Assembly: GCF_003259505.1 (NCBI RefSeq)
Contig: NZ_QLLK01000012.1
Location: 1-64,000 of the forward strand
Source of the DNA: Algoriphagus yeomjeoni
GTDB taxonomy: Bacteria; Bacteroidota; Bacteroidia; Cytophagales; Cyclobacteriaceae
DNA length: 64,000 bases
Reading direction: 5' to 3'
Shown here: positions 1 through 64,000 of the stretch, in pieces
Layout of the letters: each line of letters begins with the position of its first letter
Position numbering within the stretch: the stretch's first letter is position 1
The notes under the pieces: generated by a model
Told to the model about the DNA's origin: nothing
Seen by the model: the letters and a program-made list of their open reading frames with translations, nothing else
Database searches by the model: none
Translations under genes and position numbers: made by a program

Positions 1-207
1 ATTTGAGCTCTGCATGACTGTACCGCTCCTGATACTGGTTCTAAATCCACAGGAAGCACACTGAAAGGAAAGCTTGTTTTCAAGCCAATAATGCTTGTTT
101 CCAGTACACTTCTTACAGAAGATTCCCTCCTGTATCCTTTGTTCCTTGATGAATGCAATACAGGAAGCCTCGTCTGGAAACCGATTAATGAAATTGATAA
201 TAGTCAT
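1..207 (-). CDS. IS1595-family transposase, N-terminal part (runs off the left edge)
   Basis: The reverse strand is open from an ATG at 207 to base 1, giving the first 69 residues. It begins MTIINFINRFPDEASCIAFI and carries two CxxC pairs, CKKC near residue 33 and CASC near residue 53. This is the zinc-ribbon that opens IS1595/ISXO2-type transposases; the catalytic ISXO2-like domain would lie outside the window. The zinc ribbon in this family is thought to bind DNA. No stop or frameshift is visible in the part seen. The element probably ends between about 230 and 320; a possible end reads GTATATCCGCAATGACACC on the reverse strand near 302-320, but its partner is not in the window. Family identification is confident; intactness is unknown. 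Confidence 0.8.
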   Translation of the reverse strand, partial: MTIINFINRFPDEASCIAFIKEQRIQEGIFCKKCTGNKHYWLENKLSFQCASCGFRTSIRSGTVMQSSN

Positions 208-230
208 GGTCAAAACCGTTTATTTTGACC
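208..230. promoter_or_regulatory. 8-bp inverted repeat abutting the transposase start codon
   Basis: GGTCAAAA (208-215) and TTTTGACC (223-230) are perfect complements around a 7-base loop. The repeat ends directly at the transposase ATG. In the mRNA it would fold over the translation start, or it could be a repressor site; either would lower transposase expression. The structure is seen, the function is inferred. Confidence 0.4.
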
Positions 231-430
231 TAATTTATAATGAGTTAAATGCTCTTTAAAGTAATTGTCACCAACTGTCAATAAGAACTTATTTGGTCAC
301 TGGTGTCATTGCGGATATACATAAAAAAAAAAAATAGTTTTAAAAAGTTAAAGACTTTTACCGGTATTTTTCTTTTTCGCAGCTAAAAGTCAGGCTGAAA
401 ATTGCCTATTATCTTAATTTGTAAATAAAA

Positions 431-1033
431 ATGAGAAGAATTGTCTATTTAAACTTGTGTTTATTCATTCTTAGTATCTCATCCTGTAATTTTAATGACA
501 GCAACTTAGAAAAGGATTACATTTATAGTTCTAATAAAATCCCAATAGGGTATATGGCAAACGGTCAAATAGTCATACCCAATAAAGATAAACTCATTGA
601 TTCTGAGGTGACTTTTCAAGGAAATAGAGGAAAGGTTATCACAGCAGAGGTTATCGGTAAACCAGAGAGTTTTAAGTATTTATTAACCGAGATTAAGTTT
701 TTTAAGAAAAATGTTGACGGTATAAACTCAGTTAAAGTAGCATCTCTACTTTTTGGGGAAGATGATTTATTTAGATATGATGAATTGATGGCTAGTGGAG
801 AACAGCATACATGTAATGGTGAATCTGATAGTGTTTTGTTGTATTGCTCATGTTGCAGTTTTAAATATGACGAGGATGATAGTTCCAAAATAATTGGTTG
901 TAAATGTTGTCAGTTTGGTAGATGCCAACACACCGTAACTACCGATCCTGAACCTCCGGTTATTGGAGGAAGGAAGAATCCTATACTAAATTCAATTGTC
1001 ATGCAAAATTTTGAAGGGATTTTAAAAATATGA
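431..1033 (+). CDS. Cysteine-rich lipoprotein of unknown function
   Basis: A 200-residue protein with a short signal peptide ending in a lipobox (SISSC, Cys near residue 19), so it should be lipidated and sit on the periplasmic or outer-membrane side. The middle is polar and unremarkable. The part from about residue 127 to 165 is dense in cysteine, including CSCC, CKCC and a further single Cys, which suggests metal binding or disulfides. The C-terminal tail is short and proline-containing. It is coupled to the next gene by an ATGA overlap at 1030-1033, so the two are probably made together. I do not recognise a family. The reading frame is clean and the codon use is AT-rich, like the neighbouring accessory genes. 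Confidence 0.7.
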   Translation: MRRIVYLNLCLFILSISSCNFNDSNLEKDYIYSSNKIPIGYMANGQIVIPNKDKLIDSEVTFQGNRGKVITAEVIGKPESFKYLLTEIKFFKKNVDGINSVKVASLLFGEDDLFRYDELMASGEQHTCNGESDSVLLYCSCCSFKYDEDDSSKIIGCKCCQFGRCQHTVTTDPEPPVIGGRKNPILNSIVMQNFEGILKI

Positions 1034-2076
1034 ATTTAAACTGCTTAAAAACACTGACTATCAGTATGGTGTCAGTGTTTTTATTCTTTTGCTGCAAATC
1101 CCCCTCAGATGAAAGCTTTGGGAAATATCATCTTCAGGTAAAGGAGCTTGAATTTCCATTACCAACGACTGCGTTTTATCCAACAAGTTCTTTGGTCTTT
1201 AACAATCAATTTTTTTTCTTGGACGCGAAAGGACAGCAAATTTTAGTTTATGACGATAGTTTTAGATTAGTTAATATTTGGCAAATAAAAGATCATTTTG
1301 TTGACCTAAATGAACGGTTCAACCAGATTTACAAATATGGTGAGGACCACTTTTTACTTTATTCATCTATGGAAAATAAGGGGATTGTGGGAGATCAAAG
1401 TTTTTCAGACATTAAATTGGTTGATTTCTCTTCTCATTCTGAACAGCTTTTGTTTCCTAATGGTAGTGATTTGCAACTGATAGAAAAGGAATTGGTATTA
1501 CCTGCCCTTGATTACGAAAGAGGAAAAAGACTTTTAAAAATCGTTAGTATAGATCTAAATTCTGGAAAACGAAAAAACTTATTTGAGTTTAATGAACCTT
1601 TGTTATCTAAAATCCCAATTATGTTTTATACTCCTTCTATTATTCTACAAGATAATTTGTTGGAAGTTTATTTTCCGACATTAGATAAAGGGGAGATAAT
1701 AAATATAGATGAAAATCAAAATGAAAAAATTGAAATTCTAGACAAATATTTTGGCGAAAATTTTGATTTGGATAAATTTAACTCAGATCCATTTTATTTA
1801 TTTGATTTATCATTTTATTACTATTCTTTGAAAAAGAATAGTACTCTTATAAGGCTTAGGAATGAGAAGTTTAATTTTGATAAAAATAAGCCTATCATAA
1901 ATTATATCTTAAACAGGGATAATCGGAGTGTCAATTTTAAAATCCCACTTCCAGACTCCTTATTTCACAAAACAGTAGCAGAAAACAAAGGGCATTATTA
2001 TTTTATTAATTCAGATTTAACAAATAAAAAGGAAGGAATTGTTTATTTATCCGAATTTTCATTCGAATTAAAGTAA
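1030..2076 (+). CDS. Secreted/lipoprotein beta-propeller-like protein (DUF4221/6-bladed type)
   Basis: A 348-residue protein with an N-terminal hydrophobic segment and a possible lipobox (FLFFCCK, Cys near 22-23). The rest alternates beta-strand-like stretches with repeated patterns such as FFLDAKGQQILVYD and YYSLKKNSTLIRLRN, which resemble the six-bladed propeller lipoproteins common in Bacteroidota. The GEGP motif seen in the two propeller paralogues at 13174-15705 is not obvious here, so the assignment is weaker. Its start overlaps the stop of the Cys-rich lipoprotein gene (ATGA), implying translational coupling and a joint function at the cell surface. The base composition is more AT-rich than the housekeeping genes, consistent with accessory origin. 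The substrate or partner is unknown. Confidence 0.6.
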   Translation: MNLNCLKTLTISMVSVFLFFCCKSPSDESFGKYHLQVKELEFPLPTTAFYPTSSLVFNNQFFFLDAKGQQILVYDDSFRLVNIWQIKDHFVDLNERFNQIYKYGEDHFLLYSSMENKGIVGDQSFSDIKLVDFSSHSEQLLFPNGSDLQLIEKELVLPALDYERGKRLLKIVSIDLNSGKRKNLFEFNEPLLSKIPIMFYTPSIILQDNLLEVYFPTLDKGEIINIDENQNEKIEILDKYFGENFDLDKFNSDPFYLFDLSFYYYSLKKNSTLIRLRNEKFNFDKNKPIINYILNRDNRSVNFKIPLPDSLFHKTVAENKGHYYFINSDLTNKKEGIVYLSEFSFELK

Positions 2077-2111
2077 AGTTTATAGTTAAATGAGTGTGCG
2101 TTTAAAATTTT

Positions 2112-2130
2112 CCACCTTAAAGTAAGGTGG
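2112..2130 (+). terminator. Hairpin after the lipoprotein pair
   Basis: CCACCTTA and TAAGGTGG form a perfect 8-bp stem with a 3-base loop, 36 bp after the stop of the upstream gene. The U-tract behind it is weak (CATTTATAG), so termination is plausible rather than certain. Confidence 0.4.
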
Positions 2131-2171
2131 CATTTATAGACTTTATAAACCTCCCTTAAAATTATACCTCT

Positions 2172-2246
2172 CATTTTATACAACCTCACTGCCATCTCAA
2201 TAAACTCCTTCTGATGGGCCGCCTTGGTGACTTCGATCAATTGCAT
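2172..2246 (-). pseudogene. Remnant of the N-terminus of a GNAT-like protein
   Basis: From an ATG at 2246 the reverse strand reads MQLIEVTKAAHQKEFIEMAV followed by RLYK. I recognise this as the opening of a family of about 380-residue acetyltransferase-like proteins of Bacteroidota, where that stretch is normally followed by a WIRPLD-type motif. Here the similarity stops after about 24 residues, and the frame runs into unrelated sequence and a stop. It is best read as a 5' fragment left by deletion. The family call rests on memory of the motif, not on a search. Confidence 0.5.
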
Positions 2247-2320
2247 TCGGGTGATTTTAGAATGCTAAATTAGGCAGATCGGGTGAAAGGGCAAAAAAGG
2301 AGGATTGGCTTGGAAGGATT

Positions 2321-2353
2321 AAAGCCGCAAAGACCACGAAGAAAGCGCAAAGT
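2321..2353. repeat. Intergenic CGCAAAG-type repeat relic
   Basis: The stretch contains GCCGCAAAG, CACGAAG and AAGCGCAAAG in a row, a style of degenerate intergenic repeat common in Bacteroidota chromosomes. It lies between the acetyltransferase remnant and the small membrane protein. The 2077-2385 gap otherwise holds only the hairpin at 2112 and the pseudogene. Confidence 0.4.
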
Positions 2354-2385
2354 GAATTGTCAAGAATCACCTTACGAATACTAAG

Positions 2386-2580
2386 CTAAAACCAAATCCA
2401 AATGATCAATTCTCTCACTACCAAAATACATCCTCCAATCAAAAGGAAGTATATCAAAGCATTTCTTCGAAATTTGTCTAAATAATTAAACTTGTGAAAG
2501 CCTACTTTGTCAGAAAGAATAACCTTTCTGTATAAATAAACACCCAATCCAAATATGGCTAAGCCAACTAAAATCAACAT
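2386..2580 (-). CDS. Small two-helix membrane protein
   Basis: A 64-residue protein with two hydrophobic segments, about residues 2-17 (ILVGLAIFGLGVYLY) and 41-62 (LIYFLLIGGCILVVRELIIW), separated by a basic, polar loop. It is likely a small inner-membrane protein. No family is recognised. It lies 45 bp downstream of the toxin gene on the same strand and could be on the same transcript. A gene this short could be spurious, but the clean two-segment hydrophobic pattern argues for a real product. Confidence 0.45.
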   Translation of the reverse strand: MLILVGLAIFGLGVYLYRKVILSDKVGFHKFNYLDKFRRNALIYFLLIGGCILVVRELIIWIWF

Positions 2581-2625
2581 TGCTTATCTAATATACTCTG
2601 GCTAAAATTATTAGATTTTCGGTCG

Positions 2626-2880
2626 TTACTCATAAATATCCTTTCGGTGCCCAATAGCAATTACCTCAATCAACAGGATTTTATCTTGGATTTCATAGAT
2701 AACTCTATAGTCAGCGACTCGAATCCGATAGGCTTCTCGACCTTTCAGTTTCTTACAGCCATTTGGTCGAGGCGCATCTACCAAATCAAAAATTGCTGAT
2801 TTTAAAGTTGAAAAATACGGTTCAGGAATCTTGGCAAGAGACTTTATCGCTGATTTCTTAATGGCGATCTGATACGTCAC
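2626..2880 (-). CDS. RelE/ParE-family toxin
   Basis: An 84-residue protein typical in length and pattern for RelE-type mRNA interferases: basic N-terminal helices (KKSAIKSLAKIP), the KKLKGREAYRIRVADYRVIYEI core, and a C-terminal IAIGHRKDIYE that matches the family's ending with its His-Arg pair. RelE toxins cleave mRNA in the ribosomal A site or block gyrase (ParE branch); which applies here cannot be told. The start is GTG at 2880, sharing its first base with the antitoxin's TAG stop (TAGTG), so translation is coupled. The upstream partner is the antitoxin at 2880-3089. Confidence 0.85.
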   Translation of the reverse strand: MTYQIAIKKSAIKSLAKIPEPYFSTLKSAIFDLVDAPRPNGCKKLKGREAYRIRVADYRVIYEIQDKILLIEVIAIGHRKDIYE

Positions 2881-3089
2881 TATTTCTCTTTTCTAATAGC
2901 CTCTATCATTTCAAATGCATCTTCTATCGGAACGGAAGGATCTTTGGATTTTTTAGCCTCGTCATATAAACGTACATCCTCAATATCATCGAGTTGCTCC
3001 ATCATCGCCTCAAAATCCTTAATTGGAAGGACAACTGATATTTTTTTACCAGTTCGGTCGGTGATGTATTTAGGATCAATAGTAAGCAT
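2880..3089 (-). CDS. Antitoxin (Phd/YefM- or RelB-like)
   Basis: A 69-residue acidic protein upstream of, and overlapping, the RelE-type toxin gene. The N-terminal part (ITDRTGKKISVVLPIKDFEAMMEQLDDIED) has the swapped-strand/helix look of Phd/YefM or RelB antitoxins; the rest is charged and probably wraps the toxin. Such antitoxins neutralise the toxin and usually repress their own promoter. The ATG at 3089 is the only good start. The pair is probably autoregulated, but no operator was picked out in the 3090-3208 gap. Confidence 0.8.
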   Translation of the reverse strand: MLTIDPKYITDRTGKKISVVLPIKDFEAMMEQLDDIEDVRLYDEAKKSKDPSVPIEDAFEMIEAIRKEK

Positions 3090-3208
3090 AGCAGGAAGTT
3101 AACATTTTGAAATAGCAAATATCTAATCAGTACTATTTTTTTAACGATCAAATGCCTGAAAATAGTTTTCAATTTTTAACTCTGCTAGCTAATCAGCAAA
3201 TCTAATCC

Positions 3209-4522
3209 CTACTCCTCCACCTCAGCATACAGATCAAACTCTGTTGCATCAGTCACTTTTACATTTACAAAGTCTCCAACTCGGCAATAGTATTTGGAAG
3301 CATCTATCAATACCTCGTTATCCACTTCCACTGAATCGTATTCTGTACGACCTACGAAGTGACCTCCTTCTTTTTTATCGATTAATACTTTGAAGGATTT
3401 TCCGATTTTCTCCTGATTCAGATCGTAAGAAATCTGCTCCTGAATCTCCATCAGATTATTTGCTCGCTCCTGCTTCACTTCCTGCGGAATGTTGTCTTCC
3501 ATAGAAAAGGCATGCGTATTTTCCTCATGTGAATAAGTGAATACACCCAGACGTTCGAATTTCATCCGCTCCACGAAGTCAACCATTTCTTGGTATTCCT
3601 TCTCGCCTTCGCCCGGATGACCAGCGATCAGCGTAGTTCGGATAGCGATATCCGGCAAAATATCACGGATGCTATGGATTAAGTTCTCTTGCTTTTCACG
3701 GGTTGTACCTCGACGCATCGCTTTCAGCACATCTGTAGAACCATGTTGCAAAGGAATATCCAGGTAATTACAGATATTCTCACTCTCCTTCATCACCTCG
3801 ATCACATCCATAGGAAAACCCGTAGGATAGGCATAATGAAGACGAATCCAGTCGATTCCATTTACATCAGATAGCCTGCGCATCAATTCAGCAAGGTTAC
3901 GCTTCTTATAGATATCCAATCCGTAATAGGTAGAATCCTGAGCGATCAGCAGCAACTCCTTCGTGCCTCCGGCAGCTTTATGCTCCGCTTCTTTTACTAA
4001 TTCCTCAATCGGACGGGAAATGTGTCCTCCGCGCATAATAGGTATCGCACAAAAAGAGCAAGGTCTATCACAACCTTCAGAAATCTTCATATAAGCGTAG
4101 TGCGAAGAGTGCGTCAATAAGCGCTCGCCCACCAATTCATGCTTGTAGTCTGCTTTGAATTTCTTCAAAATCGCTGGCAAATCCCTAGTACCAAAAAATG
4201 CATCAACCTGCGGAATTTCCTTTTCCAGATCATCTTTGTAGCGCTGCGATAGACAACCTGTCACATAGACTTTGTCCACCAAACCTTGGTCTTTGGCATC
4301 CACATACTGCAAAATAGTGTCGATTGACTCCTGCTTTGCATTGTCGATAAAACCGCAAGTATTGATAATGATGATGTTATTGTCATCCGTCCCCGACTCA
4401 TGGCTAGCGTTGATTCCGTTACCTCGAAGCTGGGTGAGTAGCACCTCTGAATCGACTAGATTCTTGGAGCAACCCATGGTTACAATATTGACTTTGTCTT
4501 TTTTTAACGTTCTCGCTTTCAC
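3209..4522 (-). CDS. rimO: Ribosomal protein S12 (Asp89) methylthiotransferase RimO
   Basis: A radical-SAM/iron-sulfur enzyme that adds a methylthio group to Asp89 of ribosomal protein S12. The N-terminal UPF0004 domain shows VNIVTMGCSKNLVDSE and NTCGFI with conserved Cys. The radical-SAM motif CDRPCSFC (CxxxCxxC) lies around residue 150, followed by GGHISRPIEELV. A TRAM domain ends the protein (KIGKSFKVLIDKKEGGHFVGRTEYDSVEVDNEV). The length of about 437 residues is normal. The frame is open back to a TTG at 4558, but a perfect -7 promoter element (4546-4553) lies inside that extension, so GTG at 4522 (MKARTLKKDKVN) is the likely start. The gene stands alone. Confidence 0.95.
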   Translation of the reverse strand: MKARTLKKDKVNIVTMGCSKNLVDSEVLLTQLRGNGINASHESGTDDNNIIIINTCGFIDNAKQESIDTILQYVDAKDQGLVDKVYVTGCLSQRYKDDLEKEIPQVDAFFGTRDLPAILKKFKADYKHELVGERLLTHSSHYAYMKISEGCDRPCSFCAIPIMRGGHISRPIEELVKEAEHKAAGGTKELLLIAQDSTYYGLDIYKKRNLAELMRRLSDVNGIDWIRLHYAYPTGFPMDVIEVMKESENICNYLDIPLQHGSTDVLKAMRRGTTREKQENLIHSIRDILPDIAIRTTLIAGHPGEGEKEYQEMVDFVERMKFERLGVFTYSHEENTHAFSMEDNIPQEVKQERANNLMEIQEQISYDLNQEKIGKSFKVLIDKKEGGHFVGRTEYDSVEVDNEVLIDASKYYCRVGDFVNVKVTDATEFDLYAEVEE

Positions 4523-4545
4523 AGTTTTCCTACTTTTTGAGGCTG

Positions 4546-4553
4546 CAAAGGTA
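4546..4553 (-). promoter_or_regulatory. Bacteroidota -7 promoter element of rimO
   Basis: The reverse strand reads TACCTTTG followed by C, a perfect TAnnTTTG match. It ends 23 bp before the GTG at 4522, giving a leader of roughly 15-20 nt. No convincing -33 TTTG lies upstream. It decides the rimO start. Confidence 0.65.
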
Positions 4554-4622
4554 GACAAAAAAGTAGCTTCGCCCTTTTTTGAATTTAAAATTTGAGGATT
4601 TGAAATTTAAAATAACCACCTA

Positions 4623-4670
4623 GCGCAAGTCTCATGACTTGTGCTTACCACATTGCAGTCTTCAGACTGC
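4623..4670. repeat. Two short hairpins in the rimO upstream gap
   Basis: CAAGTC/GACTTG around TCAT (4626-4641, extendable to 4623-4644) and GCAGTC/GACTGC around TTCA (4655-4670) are two perfect 6-bp stems of the same build, 13 bp apart. They resemble short intergenic repeat hairpins. The remainder of the 4559-4876 gap is AT-rich DNA with a GC-rich scrap at about 4781-4808; no gene is seen there. Confidence 0.4.
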
Positions 4671-4876
4671 TTTGATTAAAAGGCAGCTCTTTCCATTCTT
4701 GCACGTAAAAACTCTAAGGATTGGGGAATAATTCTTAACTAAACCTTCGAGGTTTTGGAAGCCTCAAAGGTTAAAAGAAATTGGCTGTGCCGGTGCGCCG
4801 TCGCGAGAACAAATCAAAATTCATGAATGACGGTGAAAGAAATTTCAGAATTCTAAATTCCCAAATTTTAAATTCT

Positions 4877-5971
4877 CTAATACCCCGTTATCTCTTTCAG
4901 CAACTCGAAAAAACCCTTCTTCCGCTCTGAATTGATCCCCCAGTCCACAGGAACGCTCTGGTAACCTTCCTCAAATCCCTCATCCTTCATACGATAATCA
5001 AAATATCCCCAGGAAGCATACGCTGAGACAGCTGCTGTGAAATTATTCAGTTCCTGATCGAAGTTGAAGTGATCATCTTCGTTGTAAACGATGGGTTGGT
5101 TCCTGTATCCACTCACTTTTCTAGTCGCTTCTACTTGCTCAATAATCTTGTTTGGATCCTTTACACCATTCCCATGTAGCAGAATAAAATCGGAAGCTTT
5201 CACCACATTTTCCTTTGGAACTGCACCTCCACCATAACTCGTACTCACCAGAAATCTAAACCCATTTTTATCCTTACTTTTCACCAACTCTATCAACTCA
5301 TGAACCCGCTCAGGCTGGAGTATGTCATGATCGTAGCGAATATTAAATTCGTTATTCACCTCAATCAGCACATGTTGGTAATCTTTGCTATGAAGCCAGT
5401 CGATCACATTGCTCACTGCATTTATGACGGCAGCCTCGTCTGCTAGATTTTCATCCTGCCCAAAGTAAAACAACCCAAGTATTGGTGCCATTCCTAATTC
5501 ATCTGCTTTATCCAATATTCTCTCTAGCCGAGCAAAATACTCAGGCATCAGCTCACCGCTTTCTGTATAAGCGGAATTGATCCAAGGCTGACTTTGGGAA
5601 TAACCATACGGACTTCCACCTTGGAGATTTAGAGTAAAAGACAACAACCCATAAGATTTCCAAATCGGCATATTTGCTACGAACTCATCCGTGTTCCGGT
5701 CTGCATCCCAGGTCTTGGCATCTGGATAAGCCCAATTTTTTACCGTTTCCTCATTCAGATCATCAAATACCCCTTGAACCATTCTGGAATTCATCAGCAA
5801 ACCTTCTATCTGATATCCATTCCAACTTCTTCCTGTATAAGTCAACTCCTCATTGATGAGAAATTTATCAGAAGAGATGCTAACAACCGTCTTAGGTGCT
5901 GTTTGGGTAAAAGCAATAATTGCTGAAAAAAGATAAATACAGCTTAAAAAGCCAAGTGACTTGAGTTTCAT
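4877..5971 (-). CDS. Secreted glycoside-hydrolase-like TIM-barrel protein
   Basis: About 364 residues from ATG 5971, starting MKLKSLGFLSCIYLFSAIIA and running through a signal peptide ending near FTQ, so it is exported. The frame is open 14 codons further (6013), but that leader has no signal-peptide logic and the inner start is preferred. The body looks like a clan-A TIM barrel: LNLQGGSPYGYSQSQPW, an EVNNE motif with Glu near residue 208 as candidate acid/base, then HGNG and VYNEDDHF, whose Glu could be the nucleophile. The substrate cannot be told. It is divergent from the E1 dehydrogenase gene. The overall fold is reasonably supported; the exact GH family is not. Confidence 0.65.
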   Translation of the reverse strand: MKLKSLGFLSCIYLFSAIIAFTQTAPKTVVSISSDKFLINEELTYTGRSWNGYQIEGLLMNSRMVQGVFDDLNEETVKNWAYPDAKTWDADRNTDEFVANMPIWKSYGLLSFTLNLQGGSPYGYSQSQPWINSAYTESGELMPEYFARLERILDKADELGMAPILGLFYFGQDENLADEAAVINAVSNVIDWLHSKDYQHVLIEVNNEFNIRYDHDILQPERVHELIELVKSKDKNGFRFLVSTSYGGGAVPKENVVKASDFILLHGNGVKDPNKIIEQVEATRKVSGYRNQPIVYNEDDHFNFDQELNNFTAAVSAYASWGYFDYRMKDEGFEEGYQSVPVDWGINSERKKGFFELLKEITGY

Positions 5972-6197
5972 AAGTGATAAATTTTGGATCAACGTTAAGT
6001 CCACAATTTCCATTTTCTTTTGGACATCAGTCTATTAGAAGATGATTTTTTCACCTGCTTACGCCAATATTATCTAAAGATCACTTCCCACAACATAATG
6101 TTAAACTAAGCTTAATCATCTTCATGAGTTGGAGCAAATGCTTTTTTCTACTTTTGAGATGTACAGCAAACTTTTTAACTCCTTGCATTTATTTTTC

Positions 6198-6217
6198 GCC
6201 CCGATTTATGTCGGGGC
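6198..6217. repeat. GC-rich hairpin in the divergent intergenic region
   Basis: GCCCCGA and TCGGGGC form a 7-bp stem around TTTATG. The hairpin lies upstream of the dehydrogenase promoter and may be an intergenic repeat relic or a terminator for upstream read-through. Confidence 0.35.
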
Positions 6218-6244
6218 CCTTTGCGAGGCGCCAAGTTTTATTTT

Positions 6245-6275
6245 TTTGGCAATTTACTTCCATGCTGTACCTTAG
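6245..6275 (+). promoter_or_regulatory. Promoter of the E1 dehydrogenase gene
   Basis: TTTG (6245-6248), exactly 19 bp, then TACCTTAG (6268-6275), one mismatch from TAnnTTTG. The AGGAAGGAAA stretch that follows lies just upstream of the ATG at 6294, which supports that start. Confidence 0.6.
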
Positions 6276-6293
6276 GAAGGAAATCCCAATTCC

Positions 6294-8303
6294 ATGGAAA
6301 CAACTGATCTGACTTCCCAAAAAATGACTTTTAATCGAAAAAACTACAGCGACGAAATTTTGCTGGAGCTATATGAGTCTTTACTTATGCCCAGACGAAT
6401 TGAAGAGAAAATGCTGATTCTTTTACGCCAAGGCAAAATTTCCAAATGGTTTAGTGGCTGGGGACAGGAAGCAATTTCCATAGGCGTGGTAAACGCACTT
6501 CAAGCAGATGAATTCATACTTCCCATGCATAGAAATCTAGGGATTTTCACGGGGAGAAATATGCCATTGGAGCGACTTTTCGCGCAGTTTCAGGGTAAAC
6601 TTTCCGGCTTTACCAAAGGTCGGGATCGCTCCTTTCACTTTGGGTCCATCGAGCATCATATCGTAGGGATGATCTCTCATCTCGGTCCTCAGTTGGCTAT
6701 TGCAGATGGTATTGGGTTGGCAGATAAACTTTCGAAGGAAAAGAAAGTAACAGTTGTTTTTTCAGGGGATGGGGCTAGTTCGGAAGGGGATTTTCATGAG
6801 GGATTAAATGTGGCTTCTGTCTGGAAATTACCGGTGATTTTTGTGGTAGAGCATAATGGCTATGGGCTTTCCACGCCTAGCGAAGAGCAATTTGCATTCA
6901 ATTATTTCACTGAAAAAGGCCCAGGCTATGGAATGGAAGCCATTCGCATTCAGGGAAACAATGTGCTCGAAGTATATGATCAGATCAAAACACTGGCTGA
7001 AGATGTGCGCCAAAACCCTCGCCCAATTCTCGTAGAAGCAATCACTTTTCGGATGAGAGGACACGAGGAAGCTTCTGGCACCAAGTACGTTCCAAAGCAA
7101 TTGATGGAAGATTGGGCGAAACTAGATCCGGTAGAAAACTACGAGAGTTATCTAGAAGAGATAGGAGTTTTGGATGAAAAGACCAAGGAGAAAGTCAACA
7201 AGCGAATCAAAAAATCGATCAATGAGGCATTGGAAATTGCCTTTGCCGAAGAAAGTATTTCAGCAAACTTAGAAACAGAACTTAGTGACGTCTACGCACC
7301 ATTTTCGCAGGAACTAATCTCTCCTGCTCCAAACTCTCCAAAATCCGAAAAACGGCTGGTAGATGCGATCTCTGATGGACTCCGTCAATCCATGGAAAAA
7401 TATCCAAACCTCATTCTAATGGGTCAGGATATCGGCGAATACGGAGGAGTTTTCAAAATCACGGACGGATTCAAAACCCAATTCGGTGCCGACCGAGTTC
7501 GCAATACGCCTCTTTGCGAAAGCGCCATTATCGGAGCAGGATTGGGACTTTCCATCAAAGGCTACAAAGCCATGGTGGAAATGCAATTCGCCGACTTTGT
7601 CTCAGTAGGTTTCAACCAGATTGTAAACAACTTAGCCAAGATACATTACCGCTGGGGACAGCACGCCGATGTCGTGATCCGCATGCCAACCGGTGCTGGA
7701 ATGGCCGCCGGACCTTTTCACTCCCAGTCCAATGAAGCTTGGTTTTTTCATACGCCAGGGGTGAAAATTGTCTACCCTTCAAATCCTTACGATGCCAAAG
7801 GCTTGCTCAATGCAGCTTTGGAAGATCCAAATCCCTACCTCTATTTTGAGCATAAGGGAATGTACCGATCCATCAGCGAAGAGATTCCTGATGACTATTT
7901 CACGGTAGAAATAGGCAAGGCTTCTTTGGCAAAAGAAGGGAGAAATGTATCGATCATCACCTATGGCATGGGCGTTCACTGGGCAATGAAAGCTAGTGAA
8001 GAACTGAATTTATCAGCTGATATTTTAGACTTGCGCACATTGCTACCTTGGGACAAAGAAGCTGTAAAAGCCACGGTGAAGAAGACGGGCAAAGTGATTT
8101 TCCTTCAGGAGGATTGCTTGACCGGAGGAATCGGCGCAGAGATTTGTGCATGGATTTCTGAGCATTGTTTTGAATATCTGGACGCTCCTGTAATGCGTGA
8201 AGGAAGTCTGGATACGCCGGTTCCTTTTGCGCCAAGTTTGGAAAAGCAGTTTCTGCCGGTGGAGCGATTTAAAGAAAAACTCAATCGATTAATTGAGTTT
8301 TAA
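6294..8303 (+). CDS. Fused alpha/beta E1 component of a branched-chain 2-oxoacid dehydrogenase
   Basis: A 669-residue fusion of the two thiamine-diphosphate E1 subunits. Residues about 15-330 are the alpha subunit (MPRRIEEKMLILLRQGKISKW, then FSGDGASSEGDFHEGLN and VVEHNGYGLS, the GDG...N ThDP/Mg2+ motif). Residues about 345-669 are the beta subunit (LILMGQDIGEYGGVFKIT, DFVSVGFNQIVNNLAKIHYRWG, LEDPNPYLYFEHKGMYR). The complex oxidatively decarboxylates branched-chain 2-oxoacids for branched fatty-acid primers and amino-acid breakdown. The single-chain form is frequent in Bacteroidota. No E2/E3 genes are adjacent. A pyruvate-type substrate cannot be wholly excluded. An alternative ATG exists at 6324. 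Confidence 0.9.
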   Translation: METTDLTSQKMTFNRKNYSDEILLELYESLLMPRRIEEKMLILLRQGKISKWFSGWGQEAISIGVVNALQADEFILPMHRNLGIFTGRNMPLERLFAQFQGKLSGFTKGRDRSFHFGSIEHHIVGMISHLGPQLAIADGIGLADKLSKEKKVTVVFSGDGASSEGDFHEGLNVASVWKLPVIFVVEHNGYGLSTPSEEQFAFNYFTEKGPGYGMEAIRIQGNNVLEVYDQIKTLAEDVRQNPRPILVEAITFRMRGHEEASGTKYVPKQLMEDWAKLDPVENYESYLEEIGVLDEKTKEKVNKRIKKSINEALEIAFAEESISANLETELSDVYAPFSQELISPAPNSPKSEKRLVDAISDGLRQSMEKYPNLILMGQDIGEYGGVFKITDGFKTQFGADRVRNTPLCESAIIGAGLGLSIKGYKAMVEMQFADFVSVGFNQIVNNLAKIHYRWGQHADVVIRMPTGAGMAAGPFHSQSNEAWFFHTPGVKIVYPSNPYDAKGLLNAALEDPNPYLYFEHKGMYRSISEEIPDDYFTVEIGKASLAKEGRNVSIITYGMGVHWAMKASEELNLSADILDLRTLLPWDKEAVKATVKKTGKVIFLQEDCLTGGIGAEICAWISEHCFEYLDAPVMREGSLDTPVPFAPSLEKQFLPVERFKEKLNRLIEF

Positions 8304-8306
8304 GCT

Positions 8307-8327
8307 AACTCTAGGATTAGAGTTTTT
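8307..8327 (+). terminator. Terminator after the E1 gene
   Basis: AACTCTA and TAGAGTT form a 7-bp stem with a GGAT loop directly after the stop, followed by a short T run (TTT). Confidence 0.45.
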
Positions 8328-8523
8328 AGTTGACTCACAAGAGGTATAAACTAAACACCATTTTCTAATCCAAATACACCAAAATCTACCTATGCCTTTG
8401 GCATAAAGCAGATTACTTGTAATTTTCACTGAATTACATAAACCACAGGTTTATCCTGTTTTTCAGATTACAACTTTCTCTAATCCTTTTCATTTCAATA
8501 ATCCTTTTTAACCACCATTTCCT

Positions 8524-9852
8524 ATGAGAAAAAACTACTTTATAGTTCTACTTCCCGCACTGTTCATCTTTTCTATATCAACCTCCAAAGCACAATCTTT
8601 TGTTGGAAGTACAGTTGATAATTATGCGGGAATTCAATCCGTGCTAATCAATCCTGCCAATTCCGCGGACTCTAGAATGAAGCTCGACATCAACCTATTT
8701 TCTGCCAGTGCTTTTGTGGGAAACGATTTCATCAGTGTGGATTTAAGTAATCTTAAAAACTTTACTGATGGTTTCGACTTTGATACTGATGCGGAAAAGA
8801 ATCCAATGGACAACAACAATTTTTTTGGAAACGTGGACATCCTCGGTCCTTCTGCCCTTTTCAATCTCAATGAAAAAAGCAGCATCGCACTGACCACGAG
8901 GGCTCGGGGATTTTTCAATCTTCATAATATTGGTGGAGAACTTTACGAAGTAGCAAATAGTGGTGTTGATGTAGATAATTTCAATCTATCAATGAATAAC
9001 TTGTCTGGTGTTGTTCATGCTTGGGCAGAATTTGGATTAACCTACGGCAGGGTAATTTGGGAGCAGGATAAGCATTTCTTAAAAGCAGGAGCTACGCTTA
9101 AATACCTAGCTGGGGCAGGTGGAGTATTTGGATTTAGCCCAAACTTATCGGCTAACTACAATTCAACCAGCGACGCACTCACTACGGGAGGAAATCTTAA
9201 CTATGGCTATACCTCTGGATTTGATTCAGAAGAAATCAACTTTTCCGATGTCACTGGAGGTTTTGGGGCTGACTTAGGAGTGGTGTACGAATTCAGAGCT
9301 TCGGACGATTGGGATGAAAATCCTTACAAACTCAGAGTGGGACTTTCTGTGACTGACATTGGAGCGATCAACTACAGTGGCACGAGTAACTTTCGCTACG
9401 ATATGAATGCAACCATCAATGCAAATGAATTTGAAGAAAAAGACTTAGAGGAAGTTCTTGCGGACAATTATCAAGGTTCAGAAACGATTGAAAAAACTAA
9501 GTTTGGACTTCCAACCGCGATTCAGGTTTTTGCAGATTACAGTATTACCAAACGCTTTTTCGTGAGTGCTCAGGGAGCTATTTCGGTCAAAAAAATTTCT
9601 GATATTCCTGTAAGCAATATTATCAATACTTTCTCAGTTACTCCTCGATTTGAAATGAAATGGATCAGCGTCTATAGCCCGATCAGTTTAAGACAATACG
9701 ATTCCAGCGTTGCTTGGGGATTTGGTTTCCGGGCTGGTCCAGTAACCATAGGTTCCGGATCTATTCTAACAAATCTGATTTCTAGTTCCTCCAAAAGTGC
9801 AGATGTGTATGTAGGGTTAAAAATACCGCTTTACAAAGTATCTGCTCTCTAA
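8524..9852 (+). CDS. Outer-membrane barrel-like protein (DUF5723 family)
   Basis: A 442-residue protein with a clear signal peptide cleaved after SKAQ. It opens with SFVGSTVDNYAGIQSVLINP and NPANSADSRMKLDIN, the hallmark of DUF5723 proteins, which are predicted outer-membrane beta-barrels often linked to OmpA-type proteins. Alternating amphipathic strands fill the rest, ending ADVYVGLKIPLYKVSAL. Its role is unknown; such proteins resemble the PorV/FadL-like barrels of the phylum. It stands alone, followed by a very strong terminator. Confidence 0.75.
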   Translation: MRKNYFIVLLPALFIFSISTSKAQSFVGSTVDNYAGIQSVLINPANSADSRMKLDINLFSASAFVGNDFISVDLSNLKNFTDGFDFDTDAEKNPMDNNNFFGNVDILGPSALFNLNEKSSIALTTRARGFFNLHNIGGELYEVANSGVDVDNFNLSMNNLSGVVHAWAEFGLTYGRVIWEQDKHFLKAGATLKYLAGAGGVFGFSPNLSANYNSTSDALTTGGNLNYGYTSGFDSEEINFSDVTGGFGADLGVVYEFRASDDWDENPYKLRVGLSVTDIGAINYSGTSNFRYDMNATINANEFEEKDLEEVLADNYQGSETIEKTKFGLPTAIQVFADYSITKRFFVSAQGAISVKKISDIPVSNIINTFSVTPRFEMKWISVYSPISLRQYDSSVAWGFGFRAGPVTIGSGSILTNLISSSSKSADVYVGLKIPLYKVSAL

Positions 9853-9896
9853 AGTAAAAAAGGTCTGGGATTTCGAAATCCCAGACCTTTTTTACT
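9853..9896. terminator. Strong palindromic terminator
   Basis: A perfect 44-bp palindrome, arms 9853-9874 and 9875-9896, centred on TTTCGAAA with A-rich and T-rich outer ends (AGTAAAAAAGG ... CCTTTTTTACT). It starts just after the stop of the DUF5723 gene. Its symmetry would let it work in both directions. Confidence 0.9.
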
Positions 9897-9965
9897 TGCT
9901 CTATGACTTTTCCGCCGCAATTAGTGTCTCACTAACTGAAAAAAAATATAGTAACCTTGTAGTTT

Positions 9966-10009
9966 CGGTGCGTGAGACACGCACCGAGGCGCAAGTCCCA
10001 GACCTTTTT
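9966..10009. repeat. Hairpin plus partial copy of the adjacent terminator
   Basis: CGGTGCGTG and CACGCACCG (9966-9986) form a 9-bp stem with an AGA loop. It is followed by TCCCAGACCTTTTT (9996-10009), an exact 14-base copy of the terminator's 3' arm at 9880-9893. The hairpin is not followed by a U-tract on the strand of the GH5 gene, so it is more likely a repeat relic than that gene's terminator. Confidence 0.5.
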
Positions 10010-10032
10010 ATTTTTCTGATTCTTTGACTTTT

Positions 10033-11193
10033 TTAAATCTGCGCCCTCAGCAAATCCAAAAACTTCCGATCCAGCTTCTCCCCATACCAGTCTTCGTAGT
10101 CCACATCTTTTCGGCCAGAGTTCATCACCCCAAAAGCTCCTGAGAATTCCCATATGCCAAAGCCAATTCCATTCTCCTTCAAAACTTTCAACACCTCACC
10201 GAACCAGCTTAGGAATACGTCGTGCGGAGTTTCATTATAGCAGCCACATTCACCACAGTGCACCCCTATTCCCTGATCGACCAACTCTTTCCAAGGAGCA
10301 TAATACCTTCGGATTTCTTCTATGTCAAACGTTCTTTCGCCTTGCTTCAATGGCCAATCAACTGGTGGTACTGTTGACGGATCCTTGTAAACCCAACCCG
10401 CTTTGTAATGTGATATCGGGAATGGATGATACCCACGGCAACTTTGCGCCAGCTCCAAATCCGCCAACTCAGGCATGGCCGTACCTCCGCCCCCATTCCC
10501 ATCAGCGATCACCAATCTGGACTTTTTCACAGATCTGATCGTATCTAACGCCGCTTCAGCCACTCTGTGATAATCGGCTATTTCTACTGGTCCACCCGGA
10601 CTGTGCTGATCATTGGGATCTTCACGCTGATAGGGTTCATTGACCAGATCAAAGCTTAAGTTCTTCTTGGAGATTCCTTTGTAGCGATTTGCCCACATCT
10701 CCCAGTGCGCACAGAATGCATCCTGAGCTTCCTGATCTTTCCAAAGATTATAGGGTTCTACGAAACCCGCATTGATGCAAAATCCCGGGGCTCGATGGAG
10801 ATTCAAACTCACATGCAATCCCTGAGAAATACAGCGCTCGACGAGTTCATCCACTTTCTCCAAACGACTTTCATCAAAATTCAATACCTCATCTGGCCGA
10901 ATCGGACGAGAGCGATCGATATCTAAATAGCTAGGATAAGAAATAGGAATTCGGGCAAAATCAAATCCCCAATCGGCTATCCATTTCACATATTCTGGCT
11001 TGGTGGGCCTACCACGATCTGGATGATCTGAGAAAAAATCGAGTAGGTTAAAGCCTTTCCAGGCAGGTAGCTTGTTTTTGGATTTGGCTACTTCGGCTAA
11101 AGCAGGAAGTGAAGTACTTCCTGCCAAGCTAAGTCCTGCGCCTAGCAAAGCAGATTTCTTAAGAAAATCCCTGCGGGAATCTGAGGTATTCAT
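10033..11193 (-). CDS. Glycoside hydrolase family 5 (cellulase-like), Tat-exported
   Basis: A 386-residue protein with a twin-arginine signal (SRRDFLKKSALLGAGLSLAG), so it should be exported folded. The barrel carries KGFNLLDFF at strand 1, FARIPISYPSYL at strand 2, LNLHRAPGF, then DLVNEPY with acid/base Glu186, and VHCGECGCY with nucleophile Glu315; the last strand has GFGIWEFSGAFGVMNS. These are the GH5 landmarks, so hydrolysis of beta-glucans or beta-mannans is likely, though the exact substrate is unclear. It is divergent from the barrel-protein gene at 11341. No polysaccharide-utilisation genes are adjacent. Confidence 0.85.
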   Translation of the reverse strand: MNTSDSRRDFLKKSALLGAGLSLAGSTSLPALAEVAKSKNKLPAWKGFNLLDFFSDHPDRGRPTKPEYVKWIADWGFDFARIPISYPSYLDIDRSRPIRPDEVLNFDESRLEKVDELVERCISQGLHVSLNLHRAPGFCINAGFVEPYNLWKDQEAQDAFCAHWEMWANRYKGISKKNLSFDLVNEPYQREDPNDQHSPGGPVEIADYHRVAEAALDTIRSVKKSRLVIADGNGGGGTAMPELADLELAQSCRGYHPFPISHYKAGWVYKDPSTVPPVDWPLKQGERTFDIEEIRRYYAPWKELVDQGIGVHCGECGCYNETPHDVFLSWFGEVLKVLKENGIGFGIWEFSGAFGVMNSGRKDVDYEDWYGEKLDRKFLDLLRAQI

Positions 11194-11340
11194 GGGTTAG
11201 TTATAGGTTTGACATCATTAAGATACTAAAGTCAACCAATCCTACAGAAGACAATACATAGATGGTTTCTTCTTTATTTTACAGGGATTCAGAAAACAAA
11301 ACCACCTCTTTTTCACGTATGCATAACTAACTCTCTACTT

Positions 11341-12036
11341 ATGCGAAAATACCTATTCATTCTTTTACTTCTGATCAGCACAACAAGCTTGCATGCTCAA
11401 TTCTTTATAGCTGGTGGACATCTCAATGGAGGCTTGCCTGTTTCGAAACTGAAGAAAGAAGTGGACAAAACTTTCTTCCCAACTCTCAGTGGGATCTTAC
11501 TCTATGAACTCTATAATCAGCCAATACAACTGGGATTGGAAGTTGCGTATGGCATTTACGGAACCAAAGTAGAAAAGCGGAACGACCTGTATCCAGGGTA
11601 TACAGATGAATTTCGCCTGAGAAGAAACAACAATTACACCTCAGGAATGGCGGTTTTTAGATACTTGCCTTCCCTCACGAGCAAAGTTACTCCCTTCATA
11701 GAGATTCAAGCAGGTGCTAACTATCTCTATTCAAGATTTAAAATTCGGGCATCTATTTTTGAAGAAGTATTTGAAGCAGGAAAAGACATGCAAGATTGGG
11801 CTTTTGCCTATAAAATCGGCGGGGGAGTTCAATTTCCACTTCCGGGAATAGATGGGGGAAAACTGGAGCTGAGAGTCACTTACCAAGACGGAGGAACTAT
11901 GCGATTTCTAACCAGAGGCGATACCAATTATTTGCCTAATAAAGGTGATGGTGAATTTGAATATAAACCTCGGAATAGTCCGCTGCAGCTTATTAACGCT
12001 TCAGTGGGGATTGTAGTTTATGATGCGTTTAGGTGA
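11341..12036 (+). CDS. Outer-membrane beta-barrel-like protein
   Basis: A 231-residue protein with a signal peptide cleaved after SLHAQ. It has alternating amphipathic strands, frequent aromatic and glycine residues (IQLGLEVAYGIYG, FIEIQAGANYLYSRF, ELRVTYQDGGTMRF) and a C-terminal strand ending YDAFR, all in keeping with a small barrel. The function is unknown. It converges on the operon at 12041, with only 4 bp between the stops. Confidence 0.6.
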   Translation: MRKYLFILLLLISTTSLHAQFFIAGGHLNGGLPVSKLKKEVDKTFFPTLSGILLYELYNQPIQLGLEVAYGIYGTKVEKRNDLYPGYTDEFRLRRNNNYTSGMAVFRYLPSLTSKVTPFIEIQAGANYLYSRFKIRASIFEEVFEAGKDMQDWAFAYKIGGGVQFPLPGIDGGKLELRVTYQDGGTMRFLTRGDTNYLPNKGDGEFEYKPRNSPLQLINASVGIVVYDAFR

Positions 12037-12040
12037 AAAA

Positions 12041-13174
12041 TCACTTATATATCCTCTCTCGTATAAACTGCTCATCGATTTCCATCTTTTTATCTGGCTT
12101 CTCGTCTACTAAACGATGAAAAACCAACTTCCCCCTGTTTTGCTTGGTAAGATTTACTGAGTCACTTTTTATGCTGCTTTGCTTGATTATTTCTACTGAT
12201 TTAAGGTAGGATCTTCCTTCAATTTTAAAATAATCTACTCGGAAACTCACATTACCTCTTGTGTAAGATTGCATTAAATTCCCCTCTTCCTTATAGGGAG
12301 AAACCACTTCTATACTTCTGATGTGATTGGTATTTCGATCTATATCGAAAGACACCTTATAGCCATCGGACTCTTTGGTAACCTTTACAAAAGTTTCTTC
12401 ACCGATAGCATATAAATCCTCAAAGAACCATTCGCCAGTAAAAACCATCTTGGAATCGATAAACAATGCTTTCTCTAAGGTGTTTTTTAATGTAAGAAAT
12501 TGTATAAAGTAAGTATCATCACCTTCAGGCTTGCCAAATGGAAAAGTAAAGTGCACCATTTCAGCTACGGTGATAAGTGAATATTTTTGGTTTCCTTTCA
12601 GCTCATTTACTTTGATCAAATAAGCTTTATCATTCCTTATGTGCTTATTTTTTCCCTTGGCACTTCGAAAACCCTGTGCCTCCATCAAAATATCCATCGC
12701 ATACGCAAAAGTAGTTTCTTCATCCTCAATAACTTCTTCCTCGTAAGTAGCAAGCCCTATGTAATCTTTGGTATAGAAAGTTATATCGGCAAGGTCGATC
12801 GTATTCCGCAAAAACTCTTGTGGAGATATACCGATATCAATCACATTAAACTCATCCAACTGTATTTCCGACTCTTTGAGAAGAATTTGATTAGTCTGAC
12901 TAGAATTAAGCTCAGATATTGGGATAATTGCTGCCTGAAATCCTATAAAGGAAATAATCAATCGACCACCTGAATTCTCTGGTTGGATCCGGATTTCACA
13001 GCGACCATCTACACCTGAAACTGCTCCATTCAGCGTTCCCTCTACCTGCACATGAGCATAGGCGATAGGATTATTTGTGTCGTAAGAACGTATAGAAAAT
13101 GAATACGATTGGCCAAAAATCTCTGGACTTACAAAAAGACAAATCAGTAGTATCCACACAAAAATCTCACGCAT
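12041..13174 (-). CDS. Secreted protein with carboxypeptidase-regulatory-like domain
   Basis: A 377-residue protein with a signal peptide ending IFGQ. Residues about 25-105 form a carboxypeptidase D regulatory-like beta-sandwich (IRSYDTNNPIAYAHVQVEGT, NGAVSGVDGRCEI, ISFIGFQAAIIPIS), the domain that also precedes many TonB receptors. The larger C-terminal part (about 150-377) is typical of uncharacterised Bacteroidota surface proteins and has no recognised catalytic motif. Its ATG overlaps the stop of the upstream propeller lipoprotein gene (TAATG at 13172-13176), so the two are translationally coupled. Confidence 0.65.
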   Translation of the reverse strand: MREIFVWILLICLFVSPEIFGQSYSFSIRSYDTNNPIAYAHVQVEGTLNGAVSGVDGRCEIRIQPENSGGRLIISFIGFQAAIIPISELNSSQTNQILLKESEIQLDEFNVIDIGISPQEFLRNTIDLADITFYTKDYIGLATYEEEVIEDEETTFAYAMDILMEAQGFRSAKGKNKHIRNDKAYLIKVNELKGNQKYSLITVAEMVHFTFPFGKPEGDDTYFIQFLTLKNTLEKALFIDSKMVFTGEWFFEDLYAIGEETFVKVTKESDGYKVSFDIDRNTNHIRSIEVVSPYKEEGNLMQSYTRGNVSFRVDYFKIEGRSYLKSVEIIKQSSIKSDSVNLTKQNRGKLVFHRLVDEKPDKKMEIDEQFIRERIYK

Positions 13175-14328
13175 TAATAATTCAGTTTAAACTTATACAC
13201 CACTATTTCCTCATTATCAGGATTGTCCAAAGAGCCATCCGCATAGTAATAGTCCCCAATTTTACCGATTACGCTAAAGAAGTTAGGAACTTCAACGTCT
13301 CCTACAAGACGCTTTTGGTGATAAACCTGCATGCGTTGTGGGTTAGTTCCCAGCTCGAAGGAATTGGGATCAGGGTTACCAGCAGTGTAAGTTCTGAAAA
13401 CCAATTCATCTTCAGGGATTACTTTAATGTATTTGTAAAATCCCTTTTGAGTTTGATTAATCCGCCAGTAATCCTCCCAATCTTCTACCGTACTAACTTC
13501 CCGGTAGCTTTGATCCATACCGACTCCTTTGTTTCCAAAGGCCTCCTGAACTTCAAAATCCTCATTCAGAATATAGATAAGCGAATCTGGCTCGAAGCTG
13601 ATATAAATTTCCTCTGCCAAAAAATCATGGAAGTAATAATCGAAATGGGGTAAATAACTGTAGTTCTGATAAATCGCAGGCCTTTTACCCAACAACTCTA
13701 CCACCTTGCCTGTATTTAGATCTACCTTGCCATAAAGCGGAGCTTTCTCATAATACTCCTTGTGCATTACAAAATTGAACCCTGGGTTTGAGGATTCAAT
13801 TTTTGTATATAGAAATCCATCTCTGACTTCCAGTTGATTTCCCCAATATTTCACCTCATATATTCCAATATCATCTACTTTAGGATTTGATTCAACTTCT
13901 TTTATATCACTTGAATGACTGAAGTCCAATAGTGTTCTATTCAAAAGACTGTTTGATTCATTGAATTCAAACAAAGTCCATCCATTCATAAAATATTTCC
14001 TCCCTTTATAACTAGTATAGGTCTGAAAAACAGGTATCTCTGATGGACCTTCTCCATTAGAAATTGGGATTCGCAAAAACTCACCATCTTTATTGAATTC
14101 AATAACCTGCATAGAGAGGCGATCCAAAAAAAGTAGCTTATCCTCCTCAAGCTCTACTGATCCTTTACCAACAAAACCTTCATAGTTAAACTGGACTTGC
14201 TCCAATTCTAAGTTTGTGATAACAATATTTTTTAGCAGCTGGGGGTTAGTAGCTGAGGAAAGTTCATCTGGCTTTTGCGGGCTACAGCCAAAAAATATAA
14301 ATAGTATAAAAATATAATTTAAGCGCAT
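13174..14328 (-). CDS. 6-bladed beta-propeller lipoprotein
   Basis: A 384-residue lipoprotein (lipobox FIFFGC, Cys near 15). It shows SVELEEDKLLFLDRLSMQVIEFNKDGEFL, then the motif NGEGPSEI near residue 93, characteristic of the six-bladed propeller lipoproteins (DUF4221/BF3164-like) of Bacteroidota. Further blades can be followed to the end (GDYYYADGSLDNPDNEEIVVYK). Function unknown; such proteins are surface or periplasmic and often duplicated. It is coupled to the carboxypeptidase-regulatory-like protein gene downstream and is paralogous to the lipoprotein at 14521, 192 bp upstream in the same direction. Confidence 0.7.
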   Translation of the reverse strand: MRLNYIFILFIFFGCSPQKPDELSSATNPQLLKNIVITNLELEQVQFNYEGFVGKGSVELEEDKLLFLDRLSMQVIEFNKDGEFLRIPISNGEGPSEIPVFQTYTSYKGRKYFMNGWTLFEFNESNSLLNRTLLDFSHSSDIKEVESNPKVDDIGIYEVKYWGNQLEVRDGFLYTKIESSNPGFNFVMHKEYYEKAPLYGKVDLNTGKVVELLGKRPAIYQNYSYLPHFDYYFHDFLAEEIYISFEPDSLIYILNEDFEVQEAFGNKGVGMDQSYREVSTVEDWEDYWRINQTQKGFYKYIKVIPEDELVFRTYTAGNPDPNSFELGTNPQRMQVYHQKRLVGDVEVPNFFSVIGKIGDYYYADGSLDNPDNEEIVVYKFKLNY

Positions 14329-14520
14329 ATGCTAAATTGGATAGTCAATTAGATACTTTTTTCCTTAGCTATTAAATTCAAAACAAGAAAGTAAACCCCA
14401 CTGTTTTTAATCTATTAGTTTTTAACTAAGAAAGCAAATCAAAAAAAGTTAATCTTCATGGAAAAGTTTGAGTTCATAAGTTAAAAAATCTAATTACTTA
14501 TTTACACTCAGTATTACAAT

Positions 14521-15705
14521 TTACTCCTCCACTAACCTAATCTTATAAAACAGATTATAATCCCGCTCTACTTCTCCGTCGGCTGCTTTGATGATTAGCG
14601 TACCATCTGGCAAACCAAGATTTACCGATCCTGCCACCGGGAACTCATTCAGAATTCCGATTTGACGATCTCCTTTCACGACAATATTCCGCAGTTTTCT
14701 ATACTTAATCATGGCATCTCTATATTCTGGATCTGATTGGAAATTCTCGCCTTTGGCTCTAAAGCCATTATACACATCCTCAGGCATAGCTGTATAGAAC
14801 TGCACTAATTGGTATTCACCAAACGCTTTGATATCAGCGAAACCAGGATAAATCATCCCTTCTTTTTCTGAATCTGCCTCATGCCCTTCTCTATCTGGAT
14901 GACTTAATTCTACTCCTGTTTCATATATTAGTTCGTAACCATCCAACCTGTACAAGCCCATTTGATTTCCTTTTACTGGCAAAGAAGCTACTTTTCTTGT
15001 TTTGGGATTGAAGCTCAAGAATGGATAACTCTCACCAACCCATTTTTGGATTTTCTTGGGCTCCCAATCCTCCGGATAAGTATTTACATAAGTTATTGAA
15101 TCCTGATCCAGATCATAAATAAATCCAGTATTCGCTTGGTTATAAAAATCCGCTCCAATCTTCTCATGATCAATAGCTGCTTTGGAAAAGGAATTAGGCT
15201 CCTCACCTACTATAAATGATTTTCCCTCTTCTTCAAAAACAGAAAATGACTGCTTGTAATTATATATGGAGAGGGAATTCAATTCAACAAGGGTACCATC
15301 AAATTTCTTGATCTTTTTGAAATCCAAATTATATAAACTAAAATCCATCGTGCCAGAAAACTCCTTAAAAATATAGCCCTCCTCACCATAAAATCGGCCC
15401 TCAGCCACCATTTGAATCTGGTCAGGGCCTTCACCGGCTATATCACGATTGTCAATAATCTCCCCTTCCCCATTCACTAAGAAAATGTTTCCCTTTCTAA
15501 GTTCCTTCATCAGATATAAGTCCTTAGATGGTAAATAGTCTAGGACCGCTAACATTTCCAGCGCATCAACCATAATAGAATCCACAACCTCAAACTGAAG
15601 TTCTTGAGTTGGGTTAGCTGGAGTTGAAGTGGTTTCTTTTTCGGAGCAAGATAAAAATAGGCTTGCAAAAAGTGTGGTAAGGATCAAAAAAGGAGATTTA
15701 GTCAT
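14521..15705 (-). CDS. 6-bladed beta-propeller lipoprotein (paralogue)
   Basis: A 394-residue lipoprotein with lipobox LFLSC (Cys near 20) and a polar Thr/Pro-rich linker. It has the propeller signature AGEGPDQI near residue 92, as in its neighbour at 13174, and repeated strand patterns (GYIFKEFSGTMDFSLYNLDFKKIKKFDG; YELIYETGVELSHPDREGHEAD). It ends with DGTLIIKAADGEVERDYNLFYKIRLVEE. The pair looks like an old tandem duplication. No function is known. The 192-bp gap to the next gene suggests separate transcription. Confidence 0.7.
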   Translation of the reverse strand: MTKSPFLILTTLFASLFLSCSEKETTSTPANPTQELQFEVVDSIMVDALEMLAVLDYLPSKDLYLMKELRKGNIFLVNGEGEIIDNRDIAGEGPDQIQMVAEGRFYGEEGYIFKEFSGTMDFSLYNLDFKKIKKFDGTLVELNSLSIYNYKQSFSVFEEEGKSFIVGEEPNSFSKAAIDHEKIGADFYNQANTGFIYDLDQDSITYVNTYPEDWEPKKIQKWVGESYPFLSFNPKTRKVASLPVKGNQMGLYRLDGYELIYETGVELSHPDREGHEADSEKEGMIYPGFADIKAFGEYQLVQFYTAMPEDVYNGFRAKGENFQSDPEYRDAMIKYRKLRNIVVKGDRQIGILNEFPVAGSVNLGLPDGTLIIKAADGEVERDYNLFYKIRLVEE

Positions 15706-15781
15706 GGTTATGATTTAAGGTTTTAAGTTAGTCGAGAAAGGTGGGGATTATAGGACAATGACTTGCATAAAAAACAATCAT

Positions 15782-15818
15782 CCCCGTGATTTTAAAAATT
15801 TATCTTAAAATCACGGGG
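15782..15818. terminator. Terminator downstream of the RND operon
   Basis: CCCCGTGATTTTAA (15782-15795) pairs perfectly with TTAAAATCACGGGG (15805-15818) over a 9-base loop. On the reverse strand it is followed by ATGATTGTTTTTTAT, so it should end transcription of the RND operon. Confidence 0.7.
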
Positions 15819-15892
15819 GTAAGGTTTTAGTTTTAAATCATAGTACAATTAAGATCCAAAACCTTTAATGCGGTGGATAGAGACTTTACCTG

Positions 15893-16020
15893 CAGAATCT
15901 TCGAGGAGATTCCTCCTCCCTCGTCGTCAGAATGACACCTCAACAATTATCCGCTGCGCCACCTCGCCGCCGCGAGAAAACTCTGAAAAACCACTTGCGC
16001 CCTTGCGCCTTGGCGGGAGC
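15893..16020. repeat. Intergenic repeat relic running into the RND permease gene
   Basis: The segment combines a GAATCTTCGAGGAGATTCC / GTCAGAATGACACC part with CGCCGCCGCGAG and CTTGCGCCCTTGCGCCTTGG. These are styles of dispersed intergenic repeat found in Bacteroidota. The last part encodes the final residues of the permease. Confidence 0.5.
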
Positions 16021-19000
16021 TATCTTTTCTAAGATGGGTTTTTTCCACAACAGCACCGGCAACACCCAAAACACCCCAATCATACTGAAAATCAATCCTC
16101 CAATCGTGCCAATAGCCAGAGAGAACCAGAAAATCTCATTTTGACCTTCTATGATAAAAGGAATCAATCCGAAACAAGTGGACAAAATCGTGAGCAAAAT
16201 TGGAATAGCTTTGCCAGCTACAGATTTGAGGACATTTCGATTATAAAGCCCTTGACTTCTATTGTTCAGATCATTGACGATAAAGATCCCGGCATTCACA
16301 GCCAAACCTCCCAGCATCACAAAGGCTGCATAACCGCCCTGATCAAAGTAAAAATCGAATAGTGAGAAGATCAGAAATAGCCCAATGAAACTGATCGGGA
16401 TGATCGCAATGATATAAACCGGCTGCTTGAGGTTCTCAAACAATACCGAGCAAATCATAAATATCCCAATGATCAGCAAGCCCAATAAGCCATACTGACG
16501 CTTTTGCTGATCATAATTCCAGCTATACGAATCCTTTTTTGCCTCATAGCCTATCGGCATGGACACTTTCATTTCTTCAAGAACCTCATCCAGATATTCA
16601 TCACCAAACTTTCTCGAACCCATGTATTCAAAAGCTACTATCCGGATGTATTGTCTATTTTCCTTGTGAAGTGAATTTGTAGTCGTTTCCTTGGTCAGTG
16701 TACCATAATCAGAGACTTTGTAGATTTTATTTTCTCCTCCGATCAGTCCTTTCTGCTCCATATCAAATTTACTGAAGTCAGCAGCCTTACGTTCTCTAAT
16801 CATCAAACCGTAGTTTTTCTCTTCCAACGTCAGAATTGTCGATGCTCTCTGTGGTTTGGACATATCCTGCAAAGCGGTCAAAACCTCGTACTGATTCGTC
16901 TGCCCCAGCGCCATTCTATTCTGATCTAAGCGAAGTACATATTCCTCAGTTTTTTGCTCTCCGTAGCCAGCCCGTTCGTTTGTTTTTACTTCCTGAATTC
17001 TCTTGTGAAGCAAAAGCTTTTCTGCCAAAACATTGGCTTGCCGCTCCAATTCATCAAAATTGTAGCCTTTCATTTTCACTCTATAGCTAGGAATCTGATC
17101 GCTGGAACCTCCTGTATAAAACCCTTGTCCCACGCCGTAAATATTCCACTGAGCGCCAGACCAATCGGTTGATTTTACAGAGAGTTTCCCTTTCAGCTGA
17201 TAGGGTAAAGCTCCATTTTCATAGGCTTCATCAAAGGTAATTTCTATACTTCCCTGCTGTCCACTATACACTGAAGTCACAAACTGATCTATGCCCTGCA
17301 CATCATCCAAATAGGATTCAAACTCCCGCATGATAAAATCCATCTGTTCCAAGGTATTTCCAAATGGCAGTCGACAATACACATAAAGTTTCGTCTTGGC
17401 TGCCTCACGATAGCCACTTTTTTCATACACTCCACGCACAAACATCCGCATGGAACCTCCGAGAGCTTTATCTACATAGGGTCTGATTTCCTCCTGATAG
17501 AAAGTATTTCCCACAGTTTTGTTATACCACTCATGCTCATCCCATTTGGCAGGGAGAAAAAATATAGGAGTCCCAAAAAGCAAAATAAGGAAGGTGATAA
17601 ATGTCTTTCTGTATTTGGCCGTCCAGGCTATACTTCTTTCATAGTTTCTCAAATACTTGACGCGCTTCCGCAACTTAGGAAGAGTCAATTTTCTGCCTTG
17701 CTTCACCGATTCTTTGAACATCACCTGATAAAATGCAGGAGTAAATACCAAGGCAATCAAAAGCGAAATACCCAACATTACCGAAACCACAATGGAAAAT
17801 TCCGTAAGGTTTTTGCGGTCTTCCTCTGGCAGGAAAAAGACAATCATCAATGCCGCAATAGTAGTCAGAGAAGCTGCCAAAAGTGCCAGAAATACTCTCC
17901 TATTTTTATGTTTATGCAAATGATCAATCATGATTATCGCATTATCCACGATCAACCCAAAACTAATCGTCAATCCTGCCAACGAATACATGTGGATATC
18001 TACTTTGAGGAAATAAAGCACAATGGCACAAAGGCTCAGATTTGCCAAAATCCCTAAAAACAGGATACTCAGGTACTTGATATTTCTATTGATGAGAAAA
18101 ATGAAAACCACTAAAATCAGGATAGAAAGTCCCGACCTTTTATAGATTTTATTCAGTTCCTTCTCTAAGTATTCCGTGTCGTCGTTTTCCAAACGCACCT
18201 CAAACCCAGCTGGAAGTGATTTCCCAGCGTCCTCAATTGCCAATTTCAGTTGTTGCGCCAGCAGGACTTTATTGACTCCATCGCGGTTGTACACGGTAAG
18301 CGTTACCGAATTATTCCCATTAATCCTGTAGTATCTGGTCGCCTCAGCTTCTTCTAAGGTCATGCTTGCTACATCACGAAGTCGAACTTCTTTTCCGCCA
18401 ATTTCGCTAATGACCAAGTTTTCCAGCTGATCCTTGTCCTGAAGTGAGCGGTCCACCTGTACGAAGAGTGTCTGCCCTTCATTGTTCATCACCGCCCCGG
18501 GGAATGTCAGCCCAAATGCGCTCTGAATGCTATTGGCCAGCTGATTTCTAGTGACACCAAAAGACTGCATCTTTTGAATATCGTAAGTGACATAAAGCTG
18601 CAAATTATTTGCGCCCAGCACTTCCACTAGTTCTACTTCTTCGTAGCGCGTCAGGGCTGGCTTAAGGATATCCTCCGCTATTTTCTTGATTTCAAAAGAT
18701 GCAAATGGCCCATTTACGCTGTAGGTCAAAATCGGGGATTTCTCCTGCGAACTAGTCTGGGAAGATTGCGAAACCGAGGGATACCCTACCCGCTGATCCA
18801 TCTGTGGATAAATCTGCCGAATCATGGCGGAGATCTCAAACTTCTTCATTTCCATATCAGCCTTCTTGTCAAAAGTCAGCGTGATGGAACCACTATTATA
18901 ATTGGAACTAGAATTGATTTCCTTCAGCTCAGTTAATCTGGAGAAAGCACCTTCTAAGGGAGAAGTCGCCAGTTTCTCCACGATTTCCGGTGAAGCATTT

Positions 19001-19131
19001 GGTATGCTATATCTCACCGACAATATTGGTGATCTGGCTCTGGGATTGAGATCTACCGAAAGCATAGGAATCACTGCAAACCCAAGGATGGAAACGACTA
19101 CGAAGACTATCAGTATTCTGAATGGAGTCAT
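15940..19131 (-). CDS. RND efflux permease, second of a tandem pair
   Basis: A 1063-residue inner-membrane proton-driven efflux pump. TM1 is at the N-terminus (ILIVFVVVSILGFAVIPML), followed by the porter-domain start PRARSPILSVRYSIPNASPE. TM4 carries GLTISFGLIVDNAIIMIDH with the proton-relay Asp, and TM10-11 the AAFVMLGGLAVNAGIFIVND stretch. The pattern resembles MdtB/MdtC-type tandem pumps, with its partner 1 bp upstream. The last 25 or so residues (AKAQGRKWFFRVFSRRRGGA and onward) are basic and unlike a normal RND end; they are encoded by an intergenic repeat. No outer-membrane factor gene is in the window. The substrate is unknown. Confidence 0.9.
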   Translation of the reverse strand: MTPFRILIVFVVVSILGFAVIPMLSVDLNPRARSPILSVRYSIPNASPEIVEKLATSPLEGAFSRLTELKEINSSSNYNSGSITLTFDKKADMEMKKFEISAMIRQIYPQMDQRVGYPSVSQSSQTSSQEKSPILTYSVNGPFASFEIKKIAEDILKPALTRYEEVELVEVLGANNLQLYVTYDIQKMQSFGVTRNQLANSIQSAFGLTFPGAVMNNEGQTLFVQVDRSLQDKDQLENLVISEIGGKEVRLRDVASMTLEEAEATRYYRINGNNSVTLTVYNRDGVNKVLLAQQLKLAIEDAGKSLPAGFEVRLENDDTEYLEKELNKIYKRSGLSILILVVFIFLINRNIKYLSILFLGILANLSLCAIVLYFLKVDIHMYSLAGLTISFGLIVDNAIIMIDHLHKHKNRRVFLALLAASLTTIAALMIVFFLPEEDRKNLTEFSIVVSVMLGISLLIALVFTPAFYQVMFKESVKQGRKLTLPKLRKRVKYLRNYERSIAWTAKYRKTFITFLILLFGTPIFFLPAKWDEHEWYNKTVGNTFYQEEIRPYVDKALGGSMRMFVRGVYEKSGYREAAKTKLYVYCRLPFGNTLEQMDFIMREFESYLDDVQGIDQFVTSVYSGQQGSIEITFDEAYENGALPYQLKGKLSVKSTDWSGAQWNIYGVGQGFYTGGSSDQIPSYRVKMKGYNFDELERQANVLAEKLLLHKRIQEVKTNERAGYGEQKTEEYVLRLDQNRMALGQTNQYEVLTALQDMSKPQRASTILTLEEKNYGLMIRERKAADFSKFDMEQKGLIGGENKIYKVSDYGTLTKETTTNSLHKENRQYIRIVAFEYMGSRKFGDEYLDEVLEEMKVSMPIGYEAKKDSYSWNYDQQKRQYGLLGLLIIGIFMICSVLFENLKQPVYIIAIIPISFIGLFLIFSLFDFYFDQGGYAAFVMLGGLAVNAGIFIVNDLNNRSQGLYNRNVLKSVAGKAIPILLTILSTCFGLIPFIIEGQNEIFWFSLAIGTIGGLIFSMIGVFWVLPVLLWKKPILEKIAPAKAQGRKWFFRVFSRRRGGAADNC

Positions 19132-19132
19132 A

Positions 19133-22100
19133 TTATGCCGTTTTCAGTGATTTCTTAGAAACTGTAAACCAGTAAGCCAAAGGCACAAAATACAATGCGG
19201 TAAGTGTACCGATAGTCAAACCTCCTATCACAGCAAAGACCAAAGGTCGCTGCAAATCAGCGCCCAAACCGCTGCTAAATACGATTGGGATCAGTGCCAA
19301 AATAGTCGTAATGGAAGTCATCAAAATCGGCTTTAGACGAATCTGACCAGCTTTATGAAGTGCCATTTCCAGGGCTTGTGCAGCTGAAATATCATCCGAC
19401 TCCACATAAGTTGACCGAAGTCGGTTGATGGTATCGATCTTCAAAATCGCATCATTTACCATGATTCCTAGCATCACTACCAAGCCAATGGCAGACATCA
19501 CATTCAGCGAAGCTCCGAAAACCCATAAGATCAAAAATGCTCCACCGATTCCCAGCGGAAGGGTAAATACCACTATCAATGGCTGGATAAAACTTTCAAA
19601 TTGCGCTGCCAAAATAAAGTAAAGTAGCAAGACCGAAATCAAGAGGATACCAATCAACTGTCGGATATTTTCTTTGTCTTTGAAATACTGTCCTACCACA
19701 GTTACTCCTAGGTTTTTATCCTGTCCCCAGCGATTGTAAGCACTCACATTCTCATCAGGATTCTCAGCGGTCACATTCAGCGATTGATAAATCCCGCCCT
19801 TGTCCGCAGTGACATATTTGTAATGATCCTCGTATCCATATTCTATAAATTCCCCAAGAATGTAGGAAGTTGTATCCGAAGCCACGACTCTGGTATTCCG
19901 AAGAATATCTTCAAATCGCGCATTTGGCTCCTTCAATCGGATCGGCGTGATCTCTCCAAAACGCCGTATATCGGTAATCGTATAACTTCCAAATAACCTG
20001 GAAATCTGAGTTTGGATAGCATCCACAGGGATTTGATAAGTAGCCATTTTATCAGCCCGAAGTGTGAAAATCACTGAGGCTTCTTTCATCAAACCAGGTC
20101 CCCGCTCCCACTCTTGTGTGGGGAATTGACTAAGCCAAGGATCCATTTTATCCTCGGGAACTGGCTCCTTGGATGCCAGATCTTTCCATCTCACCTCGTA
20201 AAATGGCATGTCAGAACTGAACAACTGATCAAATGCATTTGGCGCATCGCCCAGTGTAAAGGATGCTTCCGGATAATTCTTTTTCAGATTCGCTTCGAGT
20301 TCCTTGATCGCTTCTTCCTTTTCTTCTACAGATGGGAAAAGAAAATAGAGTAAGGACTGCTGAATAGAGTTTTCCCCATCGAATAGCAAAAACTGCTTCA
20401 CTCCCACATCCGCCTCTGCCTGGTCGTATTTGCCTTCCATGGTTTTCAAAAGCGTGAGTACACGGTCTCTATTTTCAGAAGCCGAAATCGGTTCAGACCA
20501 ATCCACATCAAGCGTCGCATCCAGCTTTTCTATTTCGGGTAAACCTGTCGTTTTTAACAGCAGGCTAACTCCCAAACCAAGTGGAATCAGTAACATAAAG
20601 ATGAACATCGCGATCTTTCTATTGCCAGTAATTTTGCGATAGCCAAACTCATACAATCCAAGAACTTTGGTGAAAAACGCTCCCTCTCCATCATCGTATG
20701 CTTTTTTGCTTTTGGAGAAAAAGAGAAAATAAAGCATTGGTAGCAGGATAAAAGCTACTGCCAACGAAACCGAGAGAATCGCCGTCACCGCCACTGCCTG
20801 ATCAAAAAACAAAGCACCAGAGATCCCGCTCAAAAACACCAGCGGAACAAATACGGCCAACGTAGTCAAAACAGAACTAATCAGCGCTCCCATCACCTCA
20901 TCCACACCTTCCACACAAGCTTCGAAAATAGACAAACCACTTTCCCGCTTCCGGGTAATATTATCCAAAACAATGATGGCATTGTCAATCAGCATCCCGA
21001 TCCCAAGTGCCAAACCTGAGAGGGAAATGATATTGATCGAAAGATCGAAAAAGTAGAAAATAAGAAAAGAAATCAGCAAGGAAGACGGCAAACTCACGCC
21101 AATAATCAGCGGCAATCTGTAATCTTTCATAAAGAGAAATAGCACTGCAAAAGCGAAAACCCCACCAAAAAGTAAAGACGTTTCCAAGTTGGAAATCGCA
21201 GCATTAAGGAGATTTGACTGATCTTGAGTGATCTCAAAATCCACCTGTGGATAATCCTCCTTGAACAATTCTATCGCTTCTTTAAGTGCAGGGATCAGTT
21301 CATTCATTTTGGCTGAAGCCTGCTTGTGAACGGTAATTACCAGACTTTCCTGTGTTCCAAAAAGGTGATATCCCAGCGTTTCCTGCGTCTCATAACTTAC
21401 TTCGGCAAGTTTTCCCAAAGGAATGATCACGCCTGAAGATGCTGCTACCGGTAAGCTTTCTATGTCTTTTGGTGTGTCAACACGGGTAGCCAGACGAAGG
21501 TAGTAGCGGAACTGCCCGTCTTTTACGGAGATACCTGGAAGTTCAGAATTACCGGATTGAATGGCGGAAATCACATTTTGCTGCGTCATTCCGAGTGCGG
21601 ACAAAGCCTCTTCATTTGGCTTTACTGTGATGATTCGGTCCTTTTTACCATTGATATCCACCAGAGAAACTCCGGGAAGCTGCTCAATCCTTTTCTTGAG
21701 GACATTTTCAGCCAGCAAACTCACTTCTACTTCATCCGCTCCTTCTTTTGGCACCACCTGCACACGGGCCACGGGAATATCTGAAGTATTGATTCGGATG
21801 ACTTCAGGACGTCCAAGGTCTTGGGGAAGCCCATTTGTCAATCGGTCTATTTTCTCATTGACATCGATGTAAGCCAACTCCATTTGCGTGCTGTAGTCGA
21901 AGGTCAATCGTATCGTTCCAACTTCAGAACCGGCTTTGGAATCCATTTCCTCGAGGCCGTTCAGCGTGATCAATCCTTCCCGGATTGGACTGAGGACATT
22001 TTGCTCGATAGCTTCAGGAGAAGCATTGGGATAACTGACCTTCACCACTATTTGTGGCACATCGATCGGTGGCAAAAGCGAAATTGGCAGTGTGCGTAGG

Positions 22101-22177
22101 ACGATGAAGGCAAATACCATCAGCGCCATAAAAGTCATAAAAACTGCAATAGGCCGGGCCAGTAAAAATCTAACCAT
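19133..22177 (-). CDS. RND efflux permease, first of a tandem pair
   Basis: A 1014-residue RND transporter. It opens MVRFLLARPIAVFMTFMALM, then the porter start VPQIVVKVSYPNASPEAIEQ. TM4 holds GLALGIGMLIDNAIIVLDN with a proton-relay Asp, and the second half has the matching MLGIMVNDAILKIDTINRLR. Length and topology (12 TM, two large periplasmic loops) are standard. It starts 3 bp after the adaptor gene stop and is followed 1 bp later by the second permease, so the three are one operon. Two different permeases suggest a heteromeric pump, but they could also be separate pumps sharing one adaptor. Confidence 0.92.
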   Translation of the reverse strand: MVRFLLARPIAVFMTFMALMVFAFIVLRTLPISLLPPIDVPQIVVKVSYPNASPEAIEQNVLSPIREGLITLNGLEEMDSKAGSEVGTIRLTFDYSTQMELAYIDVNEKIDRLTNGLPQDLGRPEVIRINTSDIPVARVQVVPKEGADEVEVSLLAENVLKKRIEQLPGVSLVDINGKKDRIITVKPNEEALSALGMTQQNVISAIQSGNSELPGISVKDGQFRYYLRLATRVDTPKDIESLPVAASSGVIIPLGKLAEVSYETQETLGYHLFGTQESLVITVHKQASAKMNELIPALKEAIELFKEDYPQVDFEITQDQSNLLNAAISNLETSLLFGGVFAFAVLFLFMKDYRLPLIIGVSLPSSLLISFLIFYFFDLSINIISLSGLALGIGMLIDNAIIVLDNITRKRESGLSIFEACVEGVDEVMGALISSVLTTLAVFVPLVFLSGISGALFFDQAVAVTAILSVSLAVAFILLPMLYFLFFSKSKKAYDDGEGAFFTKVLGLYEFGYRKITGNRKIAMFIFMLLIPLGLGVSLLLKTTGLPEIEKLDATLDVDWSEPISASENRDRVLTLLKTMEGKYDQAEADVGVKQFLLFDGENSIQQSLLYFLFPSVEEKEEAIKELEANLKKNYPEASFTLGDAPNAFDQLFSSDMPFYEVRWKDLASKEPVPEDKMDPWLSQFPTQEWERGPGLMKEASVIFTLRADKMATYQIPVDAIQTQISRLFGSYTITDIRRFGEITPIRLKEPNARFEDILRNTRVVASDTTSYILGEFIEYGYEDHYKYVTADKGGIYQSLNVTAENPDENVSAYNRWGQDKNLGVTVVGQYFKDKENIRQLIGILLISVLLLYFILAAQFESFIQPLIVVFTLPLGIGGAFLILWVFGASLNVMSAIGLVVMLGIMVNDAILKIDTINRLRSTYVESDDISAAQALEMALHKAGQIRLKPILMTSITTILALIPIVFSSGLGADLQRPLVFAVIGGLTIGTLTALYFVPLAYWFTVSKKSLKTA

Positions 22178-22180
22178 GGC

Positions 22181-23251
22181 TTATTCTTTTACGATTTGAA
22201 CCGGAGCTTGATGCGCAAGTTGAAGGTTGTTGGAAGTGATTACGGTGCTGTTTTCTTCGACACCTTCGAGAATTTCCACTTCCTCTCCATTGTCTTTGCC
22301 CACTTCCACATAGTTCCATTTGGACTCTTTATTTTCAATAGTAAAGACTACTGCTCTTCCTGATCTGTAAACCAGCGCATCTTTAGGAACTACCAAAGAG
22401 TTGCTTTGCGGAGCACGGATAATTGCCCGGGCATTCATCCCTGGCAGAAGATTTTTATTTGCTGCCAAAGTAATGGAAACCTGCACTAATCCACTTTCAT
22501 CTACTTTAGGATTAATTCCTGTCACACGGCCACTAAGGGCAGTTTGAATGTCAGAGATCGGATAGACTTCTGCTTTTTGGTTGATGGAAATTAAGCTAAT
22601 CTCCGATTCCAGCACTTTGACTTTCAGAATGAATTCATTGGTTCCTAAAATCTGGCAAAGCTCTGTATTGGCTCCCACCAAACTTCCTGCTTTGTATTTG
22701 AGATCCGCCACCTGACCGGAAATAGGGGCTTTCACCACACTTCTATCAAATGCCAACTGAGCTTCTTTGAGTTCTACCTCGCTCAGGAAAACACCAGATT
22801 TAGCCCTAAGCTGCTCATCGACTATTGCTTTTTGCTCGGTATTATCTGAGGCAAATAAGGTCTCAAACCCCATCTTCTGGGATTCATATTCTGCATTAGC
22901 ATTGCGCAAAGAAATCTTTGCCTTCTCCAGCCTAAACTCAGCTTCTGTGGGATCAAGTGTAGCGATAACATCACCTTTCTTGACGTACTGCCCTTCGCGG
23001 ACATTCACTTCAAGTAGGTAACCTGCTTGCTCTATCACGGCCAGAACTTCAGCTCCAGCTTCAAGTTTTCCGGTAGCATTGATTAGATAATCGAAGCTTT
23101 TTCGCTCAGCCATAGCAACATTAACCTCGGTGGCGGCAACTTCGTTTCGAAAGGATTCTGTGGGAGCTTCTTCGACCTTTTCCTTATCTTCTTTGCAAGC
23201 AGAAAACAGGACAATTAAAAAACCGAAAAGTAGTAGAGTAGAGTTTTTCAT
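22181..23251 (-). CDS. RND periplasmic adaptor subunit (membrane fusion protein)
   Basis: A 356-residue lipoprotein (lipobox VLFSAC, Cys near 19). The lipoyl-like halves are visible: GAEVLAVIEQAGYLLEVNVREGQYVKKGDVIATLDPTEAEF near residue 62, and VKAPISGQVADLKYKAGSLVG further on, separated by an alpha-hairpin (RLEKAKISLRNANAEYESQK). The beta-barrel and membrane-proximal domains follow (GMNARAIIRAPQSNSLVVPKDALVYRSG). It links the two downstream permeases to an outer-membrane channel encoded elsewhere. It is the first gene of the operon. Confidence 0.93.
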   Translation of the reverse strand: MKNSTLLLFGFLIVLFSACKEDKEKVEEAPTESFRNEVAATEVNVAMAERKSFDYLINATGKLEAGAEVLAVIEQAGYLLEVNVREGQYVKKGDVIATLDPTEAEFRLEKAKISLRNANAEYESQKMGFETLFASDNTEQKAIVDEQLRAKSGVFLSEVELKEAQLAFDRSVVKAPISGQVADLKYKAGSLVGANTELCQILGTNEFILKVKVLESEISLISINQKAEVYPISDIQTALSGRVTGINPKVDESGLVQVSITLAANKNLLPGMNARAIIRAPQSNSLVVPKDALVYRSGRAVVFTIENKESKWNYVEVGKDNGEEVEILEGVEENSTVITSNNLQLAHQAPVQIVKE

Positions 23252-23333
23252 TGAAATAAGTAGTTTCGATGAATAAGAAACTAACTAATTCTTCAATGTC
23301 AAAATTTTTATTGCAGAAAGGATGTTAATGATT

Positions 23334-23852
23334 CTAAAAATCCGGCAAGGAAGTATCAATTTCTTTGGACGGTGGACTAATAGCAAGATTCACAGGTCTC
23401 AAGCGCATAGCAGCAGGTGGGTCGTCTCCAAAGTATTCTATAAGTCTATCGATCTCCTCTATAGTAGCTACTTCTATTCGCACGCGAGTAATTCCATCAT
23501 CAAGCATGCCTAATTGGGTACCTGCAGCTCGGGACAGATCAATGATTCGCCTGGAAGTTTTCGGAAGCCTATCATTGATCCGGACCCAAACAAAATCACC
23601 TGTATCTTCTCGAGTTACTTTTACCAAGGTGTTAAAAGGCAAGGTTTTATGAGCTGCTGTGAGGCTATCCATATGAAAAATCTCACCATTGGACGTTTTT
23701 CTTAAGTGAAATCTGCGACCATAGAAACTGGCAACACCCTCTTGTATCACTAAAGCATCAGGTGGTAGTTGCGGTTGATTTGCCTCGGAAATAAGTGAAG
23801 CCACCAAAATAAGAAGCCAATTCCACATACGTAATCTGAATTTCGCCAGCAT
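23334..23852 (-). CDS. rlpA: RlpA-type septal ring lytic transglycosylase-like protein
   Basis: About 172 residues with an N-terminal signal (FRLRMWNWLLILVASLISEA). The double-psi beta-barrel core is clear: EGVASFYGRRFHLRKTSNGE, AAHKTLPFNTLVKVT, and VWVRINDRLPKTSRRIIDLS, with the Asp of the NDR motif and a conserved Ser-rich strand. RlpA cleaves naked glycan strands of peptidoglycan. No SPOR domain follows, so it is a short form; the C-terminal about 30 residues are proline-rich. The frame is open to a TTG at 23870; ATG 23852 or 23828 is a more likely start. It is divergent from sbcD. Confidence 0.8.
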   Translation of the reverse strand: MLAKFRLRMWNWLLILVASLISEANQPQLPPDALVIQEGVASFYGRRFHLRKTSNGEIFHMDSLTAAHKTLPFNTLVKVTREDTGDFVWVRINDRLPKTSRRIIDLSRAAGTQLGMLDDGITRVRIEVATIEEIDRLIEYFGDDPPAAMRLRPVNLAISPPSKEIDTSLPDF

Positions 23853-23893
23853 TTCCAATAAAGATGCCAATTTACGTCATTTGTATCAAATGG

Positions 23894-23925
23894 CTTGCAG
23901 TAGGTCATTCACTGAAGTAATTTAG
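23894..23925 (+). promoter_or_regulatory. Promoter of sbcDC
   Basis: CTTG (23894-23897), 20 bp, then TAATTTAG (23918-23925), one mismatch from TAnnTTTG. The ATG of sbcD follows 25 bp later. Confidence 0.55.
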
Positions 23926-23950
23926 TTCTTCATTCATTTTTAGATACGAT

Positions 23951-25180
23951 ATGATCAAAATCCTCCACACCGCAGATTGGCATTTGGGAAAAAGGCTACA
24001 GGAATTCTCCAGACTGGACGAGCAAAAATTGGTTTTGGAAGAAATCCAGCAGATTGCTGATCAGGAAAATGTGGATCTGATTCTATTGGCAGGAGATATT
24101 TTTGATACTTTCAATCCCAGTCATGAAGCAGTTGAGTTGCTTTACAAATCGCTTCGAAGACTTTCTAAAGGAGGCAAAAGACCCATTATTGCCATCTCTG
24201 GAAATCATGACAGCACGCAGTTTGTCGAAGCTCCAGATCCGCTAGCTCGGGAGATGGGGATCTTTTTCTATGGAAAATACGACACGATCATCCCAATCGG
24301 GAAACTGGACAATGGCATAGAAATCACACAATCTGATGAAGGCTTTGTGGAAATGAGACTGCCTGAAATTGACTTTCCTATTCGGGTGATTTTGGCACCC
24401 TATGCAAATGAAGTTTCCATGAAAACTTACCTAGGAGAAGGAGATCGTGAGGAAGAATTCCGCAATGTGATGGGAGCAAACTGGAAGAAAATCGCAGATC
24501 AATATTGTAATGAGCAAGGAGTAAATCTATTCGCTGGGCACTTTTTCTTTATGAAAGAAGGAGAGAAACCAGATCCAGAACCTGAATCCGAGCGACCGAT
24601 TCTTCATGTAGGCGGCACACAGGCACTTTTCACCAGAAATATCCCCGCTCAAATTCAGTATGCAGCATTGGGGCATCTGCATCGCTATCATTCGGTTGGA
24701 CACGAGCATTGCCCTGTAGTTTATTCCAGTTCGCCCCTCGCCTACTCTTTCAGCGAAGCTGATCAGCAAAAGCAAGTGGTGATCATCCAAGCTGAACCTG
24801 GAAAACCAGTTACGTATACACCAGTCGGCTTAAAAGAAGGAAGACCACTTTATCGCAAAAGCTTTGATAATTTACCCGATACCATAGTTTGGTTGGAGGA
24901 AAACCCCTGTTGTTTTGTGGAACTGACCTATGTGACGGAAAGCTCGATCGAGGCGGCAACGCGAAAAGCAATTATGAAAGCGCATGATGGAATTGTGATT
25001 TTGATTCCTCAGATCAAAAATCCTTTGGGAAGAGAAAATCAAAGCCTGCAAGTGGAAGACCTTGGTAAAGACATGGAAAGTCTCTTCAAACTTTTCTACC
25101 AAAGTGACAAAGGGCAAGAGCCAAACGAGGAATTACTCGCGATTTTTAAAGAAGTCATCAGCCAAAACGACGAAGCATGA
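23951..25180 (+). CDS. sbcD: Exonuclease SbcD
   Basis: The nuclease subunit of the SbcCD (Mre11-Rad50-like) complex, which opens DNA hairpins and processes ends. Calcineurin-like phosphoesterase motifs appear in order: TADWHLGK (Asp9, His11), LAGDIFDTFNPSHEA near 47, SGNHDS near 84, and LGHLHRYHSV in the second half, all metal-binding residues present. 409 residues is a normal length. Its TGA overlaps the sbcC ATG (ATGA at 25177-25180), so the two subunits are translationally coupled. Confidence 0.95.
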   Translation: MIKILHTADWHLGKRLQEFSRLDEQKLVLEEIQQIADQENVDLILLAGDIFDTFNPSHEAVELLYKSLRRLSKGGKRPIIAISGNHDSTQFVEAPDPLAREMGIFFYGKYDTIIPIGKLDNGIEITQSDEGFVEMRLPEIDFPIRVILAPYANEVSMKTYLGEGDREEEFRNVMGANWKKIADQYCNEQGVNLFAGHFFFMKEGEKPDPEPESERPILHVGGTQALFTRNIPAQIQYAALGHLHRYHSVGHEHCPVVYSSSPLAYSFSEADQQKQVVIIQAEPGKPVTYTPVGLKEGRPLYRKSFDNLPDTIVWLEENPCCFVELTYVTESSIEAATRKAIMKAHDGIVILIPQIKNPLGRENQSLQVEDLGKDMESLFKLFYQSDKGQEPNEELLAIFKEVISQNDEA

Positions 25181-28100
25181 TTCCTATTAAACTTGACATT
25201 CAGGGATTGTATTCCTACAAAGAGAAGCAGACGATTGAATTTGACAAACTCACCGCAGCGGGCTTGTTTGGGATTTTTGGAGCTGTAGGATCTGGAAAGT
25301 CCTCAATTTTAGAAGCAATTCTTTTGGCACTTTATGGAAGTACTGAGCGCCTTTCTGATCGGGGGGAAAAGAACAGCATGGTCAATCTGCAGTCTGATCA
25401 TCTACTTTTGAACTTTGAATTCAGCTCAGGGAAAAACAATGCAAAAACCTATTTAGCGCGGTATTCTGCAAAGAGAAACTCGAAGAACTTTGAGGACATC
25501 AAGCCGGCAGAGCATACTTTCTATGAGAAAGTTGACGGAAACTGGGAACCAATAACTGCCCGAGCCGAGGAAATCGTCGGCATGAAAAAAGAGCATTTCA
25601 AGCAAACGGTGATCATTCCTCAAGGGAAATTCCGGGAGTTTATTGATCAAAAGCCACTTGATCAGGCCAAGATGATGAAGGAGCTTTTTGGGTTGGAACG
25701 CTTCGATCTTTCCTTCAAAACAGGCACGCTTCTCAAAGCTGTAAAAGAACAGAAAATCCGTTTGGAAACGCAATTACAAGGATTGGAAGCATTCTCTGAA
25801 GAAGGTCTGGACGAAAAGCAAAGTCAATTTACCCAACTTAAAACCCAGGCTACTGACGCTTCGCAACAGCTGAAAAATGCTGAAACTGACGTACGTCTTC
25901 AAGAAAACCTACGGGCTAAAAACCAACAATTATCCAAGTTCAAGGCAGAGCGAGAAAGCCTGAACATTCAACGTCCAGAAATAGAAAAACAGCGCCAGCT
26001 TCATGCTGAATTCATCAAAGCAAAAACGCACCTGAGGCCAGTGTGGGATAATATCCGAGATACCAGCGCTGATCTAGAAAAGTACAAAGTCAGCGTGATT
26101 GATTGTGAGCGCTTCAAACTGGAGTTTGCCAAAGAAATCGAAGAACTGGAGGCGCAGGAAGCAGAGCTAAAACAGAAAAATCAGGAGAGACCACAGCGGG
26201 AAAGCAAAATCCGTGATTTGAAAAAAGTCATTGAAATCCAGTCCCTAGAGTCGCAGCGAGAACTAGCAAATAACAAGTTACTCAGTTTGCAACCGATAAT
26301 TGAAGCTAAAAAACAAGCACAGAAAGCACTGGAAGCCAAAATAGCCGAGTTGGAAAGTGAAGCTGAAAAATTCGAAACTACAGACAGTTCGCAATTAGCA
26401 AATCTCATCAGCACGGCAAAAGACTGGAAAAACCTCGAAAGTCAATTGAGCAAGTTTCAATCTGAGGAGATTGAAATAGCTAAGGAAGTAGATCGCATCA
26501 ACGAAAAACTTGAAGCTTTAAAAGACACTATTCCTGCTAAGGATGGCTCCTTTGAAAAATGGGAAAATGCTCAGAAATCTTCTATTCAAGAACTGGAAAA
26601 ACAGCGGGATCTCTTGATGCAAAAGCAAGGCCTTGCGGCGCATGTTCATCTGCTCAATGCAGGTGAAGCCTGTCCCTTGTGCGGTGCCGTGGAGCATCCC
26701 AATCCACTTGAAAGCGATGGGAGCAGTGCTTTGTCAGCAAAAGACCAGCAAATTCACCAAGCGAAGAAGGTATTGGAGCAGATTCAGACTTCCAAAACCT
26801 CACACAATGAATTGATTTTTCACCTGGAAAATCATCAAAAAACCGCTGCTACGATTCAGAATGAATTGCAGACCACAGAACAAAACCTAGGTGCGATCAA
26901 ATCCTCTCTTTTAAAGGAAGGCATTAATTCTCACGAGAATCTTTTGGCGAAAATCCAATCCATTGAGCACAGTAGTCTAGCTCGGGAAAGGCTAATCCAA
27001 AGCGTCAAAACCCATCGCAAAAACTGGGATGCTGATCGGGCTTTGATTGATCAATCTGAAAAAGACCTGCAACAGGCACAGCTAAAACTACAATCCGTCC
27101 TCAGCAATATTTCGGCTAAGAAAGAAGAAATCAGAGATATGGCTTTCTGTAAGAAATACTTCCAGAAAGACTCTCAGGCTATCACGGCAACCATTGAAGG
27201 AGTTGAGTCTGATATTGAAAAAGCAATTCAAGCACTTGATGGAAAGCAAAAACACTTGCGTGAAAAACGCAGTGGGTCGGATAAAAACCTGGCCGATTTA
27301 TCCAGTTTCACCAAGCTTCGGGACGAAAGTTCTGTGAAGTTGGAAAAGCTTGAAGCTGAGTTTAAAGCGTTGAAAACCCAACATGGATTTCAGGATGAAG
27401 AACGATTGATCCGCTTATTTCAGCATTCCCTTGATGCGGAGAAGGTTGCTCGGGACATTGCTGACTTTGACCGTAAGCATGACATTGCTGAGAATAGAAT
27501 ACAGGAATTGGAGGCTGAAAGAGGTGTTTCTGAATTTCAGGAGCAAGCATTCCAGGAGCTTATCACTTCCTTCGAAAGCTTGAAAACCAACGCTGAAACC
27601 TTCCAAAACCAAGTCTTATTGCTGGACAAAGAAATACAGGAAGCCATTGGGAAATTAGCCGAAAAGAGAAGTTTGCAGGCTGACTTCGCCAAACTTGAGA
27701 TTAGAGAAAGTTACCTCAAGGAGTTGGACAATATGTTTCGAGGCAGTGGATTCGTGAAGTTTGTAAGTTCGATTTACCTGAAGGAGCTTTGCAACACGGC
27801 CAATGTGCGTTTTATGAAGCTTTGCAAAAACAGGCTAAGTCTGGAGATCGATGACAACAATACCTTTTGGGTGATCGACTACCTTAACGGAGGCAAAAAG
27901 CGCTTGCTGAAAACGCTTTCTGGAGGTCAGACTTTTCAGGCTTCTTTATGTCTGGCTTTGGCTTTGGCAGAAAAAGTAAAAGCACTCAATCAGGCAGATC
28001 AGAGCTTCTTCTTCATGGACGAGGGTTTCGGAGCCTTGGACAAAAATGCACTGCGGGTGGTTTTTGAAACGCTGAAATCCCTGCGTCATGAGAATCGAAT

Positions 28101-28206
28101 CGTCGGAATCATCTCTCACGTGGAAGATCTTCAGCAGGAAATTGGGGTATTTGCTAATGTGGAACTCGATCCCGAGCTGGGCTCTCAGGTGAGCTATTCA
28201 TTCTAG
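25177..28206 (+). CDS. sbcC: Exonuclease SbcC (Rad50-like ATPase)
   Basis: A 1009-residue SMC-like ATPase. Walker A is GAVGSGKSS near residues 35-43. Two long coiled-coil arms (about 190-480 and 530-850) flank the zinc hook EACPLCGAVEHP at about 494-505 with its CxxC. The ABC signature LSGGQTFQASLCLALALAE lies near 915 and Walker B FFFMDEGFGALDKNAL near 945. It drives SbcD on DNA ends and hairpins. The intact hook and motifs suggest an active protein. Confidence 0.95.
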   Translation: MIPIKLDIQGLYSYKEKQTIEFDKLTAAGLFGIFGAVGSGKSSILEAILLALYGSTERLSDRGEKNSMVNLQSDHLLLNFEFSSGKNNAKTYLARYSAKRNSKNFEDIKPAEHTFYEKVDGNWEPITARAEEIVGMKKEHFKQTVIIPQGKFREFIDQKPLDQAKMMKELFGLERFDLSFKTGTLLKAVKEQKIRLETQLQGLEAFSEEGLDEKQSQFTQLKTQATDASQQLKNAETDVRLQENLRAKNQQLSKFKAERESLNIQRPEIEKQRQLHAEFIKAKTHLRPVWDNIRDTSADLEKYKVSVIDCERFKLEFAKEIEELEAQEAELKQKNQERPQRESKIRDLKKVIEIQSLESQRELANNKLLSLQPIIEAKKQAQKALEAKIAELESEAEKFETTDSSQLANLISTAKDWKNLESQLSKFQSEEIEIAKEVDRINEKLEALKDTIPAKDGSFEKWENAQKSSIQELEKQRDLLMQKQGLAAHVHLLNAGEACPLCGAVEHPNPLESDGSSALSAKDQQIHQAKKVLEQIQTSKTSHNELIFHLENHQKTAATIQNELQTTEQNLGAIKSSLLKEGINSHENLLAKIQSIEHSSLARERLIQSVKTHRKNWDADRALIDQSEKDLQQAQLKLQSVLSNISAKKEEIRDMAFCKKYFQKDSQAITATIEGVESDIEKAIQALDGKQKHLREKRSGSDKNLADLSSFTKLRDESSVKLEKLEAEFKALKTQHGFQDEERLIRLFQHSLDAEKVARDIADFDRKHDIAENRIQELEAERGVSEFQEQAFQELITSFESLKTNAETFQNQVLLLDKEIQEAIGKLAEKRSLQADFAKLEIRESYLKELDNMFRGSGFVKFVSSIYLKELCNTANVRFMKLCKNRLSLEIDDNNTFWVIDYLNGGKKRLLKTLSGGQTFQASLCLALALAEKVKALNQADQSFFFMDEGFGALDKNALRVVFETLKSLRHENRIVGIISHVEDLQQEIGVFANVELDPELGSQVSYSF

Positions 28207-28214
28207 TTTCAGAT

Positions 28215-28258
28215 TTTACTCAATCTAATGAGTAAATTTACTCAGTACATTGAGTAAA
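28215..28258. repeat. Two tandem 22-bp palindromes, TTTACTCA-N6-TGAGTAAA
   Basis: Copies at 28215-28236 (spacer ATCTAA) and 28237-28258 (spacer GTACAT) are directly adjacent. The 8-bp arms are identical and perfectly complementary; only the six central bases differ. A third copy lies at 29701-29722 on the other side of the ATPase gene. Confidence 0.85.
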
Positions 28259-28315
28259 ATTCTAAAAACAGCCAAATTGTATTGAATATCAAATACTTAT
28301 AGGATAATTTTTAAG
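28237..28315. repeat. Left copy of a 79-bp direct repeat flanking the ATPase gene
   Basis: Aligned without gaps to 29701-29779, 57 of 79 positions are identical by my hand count (20 of 22 in the palindrome, shared AATATC at positions 49-54, shared CTTAT and TAAG further on). Both copies are in the same orientation. This left copy lies downstream of the ATPase gene, next to the sbcC end. Confidence 0.6.
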
Positions 28316-28410
28316 GATAAATATTCCATATTAGAGCTTAAAATAATGAAGGAAAGCTCTGCATTTCATACTTAAGAGCAAACTATTATATGTGTTTTAC
28401 TAAAAATCAG

Positions 28411-28450
28411 CAGTCTCTGCAAAACCTTCGTGAACTCAGCGGTGAAAAAC
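28411..28450. repeat. Intergenic repeat relic
   Basis: CTCTGCAAAACCTTCGTGAA followed by CTCAGCGGTGAAAAAC has the look of the dispersed CTCTGCG...GCGGTGAA repeats of Bacteroidota chromosomes. The 28207-28477 gap otherwise holds only the palindromes and the terminator at 28454. Confidence 0.4.
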
Positions 28451-28453
28451 TAA

Positions 28454-28479
28454 AAAAGACAGCCAATTAGCTGTCTTTT
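28454..28479 (-). terminator. Terminator of the AAA ATPase gene
   Basis: AAAAGACAGC and GCTGTCTTTT form a 10-bp stem with a 6-base loop; on the reverse strand a T run follows. The stem overlaps the first bases of the stop codon of the gene it ends. Confidence 0.75.
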
Positions 28480-29674
28480 AAGTGTATAAATCTAGCACAT
28501 TCATCTGCAAGAACTCCTCCCACGGAATACCATCTGTACCGATGACCAGGGATTTTTCGGGATGATAGGTGTTGGTGAAAGCATTCATCCCTGCCAGTCC
28601 TCCGACTTTTGCAGTCTTTACTTCCAAGGCAATGATTCGCTTTTTATATTCTACTATGAAATCCACCTCATCATTTCCATCTCGCCAATAATAGATTTGC
28701 AGCTTTCGCTCCTTGAAGGATTGATTCACCAGATGCGCACCCACGGCAGATTCCACCCATCGACCCCAGGCCCGATGGTCAGCTTGTAATGTATCTACAG
28801 TTTCGTTGGAAATTCCTGACATGATGGCGGTATTATGAACCATGAACTTGGGACTTGAGGATCGCTTCCGCACTAAGTTTGGGCTATATTTCTCCAGCCC
28901 ACTTAGCAATCCTGCTTCATTCAGAAGTTCCAGATAATTGGAGAGTGTGGTGGTATTACCAGCATCTGCCAGCTGCCCCATGATTTTGGTGAAACTTAGC
29001 ACCTGACCTGAATAGGATGAGCCTATCTCAAATAGGCGCTTCATCAGTGCTGGTTTGTCCACTCGCGTCAACATCAGAATATCCTTCGAAATACTGGTCT
29101 CTAAGAGTGCATCACGGACATAATTCTTCCAGCGGTCTTCATCCTCCTTCAGCAGAATAGCGCCAGGGTAGCCGCCATACCAGATGAATTCTTCAGGAGA
29201 AAGCCCGAAAGCCTCTTTCATTTCCTTGTAAGACCAATGTCCCAGGTAGGTGGACTCAAACCTACCAGCCAATGATTCAGTCAGACCCTGCTGTAGCATT
29301 AAGCGCGATGAACCAAGCAGCACAACTCTAATATCACGCTCCTCGGCGGTATCTCTATCCCATTCGGCTTTGACTTGCTCGCTCCAGTTATCGATTTTCT
29401 GTACTTCATCGATAACCAAAATATAAGGGACTTCGGTAGCAGAGCTTTGCTTCATCCGTGCATTTTCCCATTGCTGGGCTATCCAAAGCCTATCTGTAGC
29501 CGGCACCGCATCAGCCGCCACCAGCGTATGTGGCCAATTGATATCTTTCATGATTTGACGAACGAGGGTGGTTTTTCCTACCTGCCTAGGGCCATATATC
29601 ACCTGAATGAACAACCGAGGCTCATCATGAAGACGTTTTTGAATTTGGATTTTTTCTGATCGCTGATAACTCAT
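28478..29674 (-). CDS. AAA ATPase with C-terminal DUF4143 / PD-(D/E)XK nuclease-like domain
   Basis: A 398-residue ATPase of the AAA_14-DUF4143 type. Walker A is VIYGPRQVGKTTLVRQI near residues 26-36, Walker B YILVIDEVQKIDNW near 83-96, and a sensor/arginine segment VVLLGSSRLMLQQGL follows. A winged-helix-like middle leads to DUF4143, whose end has EVDFIVEY (Asp338) and LEVKTAK (Glu351, Lys353), the D-x12-ExK arrangement of PD-(D/E)XK nucleases. The cellular role of this widespread family is unknown; nuclease activity is inferred only from the motif. The ATG at 29674 is 22 bp from a palindrome that recurs twice beyond the gene's 3' end. It is divergent from no partner and has its own terminator: an isolated cassette. 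Confidence 0.85.
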   Translation of the reverse strand: MSYQRSEKIQIQKRLHDEPRLFIQVIYGPRQVGKTTLVRQIMKDINWPHTLVAADAVPATDRLWIAQQWENARMKQSSATEVPYILVIDEVQKIDNWSEQVKAEWDRDTAEERDIRVVLLGSSRLMLQQGLTESLAGRFESTYLGHWSYKEMKEAFGLSPEEFIWYGGYPGAILLKEDEDRWKNYVRDALLETSISKDILMLTRVDKPALMKRLFEIGSSYSGQVLSFTKIMGQLADAGNTTTLSNYLELLNEAGLLSGLEKYSPNLVRKRSSSPKFMVHNTAIMSGISNETVDTLQADHRAWGRWVESAVGAHLVNQSFKERKLQIYYWRDGNDEVDFIVEYKKRIIALEVKTAKVGGLAGMNAFTNTYHPEKSLVIGTDGIPWEEFLQMNVLDLYT

Positions 29675-29696
29675 TTTCTTTACTTTTTATCCAGCG

Positions 29697-29726
29697 TAAA
29701 TTTACTCATTATATTGAGTAAATTTA
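29697..29726. repeat. Palindrome upstream of the ATPase gene (third copy)
   Basis: The core TTTACTCA-N6-TGAGTAAA is at 29701-29722 (spacer TTATAT). It extends to a 30-bp imperfect palindrome with TAAA at 29697-29700 and TTTA at 29723-29726. It lies over the expected promoter or leader of the ATPase gene, so it may be an operator. Confidence 0.8.
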
Positions 29727-29779
29727 TAAAATACCACCTATTTATTTTAATATCAGACTCTTATGATATAATTATTAAG
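29701..29779. repeat. Right copy of the 79-bp direct repeat
   Basis: Same orientation as 28237-28315, about 72 percent identical by hand count. Together the two copies bracket the ATPase gene with a period of 1464 bp. Confidence 0.6.
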
Positions 29780-29861
29780 CCAATTTTCATTCATTTCAGT
29801 CTTAAAAAATGGTAGGGATGAGTAAAAAAATTAAACTTGAACCATAAAATTTTGGTCATAA

Positions 29862-29894
29862 AAAAATCCTCTGACAAACTGCCAGAGGATTTTT
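29862..29894 (-). terminator. Terminator of the hydrolase/dioxygenase operon
   Basis: AAAAATCCTCTG and CAGAGGATTTTT form a perfect 12-bp stem with a 9-base loop, 18 bp after the stop of the hydrolase gene. Confidence 0.85.
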
Positions 29895-29912
29895 CGAATT
29901 AAGAAAACCTAT

Positions 29913-30521
29913 TTACAATATATTCCCATTTACCCAATCAATTTCTTCCTGACGGATAGTATGATTGGAATCCTTGAAAATCGACAATTTCACTTTTGCA
30001 CCCATCCTGCTCAGTAGGGTTTCTGATTCATTTATTCTGGAAAGTGGCACATGAAAATCTTTTTCGCTGCTGCCAATAAAGATCTTAGTATTTCCAAAAT
30101 CACCAGAATATTTATCAGACTGAACCTTTTCCCCGATCAATCCACCGGTAAAGGCAATTACTCCGCCTAGTTTCTGAGCATTTTGCGCAGCAAACTCTAG
30201 GCTTAGACATGCACCTTGGGAAAACCCAATCAAGACGACATGCTCAGCAGAAACTCCTGAATCAACAATTTGTTTCCAAGCAGTCTTAATTATTTCTAAT
30301 GAAGCGGCTAAAGCAACCTTATTCGATTCATCAGGAGCCATAAAGCTATATGGATACCAAGAGCCTTCTTCAGCTTCTGGAGCCAAAAGCGCATATTCTT
30401 CTAACTTAAGATACTTTGAAAGTCCCAAAATACTATCTGCATTTGCACCTCGTCCATGAAGCAGTATTGCAGCTTTCTGGGCTTGATTCAATGGAACTCC
30501 TGCTGTTTTAATTTTAGTCAT
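29913..30521 (-). CDS. Phospholipase/carboxylesterase-type alpha/beta hydrolase (MhqD-like)
   Basis: A 202-residue cytoplasmic serine hydrolase. AAILLHGRGANADSILGL is the oxyanion-hole region, GFSQGACL the nucleophile elbow (Ser101), SSEKDFHVP gives the Asp and DSNHTIRQEE the His. The gene overlaps the ring-cleaving dioxygenase gene by 8 bp. In Bacillus the same pair (MhqD/MhqO) with a MarR regulator (MhqR) protects against quinones and electrophiles, and the MarR gene is 1.6 kb upstream here. The role is inferred from that resemblance; the natural substrate is unknown. Confidence 0.8.
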   Translation of the reverse strand: MTKIKTAGVPLNQAQKAAILLHGRGANADSILGLSKYLKLEEYALLAPEAEEGSWYPYSFMAPDESNKVALAASLEIIKTAWKQIVDSGVSAEHVVLIGFSQGACLSLEFAAQNAQKLGGVIAFTGGLIGEKVQSDKYSGDFGNTKIFIGSSEKDFHVPLSRINESETLLSRMGAKVKLSIFKDSNHTIRQEEIDWVNGNIL

Positions 30522-31464
30522 AGGATGCTACATTTAGCTTAACTGGAGTTAGGCTAGCTTCCAACTTCTCACGGTTTGGCTCTGCCCAGTCCGGTAATTT
30601 AATCAACTCGCCCAAGTGGGCTTCATCCTCATCAATTGAAAATCCAGGCTCATCGGTTGCGACTTCAAAAAGAACTCCACCTGGCTCACGGAAATAGATG
30701 GAAGTAAAGTAATTTCTATCTTTTACTTCGGTCACCTGATAGCCATTTCTCATCAAAATCTCCTGAACCTGAAGTTGGGACGCTGCATTATCTGTTCTAA
30801 ATGCGATATGGTGAATTGTGCCTGCACTTTGCATTCCACGGCTTCCAGATTTATCTATTACAATATCCACTATATCCCCAGGCTTGCCTGCAGTCCCGTA
30901 TCGGTATCTGCCATTTTCCTCACCTATGAATCGATAATCCATATGCTCTGTAAGTAACTTTTCAGTCAAATCCTTAGCACGCAGATTTAATGTAGCTCCA
31001 TAGAAACCTTTAATGGAATGAGCAATTGGCACTTGCCCATAGGACCAGCCAGTCCGTTCATCCTGATCATTTGCTACTAACTCAATTCCCATGCTGTCAT
31101 GATCCTCGAAGCGAATCAGCTTATCGCCAAAGCGAGTTAGTACATCTGAAACAGCAATGCCGTATTTTTTCAAGCGATCTATCCAATAATCCAAAGATCC
31201 TGAAGGAATAGAAAAGGCTGTGTAAGTCACTTCTCCAGCTCCTTTGGAACCCTTACGGGCACCAGTGAATGGAAAAGTGGTAAATACTGTGCCTGGTCTA
31301 CCCAACTCATCTCCAAAATAGAAATGGTAAACTCCCGGCGCATCGAAATTGATAGTCTTCTTCACCAGTCTCAACCCGAGAATTCCAGTGTAAAAATCAA
31401 TATTTGCTTGTGGGTTTCCAGCAATCGCGGTGATGTGATGGATACCAGTGATTAATGGTTGCAT
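30514..31464 (-). CDS. Ring-cleaving dioxygenase, glyoxalase/VOC superfamily (MhqO-like)
   Basis: A 316-residue protein made of two VOC modules. The first opens GIHHITAIAGNPQANIDFYT and continues LGLRLVKKTINFDAPGVYHF; the second has GTIHHIAFRTDNAASQLQVQ and FREPGGVLFEVATDEPGF. His of GIHH, His of TIHH and the Glu of LFEVATDEPG are the expected metal ligands. Such proteins are thought to cleave or process hydroquinones and related aromatics. It starts 25 bp after a terminator that follows yceI, and its end overlaps the hydrolase gene by 8 bp. Confidence 0.85.
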   Translation of the reverse strand: MQPLITGIHHITAIAGNPQANIDFYTGILGLRLVKKTINFDAPGVYHFYFGDELGRPGTVFTTFPFTGARKGSKGAGEVTYTAFSIPSGSLDYWIDRLKKYGIAVSDVLTRFGDKLIRFEDHDSMGIELVANDQDERTGWSYGQVPIAHSIKGFYGATLNLRAKDLTEKLLTEHMDYRFIGEENGRYRYGTAGKPGDIVDIVIDKSGSRGMQSAGTIHHIAFRTDNAASQLQVQEILMRNGYQVTEVKDRNYFTSIYFREPGGVLFEVATDEPGFSIDEDEAHLGELIKLPDWAEPNREKLEASLTPVKLNVASYD

Positions 31465-31488
31465 TGAATTTCCTTTCTTTTAAAATAA

Positions 31489-31512
31489 AAAAGCTGCCAA
31501 GAGGCAGCTTTT
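31489..31512 (-). terminator. Terminator/attenuator between yceI and the dioxygenase
   Basis: AAAAGCTGCC and GGCAGCTTTT form a perfect 10-bp stem with a 4-base loop; T residues follow on the reverse strand. It lies between yceI and the dioxygenase gene, so the two downstream genes may be made from partial read-through. Confidence 0.8.
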
Positions 31513-31515
31513 AGA

Positions 31516-32070
31516 TTATCCGTTTACTTCAACTGATTCTTCTACTTGCTGCTGTACTAATTGTACATTTAAGTGTAGACGAACTTGATCGCTTACTACT
31601 ACACTTCCTGCCTCAGTCACTGCTGACCAAGTAAGACCAAATTCTTTTCTATTAATTTTACCTTCGATTTCAAAGCCTGCTTTGGTTTGTCCGTAAGGAT
31701 CACCTGCAACTCCACCGAAGTCAACTCCAAATTCTACAGTTTTTGTAGTTTCTCTCAAAGTCAAGTCACCCACTAATTTATAATCTCCTCCTTCATTCTT
31801 GATTTTTCCAGAGAAAGTCAATTTAGGATGATTTTCTGCATCAAAGAAATCTCCAGACTTCAAATGATTATCTCTGTCTTTCTGATTAGTATCAATGCTA
31901 TCAATATCTGCAGAGAATGAAACTGCTGCCCCATCAAAATCCTTAGATGTACTTTCTGCAGAACCTTCAAATGACCTGAAATAACCTGTTACTGTAGAGA
32001 TAACCAAGTGTTTAACTTTGAAAGATACTTCAGAGTGTGTAGGGTCGATAATCCATTTTGTAGTGCTCAT
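31516..32070 (-). CDS. YceI family protein
   Basis: A 184-residue protein whose sequence follows the YceI lipocalin-like barrel: KWIIDPTHSEVSFKVKHLVI at the start, then GYFRSFEGSAES, IDTNQKDRDNHLKSGDFFDAE and ENHPKLTFSGKI, and VSDQVRLHLNVQLVQ near the end. YceI barrels bind isoprenoid lipids or quinone-like molecules. There is no signal peptide, so this copy is cytoplasmic, which is common for the MarR-linked YceI. It is downstream of marR (74 bp) and shares an operator-like element with it. Confidence 0.85.
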   Translation of the reverse strand: MSTTKWIIDPTHSEVSFKVKHLVISTVTGYFRSFEGSAESTSKDFDGAAVSFSADIDSIDTNQKDRDNHLKSGDFFDAENHPKLTFSGKIKNEGGDYKLVGDLTLRETTKTVEFGVDFGGVAGDPYGQTKAGFEIEGKINRKEFGLTWSAVTEAGSVVVSDQVRLHLNVQLVQQQVEESVEVNG

Positions 32071-32115
32071 AATTTTTGCTGTTTTAGTTTAGTTTTTATT
32101 TGTATTGATATTAAT

Positions 32116-32129
32116 TGTATAGACACGTA
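32116..32129. promoter_or_regulatory. Candidate MarR operator upstream of yceI
   Basis: TGTATAGACACGTA, matching the element upstream of marR at 12 of 14 positions. It lies 46 bp before the yceI start. Confidence 0.5.
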
Positions 32130-32144
32130 TTAGTTTAAAATTTT

Positions 32145-32597
32145 TTAGCCTCGTAATTTATCTAAGAGATTACTCATCAAAATCGCCTCATCTTCAGATA
32201 ATTTGACAACCTCATTATTAAAGCCTTCCATATAAGTCTGGCAGTCACTTAATAGTTTTAATCCTTTATCAGTGATCACAATATCAACTTGACGACGATC
32301 TGCAGGACATTCTCTTCTTTCCACCAGTTGCTTTATTTTCAGTTTATCGACCAAGCGACTAGCATTTGACATTTTATTAAGCATTCTATCTTGTATAGAA
32401 GACACCGTAGTCGGAACTCCATTTTGACCTCTCAAAATCCTTAACACATTAAATTGTTCTGGGGAAAGATCAAAAGGCTTTAAAATCTTGTTTTGTGCTG
32501 ACACCAAATAACTATGCGTGTAAAGAAGGTTGACCACTAATTTATTATAGGGGTCTTTGAACTCCTTCTGCTTGATTGCTTCTTCTAGGCTCCCCAT
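32145..32597 (-). CDS. MarR family transcriptional regulator (MhqR-like)
   Basis: A 150-residue winged-helix repressor. The DNA-binding part is SPEQFNVLRILRGQNGVPTT, SIQDRMLNKMSNASRLVDKLK and the wing VERRECPADRRQVDIVITDKG, with the conserved DRR motif. A single Cys (wing CPADRR) could sense electrophiles. Its neighbours (YceI, ring-cleaving dioxygenase, hydrolase) suggest control of a quinone/electrophile response. A palindrome overlapping its own promoter points to autorepression. Confidence 0.9.
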   Translation of the reverse strand: MGSLEEAIKQKEFKDPYNKLVVNLLYTHSYLVSAQNKILKPFDLSPEQFNVLRILRGQNGVPTTVSSIQDRMLNKMSNASRLVDKLKIKQLVERRECPADRRQVDIVITDKGLKLLSDCQTYMEGFNNEVVKLSEDEAILMSNLLDKLRG

Positions 32598-32618
32598 AAC
32601 TTTTGTTTTTGTATTTAA

Positions 32619-32632
32619 TGTATATACATGTA
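32619..32632. promoter_or_regulatory. Candidate MarR operator upstream of marR
   Basis: TGTATATACATGTA, containing the perfect 12-bp palindrome ATGTATATACAT next to it. It lies just downstream of the marR -7 element and overlaps it by 2 bp; the yceI copy is at 32116. Confidence 0.55.
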
Positions 32633-32660
32633 AATGTAGTAAAAGGTTTCAAAAAGCAAA
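32631..32660 (-). promoter_or_regulatory. Promoter of marR
   Basis: On the reverse strand, TTTG (32660-32657), 18 bp, then TACATTTA (32638-32631), one mismatch from TAnnTTTG. The operator covers its downstream edge. Confidence 0.5.
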
Positions 32661-32684
32661 AAAAAAAAATACTCTAAATAAGAA

Positions 32685-32704
32685 AAGGCCTCAAATGAAG
32701 CCTT
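32685..32704 (-). terminator. Terminator of the alpha/beta hydrolase-marR gap
   Basis: AAGGCTTCA and TGAGGCCTT pair on the reverse strand (one G-U) with a 2-base loop, followed by TTCTTATTT. Given its position between genes on one strand it could only serve as a terminator for read-through from marR-side transcription or as a hairpin in the next leader; its role is uncertain. Confidence 0.3.
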
Positions 32705-32756
32705 AAATGCATTAAATAATTATTTTTTTAGACGCAGTAAATCTCCATCTGGAAAA

Positions 32757-33557
32757 TCAACTTCTTTCAATCAGCCAGTCTCCTATCAGACGATTGACTT
32801 CTTTTGGCTTTTCTATGGAACTACTATGGCCAGCTCCTATGATTCTATGAAGTTTAGACTTAGGAATACTCATTTGAATAAACTTTGATTTTAAGGGCTT
32901 GGTTGCTACATCTTCATCGCCGACAATCACCATGGTGGGGCAAGTGACATTTCCTAACTCGTGCTCTATCCCCTTTCTATAAATTACTCCTTCTACAGCC
33001 CCAGTGACATTTCTTTTATTTGCTTTCAACTCAGATTTCCAAAAATCAATTTTCTGAGCGTTAAGAGGATCGTTAAGCCAGCTATCCGCAAACATAATCT
33101 TCATCACTTTACTCGCTACAGGTGGCACGACGCCTAACCATTTCACGATTCCATTGAGTGTTTTGTATTTGGGGAGATTTTCTACAGGTTCAGCATTGGC
33201 AGATGTACCAAGTAGAATCAGGCTTTTGATCAATTCTGGATATCGAGAGGCTAGCCTCATTCCTACAAATCCTCCCATTGAAAGTCCTGCAAAATGAACT
33301 GGACCAATTTTCAATACCTTGATCAAGGCAGCGGCATCTTCAGCCAGCGTATCCATATCAAAAGGCCCCTTTACCTCACTCTGGCCCTGCCCTCTATGGT
33401 CATAGGCAATTACTCGAAATCGTGTCTGAAGAAAATCAATCTGATCAGCAAACATCTTGTGACTCCAAAGTAACCCATGGGAAAAAACGATAGTTTGCTC
33501 TCCAATTCCTTGATCCGTGTAGAAAATTTCGACTCCGTTTACATTGATTTGGGGCAT
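32757..33557 (-). CDS. Alpha/beta fold hydrolase
   Basis: A 266-residue cytoplasmic hydrolase: FSHGLLWSHKMFADQ (oxyanion hole), YDHRGQGQSE, FAGLSMGGFVG (nucleophile Ser93), VIVGDEDVATKP (Asp) and IIGAGHSSSIEKP (His). The pattern is like 3-oxoadipate enol-lactonase and related esterases; no operon partner indicates a substrate. It lies alone between marR and the amidohydrolase gene. Confidence 0.75.
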   Translation of the reverse strand: MPQINVNGVEIFYTDQGIGEQTIVFSHGLLWSHKMFADQIDFLQTRFRVIAYDHRGQGQSEVKGPFDMDTLAEDAAALIKVLKIGPVHFAGLSMGGFVGMRLASRYPELIKSLILLGTSANAEPVENLPKYKTLNGIVKWLGVVPPVASKVMKIMFADSWLNDPLNAQKIDFWKSELKANKRNVTGAVEGVIYRKGIEHELGNVTCPTMVIVGDEDVATKPLKSKFIQMSIPKSKLHRIIGAGHSSSIEKPKEVNRLIGDWLIERS

Positions 33558-33631
33558 TCTACTATTTGTTTTAAAACCTGCTAATCCCGAATGTGAAAGC
33601 AGAACATTCTAAAATTTAATCTGATATTAGT

Positions 33632-35221
33632 TTACCAATCTAACCCAGGCTGCTTAATAGAAAAGCTTTCTGACTCTTTTTGCTTGTCTACTATAACTTT
33701 TACATCCTTTAAAAGTTTTTTAGCATCATAAACTATCCCGTCCTTCACTGTATACTTTACGCCACCCACTCGGATAGGGTTATTATTTTCATCTATCCTG
33801 ATCGCACCAGTACCGTAAAGGACTTTCAGATTTTGTAGAGGATTTTCTTCAAGAATCACGAAGTCAGCCAACTTTCCTACCTCTACGGAACCAATCTCCT
33901 TTTCCATTCCAAGCAATTCCGCTCCATATAAAGTAGCAGAGCGAAGAACCTCCAATGGGTGAAAACCAGCTTCGCGTAGCAATTCAAGTTCACGGATGAA
34001 AGCAAACCCATACAGCTGATAGATAAAACCAGAGTCCGAACCTGTGGTCACTCTACCGCCTTTATTCTTATACTCATTTACAAAAGTCATCCAAAGCTGA
34101 TAATTCTCCTTCCACTGAACTTCTTCTTCTGTAGTCCAATCAAACCAATAAGAGCCATGAGACTGTCGGCTAGGAGCATAGAATCTCCAAAGTGACGGGA
34201 GCGTATATACCTCATGCCACTCAGCCGTGCGAGCGCGCATCATGTCACGGTTGGCTTCATAAATATTAAAAGTGGGATCTAAGGTGAAATCTAATTCAAG
34301 CAATTCATTCATCACTTTATTCCAATGTTCAGATCCAGGCTGTGCGGCTTGTTTCCAAAGTTTACCAGCTTCAGCAAACCTGTGCTGCTCATTTTGGTAA
34401 TTATAGTCCAATCGAAAATCCTGAATGGTACGATTTTCAAAGAGTGCTTCCGGCAATCCGTACCAGTGTTCCATGGATGTCAAACCTGCTCTAGCTGAAT
34501 TCAACACATTCCACCTAGCTACGTCCAACTGCTGATGGTGCATAGCAGAGCGAAGTCCAATTCTCTTGTTTTCCGAAATTGCAGCTTCCATTACCTCTGG
34601 ATTGGCTCCAAAAAACTTAATTCCGTCCGCTCCTTTCTTGGCATTTTCATTGACCCAGGCTTTTGCTTGCTCCGCATTAGTTATCGGAGCTTTTGCTCCT
34701 TGACCAAAACTTGTATAGGCTAATATTCTAGGAGCGGTGATTTCATTTGCTGCAGATCGCTTCTTTTGATCAAGCACCCAATCCAACCCATTGCCAGCTG
34801 AAGGGTCTCTAATCGTAGTAATTCCATGTGCCATCCAAAGCTTGAATACATATTCAGCCGGAGTGCCCTGACCACTGCCTCCTATATGTCCATGAGAATC
34901 TATAAATCCGGGCAGTAAATAATGCCCTTCCAACTCATAAACCTTATCGTCGGGGCCAGCTTTTGGCCTGCGATTTTCATTGATTGGCATTCCAGGATAA
35001 CCAACCACCTGGATTTGGGCTATTCTATTTTTCTCCACAACAATATCTACAGGACCTACTGGCGGTGCACCGGTACCATCGATTAAGATCACTCCTCTTA
35101 GGATCAAGCGTCCATATTGGCCGTCACCTTCATTACGATCTGGCGCAGATTCTATTTGGGAAAAAGTAGGAAAGGAAATGAAAAGGCCAAAAATGGCGAG
35201 GAGTAAAAGTCTTTTATTCAT
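33632..35221 (-). CDS. Secreted amidohydrolase
   Basis: A 529-residue protein with a signal peptide ending TFSQ. It shows the amidohydrolase fold: beta-sandwich IIVEKNRIAQIQVVGYPG, YLLPGFIDSHGHIGGSGQGT (HxH metal site), AMHHQQLDVARWNVL, SMEHWYG, and TGSDSGFIYQL with the catalytic Asp, ending VGKLADFVILEENPLQ, the return to the sandwich. Such enzymes cleave cyclic amides, peptides or ureas; the substrate is unknown. Exported amidohydrolases of this length are common in Bacteroidota. Confidence 0.85.
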   Translation of the reverse strand: MNKRLLLLAIFGLFISFPTFSQIESAPDRNEGDGQYGRLILRGVILIDGTGAPPVGPVDIVVEKNRIAQIQVVGYPGMPINENRRPKAGPDDKVYELEGHYLLPGFIDSHGHIGGSGQGTPAEYVFKLWMAHGITTIRDPSAGNGLDWVLDQKKRSAANEITAPRILAYTSFGQGAKAPITNAEQAKAWVNENAKKGADGIKFFGANPEVMEAAISENKRIGLRSAMHHQQLDVARWNVLNSARAGLTSMEHWYGLPEALFENRTIQDFRLDYNYQNEQHRFAEAGKLWKQAAQPGSEHWNKVMNELLELDFTLDPTFNIYEANRDMMRARTAEWHEVYTLPSLWRFYAPSRQSHGSYWFDWTTEEEVQWKENYQLWMTFVNEYKNKGGRVTTGSDSGFIYQLYGFAFIRELELLREAGFHPLEVLRSATLYGAELLGMEKEIGSVEVGKLADFVILEENPLQNLKVLYGTGAIRIDENNNPIRVGGVKYTVKDGIVYDAKKLLKDVKVIVDKQKESESFSIKQPGLDW

Positions 35222-35286
35222 AGGAGAAAGTCTTATTCAGATCATTAAGTTAAGTGAAAAAGAATCAGATAAAAGCGAATAACTGA

Positions 35287-35294
35287 CAAAATTA
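35287..35294 (-). promoter_or_regulatory. -7 element of the amidohydrolase gene
   Basis: TAATTTTG on the reverse strand, a perfect TAnnTTTG match, about 65 bp before the start. No -33 TTTG is evident; the fabI terminator lies there. Confidence 0.4.
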
Positions 35295-35301
35295 TAGCAC
35301 A

Positions 35302-35334
35302 AAAAAGCCCTAAGGAGTTTCCAAAGGGCTTTTT
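35302..35334 (-). terminator. Terminator of fabI
   Basis: AAAAAGCCCT and AGGGCTTTTT form a perfect 10-bp stem, 20 bp after the fabI stop. Confidence 0.8.
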
Positions 35335-35353
35335 CGAGGATTGTTGGTGGAAA

Positions 35354-36169
35354 TTATAAATCCTTAAACTTTTCCATGATGTCTTCAGAAATCCCAGTAA
35401 AGGAATATCCTCCATCATGGAAGAGGTTTTGCATTGTTACTAATCTAGTATAGTCAGAGAACATCGTCACGATATACTCTGCACAGGCTTCGGCTGAAGC
35501 ATTTCCCAAAGGAGAAAGAGATTCTGCAAAATTATAAAACGAATCAAATCCTCCGATACCTGTTCCTGCTGTGGTTTTGGTTGGAGACTGAGAAATGGTA
35601 TTTACTCTCACTTTCTTGAGCTTACCAAATCTGTACCCATAACCTCGAGCGATACTTTCTAACAAAGCTTTTGCGTCAGCCATGTCTGTATAGAAAGGGA
35701 ATACTTTCTGAGCAGCGATATAGGAAAGACCGATGATTGATCCCCACTCATTCATGACATCTTGCTTCTCAGCCACTTGCATCATCTTATGGAAAGAGAT
35801 TGCAGACACATCGTATGATTTCATGGCCCAATCGTAGTTTAGGTCTCCATAGGATCTCCCTTTTCTAATGTTTGGGGACATGCCAATGGAATGCAAAAGG
35901 AAATCAAAATTTCCTCCAAGATACTCTTTGGCTTCTGTGTAAAGTTTCTCGATATCTTCAGTGCTTGTAGCATCCGCAGGAATAACGATGGTATCACATT
36001 CCTTTGCAAGGTCATTGATGGCACCCATTCTCATTGCGATTGGAGCATTTGTCAAAACAAATTTTGCTCCTTGCTCTTTCGCTTTAAGCGCTGTTTTCCA
36101 CGCAATTGAGTTCTCGTCAAGAGCACCGGTGATGATTCCAAGTTTTCCTTTTAGCAAATTATCTGGCAT
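35354..36169 (-). CDS. fabI: Enoyl-[acyl-carrier-protein] reductase (NADH), FabI
   Basis: A 271-residue short-chain-dehydrogenase-like enzyme that reduces the enoyl-ACP double bond in the last step of fatty-acid elongation. It has GIITGALDENSIAW (cofactor site), LLHSIGMSPNIRKGRSYGDL, and the catalytic Tyr-x6-Lys as YTDMADAK after GLSYIAAQKVFPF. QSPTKTTAGTGIGGF matches the substrate-binding loop. This sequence type is the FabI form common in Bacteroidota. It is an essential-gene candidate with its own promoter and terminator. Confidence 0.95.
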   Translation of the reverse strand: MPDNLLKGKLGIITGALDENSIAWKTALKAKEQGAKFVLTNAPIAMRMGAINDLAKECDTIVIPADATSTEDIEKLYTEAKEYLGGNFDFLLHSIGMSPNIRKGRSYGDLNYDWAMKSYDVSAISFHKMMQVAEKQDVMNEWGSIIGLSYIAAQKVFPFYTDMADAKALLESIARGYGYRFGKLKKVRVNTISQSPTKTTAGTGIGGFDSFYNFAESLSPLGNASAEACAEYIVTMFSDYTRLVTMQNLFHDGGYSFTGISEDIMEKFKDL

Positions 36170-36202
36170 ATAGCTAGGGGGTTATTTTCAAAAATTATTG
36201 TT

Positions 36203-36210
36203 CAAAAATA
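36203..36210 (-). promoter_or_regulatory. -7 element of fabI
   Basis: TATTTTTG on the reverse strand, a perfect TAnnTTTG match, 33 bp before the start codon. Confidence 0.5.
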
Positions 36211-36255
36211 GGAAAAAATAATCATTCAAGCCTTGCATTTAAGCCGTGGCGGCAA

Positions 36256-37908
36256 TTAACGGCGAAGCAATTCCTTAGCACTTTCTATCGCCGAAGCAGA
36301 TGGAGATGCCCCAGCAATCATTTTGGCAAGCTCTAGCACTCGCTCTTCCTGATCCAGCAACTTGATTTTGCTGACGGTTTTCTCAGAGGAATTGTCTTTG
36401 TAAACAAAATAATGTAGATCTCCTTGCCCAGCAACCTGCGGCAAATGGGTAATGCAAATCACTTGATGTTTTTTAGAAATATCCTGCATCATTCCTACCA
36501 TTTTTAGAGCTACCTCACCTGAAATCCCTGTGTCAATCTCATCAAAAATCAATGTAGGCATAGCCATTTTATCAGCCATTAAGTATTTAATCGCAAAAAG
36601 CAACCTGGAAAACTCTCCTCCTGAGGCTACCTTTTTAAGCGGTTGCGGAGAGGACCCCTTATTTGCAGAAAACAGCAATTCAATCTCATCCAATCCATTT
36701 ACTGTAGGTTCAATGGATTTATGCTCCATGACTACTTTGGAATTTTCCATCCCTAATCCTGACAGTAATGCCTCGAGAGACTTCTGAAAATCACTAAAAC
36801 TTCCTTGTCTTTTCTTGCGAAGAGCTTTTCCTGAATTGGCAACATGAATCTTCGCCTGATCCAATTCTTGCTTTGCGGCAGCAATAGTATCGTCCAAATT
36901 TTGAACCTGAAAGACTTTATCTGCCAGCTCTCTTTCCAGCTCCATTAGCTCTTCTACAGTAGCTACTCCATGCTTTTTCTGCAGTTGATAGATCTTACTT
37001 AACCTATCTCGAGTTTCATCGAGCTTCTCAAAATCAACCTCAACCTTACTTTCCTCATCACCAAGTGTCTCTTCGATATCTTTTAATTCAATATTGACAG
37101 CTTGAAATCGTTCTTTCAGCGTTGCAAAAACATGCGCAAGTCTCTCGAGAGACTGCATTCCATGTTGGATTTGAGACATTCCCTGTAAAATACCGAATTG
37201 CTCATCCTGGAATAGATTAAGCATTTCATTGATTTTCAGCTTGATCTCTTCAGCATTCTCTAGGATCTCTTGGCTTGACTCCAACTCGGATTGTTCTCCT
37301 TCTTTCAAGTCTAGGACACTCAGCTCTTCCAACTGAAATTGATTAAAATCAGCTTCCTTTTGCAATTCAACAGCCTTTTTACTCAGTTCATTAAATGACT
37401 TTTGGGTTTTTTGAAAGGCTTTAAAATCGGATTTATACTGTTTAAGCTCATCCTGAGTTTGGGCAAATGCGTCTATTAAGCTAAGCTGATAGCTCCCTTC
37501 TCCTAGCTGCAGTGTGTCATGCTGGGAATGCACATCCATCAAATAAGTACCTAGAGTTTTCAATGAATCTAAAAGGACAGGCGTATCATTGACAAATGAA
37601 CGGGATTTACCAGCCGGGCTGATTTCCCTTCTAATAATACAGGTCGGTTCGTAATCTAACTCAGCGAGATCAAAGAACTCCTTCAACCCATAGTTTGCCA
37701 CATCAAAAACTCCCTCAATGACACATTTTTTATCTGCATGAAGTAGGACTTTAGTATCAGACCTATTCCCTAAAAGTAAGCCAACCGCACCCAACATAAT
37801 TGATTTACCTGCGCCAGTTTCGCCGGTAATCATACTAAGTGCAGAACTTGGCTGCATATGCAGCTGGTCTATCAGAGCATAATTAGAAATGCTGAGAGAT
37901 TTGAGCAT
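36256..37908 (-). CDS. recN: DNA repair protein RecN
   Basis: A 550-residue SMC-like ATPase acting early in double-strand-break repair. It starts LKSLSISNYALIDQLHMQPS, with Walker A GETGAGKSIMLGA near residue 29. RSFVNDTPVLL and DVHSQHDTLQL follow. Coiled coils fill about 150-380; the signature VASGGEFSRLLFAIKYL and Walker B LIFDEIDTGISGEVA come after. A clean -7 element lies just upstream. It closes the bamD-rpoZ-coaBC-porD cluster. Confidence 0.95.
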   Translation of the reverse strand: MLKSLSISNYALIDQLHMQPSSALSMITGETGAGKSIMLGAVGLLLGNRSDTKVLLHADKKCVIEGVFDVANYGLKEFFDLAELDYEPTCIIRREISPAGKSRSFVNDTPVLLDSLKTLGTYLMDVHSQHDTLQLGEGSYQLSLIDAFAQTQDELKQYKSDFKAFQKTQKSFNELSKKAVELQKEADFNQFQLEELSVLDLKEGEQSELESSQEILENAEEIKLKINEMLNLFQDEQFGILQGMSQIQHGMQSLERLAHVFATLKERFQAVNIELKDIEETLGDEESKVEVDFEKLDETRDRLSKIYQLQKKHGVATVEELMELERELADKVFQVQNLDDTIAAAKQELDQAKIHVANSGKALRKKRQGSFSDFQKSLEALLSGLGMENSKVVMEHKSIEPTVNGLDEIELLFSANKGSSPQPLKKVASGGEFSRLLFAIKYLMADKMAMPTLIFDEIDTGISGEVALKMVGMMQDISKKHQVICITHLPQVAGQGDLHYFVYKDNSSEKTVSKIKLLDQEERVLELAKMIAGASPSASAIESAKELLRR

Positions 37909-37928
37909 GTGTAATGATTTCGTTTGGG

Positions 37929-37936
37929 CAAAACTA
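37929..37936 (-). promoter_or_regulatory. -7 element of recN
   Basis: TAGTTTTG followed by C on the reverse strand, a perfect TAnnTTTG match, 20 bp before the recN ATG and between porD and recN. It suggests recN can be expressed apart from the upstream operon. Confidence 0.55.
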
Positions 37937-37947
37937 AAAAATCGAGC

Positions 37948-38850
37948 TTAGCTTTTCAGCAGCTCATTATACTTTCTCGCATTATTCGGATCAACTTCAA
38001 GAAGTAATTCGACAATTTCTGTCCTAATCTCCAAAGAAGCATTTTTCATAATTGACGTAATTTCGTCACTTTTGGCATCCATGAATGAAATAGTAAATAT
38101 TCCATTTGGCTGCGTTTTGTTTGCTTCTGCCAATATTCGCACAGCTTCCAAGATATTTTCATAAGCTTCCTCTGGACTTATCTGCAGAATATCCAACCCC
38201 TGACGGTGATACAAATAATATGCATCACGTATCACTGAAAATACAGAAGAAGTATATATATCATTATTTAAAGCATATCGATTTCGACGATCAGAGGTAC
38301 TCTGGGTCCAGCCAGGTCTTCCTGATTGCTGAGCGTTATTTACTATATCATTTGCTGCCGCAAAGAATTCACTTCCACCCCGACTTTCAAAGGTGTCATA
38401 ATCTAAGCCTAAAGCTATCTGAGCATAGAATGCGAGTAGTGAACTTATGTTGTTTAAAAAGGTAAATCGATTGAATTCAAGCGGCTGGGACTCGATGTAG
38501 TCAAAACTCCAATTTCTATCCGCAAAATTAAAAACCAAGCTCTCGTAATTCGTGCCATAAACTGGCCTTACCGTCTGAATTTGAACGGTTGCATTATATG
38601 TTCCAACCTGTGGCACATCGTTGATCGTGATCAATAAATTTCCCTTGATACGCTCTTCAGGGCGAAATTCATCTGTTGTCCAAGATCTTCCGTTAAGAAA
38701 TTGCTCAAAACTAGTCTTCATCTGCTCGAAAACATTGGTATTTTGAATCCTAGCACGATCACTATTAATGATCACTGTAAAATTGAGCTCTTGAGAAAAG
38801 CCAATGAAAGAATAGCAAAACAGGAGTAAGAGGAAAATTCCTTTCTTCAT
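37948..38850 (-). CDS. porD: DUF4835 protein, PorD-like T9SS-associated
   Basis: About 300 residues from ATG 38850, with a signal peptide (KKGIFLLLLFCYSFIGFSQ). The frame is open 21 codons further upstream, but this start gives the proper signal. The body begins ELNFTVIINSDRARIQNTNV, typical of DUF4835; PorD of Porphyromonas belongs there and is needed for type IX secretion. Later parts include NNISSLLAFYAQIALGLDYD and ILEAVRILAEANKTQPNGIF. The position next to coaBC is widely conserved in Bacteroidota. The extended frame overlaps the coaBC end by 35 bp; with the chosen start the two are 28 bp apart. Confidence 0.85.
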   Translation of the reverse strand: MKKGIFLLLLFCYSFIGFSQELNFTVIINSDRARIQNTNVFEQMKTSFEQFLNGRSWTTDEFRPEERIKGNLLITINDVPQVGTYNATVQIQTVRPVYGTNYESLVFNFADRNWSFDYIESQPLEFNRFTFLNNISSLLAFYAQIALGLDYDTFESRGGSEFFAAANDIVNNAQQSGRPGWTQSTSDRRNRYALNNDIYTSSVFSVIRDAYYLYHRQGLDILQISPEEAYENILEAVRILAEANKTQPNGIFTISFMDAKSDEITSIMKNASLEIRTEIVELLLEVDPNNARKYNELLKS

Positions 38851-38878
38851 AGACTTAAAAATAAGGAAATATCTACGC

Positions 38879-40087
38879 TCACACCCAAACTGGAATATTT
38901 TTGATTTGATCAATAATAAGCGCTGCTATTTTATTTTTTGATTCAACCTCTGACTGCACAGCAAATCCAGAAGCATGAAAAATATGTACCTTGTTCGTAT
39001 CCACTTGAAATCCTGCTCCAGATTCTTTCATTGAATTGAGAACAATCATATCAAAATTTTTCTTTGCTAACTTGGACTGGGCATTTTCAGCTTCATTTTC
39101 CGTCTCTAAAGCAAAGCCAATGTGAACTTGATTTTGCTTTTTATTTGAACCAAGCTTCGCTGCGATATCTACGTTTTTGACTAGAGATATAGAAAGTTTT
39201 GTATCACTTTTTTTTATTTTCTCAGGGGCAATTTCTGCTGGTGCATAATCAGCGACTGCAGCAGCAAAAACGCAAATATCCATTTGATTATGGATTTTTG
39301 ATGCTACTTCAAACATCTCTTTTGCTGATTTCACATCCTGCCAATGAAAGTTACTTTTGTTTACTTTCAACGAGATCGGGCCAGATACAACAAAAACTTC
39401 CGCTCCTCTGGAAAGAAATGCATTTGCCAATGCAACCCCCATTTTCCCACTCGAGTGATTACTGATATAACGTACTGGATCTAGCGCCTCTTGTGTCGGT
39501 CCCATGGTGATAAGTACTTTCTTTCCTTTGAAATCGGACTTTACGACAAAGAATTCTTCAACTTTAGCTAAAATATGCTCTGGCTCCATCATTCTGCCTT
39601 TGCCCGACAAACCACTTGCTAATTCTCCTGCTTCCGCATCAAGAATAATATTTCCAAAAGACTCTAATTTCCTAATATTTGATTCTACCGAAGGATGCTG
39701 GAACATATCCAAATCCATCGCCGGTGCTACCATGACAGGGCATCTAGCTGATAGATAGGTAGCAGAAAGCAAGTTGTCACAAATACCATTAGCGAACTTC
39801 GCGAGGGTATTAGCACTAATAGGTGCTACTAAAAATAAATCCGCCCATAATCCTAGCTCCACATGATTATTCCAAACTCCTGTTTCATCTTTTTGAAATT
39901 GACTTAAGATAGGTCGCTTGGAAAGCGTAGATAAAGTGAGCGGTGTAATAAAGTCAAAAGCAGAAGTGCTCATAATAATTTGCACTTCTGCTCCTGCTTT
40001 AGTTAATAATCGAGTAAGAAAAGCGGATTTGTAAGCAGCAATGCTACCTGTTACTCCTAAGATAATTTTCTTACCCTTAAGGCTCAT
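38879..40087 (-). CDS. coaBC: Bifunctional phosphopantothenoylcysteine decarboxylase/synthase
   Basis: A 402-residue two-domain enzyme making 4'-phosphopantetheine for CoA. The CoaC flavoprotein half has ILGVTGSIAAYKSAFLTRLL, VWNNHVELGLWADLF with the active His, PISANTLAKFANGICDNLL and PAMDLDMFQHP. The CoaB half starts about residue 187 with KVLITMGPTQEALDPVRYIS, then NHSSGKMGVALANAF and AAVADYAPAE with IKKSDTKLSI (Lys region). It lies 4 bp downstream of rpoZ and is part of that operon. Confidence 0.95.
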   Translation of the reverse strand: MSLKGKKIILGVTGSIAAYKSAFLTRLLTKAGAEVQIIMSTSAFDFITPLTLSTLSKRPILSQFQKDETGVWNNHVELGLWADLFLVAPISANTLAKFANGICDNLLSATYLSARCPVMVAPAMDLDMFQHPSVESNIRKLESFGNIILDAEAGELASGLSGKGRMMEPEHILAKVEEFFVVKSDFKGKKVLITMGPTQEALDPVRYISNHSSGKMGVALANAFLSRGAEVFVVSGPISLKVNKSNFHWQDVKSAKEMFEVASKIHNQMDICVFAAAVADYAPAEIAPEKIKKSDTKLSISLVKNVDIAAKLGSNKKQNQVHIGFALETENEAENAQSKLAKKNFDMIVLNSMKESGAGFQVDTNKVHIFHASGFAVQSEVESKNKIAALIIDQIKNIPVWV

Positions 40088-40091
40088 AGAA

Positions 40092-40406
40092 TTATTCAGC
40101 CGTTGGCTCTTCTGGGAATCTGCTGTACACTTTGCCTTCCATGAATTCCTCCATAGCTAATGTGCTTGGCTTCGGCATTCTTTCGTAAAACTTGGAGATT
40201 TCAATTTGCTCTTTGTTTTCAAATACCTCTTCCAAATTATCAACAGTAGAAGCAAACTCAGAAAGCTTAATATTCAACTCCTCTTTCAAAGTGTTAGAAA
40301 TTTGCTTTGCTCTTTGGCCTACAATATGAAGAGACTCGTAGATATTCTCTGTTTTATCAGCGATTTTATCAAGATCTCTTGTAATGATTGATGGATTAAT
40401 TGCCAT
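40092..40406 (-). CDS. rpoZ: DNA-directed RNA polymerase subunit omega-like (RpoZ)
   Basis: A 104-residue protein found at this spot, between bamD and coaBC, throughout Bacteroidota. AINPSIITRDLDKIADKTEN and IYESLHIVGQRAKQISNTLK match the omega-like motif (Y-E-S ... R-A-x-Q-I), and the C-terminal half is acidic. It would help assemble RNA polymerase. The 20-bp gap to bamD and 4-bp gap to coaBC mark one operon. Confidence 0.85.
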   Translation of the reverse strand: MAINPSIITRDLDKIADKTENIYESLHIVGQRAKQISNTLKEELNIKLSEFASTVDNLEEVFENKEQIEISKFYERMPKPSTLAMEEFMEGKVYSRFPEEPTAE

Positions 40407-40426
40407 ATTCTTGTTTGATTATAATT

Positions 40427-41335
40427 CTATTTTATTTCTACTTCTTCTATTGTCTTATTCTCTAATGCTCTCGCTTTTTGCTCAGCCAGTCGCTCGTTGT
40501 AATCGGCCAAAAGAATTGAATGAGAGACTAATTCTTCTTTGGCCTTCTCTTCAATTTCTTTCACCTTCCCAGTAAAAGCGCTATTCGGATATCTTCTATA
40601 AAATGAAGTTGCAAACCCTAGAGCATCATCTAATCTATCTTTCTTTTTTAGGAAAGCACTATTCTCGGCATAGCCTGTACTTACCTCAACCAGCTTATAA
40701 GCAAGTTCTTCATTATGCTTACTATCTGGATAATCCTTCATGAAATTCTGAAAGTTGATAATGCATGCCCGGTAATAATCACCTGGATACAAACCGTCCT
40801 TGAGTCTGTAATACATGGATGACTCCATGTAAGCTTTTTGCTCAAATCTTCCTTGCAAATCAACTAGCATTTCCATTGCACGCTCATAGCTTGCAGATGC
40901 TGGAAATTTGGTCACAAACTGCTGTATTGCAGAAACTGCTTCCTGTGAACTCTGCTGATCAAGATTCGCATCCGGAGCATCCAAATAAAGGGAATAAGCA
41001 TTCATAAATAACGCTTCTTCAGCAAGAGGGCTCCTATTATATGTTCTATAGAAATTACTGAAATATCCAGCTGCCTCAATGTATCTTTTTGTCTTGAAAT
41101 GGCAATTAGCATAGTTGTAATCTGCTAACTCAGCTTTCTCACTACCTCTGATAACTGGCAACACTTTGTCATACAGGATAATAGCTTTATTGTATTCTCC
41201 TTCCTGATAATATTTGTTGGCACCTGCATACAGCTCTTCCCAATTCGTGCTCTTTTCAAGCTTATTGAATGGGCCACAAGAACTTGTAGCAAGTATAATA
41301 AGTAGTAATAGAATGGATTGTACGCGCATTTTCAT
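40427..41335 (-). CDS. bamD: Outer membrane assembly lipoprotein BamD
   Basis: About 302 residues with a signal peptide and lipobox (LATSSCGPF). Five TPR-like repeats follow: WEELYAGANKYYQEGEYNKA, ELADYNYANCHFKTKRYIEA, NSPLAEEALFMNAYSLYLD-type helices, DYYRACIINFQNFMKDYPDS, and GFATSFYRRYPNS. It belongs to the BAM complex, which inserts barrels in the outer membrane. The frame is open to a TTG at 41341, but a perfect promoter ends 6 bp before that point, so the start is ATG 41335 or 41329 with almost no leader. Confidence 0.9.
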   Translation of the reverse strand: MKMRVQSILLLLIILATSSCGPFNKLEKSTNWEELYAGANKYYQEGEYNKAIILYDKVLPVIRGSEKAELADYNYANCHFKTKRYIEAAGYFSNFYRTYNRSPLAEEALFMNAYSLYLDAPDANLDQQSSQEAVSAIQQFVTKFPASASYERAMEMLVDLQGRFEQKAYMESSMYYRLKDGLYPGDYYRACIINFQNFMKDYPDSKHNEELAYKLVEVSTGYAENSAFLKKKDRLDDALGFATSFYRRYPNSAFTGKVKEIEEKAKEELVSHSILLADYNERLAEQKARALENKTIEEVEIK

Positions 41336-41346
41336 TTTCAAGACCG

Positions 41347-41377
41347 CAAATATACGGGATAATAATTCGGATTCAAA
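41347..41377 (-). promoter_or_regulatory. Consensus promoter of the bamD operon
   Basis: On the reverse strand TTTG (41377-41374), exactly 19 bp, TATATTTG (41354-41347): a full match to the Bacteroidota consensus. The start codon follows within about 12 bp. Confidence 0.85.
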
Positions 41378-41402
41378 TGGATGTTAGCTGGATAGTCAAG
41401 TC

Positions 41403-42119
41403 TTACTTCTTGACAACGAGCTTCTTGGTCACAATATTTTTATTGTCCAAGAAAAGGGTGTAGAAATAAATTCCAGGATTGAAGTCTGCAACATTAATTG
41501 GAAGCGTGCTCCTTTCGGGATCTAGTTCATAGTCTGCTATTGGGTTCCCAATAAAGCTATTTATCGATATTCTCGCCTTAACCGATTTGTTTTTGATGTT
41601 ATAATCAAACTGGGCAATTCTCACGCTAGGATTGGGATAGACATCGCTAAGCACGATATCCTTATAATCAAACTCATCAACTTTGTCTGATGGATCATCA
41701 ACCTCATACCTAGCTTCAACGACAAACAGATCTCTTAAATTGCTCTCATTGACAAATGATAAATCAAAAGATCCTCTCGTTTCAGCTATTCCCATATCAA
41801 ATACTAAATACAAATCTGTGAGAAGCTCACCTGGCTCCAATTTCAATTTGATTTTGGCTAAGTCTTTTTTCGGGTCGTAACATGTATCTCCAATACAAAT
41901 ACTAACCTTCTGGGAGGACCCTATATTTCCACGTAGGCTTTTCAAAAGGTAAGTCTTTACTTGATTGGACTCGTTTTGAAGGATAATAGTTTTGCGTTTT
42001 GTCGAACCTAAATCTCCACGAAACTCAACTCCATCACTCAGCACACGCACCTGTTGGGCCTCCGCAAATACGGGAGCCAACAGCCAAAGCCATGTAAAAA
42101 ATATGAGTAATCGTTTCAT
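41403..42119 (-). CDS. Secreted protein with T9SS type A C-terminal sorting domain
   Basis: A 238-residue protein with a signal peptide ending FAEAQ. The C-terminal about 75 residues are a T9SS sorting domain: IVLSDVYPNPS, ending YELDPERSTLPINVADFNPG and IYFYTLFLDNKNIVTKKLVV. It should be exported through the type IX system and anchored on the surface. The N-terminal about 160 residues form a beta-rich domain of unknown function. It lies 61 bp upstream of the bamD promoter in the same direction. Confidence 0.85.
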   Translation of the reverse strand: MKRLLIFFTWLWLLAPVFAEAQQVRVLSDGVEFRGDLGSTKRKTIILQNESNQVKTYLLKSLRGNIGSSQKVSICIGDTCYDPKKDLAKIKLKLEPGELLTDLYLVFDMGIAETRGSFDLSFVNESNLRDLFVVEARYEVDDPSDKVDEFDYKDIVLSDVYPNPSVRIAQFDYNIKNKSVKARISINSFIGNPIADYELDPERSTLPINVADFNPGIYFYTLFLDNKNIVTKKLVVKK

Positions 42120-42172
42120 GTAGAGTTTTTATCGATACGCCTTTAGTATAGTAACTGTAGTCAATATACGGA

Positions 42173-42180
42173 CAAAATTA
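42173..42180 (-). promoter_or_regulatory. -7 element of the T9SS cargo gene
   Basis: TAATTTTG on the reverse strand, a perfect TAnnTTTG match, about 53 bp upstream of the start. No clear -33 partner. Confidence 0.45.
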
Positions 42181-42278
42181 TACCAATGGCTATGTATTTA
42201 GATAAAAATGCGGTTAAAATCTGTTAACCCTAATGAAATTTTTCAGCTACTTGTGCGTTAGCTTAAACCTGGAAAAGC

Positions 42279-43928
42279 CTACAACCGTGATGGAATCTTT
42301 TTTTCTGGTTTCCAACCACGTTTTTCCAGTGATTTTCGGATATCCTCTTCCGTAGGCAGAATCAATTCTATATCCGGTTCATTGAATAAATTTTCTGCAT
42401 CAAGATCTATTTCGTCAGGCTTTCTCCACAAAAAAATATCTTCTAGTGTAGGCCTTTCTTCGAATCTCCAGTTGAAACCCTCTAATCTGGAATTTTCTTC
42501 CGTAATGAGTTGTAAGGGGGTGAACTTGCCATCAGGTTTGATTCCATAGGTTACCCGCTGAATCGCACCATCTTTGAACCTGAGCTTGATGTTAGCACTC
42601 AGCGTTTTATTGATCCCCTGAGATATGGTATCTGCTTGCAAAGCGAAATAGAGGGATTCTCCGTTGCCTTCAATATCAATCCTGTCCATTTGCCCCTCTC
42701 TAAAATACCCATCCATGGTTCTACCCTTCATCTGGTTGAAGTTCATTATGGTATCCTGAGTGATGACGAATACTTTATCTTTCATAAAGACACGCTCGAG
42801 TTCTTCATTTGCAATGTAAAAAACCATACTATCTGCGGTGATTTGGCTTTTTTGATTCCACATTACTGGGCTTTTAAATAGCTGTATGGAAGAATCCGCA
42901 TAATTATAAACCAAGGAATCCGCTACTCCGGACATGTCAGATTTTACTAATCTAACTGACCTAAATGCCAGTAAATATTTCATAGAATCAGCCTCTCCAT
43001 CCTGTGATATCAAGGAGTCTGAGGCCATGTAGAGTGTATCTTTTTCGAAATACCTTCTTACCAGTGCATTCCCATGGACTAAACTATATTTTCGCTCATC
43101 CCAATACTCTCCTACATCTCCAAATACTTCAACTTGACGTTCTTTATTGAGTACGCTTACATTTTCTTTGCCTTCATAATAGGCGTCAAGCTCACTGTAA
43201 AATAGCTCTTTTGCCTTAATCCGGCTTGTTTCTGTTTCTACAACCCCTTCATAAAACCTGAATTTCTTGCCTTGCGTGTCATAAAAACTGCCATTTTGAG
43301 CATCCAACGTATTCCCTTCTGTTGATATCAGGTTGGTCAACCCTTTGGTCTCAGCCGTCTTAGGGATGGTCAAATAAATCAAATCATTGGTCTTCATGGT
43401 GTAGTCAGGATTGACTAGAACCACATCATTTTTGAAAGTAATTTTCTCAATAGTTACTTCATAAGTCCCTCTTTGACTAGTCAACACATTTACAGAGTCC
43501 ACTACTTTTCCATCATTGAAATAATATGCAATGTTCGCCTCACGGTCATAATCAAGGTATTCAGTGGTCAACGTAGTTTTTTGATTCGTGAAAACTACAT
43601 TATTTCGGAGCTTAGCAAGCTTAGTATTCCCATCGTACTCAGCATATCTACTGGTAGTCTGCACAGGATCTTCCGTATCCACTATTCTCACATTCCCAAA
43701 TAGACGTGCTTTGTTTTCCAATCTAAAGAAATGTGCAGAATCGCAATAGATCAGCGAGTTCTGATGCTTCATCTTTACATCTCCTACTAACCTTTCATAT
43801 CCGTCACTGCCGATCAACTCACCCGCGCCGTTAATCTCCAAAACCGATGTTTCCTGGGCTTGAGAAGAAAATGATATGACCCAAAAAGTCAGAAGGATAA
43901 AGGAAATACGAAAGAGGGCTGAAGTCAT
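42279..43928 (-). CDS. OstA-like protein (LptA/LptD-N type)
   Basis: A 549-residue protein with a signal peptide ending SQAQ. It consists of repeated OstA beta-jellyroll units: VGDVKMKHQNSLIYCDSAHF, TRLFGNVRIVD-type strands, NVVFTNQKTTLTTEYLDYDR, and GDVGEYWDERKYSLVHGNAL. OstA domains bind LPS and pass it to the outer membrane. The single protein appears to combine several units, as is usual in Bacteroidota. The C-terminal acidic tail (NEPDIELILPTEEDIRKSLE) is unassigned. It is divergent from tilS with a 48-bp gap. Confidence 0.85.
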   Translation of the reverse strand: MTSALFRISFILLTFWVISFSSQAQETSVLEINGAGELIGSDGYERLVGDVKMKHQNSLIYCDSAHFFRLENKARLFGNVRIVDTEDPVQTTSRYAEYDGNTKLAKLRNNVVFTNQKTTLTTEYLDYDREANIAYYFNDGKVVDSVNVLTSQRGTYEVTIEKITFKNDVVLVNPDYTMKTNDLIYLTIPKTAETKGLTNLISTEGNTLDAQNGSFYDTQGKKFRFYEGVVETETSRIKAKELFYSELDAYYEGKENVSVLNKERQVEVFGDVGEYWDERKYSLVHGNALVRRYFEKDTLYMASDSLISQDGEADSMKYLLAFRSVRLVKSDMSGVADSLVYNYADSSIQLFKSPVMWNQKSQITADSMVFYIANEELERVFMKDKVFVITQDTIMNFNQMKGRTMDGYFREGQMDRIDIEGNGESLYFALQADTISQGINKTLSANIKLRFKDGAIQRVTYGIKPDGKFTPLQLITEENSRLEGFNWRFEERPTLEDIFLWRKPDEIDLDAENLFNEPDIELILPTEEDIRKSLEKRGWKPEKKIPSRL

Positions 43929-43945
43929 AGCGGCACGAATGTGGG

Positions 43946-43978
43946 CAAAATTAGTAGAAAATGATATTTTTGATCAAT
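43946..43978 (-). promoter_or_regulatory. Promoter of the OstA-like gene
   Basis: On the reverse strand ATTG (43978-43975), 21 bp, TAATTTTG then C (43953-43946), a perfect -7 element. Its -33 region overlaps the tilS -7 element and start codon. Confidence 0.6.
43965..43972 (+). promoter_or_regulatory. -7 element of tilS
   Basis: TATTTTTG, a perfect TAnnTTTG match, ending only 4 bp before the ATG at 43977. If this promoter is used the mRNA is leaderless or nearly so. Confidence 0.5.
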
Positions 43979-45296
43979 GGTTGAAGCTTTTATCCGGCAT
44001 ATCCGGAACAAATCAATTTTAGATCCCACCAAAACCTACCTATTAGCTAGTAGTGGCGGAATAGACAGCATGTGCTTAGGCAATCTTCTTACCAAAGCAG
44101 AAATACCTTTTGAAATAGCCCATGTTAATTTTCAATTAAGGGGTGAGGAAAGTGATCAGGACGAAGAATTTCTAAGAAATTGGGCTAAAACACTTGAGAT
44201 ACCTTTCCATGTACATCATGCTGATACCTATGCTTTCGCATCAGAAAGAAATATCTCTACGCAAATGGCGGCAAGAGAGATTCGTTATGCTTGGTTTGAA
44301 AAGTTAAGATCAGAAAGAAAATTAGCCGGGATCATCACTGCTCATCACGAGGACGATCAAATTGAAACAATATTTCTAAACTTACTCCGAGGAACTGGTA
44401 TAGAAGGTATTTATGGAATGGCAGATCGCCGAGGTTGGTTGATCCGCCCCATGCTTCCATTTAGCCGAAAAGAAATTGAAGAATATATCTTGGAAAACCA
44501 GATCGAATGGAGGGAAGATAGCTCAAATGAAAAGACTGATTATAAGAGAAACAAACTTCGCCATATTAGTTTACCTGCACTTTATGAGGTTGGCGATGAT
44601 GCAAAATCAAACCTGCTAAACAGCTTTGAAAGATTAAAAGATACTGGAAAGGCATTTACTGCACTCTTTGACAATTGGAAATCTGAGAAAATCAAAGAAT
44701 CTGATGATCTTCAAATTCTTTCATCACAGGACCTTCTACGACATGCAGGCGCATCTTCCCTACTGTATTTTTGGCTTCGACCATACGGTTTCAATTCTGA
44801 TCAAGCGCAAGATATTTTAGAGACTTGTCAATTCAGTGAATCTGGAAAACTCTTCGAAAGCAGCACACATCTGCTAAATATTGATCGTGATCAATTGATT
44901 TTGGCACCTATCCCTAGTGAGTTTGAATCGATTTCTATTTCAGCCAGTGACATTGAATTTACCATACCGGAAGGCAGGTATGAACTCCTAAAATTAGACG
45001 GCCGAGAGGCATTAGACAAAAGTCGGCAAAATGCTATGCTCGATTTAGAGCGCTTGAGTTTTCCACTCGAGATCAGGACTTGGCAGGAAGGTGATCGGTT
45101 TATTCCTCTTGGCATGAAAAATGCAAAGAAAGTCTCTGACTTTTTGATAGATTTAAAGGTGCCTGTGGTGAAAAAACGAGGTATAAAAGTACTAATTTCA
45201 GAAGATCAAATAGCTTGGGTAATTGGATATAGAATAGCTGATTGGGTAAAATCAACAGCAGCTACACGGAAATTACTTTATCTAAAAAAGCAATAA
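43977..45296 (+). CDS. tilS: tRNA(Ile)-lysidine synthetase TilS
   Basis: A 439-residue N-type ATP pyrophosphatase that modifies C34 of the AUA-reading tRNA-Ile to lysidine. The PP-loop is SSGGIDS at residues 26-31, followed by AHVNFQLRGEESDQDEEFLR and ITAHHEDDQIETIFLNLLRG. The C-terminal TilS domain has LEIRTWQEGDRFIPLGMKNA and KKVSDFLIDLKVPV. Only 3 bp separate it from the downstream cNMP-domain gene, so the two are co-transcribed. Confidence 0.95.
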   Translation: MVEAFIRHIRNKSILDPTKTYLLASSGGIDSMCLGNLLTKAEIPFEIAHVNFQLRGEESDQDEEFLRNWAKTLEIPFHVHHADTYAFASERNISTQMAAREIRYAWFEKLRSERKLAGIITAHHEDDQIETIFLNLLRGTGIEGIYGMADRRGWLIRPMLPFSRKEIEEYILENQIEWREDSSNEKTDYKRNKLRHISLPALYEVGDDAKSNLLNSFERLKDTGKAFTALFDNWKSEKIKESDDLQILSSQDLLRHAGASSLLYFWLRPYGFNSDQAQDILETCQFSESGKLFESSTHLLNIDRDQLILAPIPSEFESISISASDIEFTIPEGRYELLKLDGREALDKSRQNAMLDLERLSFPLEIRTWQEGDRFIPLGMKNAKKVSDFLIDLKVPVVKKRGIKVLISEDQIAWVIGYRIADWVKSTAATRKLLYLKKQ

Positions 45297-45299
45297 GCA

Positions 45300-45815
45300 A
45301 TGCGGAATCCATTTTCTAAAACATACACTGAAGCTGAGGAAAACATGTTCCATTTTCTAGGGCAGATTAAGTTTTTTGAAAACTTGAAGGAAAAAGAAAT
45401 GGCTCGATTTATCCCTGCTATGCATCATCGAAAGTATGTGAAGGACGAGGTGGTTTTCTTCAGCAAGGATCCAAGTCAGGCGCTTTATTTGGTTAAAAGC
45501 GGAGAAATATCCCTAACTATTGACATCAAGGATAATTTTGAAACGATTCTTGAAATCAAGCGAGGTGAGGCCTTTGGAGAAAATTCGTTGATCGAAAATG
45601 CCAAGAGAACTTACACTGCATTAATAGTGTCAGATGAGGCAGAACTGATTGTAATCCCTCATTTTGCGATGCAGGAGATTTTTGACAGCAATCCAAAGAT
45701 CAAGGCAAAAATGATGACTTCACTTGCGGAATACTATAACCAAAACAATCAGCGACTATTCCGATCCTACAGAGAATCCTTTGGCTTTTTTAGCCTGCGT
45801 CAAATGTTTGAATAA
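45300..45815 (+). CDS. Cyclic nucleotide-binding domain protein
   Basis: A 171-residue protein with one cNMP-binding fold: HHRKYVKDEVVFFSKDPSQA, ALYLVKSGEISLTIDIKDNF, then GEAFGENSLIENAKRTYTAL with the phosphate-binding cassette. No C-terminal helix-turn-helix follows, so it is not a Crp-type regulator but a stand-alone sensor. It is co-transcribed with tilS. Confidence 0.8.
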   Translation: MRNPFSKTYTEAEENMFHFLGQIKFFENLKEKEMARFIPAMHHRKYVKDEVVFFSKDPSQALYLVKSGEISLTIDIKDNFETILEIKRGEAFGENSLIENAKRTYTALIVSDEAELIVIPHFAMQEIFDSNPKIKAKMMTSLAEYYNQNNQRLFRSYRESFGFFSLRQMFE

Positions 45816-45851
45816 CGAAATTTAAACTTGCTTTTTTTCAAACATAAATAG

Positions 45852-46508
45852 ATGCCCGGAGATCAATTTTTAGAAAAGTTAAATTCCAAATCTAACCTGG
45901 AGTTAGAAAGAATTGCTGCGGATTCAAGGTCATATATTTTCGACGCCAGGCATGCAGCTGCAATACTTTTAAAAAACCGAAATTATCAATCTCCACTTAT
46001 AGAAATCGTCGAAGGAGAAGCTAAAAAGGGAGGAATAGTTAAAACGAAAAACCTTGAAAATCTAAAAGAAGAAAAAAGACGTCTGATAAGGCACCTTCGG
46101 GAAATTTCAATCAACGGGACTGGGAAATACAGACTTACAAATGGTAATGAACTTCAAATAAAGAGATTGAATGAAAAAATCTTTCAGATAAACATTGAAA
46201 CTAGCTATGGAAGAGGTTTAGGACCTGTAATTATTTGTAAAATCAAAGATGATTCAACATACCTCACTTATCCATTTTTATACTTAAAATATATCCTGAT
46301 TTACGGAGTTGGTGGAGTAGTTTTATTTATACTTCTTTCTTGGCTAGGTTATGTAAATTATAGTCTAAAGATTTTTTTTATTCCATTTATCGTTCCGGTT
46401 GGATTTCAATTGCTTTTGATGCCTTTTATCTATTTTTTAACATTGAAAACCTTTCAAGAAAGATTGAAAAAAAATAAAAACCGCAACTTCGGCTACGAAA
46501 ACTTCTAG
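45852..46508 (+). CDS. Membrane protein of unknown function
   Basis: A 218-residue protein. The N-terminal half is polar with helical charged stretches (LEEKRRLIRHLREI-type). Two transmembrane segments lie at about residues 145-168 (LKYILIYGVGGVVLFILLSW) and 175-200 (FFIPFIVPVGFQLLLMPFIY). The C-terminus is basic. No family is recognised. Composition is AT-rich. Confidence 0.6.
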   Translation: MPGDQFLEKLNSKSNLELERIAADSRSYIFDARHAAAILLKNRNYQSPLIEIVEGEAKKGGIVKTKNLENLKEEKRRLIRHLREISINGTGKYRLTNGNELQIKRLNEKIFQINIETSYGRGLGPVIICKIKDDSTYLTYPFLYLKYILIYGVGGVVLFILLSWLGYVNYSLKIFFIPFIVPVGFQLLLMPFIYFLTLKTFQERLKKNKNRNFGYENF

Positions 46509-46605
46509 ATTGAGAACCACCAATTTTGAATCTATTACCTTAAATAGGTAAATCGACGATATTCATCAAAAATCCTTAATTACTTCCAAAGAATTCTGGA
46601 CTCGG

Positions 46606-46637
46606 TTTCCGATACTAGGCATTGTTTAATATCTTAG
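46606..46637 (+). promoter_or_regulatory. Promoter of mdh
   Basis: TTTC (46606-46609), 20 bp, TATCTTAG (46630-46637), one mismatch from TAnnTTTG, 45 bp before the start. Confidence 0.5.
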
Positions 46638-46682
46638 CGCCGCTTTTTAACGCAAAAAATTCATAAAAAATCTATAAATCTA

Positions 46683-47618
46683 ATGAGCAAAGTAACCGTA
46701 GTAGGAGCTGGTAACGTGGGCGCAACTTGCGCAGACGTATTGGCTTATCGTGAAATCGCTGAGGAAATTGTATTAATCGATATCAAAGAAGGCGTTGCTG
46801 AAGGTAAGGCACTTGATATTTTCCAGAAGGCACCAATTAATCAATACGATAGCCGTACCACTGGAAGCACAAATGATTATACTAAAACTGCCAATTCAGA
46901 TGTAGTTGTGATTACTTCTGGCCTTCCTCGTAAGCCTGGTATGACTCGTGACGACTTGATCGAAACCAACGCTGGCATCGTGAAATCTGTGACTGAGAAT
47001 GTAATTAAGCATTCACCTAACGCAATTATCATCGTGGTTTCAAACCCTCTTGATGTAATGACTTATCAGGCACACATCACTGCAGGTACTTCTAGAAACA
47101 AGGTAATCGGTATGGCTGGTATCTTGGATACAGCGCGGTACAGAGCTTTCCTTGCTGAAGAATTGAATGTTTCTCCAAAAGAGATTCAGGCCATCCTGAT
47201 GGGCGGACATGGTGACACGATGGTTCCTCTCCCTCGCTATACTACAGTAGCTGGTATCCCAGTAACTGAGTTGGTAGCTAAGGACAAGCTGGACGCGATC
47301 ATCGAAAGAACGAAATTCGGTGGCGGAGAGCTAGTAAAGCTAATGGGTACTTCTGCTTGGTATGCTCCAGGATCAGCAGCTGCGCAAATGGTAGAAGCAA
47401 TCTTGAAAAATCAAAGAAGAGTATTCCCTGTTTGTATCAAACTAGAAGGTGAATACGGAATCGATGATTGCTACCTAGGCGTACCAGTAATTCTTGGCAA
47501 AAACGGCGTCGAGAAAGTATTGGAACTAGACTTAAATGCTGAAGAAAAAGCGCTTCTTGAGACTTCTAGAGGTCATGTGAAAGAAGTGATGGAAGTATTG
47601 AACAAACTAGGTAAGTAA
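46683..47618 (+). CDS. mdh: Malate dehydrogenase (LDH-like type)
   Basis: A 311-residue TCA-cycle enzyme of the LDH-like clade. VTVVGAGNVGATCADVLAYR is the NAD site; VVVITSGLPRKPGMTRDDLI has the mobile-loop Arg pair (malate selectivity); VVSNPLDVMTYQA and MGGHGDTMVPL with catalytic His176 follow. The codon use is more biased than in the neighbours, consistent with high expression. A good promoter precedes it and a strong terminator follows. Confidence 0.97.
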   Translation: MSKVTVVGAGNVGATCADVLAYREIAEEIVLIDIKEGVAEGKALDIFQKAPINQYDSRTTGSTNDYTKTANSDVVVITSGLPRKPGMTRDDLIETNAGIVKSVTENVIKHSPNAIIIVVSNPLDVMTYQAHITAGTSRNKVIGMAGILDTARYRAFLAEELNVSPKEIQAILMGGHGDTMVPLPRYTTVAGIPVTELVAKDKLDAIIERTKFGGGELVKLMGTSAWYAPGSAAAQMVEAILKNQRRVFPVCIKLEGEYGIDDCYLGVPVILGKNGVEKVLELDLNAEEKALLETSRGHVKEVMEVLNKLGK

Positions 47619-47635
47619 AACTAGTTTATTTATAC

Positions 47636-47688
47636 ATCAGACCTGAGATTCTCTTGCTTTTGCGAAGGTTTCTTAGGTCTGATTTTTG
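47636..47688 (+). terminator. Terminator of mdh
   Basis: ATCAGACCTGAGA (47636-47648) pairs with TCTTAGGTCTGAT (47671-47683) except for one G-U, with a 22-base loop and a T run behind (47684-47687). Confidence 0.8.
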
Positions 47689-47718
47689 TAATATGCCGCC
47701 TGAACCATCGTTGAACCT

Positions 47719-50424
47719 GTGAAGATCTGGAAAAGCCTTCTTATACTTTTTATCACCTTACTCCTAGCTGCAGGAGGTTTCTGGGTTTACAAATCCTACT
47801 TTTCAACTCGCAGAATCAATAGCTTAGAAGTAATCAGCCAAAATGCCGTCTTTGTCTTTGAAACATACGAAGGTGCAAATCAATGGAACACACTGGTAAA
47901 TGATCCGGTTTGGGAAATTTTAAAAGCATTCCCAGCTTTTCAAAGACTATCTGACCAACTCATTACCTTAGACAGCCTAAATGGAGGATCAGGCGAAATA
48001 GCAAAATCTCTAAACGGCCAACAAGCTACCATCAGCCTTCATTCCACTGGTATTGAGACATTCGAACTACTTTTTACCATCAATCTCAATCCATCCACTA
48101 CTACAGATTTCATCGAAGAAATTGAATCAAGAATCCCAACAGGATCTAGATTTCAATCTCGAAAATACTCTGATCAGGATGTATTGGAATATTATAATGC
48201 TGACAATAATCGACTTTGGAGCATTACATTATTAGGAGATTTGGCGGTGATATCATCTTCCTCCTTCTTAGTCGAAGAAGCCATCCGTTTTTATGTCAAT
48301 GAAGACCAATTAAGTTTTTACTCCCTCGCAAAAACTATCCCTTATAATTCCGATGCACAAGGTAGACTTATCATTGACGGCAAAGGATTATCCAGCCTGC
48401 TAAAAGGTGTAGGTGGATTGAGGGAAAGCCCGACAATTGATGCTTTGGAAATTATGCCTGGAGTGGTGTCTTTGGACCTTATTTTAGAAGAAAATCAGAT
48501 GGTTTTCAAAGGACCGGTGGTTTATGAAGAAGATGTTAATTTCACCCCATCTATCCAGGCAAATCTTGCAGCCATCGAGGATGTCATCTCCATTCGTACG
48601 CTTGCACTGACTCAGATTAATTTAGAGAGTATCTATGAAACTCAGAAAATCACCAATCGCGCTTTTACAGCGAGGGCGACTTTTAGTGGAGACATTCAGC
48701 GCAAGCTCTTAGACAAGGGATTTTTAGATTCATTTACAGGAGAATTGTATTTACTGGATCTTGAAAATGCTGGAGGGGCTGATCAAAACCTCGCGCTGTT
48801 GGCTCGAACTAGAGATGCAGATCTTGCTATACAGCAACTCAAAGAGTTTCAAGAAAGCGAGAGTGACGAAGGGTCGGATTTCTATTCAGGACATGAGATT
48901 CTTTACCTTTCAGAGGAAGAATTCCCTGCACATTTATTTGGTGGAAAATTCACAGGCTTTGGGCAAACTTTTATTACTTCAGAAAATGATGTTTTAATCT
49001 TCACCAATTCTCAGCAAGCAATGAAGCTGATGCTGGACGATATCACTTCTGGAAGTACCTGGGGAAAATCTTCTAGAGCTCCAGAAGCGAAAAAGGACCT
49101 GAGCCCAACTTCCGGCTTTAGTCGCATTTATCTCACAGATAATATTTGGGACACTTGGACAAAAAAGGCAAATCCATCCTGGAGTTCATTCTTGCAGAAA
49201 TATTCGGAGGCATTCCTTTCTTTCCCTTGGGTTTCTTTTAAAATAAACCAGCTACAGGGCAAGACAGAAGCGACGCTCAGCTTTCCATATGATGGTGGCT
49301 CCAAACCGACTATTGAAACTACTGATGCTATTTCTCTGCAGCCGAGCAATAGAATTTCCTTTGAAAACCAGTTAATCTATGGCCCAAAATCAATCATCAA
49401 CTATCAGGATAATACGGAAGATTTATTGGTACAGGACCAAAACAATGTTCTCCATTTAATCAATTCTGCTGGTCAGGAAGTTTATTCAGAGCAACTTACA
49501 GGCCCTATAGTTTCAGATGCTTTTCAAATTGATTACTACAAAAATGGAAAGCTTCAGCTATTGGTCGCTACAGCTGATAAAATCTATGGAATTGATAGGC
49601 TAGGCACTCCACTTCCAGGCTATCCCTTGGGAGCAAACGGAGAGAAAATCACACATCTCAACTTAGTTGATTATAGCAACTCAAAAGATTACCGCTTTTT
49701 CATCAGTACCGAAGCCGGCAACTTATATTTAATAGACAAGACGGGTGACAAGCTGGAAGGCTGGGATCCAAATCGAATTGGAGCCAAAACTATTGGTGCA
49801 CCGGCTCATTATCGCGTACCAGGAAAAGGAGATTACATGGTGGCTTTGACTGAAAATGGGGCTCTTCAGCTTTTTAACCGAAGAGGCGAAAGCCAAGCGG
49901 GTTCTTCGATCAAATTAGGCGATTCTTTCACGTCTGGGCTGATATCCTGGCGCGACCCGAAGTCTAGATCCAGCCAGTTGGTGGGGATTACTGCAAATGG
50001 AGAGGTAATACATACCAACTTCAATGGGGAGATTGGATATAGGAACCAACTTGTCAAGGACGATCGTGATAGTGAATTCCTGCTTGTGCCGGATCAGAAA
50101 CAAAACGATTTTGTTTTTATCTCACGACAGTATAACGAGGTAACCGTTCTTGATAGAAGTGAAAAAAACCTCTTCAGCACGCGCGTGTCTGACGAAAATC
50201 TCATCTATCAATATTTTGACTTCGGATCTGACAGGCAATTATTTGCAGTTACTGATCTCAATCAAGGATTTTGTTACCTGTATGATATGAGTGGAAATCT
50301 TCAGACCACCATGCCGCTAGAAAGTACTGGTACAATACAGATTACCTATCAGTCATCCCTAGGTCAATATCTGATTAGGACGATAAGTGGCTCCACACTT
50401 ACAGAATTTCAATTAGCAGATTAA
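47719..50424 (+). CDS. Membrane-anchored large protein with C-terminal propeller-like domain
   Basis: A 901-residue protein with a GTG start. One N-terminal transmembrane segment (LLILFITLLLAAGGFWVYKS) anchors it. Residues about 35-560 resemble DUF3352-like surface domains (SQNAVFVFETYEGANQWNTL, LLGDLAVISSSSFLVEEAIR). Residues about 570-901 show WD/PQQ-like blades (LLVQDQNNVLHLINSAGQEV, FFISTEAGNLYLIDKTGDKL, VALTENGALQLFNRRGES), so a beta-propeller closes the protein. The role is unknown. It is 17 bp upstream of the mscS promoter region. Confidence 0.6.
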   Translation: MKIWKSLLILFITLLLAAGGFWVYKSYFSTRRINSLEVISQNAVFVFETYEGANQWNTLVNDPVWEILKAFPAFQRLSDQLITLDSLNGGSGEIAKSLNGQQATISLHSTGIETFELLFTINLNPSTTTDFIEEIESRIPTGSRFQSRKYSDQDVLEYYNADNNRLWSITLLGDLAVISSSSFLVEEAIRFYVNEDQLSFYSLAKTIPYNSDAQGRLIIDGKGLSSLLKGVGGLRESPTIDALEIMPGVVSLDLILEENQMVFKGPVVYEEDVNFTPSIQANLAAIEDVISIRTLALTQINLESIYETQKITNRAFTARATFSGDIQRKLLDKGFLDSFTGELYLLDLENAGGADQNLALLARTRDADLAIQQLKEFQESESDEGSDFYSGHEILYLSEEEFPAHLFGGKFTGFGQTFITSENDVLIFTNSQQAMKLMLDDITSGSTWGKSSRAPEAKKDLSPTSGFSRIYLTDNIWDTWTKKANPSWSSFLQKYSEAFLSFPWVSFKINQLQGKTEATLSFPYDGGSKPTIETTDAISLQPSNRISFENQLIYGPKSIINYQDNTEDLLVQDQNNVLHLINSAGQEVYSEQLTGPIVSDAFQIDYYKNGKLQLLVATADKIYGIDRLGTPLPGYPLGANGEKITHLNLVDYSNSKDYRFFISTEAGNLYLIDKTGDKLEGWDPNRIGAKTIGAPAHYRVPGKGDYMVALTENGALQLFNRRGESQAGSSIKLGDSFTSGLISWRDPKSRSSQLVGITANGEVIHTNFNGEIGYRNQLVKDDRDSEFLLVPDQKQNDFVFISRQYNEVTVLDRSEKNLFSTRVSDENLIYQYFDFGSDRQLFAVTDLNQGFCYLYDMSGNLQTTMPLESTGTIQITYQSSLGQYLIRTISGSTLTEFQLAD

Positions 50425-50440
50425 GCTGAACCAAATTTTC

Positions 50441-50471
50441 TTTGGCTTGGGCCGACGAATGGCTACCTTGC
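50441..50471 (+). promoter_or_regulatory. Promoter of the mscS-like gene
   Basis: TTTG (50441-50444), exactly 19 bp, TACCTTGC (50464-50471), one mismatch from TAnnTTTG. It lies inside an open extension of the downstream frame and so marks ATG 50493 as the start. Confidence 0.55.
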
Positions 50472-50492
50472 AAAAAATTACAGATTCTACTC

Positions 50493-52148
50493 ATGCCGAA
50501 AAAGTATTTCCTATCCATACTCCTACTCATTTGGGTTAGTACTAACTCTTTTGCGCAGCTGGTTTTAGATAATCAGGATATTTATGAAGCTGCAAATTCA
50601 GTAAATCTGAATTCACCGTATCATACGACACTCTCATTTTTTTATAATCTGGAAGAAGGAAATTATAAGCCAGAAAATGCAGCGAAAACACTGGACCTCT
50701 CAGATGTTGAATCAAAAAATGGAGAGCGTCTTGCTGTAAAACTGAAGCAGATATTTGAGGGTAAAGGAATACTAATTCGAACTAACGATATTCCAAACGA
50801 GCAAAACTATTCAGATAGCACATCCGCACAGGATGAAAACATCTATTATTTCGATAAGAAAAAACTGCCGGGAATATTTCTAAAAAAAACCGGTGAAAGT
50901 TGGAAATATTCAGCTTTTAGTGTCACTCAAATAGACAAACTGCACTCCGAGACTTATCCTTTCGGTACCGCAAAGCTTCTTAATATCCTACCTAAAATCG
51001 GCAATGAGCAATATCTAGGTCTCCATTTATGGCAATTGGTAGGCTTATTCATCCTACTCTTATTGGTTTTTCTTGCACATTGGGTGTTCACTTTGGTAGT
51101 TGACAAATTGATACTTTACCTATTTAAAAGGTATGGCTACGGCAAGGTGGGTGAAGATTATATTTTGCCCGTCGCTCGAGTGATAAGCTTCTATCTAATT
51201 GTGGTCTTACTTTCACTTTTCATCCGAGTGCTGCAATTGCCAATCGAGATTTGGTCTTGGATAGTGATTGTGTTTAGAACACTGAAGCCTTTTCTGATCA
51301 CTATCATTTTTTACAAATTGGCAGATGTGGTAGCGGCTTATTTTACCAAGCTAGCAACTAAGACAGAGTCTACTTTAGATGATCAGTTAGTGCCTTTGAT
51401 GCGAAAAACCCTCAAAGCTTTCGTCATCATCGTTGGTACACTGTTCATCCTTAGAGATGGACTGAACCTCGACATTATCCCATTCCTAACTGGTCTTTCT
51501 ATAGGTGGTGTAGCTATTGCTTTAGCTGCTCAGGACACCATTAAAAACTTTTTTGGATCGGTGATGATTTTCATTGACAAACCCTTCCAAGTGGGAGACT
51601 GGATCACTTCGGGTGATATCGATGGAACTGTGGAAGAAGTAGGGTTTCGATCTACCCGAATCAGGACTTTTAGAAATTCTCTCATGTATGTGCCTAATGG
51701 AAAAATAGCGGATGCAGTGCTAGACAATCATGGTTTGAGACAATACAGAAGGTTTTACACCACACTAACAGTCACTTATGATACACCTCCTGCTTTGATC
51801 GATGAATTTGTAAAGGGTCTTCGGGAAATTGTATTGGCTCACCCAGATACGCGAAAGGATATGTTTCATGTGTATTTCAACAATCTATCATCTTATAGTC
51901 AGGACATCATGTTTTACATTTTCTTCGAAGTGCCTACTTGGGGTGAAGAACTGAGATGCAGACATGAGATTTTGGTAAAGATTGTGAAGCTTGCCAATTC
52001 AATCGGGGTGCGATTTGCATTCCCTACTCAGACATTGCACATGGAATCTTTTCCTGAAAAAAAGACGCTTGTCCCTGAATATAGCGGTGGATATGAAGCA
52101 AAGTTGAATGACTTCCTTCAGTCAGAACTTAAGCGAAAAAACGATTAA
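50493..52148 (+). CDS. Mechanosensitive ion channel (MscS family) with periplasmic N-terminus
   Basis: About 551 residues with a signal peptide (PKKYFLSILLLIWVSTNSFA). An N-terminal soluble part of about 150 residues precedes TM helices (LVGLFILLLLVFLAHWVFTL, ISFYLIVVLLSLFIRVLQLP, LITIIFYKLADVVAAYF, FVIIVGTLFILRDGL). The MscS core GLSIGGVAIALAAQDTIKNF and FGSVMIFIDKPFQVGDWITS follow, then the beta and C-terminal domains. It protects against osmotic downshock. The frame is open to a TTG at 50442, but the promoter at 50441-50471 lies in that stretch. Confidence 0.9.
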   Translation: MPKKYFLSILLLIWVSTNSFAQLVLDNQDIYEAANSVNLNSPYHTTLSFFYNLEEGNYKPENAAKTLDLSDVESKNGERLAVKLKQIFEGKGILIRTNDIPNEQNYSDSTSAQDENIYYFDKKKLPGIFLKKTGESWKYSAFSVTQIDKLHSETYPFGTAKLLNILPKIGNEQYLGLHLWQLVGLFILLLLVFLAHWVFTLVVDKLILYLFKRYGYGKVGEDYILPVARVISFYLIVVLLSLFIRVLQLPIEIWSWIVIVFRTLKPFLITIIFYKLADVVAAYFTKLATKTESTLDDQLVPLMRKTLKAFVIIVGTLFILRDGLNLDIIPFLTGLSIGGVAIALAAQDTIKNFFGSVMIFIDKPFQVGDWITSGDIDGTVEEVGFRSTRIRTFRNSLMYVPNGKIADAVLDNHGLRQYRRFYTTLTVTYDTPPALIDEFVKGLREIVLAHPDTRKDMFHVYFNNLSSYSQDIMFYIFFEVPTWGEELRCRHEILVKIVKLANSIGVRFAFPTQTLHMESFPEKKTLVPEYSGGYEAKLNDFLQSELKRKND

Positions 52149-52153
52149 GTAAT

Positions 52154-53770
52154 CTATTTCACTTCAAAGGTTCGTGTGTAATTTCTTGCTTCTCCTTGGG
52201 GAGTTTTAGTTTTCAGTGTGATCTGATATTTACCTTTAAGATCAGGGAGCTTTATTTCCATTGAGTTACTCACAGGCGCTGAATCTGGGACAGCAGACCA
52301 GTAAATAACAGTTCGCCAATCCATAATTCTTTGATCGTCCATTGGAGCTGAAAAAAGCGATTCGGTAGATTTTACTTTAGGCTGAATACCTTCATAATCG
52401 AGATAGATGGAATTCGAAGGGATAGGAAATCCTCCAAAATCATTCTCATAAGAACTGAAACTCATTACCCCTGGAAATTTCTCTTCATTTAAGAAAAAAG
52501 TCCGTGTCAACACATCTAACTTTTTGAAATTAGTAGGATCGAATGCTGCCAGCTCATCTGAATTAAAAACAACCAATGCGTCCACAAGCATAAGTGGATT
52601 GGAGTCAAACACTGTATTCATGACGTTGTCCAAAATTCGAAATTCTTTCTTTTTCTGAATATTCTTTTGGGAAATCTCAGGGACATACTCCTTAATCACC
52701 GTACCAACAGTTTCAAATCTGGTATAATCATCAAGCAGGTAGGTTCGGTCTTCCAAAAACCCTGTCACTACTGGCATTTGTGTTGCATCATACTCATTGA
52801 CGAAGTAGCCTTCTATCTGCCCGCCTTTCAACAATTCCTGAAGATAAAGCTGATCTTCTGGACTTATTTCAAGTTGAGGAAAAATAAAATCCTTTTTAAA
52901 ATGAGTCGCTGGAGCTGGAGAAACTACTCCAAAATCCAATAAAGATCCATTTTCATCAGCTTGGGCAACCAAATACTTCCAGTTCCTCATCCCTCCTGCA
53001 TCGAAGTACATGCTTCCATTTGCATCGGGACGATCTGTAAAAAGCGCTGACTTTTCTCCATGCAAAGACATGTAATACAATTTGGTGGTGTCTACTGCAG
53101 CTTCATCAAGTTTGGCTTCGATGACATGCCCAAAAAGCTCTGGAATCAAATTATGCTCATCTATAGACTCATAGGCAGACGTAGAAGAAATCATCCCTTG
53201 ATCAGCTAAGAAAGGATTCAATGAGGCTATGCTCAAATTGGATAGTTCAACACCGGTAGGCAATTCAATTTTTAAGGTGCTCCCAGCTTCATTGATTTGT
53301 CGGGATAACACGATCTCACTTGACTCTTGATTTATTGTAACCAGCTTTCGCTCAGCAACTACTGTAGGAGGAACTGTTTTATTAAATACTGTGACGAACT
53401 GTTGAACTAATCCTTCCTCTAAATTTTGGTATGGACTTATTCTGGTAAATACCCGAAGAAGATAATTATCAGATGGAAGATTTGGCGGAATCTGAAGAAA
53501 ATTAAAACTCTGACCATCCTCTAAAGGCATCTTAGCAATCGCAACTGACTCATTATAACGATTCAGCAACTCTGCGTAAATGATCTTTGATTCGGTAGGA
53601 ATGTCTCCATTTAGAGATTTACTATGTATCCAAACTCTTTCTCCTCCAAAATAGATTGTTTTTGGAATGGTAAAATAGACTGTTTCATTTTCAATAGTCT
53701 GTCCTAAGGTCATTGTGATGAAACCCAGAGAACAAATTAATATGGCGAGGCATTTATGTGATAAGTTCAT
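52154..53770 (-). CDS. Secreted protein with MG2-like domain, last gene of the TonB operon
   Basis: A 538-residue protein with a signal peptide ending MTLGQ. Residues about 28-130 resemble an alpha-2-macroglobulin MG2 domain (TVYFTIPKTIYFGGERVWIH, YNESVAIAKMPLEDGQSFNF, SDNYLLRVFTRISPYQN). The remainder has beta-rich stretches without recognised motifs. It lies 1 bp after the DUF4249 gene, so it is co-transcribed with the TonB receptor. Such proteins are common at this position but uncharacterised; the domain call is by pattern only. Confidence 0.6.
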   Translation of the reverse strand: MNLSHKCLAILICSLGFITMTLGQTIENETVYFTIPKTIYFGGERVWIHSKSLNGDIPTESKIIYAELLNRYNESVAIAKMPLEDGQSFNFLQIPPNLPSDNYLLRVFTRISPYQNLEEGLVQQFVTVFNKTVPPTVVAERKLVTINQESSEIVLSRQINEAGSTLKIELPTGVELSNLSIASLNPFLADQGMISSTSAYESIDEHNLIPELFGHVIEAKLDEAAVDTTKLYYMSLHGEKSALFTDRPDANGSMYFDAGGMRNWKYLVAQADENGSLLDFGVVSPAPATHFKKDFIFPQLEISPEDQLYLQELLKGGQIEGYFVNEYDATQMPVVTGFLEDRTYLLDDYTRFETVGTVIKEYVPEISQKNIQKKKEFRILDNVMNTVFDSNPLMLVDALVVFNSDELAAFDPTNFKKLDVLTRTFFLNEEKFPGVMSFSSYENDFGGFPIPSNSIYLDYEGIQPKVKSTESLFSAPMDDQRIMDWRTVIYWSAVPDSAPVSNSMEIKLPDLKGKYQITLKTKTPQGEARNYTRTFEVK

Positions 53771-53771
53771 A

Positions 53772-54929
53772 TTAATCCTGCCAGAAATCAGGTTTTACAT
53801 TTGTTCCTCTAAGCGTACAATCAGAACATGGTCTAGGCGATCCTTGATACCCAATTGGCTCCAATTCATTAAACTCAGAAAAAATTGGAAATACAGGAAC
53901 AAAGCTGCCGCTTGCAAATGATTGAGCATACTCAGTTTTGGGTATGGTATCAGGTTCAACAAAACATCCTCCATAAGCGGGCTCAAATACAATCCAAGGT
54001 GCTACTTCTTGCACAGAGATAAACAATCTCTTTTGTCTAATCGTACCCAAGCTTACAAATCCTACCACCGGTGCATCCGGGTTTTGATCATTGTTGATGT
54101 TACCACCAATATTTGAGGGTAACGGGCTAAAAATCGATCCTATATCATCAGAGTTTTTTCGAAGAATCTCCCAGAATTCAGATGCTTTTTTATCCAGTGC
54201 TTTCTGGGAAATCAAAATGCTATATTTTAATCCTAGCCGCTCGTCATTCTCCAGAATTTGGGTAATTGACTGTCTGAAAACGAATTGGTCTTCAAATCTT
54301 GAAGAGGTTTCCAATATTAAATCAGAGCTCACTGAACCTCGATAGCACAAATCTGTTCTTTCATCTTGACCCCTAAAAACTATATCTGCTGTCTCAGGAT
54401 CAAATTTATAATAGGATGGGAACTTAGGGCGAAAAGCATAGGTCTCCTCAAATGTCCACAAGAAATCATCGGCGTTTTCATCTCCTTTTGTTGTCAAATA
54501 AACCTCAACTCCCAGCTCATTTTGCACAAAACCAACATCAATGATCTCAGGCGTAAGAATAGGGCGAAGCAAATCAGAAGTATAACTTCTTCCATCATTG
54601 GTAGAGATGTAAAGTCTGTAATCCTGATTCTCTGGAATATCATTCGCAAACTCAAATTCTCCAGAACCTAAATCCGTCAGTGGATATTGCTCTCCAGACT
54701 CTGATCTCAGAAAAACTTGAGCAGATGGATAGCTAGGTACAAAAGAATCAGTAGTCTGAATATTCTGGGTATAACTTAGCTTCAACTTGCTCGGTAATCC
54801 CTCTGTATCCAAATATCCCTCCACTACCAAAACAGACAGATCTGCAGGTTCAATTTCTGGATTGAATGGCTCTCTGCATCCACTAAGGAGTAGTATACAG
54901 GAAAATATTAGAAGCACGAGTCTATTCAT
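53772..54929 (-). CDS. DUF4249 lipoprotein
   Basis: A 385-residue lipoprotein (lipobox LLSGC, Cys near 18). It opens EPFNPEIEPADLSVLVVEGY, the hallmark of DUF4249, continues LKLSYTQNIQTTDSFVPSYP, ends near CSDCTLRGTNVKPDFWQD with paired Cys. DUF4249 lipoproteins lie next to TonB-dependent receptors and probably act as the surface partner, like SusD in other systems. Its ATG overlaps the receptor's stop (TGATG at 54927-54931). Confidence 0.85.
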   Translation of the reverse strand: MNRLVLLIFSCILLLSGCREPFNPEIEPADLSVLVVEGYLDTEGLPSKLKLSYTQNIQTTDSFVPSYPSAQVFLRSESGEQYPLTDLGSGEFEFANDIPENQDYRLYISTNDGRSYTSDLLRPILTPEIIDVGFVQNELGVEVYLTTKGDENADDFLWTFEETYAFRPKFPSYYKFDPETADIVFRGQDERTDLCYRGSVSSDLILETSSRFEDQFVFRQSITQILENDERLGLKYSILISQKALDKKASEFWEILRKNSDDIGSIFSPLPSNIGGNINNDQNPDAPVVGFVSLGTIRQKRLFISVQEVAPWIVFEPAYGGCFVEPDTIPKTEYAQSFASGSFVPVFPIFSEFNELEPIGYQGSPRPCSDCTLRGTNVKPDFWQD

Positions 54930-57664
54930 CAGAAACGGAAATTGTAAGTAATAAACGGAATAGGCTGAGCAAAAATTGACAATTGATAACCTCTCAACTG
55001 ACCTTCTACAGGAGTGTAATAAACAGAGTATGGATTGCTTCTACCTAACAAATTATAAACTCCAAGTGACCAGGAGGAATGTGCCAATTTTTTAATCTTG
55101 TGACTTCCCTCTAGATTGATTGAAAAATCCACTCTGAAATAATCTGGTATTCTGTATGCATTTCGATCTGAGAAATACACGCGCTCAGAACCTGCATATT
55201 CAAACTTGGAAATCGGTAATGTGATCGGACGACCTGTGCTGTAATTAACATTTAAGGAAGTATTAACCCGCTTGCTCAATTCATAATTGGCAGTAACGAC
55301 CAAGTGATGCGGTTGATCAAAATTACTGGAGTAAAAGTCACCATTGTTAATTTTCTCAATACTTGGGTCATCTGAAGTTCTCATCAACGAACGAGAATAA
55401 GTATAAGCAATAGACCCCTGTAGTAAGCCAGTACTTTTTCTAAGTAAAAGCTCCACGCCATAAGCCTTCCCATCAGAGTTTAGTACATCCTGTTCTATAT
55501 TTTCATTGAGAATAATATTAGCTCCAGAACGATAATCCAGCAAGTTTGCCATATAACGATAATAAACTTCTGTAGAAAACTCCAGCTTATTTTGCGCAAG
55601 ATTTCTATAATAACCCACAGAAGCTTGCCCTCCAGTTTGGGGGCGGATATACGTATCGCTCAACTTCCAGGAATCCGTTGGCGCTATCGAGGAAGTGTTT
55701 GACAACAAATGTATATTCTGCCGCATGGTGTTAAATCCAGCTTTGACAGAAGACCTGTTATCCAAGGTGTACCTCGCGGAAACTCTAAATTCAGGTCCGT
55801 GATAGGTCTTGACATTTTCACCATCACCAAATGTCACCTCTCCTATCACATTGCTGTCGGTAATTGGAGCACCTTCCACATATTGGTTAACGGTCATTGG
55901 CCCAAGCAATTGATAGAACATATACCGACCTCCGTAACTCACTGATAGCTTTTCTGAAACTATAAATTCATCTCCGAAAAACACGGAAACCTCTCGGGCA
56001 TTTTCCTCATCCAGCTCTTTTTCAAGAACGATTGACTCTGTGCCAAATGGACTATTTCTGCCAGGATTCAGCTTGTACTGAATGCCATGCACACCAAAAT
56101 TGAAGATATGCTTTTCGCTCTTTCGGTATTCAAAATCTGCTTTCAAAAAGAGTTGATTAACATTGAATCCAAAATCGAAGGAATTCAATGGGTTTTCTAC
56201 TCCTATTATTCCAAATTCATAACTATCGCTTCCAACAGTAAACCTTCCTTCCAATGCGTCATTGAAAAAGTGCTTCCAACCTAAGGCAAGATTTACATTT
56301 TGGTAAGAATAGGTAGTATCTGGGTCAAATCGAAAATCATCTTGACTCAAATAAGCGGTCAACTCTAAAGTATTCTGCTCATTAATGGTATGCTGAATAT
56401 TTGCATTGATGTCATAGAAGGTGATTTTACTATCATTCAAATCAGCTTCCTCATCCAATAAATTCAGGGCCCAATCCGAGTAAGTAGTCCTTCCTCCAAT
56501 CATAAAAGTCGTCTTCTCTCCGATCGGACCATCCAGACTCAATCTACTCGTAAGGATACCTATACCACCAGATCCGCCTATTTTGTCTTTTCTTCCAAAT
56601 TTTGGATCTACCTGCAATACAGAAGAAAGTCGTCCTCCATAGTTGACAGGAATAGATCCCTTATAGAGTTCTACTCCGTTTACGAGGTCTGCATTGAATG
56701 CTGAGAAAAATCCGAAAGCATGAGTCGGGTTGAAAATGGTGGAGTTACCATATAGAATTAAGTTTTGATCTGCTGCGCCACCGCGAACATTAAACCCAGA
56801 AGTAGCTTCACCAACTGTATTCACTCCCGGCATTATCAAAATCCCTTTGAGCACATCTACCTCACCCAACACCGCAGGAAGTCTTTTTACCTCTGCAATA
56901 CTGATAGCCTGAACGCCCATATCTAGCTTATTCACGTTCGAAAGCGCACCAGAACTTACTACTACTTCATCAAGGGAAAGTATGGTCTCCTCAATACTCA
57001 TATTGAATACTCCATCACCTTTTAAATCAATTTGGCGCTGCTCTTGGAAGCCTCCAATATTTTGCACCCAGATGGTGTGTCTTCCCTTTGGAAGGGTCAG
57101 CTGATACTTTCCATTCTGATCTGTTGACACTTGATTGTAATCAACTTTCTCTAAAACAATCGCCCCATTCATTGGCTTGCCAGACTCTATGCTGGTCACC
57201 ACACCACTTAATATTGCTGTTTTTGACTGTGGATTATCGGCTGACTTCCCTATCACAAATCGCTTGTTCTTATCAAATGCACCTAAAGAATCTCCGGGAT
57301 TTGCAAGATTATCTTGCCGCTCCTGAACTAAAAAATAATCTTTTGGAAAATCAATCTGAATTTTCTGCCCTTTAGAGATCCAAATTCTATTCGACATATC
57401 AATTGAATAGGTCAAGCCGGTCTCCGCAAATACTTGATTCAAAATCATCTTGACATCAGAATCATTTGCCTGCAAATTGACTTGAAGATTCTCTACATCT
57501 TCCTTTTTGAAGAAAAACTTGTAAGTAGATTCTGTCTCTATTCTTTCAACAAATCTTTCAAATGGCATACCTAAATACATTCCTGTAAACTTAGGATTGT
57601 ATGTCTGGGCCTTTAACTCAGCAAAAAAGAAAACAACTAAAATCAGCAGTAGAATTTTTTTCAT
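54929..57664 (-). CDS. TonB-dependent receptor with STN and carboxypeptidase-regulatory domains
   Basis: A 911-residue outer-membrane transporter. The signal peptide ends LKAQ. Residues about 35-100 are an STN domain (VERIETESTYKFFFKKEDVE, DSDVKMILNQVFAETGLTYS), followed at 148-235 by a carboxypeptidase D regulatory domain (ILSGVVTSIESGKPMNGAIV, DQNGKYQLTLPKGRHTIWVQ), then the plug (LPAVLGEVDVLKGILIMPGV, FNVRGGAADQNLILYGNSTI) and the barrel, ending FITYNFRF. An STN domain often pairs with an anti-sigma factor, but none is nearby. The substrate is unknown. Confidence 0.92.
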   Translation of the reverse strand: MKKILLLILVVFFFAELKAQTYNPKFTGMYLGMPFERFVERIETESTYKFFFKKEDVENLQVNLQANDSDVKMILNQVFAETGLTYSIDMSNRIWISKGQKIQIDFPKDYFLVQERQDNLANPGDSLGAFDKNKRFVIGKSADNPQSKTAILSGVVTSIESGKPMNGAIVLEKVDYNQVSTDQNGKYQLTLPKGRHTIWVQNIGGFQEQRQIDLKGDGVFNMSIEETILSLDEVVVSSGALSNVNKLDMGVQAISIAEVKRLPAVLGEVDVLKGILIMPGVNTVGEATSGFNVRGGAADQNLILYGNSTIFNPTHAFGFFSAFNADLVNGVELYKGSIPVNYGGRLSSVLQVDPKFGRKDKIGGSGGIGILTSRLSLDGPIGEKTTFMIGGRTTYSDWALNLLDEEADLNDSKITFYDINANIQHTINEQNTLELTAYLSQDDFRFDPDTTYSYQNVNLALGWKHFFNDALEGRFTVGSDSYEFGIIGVENPLNSFDFGFNVNQLFLKADFEYRKSEKHIFNFGVHGIQYKLNPGRNSPFGTESIVLEKELDEENAREVSVFFGDEFIVSEKLSVSYGGRYMFYQLLGPMTVNQYVEGAPITDSNVIGEVTFGDGENVKTYHGPEFRVSARYTLDNRSSVKAGFNTMRQNIHLLSNTSSIAPTDSWKLSDTYIRPQTGGQASVGYYRNLAQNKLEFSTEVYYRYMANLLDYRSGANIILNENIEQDVLNSDGKAYGVELLLRKSTGLLQGSIAYTYSRSLMRTSDDPSIEKINNGDFYSSNFDQPHHLVVTANYELSKRVNTSLNVNYSTGRPITLPISKFEYAGSERVYFSDRNAYRIPDYFRVDFSINLEGSHKIKKLAHSSWSLGVYNLLGRSNPYSVYYTPVEGQLRGYQLSIFAQPIPFITYNFRF

Positions 57665-58383
57665 TCAGCAAAGCCATTAAATGTGTTTGAACTGTCTTCT
57701 CTTAGCTTGGCTAATTCAAGGATATACCTTTCTTTATCCCCTGAGAAAAAAAGAGACTTGCCTTTGAAATATTTTCTCACATCCTTCTTATTGAGCCCCA
57801 GACTTTTAATGGCTTGTTTTTTCCGCCTAACAAGAACAAATTCACCTCCATACCAATAGAAAAAGTCTGAGAACTCTTCGAATTTGTGAGTGAATTTGCC
57901 TACCTCCTTTATTGGATCTTTAGTCTTATAATATTTTTTCAATACTTTGATCTTGCCATCACTCTCCACCCTATAGAACCCATTCTTATCGTGCAGATAG
58001 GTTTCATTCCCTACATACTTCCTAAAAACGCTCCCATCTTTAAGTTGAAATTCTTCCACCTTTTCAGCGTTTATTAAAATCTTTTGACGGTGAATTGGAT
58101 GAAAAGTAATTACTTCATCAGCGTTTTCATCATATATCAATGGGACCTCTGTGTACTTAATTTTATTGATGGACAGTGTGCCTTCTCCAAAAGTCCTGTC
58201 CAAATAATACGGGTCGCCTTCATAGTTTCTTGGCGATTCTTGATATTGGCCTCCCGTGATAAGCTCCTGAAAATAGGGAAGCTGATCTTTGTATAAAGAC
58301 AAATAGGTCTGAGACTGCCCAAACGAGTTGGCAGCAATCAGAAAAAACAAAAGAAAAGGTGTGAAAAAGTTTATTTTTAGCAT
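57661..58383 (-). CDS. Secreted protein of unknown function heading the TonB operon
   Basis: A 240-residue protein with a signal peptide ending NSFGQ. The sequence YLDRTFGEGTLSINKIKYTE and VFRKYVGNETYLHDKNGFYR recurs in proteins that sit before DUF4249-linked TonB receptors in Bacteroidota; no function is known. It is the first gene of the operon and its TGA overlaps the receptor ATG (ATGA at 57661-57664). The C-terminal part is rich in charged residues. Confidence 0.7.
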   Translation of the reverse strand: MLKINFFTPFLLFFLIAANSFGQSQTYLSLYKDQLPYFQELITGGQYQESPRNYEGDPYYLDRTFGEGTLSINKIKYTEVPLIYDENADEVITFHPIHRQKILINAEKVEEFQLKDGSVFRKYVGNETYLHDKNGFYRVESDGKIKVLKKYYKTKDPIKEVGKFTHKFEEFSDFFYWYGGEFVLVRRKKQAIKSLGLNKKDVRKYFKGKSLFFSGDKERYILELAKLREDSSNTFNGFAE

Positions 58384-58493
58384 ATGTTCGGCGCTATACT
58401 AGAGTAGAATATCCTCTCTTTTTCAAGGAATCATCTGAACGGTAAAAATAGTACTTAAATGGATTAACCCCCTCAACTTTCAATAAACCAATA

Positions 58494-59399
58494 ATGGAAA
58501 GAAGAAACCTACTTAAATCTATGGCACTTGGTGCGACAGTTTTGCCTGTCGCCTCAGCGTTTGCTACCCCTACGAAGAAAAAGGAATCAACGATACAATT
58601 TTCTCTAAACACAAGCACCTTACGTGGCCAAAAACTGGACTTACATCAAATGATCGAAGTTGCCGCCAAGGCAGGTTATGATGGAATAGAACTATGGATC
58701 TCAGAATTGGAAGCATATCTAGCGACAGGAAAATCTTTGGCCTCCCTAAAGAAACTTTTCTCGGATGCAAAGCTGATCCCTGTAAACGCTATTGGCTTTG
58801 CCCCCTGGATGGCTCAGGATGTGGCCAAGAGCAAAGCAGGCTTTGAGCAGATGGAAAAGGAAATGGGAATGCTGGCGGAAATCGGATGTAAAAGAATAGC
58901 TGCCCCAGCGATAGGAGCAACCAATCCTGTTGACTTGCTGGCTGCGGGTGAGCAATATGCTAGACTATTGGAACTAGGCCGAAAAACCGGCGTAATGCCT
59001 CAATTGGAGTTTTGGGGAGCTTTCGAACCCTTTCATCAGTTGGGTCAGGCTTTGGCCACAGCAGCAGCAGCAAATGATCCCGATGCCCGTCTCTTGCCTG
59101 ATGTATATCACTTATTCAGAGGAGGATCTGGATTCGAAGGATTGAAACTTCTCAATGGAAATGCCATCGAGGTATTTCATATGAATGACTTTACTTCCAA
59201 ACCGAGGCTAGACCAAAAGGACAGTGATCGGGTTTATCCAGGTGATGGCATAGGCCCGATGAAAGAAATAGCTGCTACTTTAAAGGCAATGGGTGGCGAT
59301 AAATTCCTATCACTTGAGCTTTTCAATGAAACTTATTGGGCGCAGGATGCTCAGGAAGTCGCCAATACCGGTTTGAAGAAAATGAAGCAGTTTTTTTAA
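58494..59399 (+). CDS. Sugar phosphate isomerase/epimerase-like protein (xylose isomerase-like TIM barrel)
   Basis: A 301-residue protein with a Tat-like leader (ERRNLLKSMALGATVLPVAS), so probably exported. The AP-endonuclease-2 barrel follows: FSLNTSTLRGQKLDLHQMIE, AAKAGYDGIELWISELEAYL, LPDVYHLFRGG, VFHMNDFTSKPRLDQ and LSLELFNETYWAQ. His and Glu/Asp metal ligands are visible (DVYH, HMND, LELF). The substrate may be a sugar or inositol derivative, as the oxidoreductase gene at the right edge also belongs to that kind of metabolism; this link is only suggestive. Confidence 0.8.
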   Translation: MERRNLLKSMALGATVLPVASAFATPTKKKESTIQFSLNTSTLRGQKLDLHQMIEVAAKAGYDGIELWISELEAYLATGKSLASLKKLFSDAKLIPVNAIGFAPWMAQDVAKSKAGFEQMEKEMGMLAEIGCKRIAAPAIGATNPVDLLAAGEQYARLLELGRKTGVMPQLEFWGAFEPFHQLGQALATAAAANDPDARLLPDVYHLFRGGSGFEGLKLLNGNAIEVFHMNDFTSKPRLDQKDSDRVYPGDGIGPMKEIAATLKAMGGDKFLSLELFNETYWAQDAQEVANTGLKKMKQFF

Positions 59400-59421
59400 G
59401 TCTAACGAAATCGAATACAAA

Positions 59422-59460
59422 CGAAAAACCCTTTCAAATTCAATTTGAAAGGGTTTTTCG
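59422..59460. terminator. Bidirectional terminator between convergent genes
   Basis: A perfect 19-bp stem (59422-59440 with 59442-59460) around one base, reading CGAAAAACCCTTTCAAATT on one arm. It ends the isomerase gene and the iminopeptidase-like gene. Confidence 0.9.
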
Positions 59461-59465
59461 TTTTC

Positions 59466-60491
59466 TTAATCTTCCTTTTTATCTACCTCTTTCAAAAAAG
59501 ATATCAGACCTGGAAAGAAATGCTCCGGATCGTCGTACTGACTGAGGTGGCTACCATTTGGACAAAGTAAAAATTGCCCATTCGGCAACTCCTCTGACAT
59601 CCACTCCAAATGAGCTGGATCCATGGTGTCATGAGTGCCCGCTATGACTAAAGTAGGCACGGTAATTTGCTTTAAATCTGCCTTTCTGTCCCATCCTTCC
59701 AGCGAAGCCCCTGGCGTAATCCCAAATTCGCTATACCCCTGCATATAGACATAGACTTCTGGGTTCATCTCTCCCATCATCTTGTTTATTTCTGCTGGCC
59801 ATTGATCAGCAGGCTTGCGAAGTACATGATAGGGATAATGATGCTCACCCAGCAATTCCATGTAGCGAGGATTTTCGAAGTCATTGTTCTTCTCTATTTC
59901 CATCAGCTCAGCAAATACTTCTTGAGGCATTTGAGGACCTAGAACTTCCTTAGCATATTTTTCATAGTCATCTAGGCTCGCCATCATATTGGAAATGATT
60001 AATCCCTTGAGATTTTCCTGATGTTGAAGTGCGTATTCTATCCCCAGCATGCCGCCCCAGGATTGTCCGTAGAGATAGAAATTATCTTTGTTAAGCCCCA
60101 GTGCAACTCGCACTTGCTCCACTTCATTCACAAAACGGTCGATTGTCCAAAGTGTGGAATCACTCGGCTGATCTGAAAATGCCGATCCCAACTGATCGTA
60201 CCATATGAATTCGATTCCTTCTTGGGGTAGAAAGTCTATGAAATTCGAATATTGCTGATGAGTCATCCCTGGTCCACCATGAAGTAGCAAGACTTTAATG
60301 TCTGGATTGTCCCCTACTCGCTGGGTAAAAACATTGAATTCTCCCTTTGGAGTTTGTATTGGGATCATCTTGATACTTTCCTCAAACTCATCTAAAGTTG
60401 ATTCTGACTCGATAGACTCAGTTTGATTGGATGCTTGACAGGAAGAAAAGATAATTGCTGCAGAAAGAAGTAGAAACCAACCCGTTTTCAT
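59466..60491 (-). CDS. Proline iminopeptidase-like alpha/beta hydrolase lipoprotein
   Basis: A 341-residue lipoprotein (lipobox IFSSC, Cys near 18) with a Ser/Glu-rich linker. The catalytic domain has LLHGGPGMTHQQYSNF (oxyanion hole), WYDQLGSAFSDQPS, LYGQSWGGMLGIEYA (Ser144), VIAGTHDTMDPAHL (Asp) and LCPNGSHLSQYDDP (His). HGGPG and GQSWGG are typical of proline iminopeptidases (S33), which release N-terminal proline or similar residues. Lipid anchoring places it at the outer membrane. It is monocistronic. Confidence 0.88.
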   Translation of the reverse strand: MKTGWFLLLSAAIIFSSCQASNQTESIESESTLDEFEESIKMIPIQTPKGEFNVFTQRVGDNPDIKVLLLHGGPGMTHQQYSNFIDFLPQEGIEFIWYDQLGSAFSDQPSDSTLWTIDRFVNEVEQVRVALGLNKDNFYLYGQSWGGMLGIEYALQHQENLKGLIISNMMASLDDYEKYAKEVLGPQMPQEVFAELMEIEKNNDFENPRYMELLGEHHYPYHVLRKPADQWPAEINKMMGEMNPEVYVYMQGYSEFGITPGASLEGWDRKADLKQITVPTLVIAGTHDTMDPAHLEWMSEELPNGQFLLCPNGSHLSQYDDPEHFFPGLISFLKEVDKKED

Positions 60492-60703
60492 AAGTAAGCC
60501 ATTTTGTGAGTTGTTAATCTACCAGAAAGAAATCATAGATTCAACTTGAAATGAGGTTGATTTTTTTAAAGGACGCGGTAGTTTCTTGAATTAAGGAACA
60601 TTGGGCATCATACTTTACTAAAGTCGATTAATTGTCTGTATCCTTTAATTTGAATTTCAGAATATGGGAAATAACTGATAAATAGATTTGAAGTATGCTG
60701 AAG

Positions 60704-61189
60704 TCATGTCCTTTGAGTCAATTTCACGATAGTAACTTTATCAGAAATTATACAATCGAAATCTTTGAATTTAATATTAGGATAAACACTCATAATTCCT
60801 TCTTCTAAATTATCCTCTAATTCAAAATATGAATTTGTCACCACTAAAACAGGAAATACATATAGGCAACCTGAAGGAAATTCAATTCCAAGATTTTGAA
60901 ATTTTTCGTTCAACTTCGATGAAATAGTTTCATCAATTTCTTGCATGGAAAATCTTTCATCACTTTCAATTATCGCAGTCGAAATTTTTTTATCATCAGA
61001 GATAGATAAAACCAAAAAATAACCCTTGTACTTTTTCTTAAATTGTTCATTAGGCCTAATTTCCAAGATCAAATTTTGAATGATTAACTTCTTGAAATCT
61101 TGAGGAATTGCATATTCTTCTATTTCCTGCCCAAAATTCTGGACAGGAAATAGAAATAAAATTAATATGGTTATTATAACGGATCGCAT
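60704..61189 (-). CDS. Small secreted protein of unknown function
   Basis: A 161-residue protein with a signal peptide ending VQNFGQ. The body has EYAIPQDFKKLIIQNLILEI and ESDERFSMQEIDETISSKLN, with single Cys residues in GCLYVFP and FDCIISD. No family is recognised. It lies 70 bp downstream of the putative partner gene of the phase-variable lipoprotein and may be in the same transcription unit. AT-rich, accessory-like. Confidence 0.55.
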   Translation of the reverse strand: MRSVIITILILFLFPVQNFGQEIEEYAIPQDFKKLIIQNLILEIRPNEQFKKKYKGYFLVLSISDDKKISTAIIESDERFSMQEIDETISSKLNEKFQNLGIEFPSGCLYVFPVLVVTNSYFELEDNLEEGIMSVYPNIKFKDFDCIISDKVTIVKLTQRT

Positions 61190-61259
61190 GCAGTTCTTTT
61201 AGCTTTTTTATAATACTAATACCCCAATCCTATGAACTTGGAGTTAATTAGATTTTCAA

Positions 61260-61895
61260 TCAAATGATAACCAAGTTATCCGCAAATAACACCTGGAAGA
61301 GTTCAGATTTATAAATATTTTTTCCTCTAATAACTATGTCTTCAATTTTGTTTGAGGCAAATAGATTGTTGAACAATTGAAATTCAGGAAAGAAGCCTTC
61401 GCAGCACTTAATCAACATATTAGCAAAATAAACTTGTTCCTCAGAATAAGGGTAATAACTGATAAAGGGATTGATCGATTCCTTGGAAAATTCATCAACC
61501 GTAGCAGTGAATTCTTTAAAAGGAATTATTGCTTGTGGCTTTTGACTGGTAAAATATATACCAACCAACTTCCCAATTTGACTGATGCAGAGGCCAATTC
61601 CCAAATTTCTTTGAAGAAGAATTTCTAGCTTGAATGAATAGGAGTGAGCTCCAGAAGAGCGATCCGTCACCCTTTTAAATTGGTCATTTTCCTTAATGCA
61701 GGCAACAAAAGAACACCAAGATTTTTCCAATTCAATTCTTTCATTTGCTAACTTTTCAAAGTTCCTCTGTGTCCTTTCGATATCGAATTGGTCTCTTTGA
61801 TTGATTTCGATAAATTCCTCGTCGTTTTTTGCATAAAGATCATCTCTATGCATTGGATAAGAATAGTTTACTAACTCTTTGATGTAGAAATTCAT
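61260..61895 (-). CDS. Cytoplasmic protein of unknown function, possible partner of the lipoprotein
   Basis: A 211-residue protein with no signal peptide or membrane segment, beginning MNFYIKELVNYSYPMHRDDL. It has no motif I recognise. It starts 6 bp after the stop of the modular lipoprotein gene, so the two are made from one mRNA. Size, cytoplasmic location and position right after a modular surface protein are those of an immunity protein, but a regulatory or unrelated role is just as possible. AT-rich like its neighbours. Confidence 0.5.
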   Translation of the reverse strand: MNFYIKELVNYSYPMHRDDLYAKNDEEFIEINQRDQFDIERTQRNFEKLANERIELEKSWCSFVACIKENDQFKRVTDRSSGAHSYSFKLEILLQRNLGIGLCISQIGKLVGIYFTSQKPQAIIPFKEFTATVDEFSKESINPFISYYPYSEEQVYFANMLIKCCEGFFPEFQLFNNLFASNKIEDIVIRGKNIYKSELFQVLFADNLVII

Positions 61896-61901
61896 ATCAA
61901 A

Positions 61902-63281
61902 TTAACAATTTGGACTATAGATGGAACTACAATTCGTGACATTCCTTTTAGGAAAGTTTGATGTAGTCGAACCTGGCGCGAAAACTTTGAGAAATTTATC
62001 AAAATACTCCACAAAATACGCTTTAGTATTAGTGTTTAGCGGGTTATGAGGCTGAGGAACTGTTTGAATTACACCAAGAGCTGATGCATTAGCAGAAAAT
62101 TGAAGAATTCTTTCAGCTCCATATTTTGTAAAATACCAGTATGTCCCTCCATTTTCTGATCTTGAATAAAGATCTCCACTTAAAATTATATCAGGAAAAA
62201 ATTGAAGCAAATAATCAATTGCAGACCCACTACCTGCAGTATTTATAATTGTTCCCGAATGTTCATAATTCATAGCAAAATCGCTAATTCCATTACTTAA
62301 TGCAAAATAAAAATCAAATTGATTAATAGATTGACCATTTTCAAATTTTACACCATTCAAATTCCCTTCCCAAAATGAATTATCTGAACCTCCGGAAATA
62401 TTTCCAAATGAATTAATGCAAAGTCTATCTCCAGGCCCTTCCTCTTCCTCCTCTTCGCAATCCACTGTCACTCCTTCCAAATTTCCTTCAGGAACTTCGC
62501 ACTCTTCATCAGTTGGAGTGGGATCACCTCCACCACCTCCGCCCCCACCAGTATCACCAGGAGTAGGAGGAGCCATCACCAATTCACATTCCATTCCATT
62601 CGTTGTAGTACCAATTTCTTCCGGGGTTGTACACCCAATACCCTCAAAACAAGTATATTGGAACCAGGTGGTCTCAACTACGTAACAATAAAGTTGAAAG
62701 TTGGAGGTTCTTGCAGACGTTCCTGACCCCTTCTTTTCTTGGTTTTTTAAATCCTTAATCCTATGGGTTTTTACCCCATCTTTAATCCTCCAGCCACTGA
62801 TGAAATCACCATTCCATCTGTAAAAACGATACACCCCAGAGAAATCCGTCAGAATTTTTTGATATCCACCCTCCATAAAATCTTTCAATTTGAATTTCTT
62901 ATCCGGGCTATCTGGATAAATATTCAAAAAATAAGGGACATAACTCCCATCTTGCTTTGGAAAGAGAATTAAGGTTTGGAGTATTGATGTTTTTTCCAGC
63001 TTAGCTGTTTTCAAATGCTTTGGAATGGCAATTTCCTCAAAATCAAATTGAACCTCAATAACCTTCTTTCCATCCGATTGATGGTACACTTTGGATTTAG
63101 ACCAGTCAGGCTTTCCTTTTCCATTTTTGAGCTTTCTTGCATTTTCGTGATCTTGAATTTGATTTTCAAAGCCTTCATACCAAGATTTAGCCGCTATTAT
63201 ATCTGAGTTTTCAAGCTCAGAAACATCCTCAATTTCCTGCTCAATACAGGAAGACGCAAGCAACCCCATAAAGACTGCCAT
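61902..63281 (-). CDS. Modular lipoprotein with likely phase-variable start
   Basis: 459 residues from ATG 63281; the frame is open upstream through a (AAACC)6 repeat. The lipobox is GLLASSC. A region of about 200 residues follows (QEIEDVSELENSDIIAAKSW, FMEGGYQKILTDFSGVYRFY), then a Cys-containing segment, a Gly/Pro linker (PGDTGGGGGGGGDPTPT, near 235-250), an acidic run (CEEEEEEGPGD) and a C-terminal domain of about 170 residues (SFWEGNLNGVKFENGQSINQ onwards) that I cannot assign. The linker-plus-C-terminal layout resembles toxin-carrying surface lipoproteins. A start at 63281 gives a signal peptide with no positive charge; the charged n-region (KPLFRLVGIL) lies upstream, reachable only if the repeat count were 4 or 7. 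Confidence 0.6.
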   Translation of the reverse strand: MAVFMGLLASSCIEQEIEDVSELENSDIIAAKSWYEGFENQIQDHENARKLKNGKGKPDWSKSKVYHQSDGKKVIEVQFDFEEIAIPKHLKTAKLEKTSILQTLILFPKQDGSYVPYFLNIYPDSPDKKFKLKDFMEGGYQKILTDFSGVYRFYRWNGDFISGWRIKDGVKTHRIKDLKNQEKKGSGTSARTSNFQLYCYVVETTWFQYTCFEGIGCTTPEEIGTTTNGMECELVMAPPTPGDTGGGGGGGGDPTPTDEECEVPEGNLEGVTVDCEEEEEEGPGDRLCINSFGNISGGSDNSFWEGNLNGVKFENGQSINQFDFYFALSNGISDFAMNYEHSGTIINTAGSGSAIDYLLQFFPDIILSGDLYSRSENGGTYWYFTKYGAERILQFSANASALGVIQTVPQPHNPLNTNTKAYFVEYFDKFLKVFAPGSTTSNFPKRNVTNCSSIYSPNC

Positions 63282-63306
63282 CAAAATTCCAACTAACCTA
63301 AATAAT

Positions 63307-63336
63307 GGTTTGGTTTGGTTTGGTTTGGTTTGGTTT
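63307..63336 (-). repeat. Pentanucleotide repeat (AAACC)6 at the lipoprotein start
   Basis: Six perfect copies of AAACC on the reverse strand (GGTTT on the forward strand). They lie between an ATG at 63345 and the lipoprotein's signal peptide. With six copies the ATG frame hits TAG at 63300-63298; with four or seven it joins the lipoprotein frame. Confidence 0.95.
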
Positions 63337-63472
63337 ATATAACATAGTATTAAAAATTTAATATCTCTAAGAACTTATTTTGGTTTCTATTTTGCAAGAA
63401 AAAACTAAAGAAATCTTTAGAAAATAAACTAACAGCATGTTTTTAAATATAAATGAGAAAAACCCAGATATA

Positions 63473-63504
63473 AAAAAATCCAAGCCTCTCGACCTGGATT
63501 TTTT
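63473..63504 (-). terminator. Terminator of the oxidoreductase gene
   Basis: AAAAAATCCA and TGGATTTTTT form a 10-bp stem, 20 bp after the stop of the oxidoreductase gene. Confidence 0.75.
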
Positions 63505-63523
63505 AGACTTCTGACTTTATATT

Positions 63524-64000
63524 TCAGACCTTTTCAATCCAATCCACTCCAGTATCCTTCCAAGCTCTCTCATTTGCAGAGTTGATTACTGCTTCGCAAA
63601 CTTTCTGCGTTTCAAATGCATCTCTGAACGTAGGATGGCAAGCTTCGCCTGCTTCTAAACTATGGAAGAAATCTGCCACTTGGTGAATAAATGAGTGCTC
63701 ATAGCCAATAGAAGTGCCAGGAATCCACCATCTATCCATATATGGATGATCTCCATCTGTCACGTGAATTGATCTCCAGCCACGAACTTCTCCTTCGTCA
63801 CTGTGATCAAAATACTCCAAGCGAGTCAAATCATGCAAATCCCAGCGGATGGAAGCATGCTCACCATTAATTTCAAAGGTATAAAGTGCTTTATGACCTC
63901 TAGCGTAACGAGTTGCCTCGAATAAACCCAGAGAACCATTATCAAAGTGGCAATGGAAAACACAGGCATCATCAATAGTTACCTTCTTCTTTTCTCCAGT
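63524..64000 (-). CDS. Gfo/Idh/MocA family oxidoreductase, C-terminal part (runs off the right edge)
   Basis: The reverse-strand frame is open from base 64000 down to the stop, giving 158 C-terminal residues. [20 protein letters not shown], then [60 protein letters not shown] and [20 protein letters not shown] fit the C-terminal domain of MviM/IolG-type NAD(P)-dependent sugar or inositol dehydrogenases. The Rossmann domain lies beyond the window. No start can be given. Confidence 0.85.

Follow-up and report, generated by a model that had tools for sequence, protein, structure and literature searches.

Palindromes beside an AAA_14-DUF4143 gene of Algoriphagus yeomjeoni as its putative operator

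Palindromes that bracket an AAA_14-DUF4143 gene of Algoriphagus yeomjeoni probably constitute the operator of this gene. The encoded protein combines an ATPase with a predicted nuclease, and its family seems to read a private DNA operator beside its own start. An earlier note on this DNA had proposed that the palindromes are recognized by a protein, perhaps the ATPase itself. The start-proximal position of the sites, their co-occurrence with the gene across phyla and the covariation between recognition helix and half-site all point to the ATPase as the most likely reader.

Results

Palindromes and direct repeat at the locus

The window, that is, the whole stretch of DNA analysed here, is 64,000 nucleotides long. 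A scan with TTTACTCA-N6-TGAGTAAA gave exact copies at 28215–28236, 28237–28258 and 29701–29722, and the three palindromes with identical 8-bp arms that had been described earlier are thus real. At up to 3 mismatches the window contains five matches against an expectation of 0.64, and no shuffle out of 100 reached five. The three exact copies are the only ones in the whole genome of A. yeomjeoni (4.97 Mb). The features of the locus are as follows.

28215–28236, no strand assigned: downstream palindrome 1, exact, 8 bp past the sbcC stop
28237–28258, no strand assigned: downstream palindrome 2, exact, abutting downstream palindrome 1
28215–28315, plus strand: direct-repeat copy on the gene-end side, from the repeat alignment and conservation in relatives
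28280–28316, minus strand: AT-rich conserved tail of the downstream copy, in gene sense
28454–28479, minus strand: terminator-like hairpin directly past the ATPase stop, ahead of the downstream repeat
28478–29674, minus strand: AAA_14-DUF4143 gene, 398 aa, with predicted AAA ATPase, winged helix-turn-helix (wHTH) and PD-(D/E)XK nuclease
28481–28798, minus strand: PD-(D/E)XK domain, residues 293–398, from alignment and domain model
28949–28951, minus strand: codon 242 (Thr), a candidate specificity residue where the recognition helix starts
29679–29700, no strand assigned: degenerate putative operator unit, 4 bp 5' of the ATG, with at most 2 mismatches in most aligned relatives
29701–29722, no strand assigned: putative operator palindrome, exact, 26 bp 5' of the ATG; the same site lies upstream of homologs
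29679–29779, plus strand: direct-repeat copy on the gene-start side, two putative operator units and conserved tail
29740–29780, minus strand: AT-rich conserved tail of the upstream copy, in gene sense

The gap between the exact upstream palindrome and the ATG is 26 bp, which corrects the earlier figure of 22 bp. This palindrome is abutted by the degenerate unit (4 arm mismatches), so that a tandem pair of 22-bp units is present on both sides of the gene; the earlier count of two palindromes downstream and one upstream is accurate for exact copies and overlooked the fourth unit. Similarly, the direct repeat is ungapped and in the same orientation on both sides, as had been noted, but it extends over 101 bp at 70% identity (28215–28315 versus 29679–29779) rather than about 79 bp. 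The spacing of 1464 bp agrees with the size given before for gene plus one repeat. The six central bases do differ between the palindromes, but they are not free to vary: an RYRYRY centre was found in 64 of 104 palindromes (up to 1 mismatch, relatives included; composition expectation 1.5%) and in 17 of the 46 distinct central hexamers. This excess points to bending or indirect readout more than to a free spacer.

The terminator-like hairpin is weak evidence when taken alone (1 found versus 1.4 expected from shuffles); the alignment places a comparable hairpin past the ATPase stop in many relatives. A scan for sigma-70 promoters gave no excess (4 found versus 5.1 expected in shuffles).

The predicted ATPase–nuclease protein

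The protein matches the Pfam families AAA_14 (PF13173; E = 4.4e-22, 78.9 bits versus a gathering score of 27) and DUF4143 (PF13635; E = 5.9e-28, 98.1 bits versus a gathering score of 28.1). Residues 1–396 also match positions 1–393 of the 395 positions in the PADLOC PDC-S01 profile PDLC04791 (E = 4.8e-182). It is right that AAA_14-DUF4143 proteins have no agreed function, as had been stated, though the family is already listed as the phage-defence candidate PDC-S01. The source paper reports that only three defence systems are more common than PDC-S01 in prokaryotes, gives its architecture as an ATPase fused to PD-(D/E)XK and describes PDCs as unvalidated (PMC12988326). A PDB sequence search with the window protein returned no significant relative (best E 0.16), its NCBIfam profile search nothing near any cut-off, and an IMG/VR scan with the homolog L053 as query no confirmed relative.

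The predicted structure of the 398-aa protein (pLDDT 88.6, pTM 0.89) consists of an AAA domain, a wHTH (residues 208–279) with its recognition helix at 241–253 and its wing at 257–279, and a C-terminal domain. Among the matches listed for the whole model, the two best are archaeal: 2fna (Z 17.1, rmsd 3.5, 262 aligned) and 2qen (Z 17.0, rmsd 3.3, 262 aligned). Many AAA+ proteins, including CED-4/NLR and Orc1/Cdc6, are also listed at Z 14–15. Modelled alone (pLDDT 91.7), the C-terminal domain has a PD-(D/E)XK core of alpha-beta-beta-beta-alpha-beta topology with the E/D...D...ExK arrangement. Its best listed structural match is McrBC 6hz4_M (Z 8.5, rmsd 3.0, 102 aligned), and the next listed are Can2, VRR_NUC, Hjc and EcoRV at Z 6–8; Foldseek E-values for this domain were weak (best 0.0029). 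Residues E308, E336, D338, E351 and K353 are invariant among 47 aligned homologs. This supports the nuclease-like character ascribed earlier to Asp338, Glu351 and Lys353, and from the invariance of E308, D338, E351 and K353 the nuclease site looks intact.

Putative operator units beside homologous genes

We fetched 61 homolog loci (44–93% identity), in hosts that include Bacteroidota, one Chlorobium and one MAG each of Parachlamydiales, Treponema and Spirochaetaceae. In 47 of the 61, at least one unit (up to 3 mismatches) lies no more than 150 bp from the gene start. The start codon was set by a fixed rule, the first ATG ahead of Walker A, and some upstream windows may therefore be misplaced. 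The units are often found around −50 and −28, and two homologs (L031 and L063) have five each. The step between neighbouring units is exactly 22 bp in 62 of 65 cases. Fourteen homologs had no site within 150 bp: in L037 and L038 sites occur only further off, and 12 have none, most of these carrying TGCG or other variants instead. Since the window's neighbour genes were not detected in the fetched flanks of L028–L065 (except L057 and L058), the site appears to travel with the ATPase gene. Only 17 of 50 upstream copies and 4 of 29 downstream copies have a TTTG (−7-like) box no more than 16 bp from the first palindrome, so that the placement of the promoter in the window clade is tentative.

Covariation of residue 242 and half-site

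Residue 242 of the recognition helix varies together with the half-site. In the window family, 111 of the 119 candidates could be parsed (unparsed: L060, L062, L065, L233, L243, L244, L262 and L275). Of these rows, 97 have T or V at position 242 together with TGAGTAA, 12 have S or A together with TGCGTAA, and 2 have neither. Once identical proteins were removed, 91 unique proteins were left, which comprise 78 T/V–TGAGTAA, 11 S/A–TGCGTAA and 2 (L038 and L041) with T and neither half-site. When all columns were scanned, eight alignment columns separated the TGAG and TGCG groups. Within the window protein these are only 242 and residue 1; of the other six, five precede residue 1 and one follows 242, where the window protein has a gap. 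Apart from 242, the separating columns reflect different starts or are sparse.

Close relatives fall on either side of this division. L050 and L248 (V, TGAG) share 87–88% identity with L247 and L249 (A, TGCG), and in each promoter the two half-sites switch together. When the tree is built with the wHTH left out, the TGCG proteins form one group (support 78/97), so that one switch suffices and the covariation is not replicated evolutionarily. Mechanistically the covariation is good evidence, but it reflects one evolutionary event and supports binding by the encoded protein only indirectly. One of the exceptions, L041, combines T242 with arms TTTATTAG, which suggests that further residues matter. 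In the TGCGTAA clade, most promoters consist of direct half-sites spaced by 22 bp that have no pairing arm.

The palindromes might instead be the target of the nuclease or a self-address, in the manner of iterons and their initiator, with repression a secondary matter. This would suit the Orc1/Cdc6-like fold with its WH domain (2qby_A, Z 14.2, rmsd 6.0, 255 aligned), the iteron-like array of L055, in which a 16-bp repeat recurs unchanged six times at 22-bp steps, the apparently intact nuclease site, and a downstream copy without a gene of its own. We regard this as distinctly unlikely, because gene-bearing genomes keep the site stably with no sign of cutting and regulation explains its position at the start codon.

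Probable loss of the gene at the sbcC–estB locus

We read 67 regions downstream of sbcC (66 genomes and the window). The gene is intact in 15 and a remnant in two (G039 and G057); three regions are gene-free with a palindrome and 47 have neither. Among the 58 genomes with both estB and the dioxygenase gene, the corresponding numbers are 15 intact, 2 remnants, 3 scars and 38 empty. Every one of the 15 intact genus copies is at the sbcC–estB locus. In the related genera, sbcC is within the fetched downstream flank at 10 of 15 loci and was not seen in that flank of L020, L022 and L024–L026.

A single palindrome is kept in 3 of the 50 gene-free regions (G008, G038 and G053), so the scar is the exception. 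As to whether empty sites keep a single repeat, these three regions and the other 47 point in different directions; the 47 were judged at up to 2 mismatches, and some of them have undergone rearrangement or are truncated at a contig end. The clearest junction is that of G038. Compared with G004, it matches the downstream flank at 1–314 (89%) and the upstream flank at 228–401 (84%); the two matches overlap by 87 bp, which amounts to one repeat. The order at the gene-free locus is G004-type downstream flank, one repeat, upstream flank. The junction in G008 is good: its matches cover the downstream flank of G020 in pieces to 430 and the upstream flank at 394–633 (81%), and the corresponding flank matches to G002 are at 362–487 and 392–606. 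The junction in G053 is weak. Judging from these alignments, the direct repeats can mediate gene loss.

In the tree of the 58 genomes, G038 is the sister of gene-bearing G004 and G008 that of gene-bearing G020 (SH-aLRT 91 each), and the divergence of the ATPase tracks that of its neighbour genes (r 0.78 and 0.77). Given both results, loss suffices. The gene seems to be old at the sbcC–estB locus and to have been lost often, sometimes via the repeats.

These data also bear on the possibility of a mobile cassette with the palindromes as its ends, moved by the ATPase–nuclease. Direct repeats flank the gene, gene-free relatives have one repeat, the nuclease site appears intact, and homologs occur on plasmids (246 records) and in 11 phage records. 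By a crude scan (up to 4 mismatches in 24 bp), the upstream stretch is repeated downstream at 22 of 60 loci in the window family but at only 3 of 67 loci in the wider family, and few distant homologs have downstream palindromes. In addition, the 15 intact copies occupy one locus rather than different sites, the divergence follows that of the neighbours, and two of the scar genomes each have a gene-bearing sister. Such a cassette is very unlikely; after testing by synteny, empty sites and tree, we rejected the cassette or transposon reading and retained it only as a route of loss. The earlier proposal of a cassette that is gained, lost or duplicated accordingly survives for loss, on the one-repeat junctions of G038 and G008, and is not supported for gain.

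The downstream copy

Throughout the genus and in the related genera L014–L027, the same element is found at both gene ends in gene sense, an AT-rich conserved tail and, after it, one or two units. We take L014–L027 and L058 to be Cyclobacteriaceae. Outside the window clade, a downstream copy is clearest in L031, L063 and G344. Between species, downstream tails are more alike than upstream tails (0.575 versus 0.506, 28 pairs), so the downstream copy is not mere debris. Concerted evolution of the two repeats is weak at best and was set aside (0.501 in the same genome versus 0.484 in others; permutation p 0.026, 28 pairs, L019 dropped). Simple autoregulation does not explain the downstream copy. 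It is perhaps a copied operator region that has been kept for some use such as looping.

Exact sites across genomes

A search of 72 genomes of the genus gave 35 exact copies of the pattern, spread over 19 genomes, and no copy of the reversed-pattern control. The sbcC–estB locus accounts for 32 of the 35 sites, one of them, in G035, next to estB where the contig ends. The remaining three (G002, G008 and G054, on other contigs) represent one homologous site inside a glycosyltransferase ORF, which we took as coincidence. With only three exact copies in the 4.97 Mb of A. yeomjeoni and the genus sites mostly at one locus, a genome-wide repeat was rejected.

A set of 395 Bacteroidota genomes yielded 16 exact sites in 11 genomes and one site for the control. 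Ten are by an intact ATPase gene, one is by a truncated ATPase gene, one is at an empty locus, one at the coding site, and three are without a detected ATPase nearby. No ATPase was detected near the tandem sites of G079 and G437 or the single site of G164. By eye, the 5' flank of G079 is common to G074, which retains a truncated gene; this likeness makes gene loss likely at G079.

An unrelated host regulator could also bind the palindromes, the ATPase gene being merely its target. Operators are often bound in trans, and the three of 16 sites without a detected ATPase are not coding coincidence. Nevertheless, the 32 genus sites at the locus (with one homologous coding site making up the rest), the presence of the site beside the gene in other phyla and the shift of its sequence along with the gene's own recognition helix make such a regulator highly improbable. 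Finally, the 8-bp stems, the 6-base loop and the proximal unit right before the ATG would fit RNA hairpins in a 5' leader, but this can hardly be the explanation, as the TGCGTAA-clade promoters mostly have direct half-sites without a pairing arm, the fixed 22-bp step and the RYRYRY centre fit DNA helical phasing and bending, and the downstream copy lies beyond the terminator-like hairpin.

Dyads at other DUF4143 genes

For 126 DUF4143 genes, the upstream 120 bp were scanned for inverted repeats, and 82 genes reached p ≤ 0.017. The same threshold was reached by 18 of 200 control genes, and by 25 of 124 downstream regions of DUF4143 genes. This first scan covered 126 of 131 loci (L061, L062, L172, L181 and L205 dropped), many of them relatives, with 60 shuffles and hence a p floor of 0.016. 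Among 36 non-redundant clusters (300 shuffles, p floor 0.0033), a dyad with p ≤ 0.01 was present upstream in 22 and downstream in 4; the frequency upstream of control genes, drawn only from other ORFs in the 61 homolog loci, was 7 of 147. The other 14 of the 36 subfamilies had no upstream dyad at p ≤ 0.01 by this score, which misses half-site promoters such as that of L044 (p 0.92). One of seven non-Bacteroidota plasmid clusters had a dyad at p ≤ 0.01, and the general claim is therefore limited to Bacteroidota and close homologs elsewhere.

The dyad sequence is unlike between DUF4143 subfamilies, yet it is kept between species within several of them. The window genome itself has eight DUF4143 genes whose upstream repeats or dyads, by eye, are of unlike sequence; by score, those of the window gene and four others are significant and those of L184, L188 and L189 are not. 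A conserved dyad thus stands before the gene's own start and is linked to the gene, which is the position of an autoregulatory operator.

Discussion

We propose that the encoded protein binds the palindromes via its predicted wHTH, as a dimer or as two dimers side by side, two turns apart on one face of the DNA. The bound protein would repress its own transcription, and the releasing signal would probably be its ATP state or the engagement of DNA. The operator region may have been copied to the 3' side of the gene in an ancestor of this bacterial family. Selection would then have retained the downstream copy, perhaps for looping, in which it would serve as a second anchor. As a side effect, the resulting direct repeat of about 100 bp would occasionally delete the gene and leave one repeat behind. 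For the job of the released ATPase and nuclease, defence is our leading guess.

A bolder version, which we consider unlikely, is that the PDC-S01 family consists of self-addressing ATPase–nucleases, each with a lineage-specific DNA word read by a one-helix code and often laid out in 22-bp arrays. Occupancy of the array would be the sensor: an infection that cleared the array or competed for it would lead to synthesis of the protein and release of its nuclease, and the operator would be both switch and self mark. In such a code, T or V at 242 would read TGAG, and S or A would read TGCG.

A predicted binding site together with a predicted specificity residue makes PDC-S01 testable and offers a route to the derepressing signal. 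The natural difference between V and A (or S) at residue 242, paired with TGAG and TGCG (TGAGTAAA versus TGCGTAAA), amounts to an experiment with one residue and one base. The eight paralogs with unlike repeats (five significant by score, three only by eye) suggest modules that have to avoid cross-talk. We found no description of such operators in the literature covered, which included the accessible parts of PMC12988326 and PMC13356809 and was mostly outside subscription journals.

Of the known systems, PADLOC PDC-S01 is the closest in composition: the window protein matches PDLC04791 over its full length and has the same fusion of ATPase and PD-(D/E)XK, whereas the accessible part of the source paper does not mention an operator or DNA specificity (PMC12988326). 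The archaeal AAA+ proteins SSO1545 (2fna) and PABY2304 (2qen) align in AAA and wHTH with residues 1–290 of the window protein, but their identity to it is 15–16% and the alignment ends before its nuclease domain. Archaeal Orc1/Cdc6 has the arrangement of AAA and WH in common with the window protein (2qby_A), a similarity of fold only; the window protein differs in its fused nuclease domain and in having its sites at the start codon. Orc1/Cdc6 initiators bind inverted repeats near their own gene. The control proteins of restriction–modification systems and the repressors of toxin–antitoxin systems are autoregulated modules with private operators. They resemble the present case in that the locus would repress itself through a palindrome that varies between paralogs; they differ in that here the inferred repression would be exerted by one polypeptide that is regulator, ATPase and nuclease at once.

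Exact copies of the palindrome (two 8-bp arms around six central bases) flank the ATPase gene (AAA_14-DUF4143 family) on both sides in genome G344 (loci L279, L287 and L288), which belongs to the Bacteroidota but to another family than the window host. The far-side palindrome lies ≈ 25 bp past the end of the gene. Palindromes were also found where no ATPase was detected nearby, in tandem in G437 (L280) and singly in G164 (L278). These could be either old scars or sites with another use.

On contig 14 of G102 (L223 and L245), ATPase copies are arranged in tandem, one of them truncated, and each has its own candidate operator. This arrangement is possibly a stage in the origin of a downstream operator copy, located 3′ of the gene.

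The ATPase is also encoded by plasmids. In two Roseobacteraceae plasmids (L293 and L303), it lies directly downstream of a gene annotated ScpB; in a Rhodoferax plasmid (L292), it has a Fic-family gene on one side and an addiction-module antidote gene on the other.

Upstream of position 1562 in L055, six identical 16-bp repeats with a step of 22 bp and 6-bp spacers of the ATRYRC type precede an ATPase homolog, with variant units flanking them at both ends. This array looks iteron-like.
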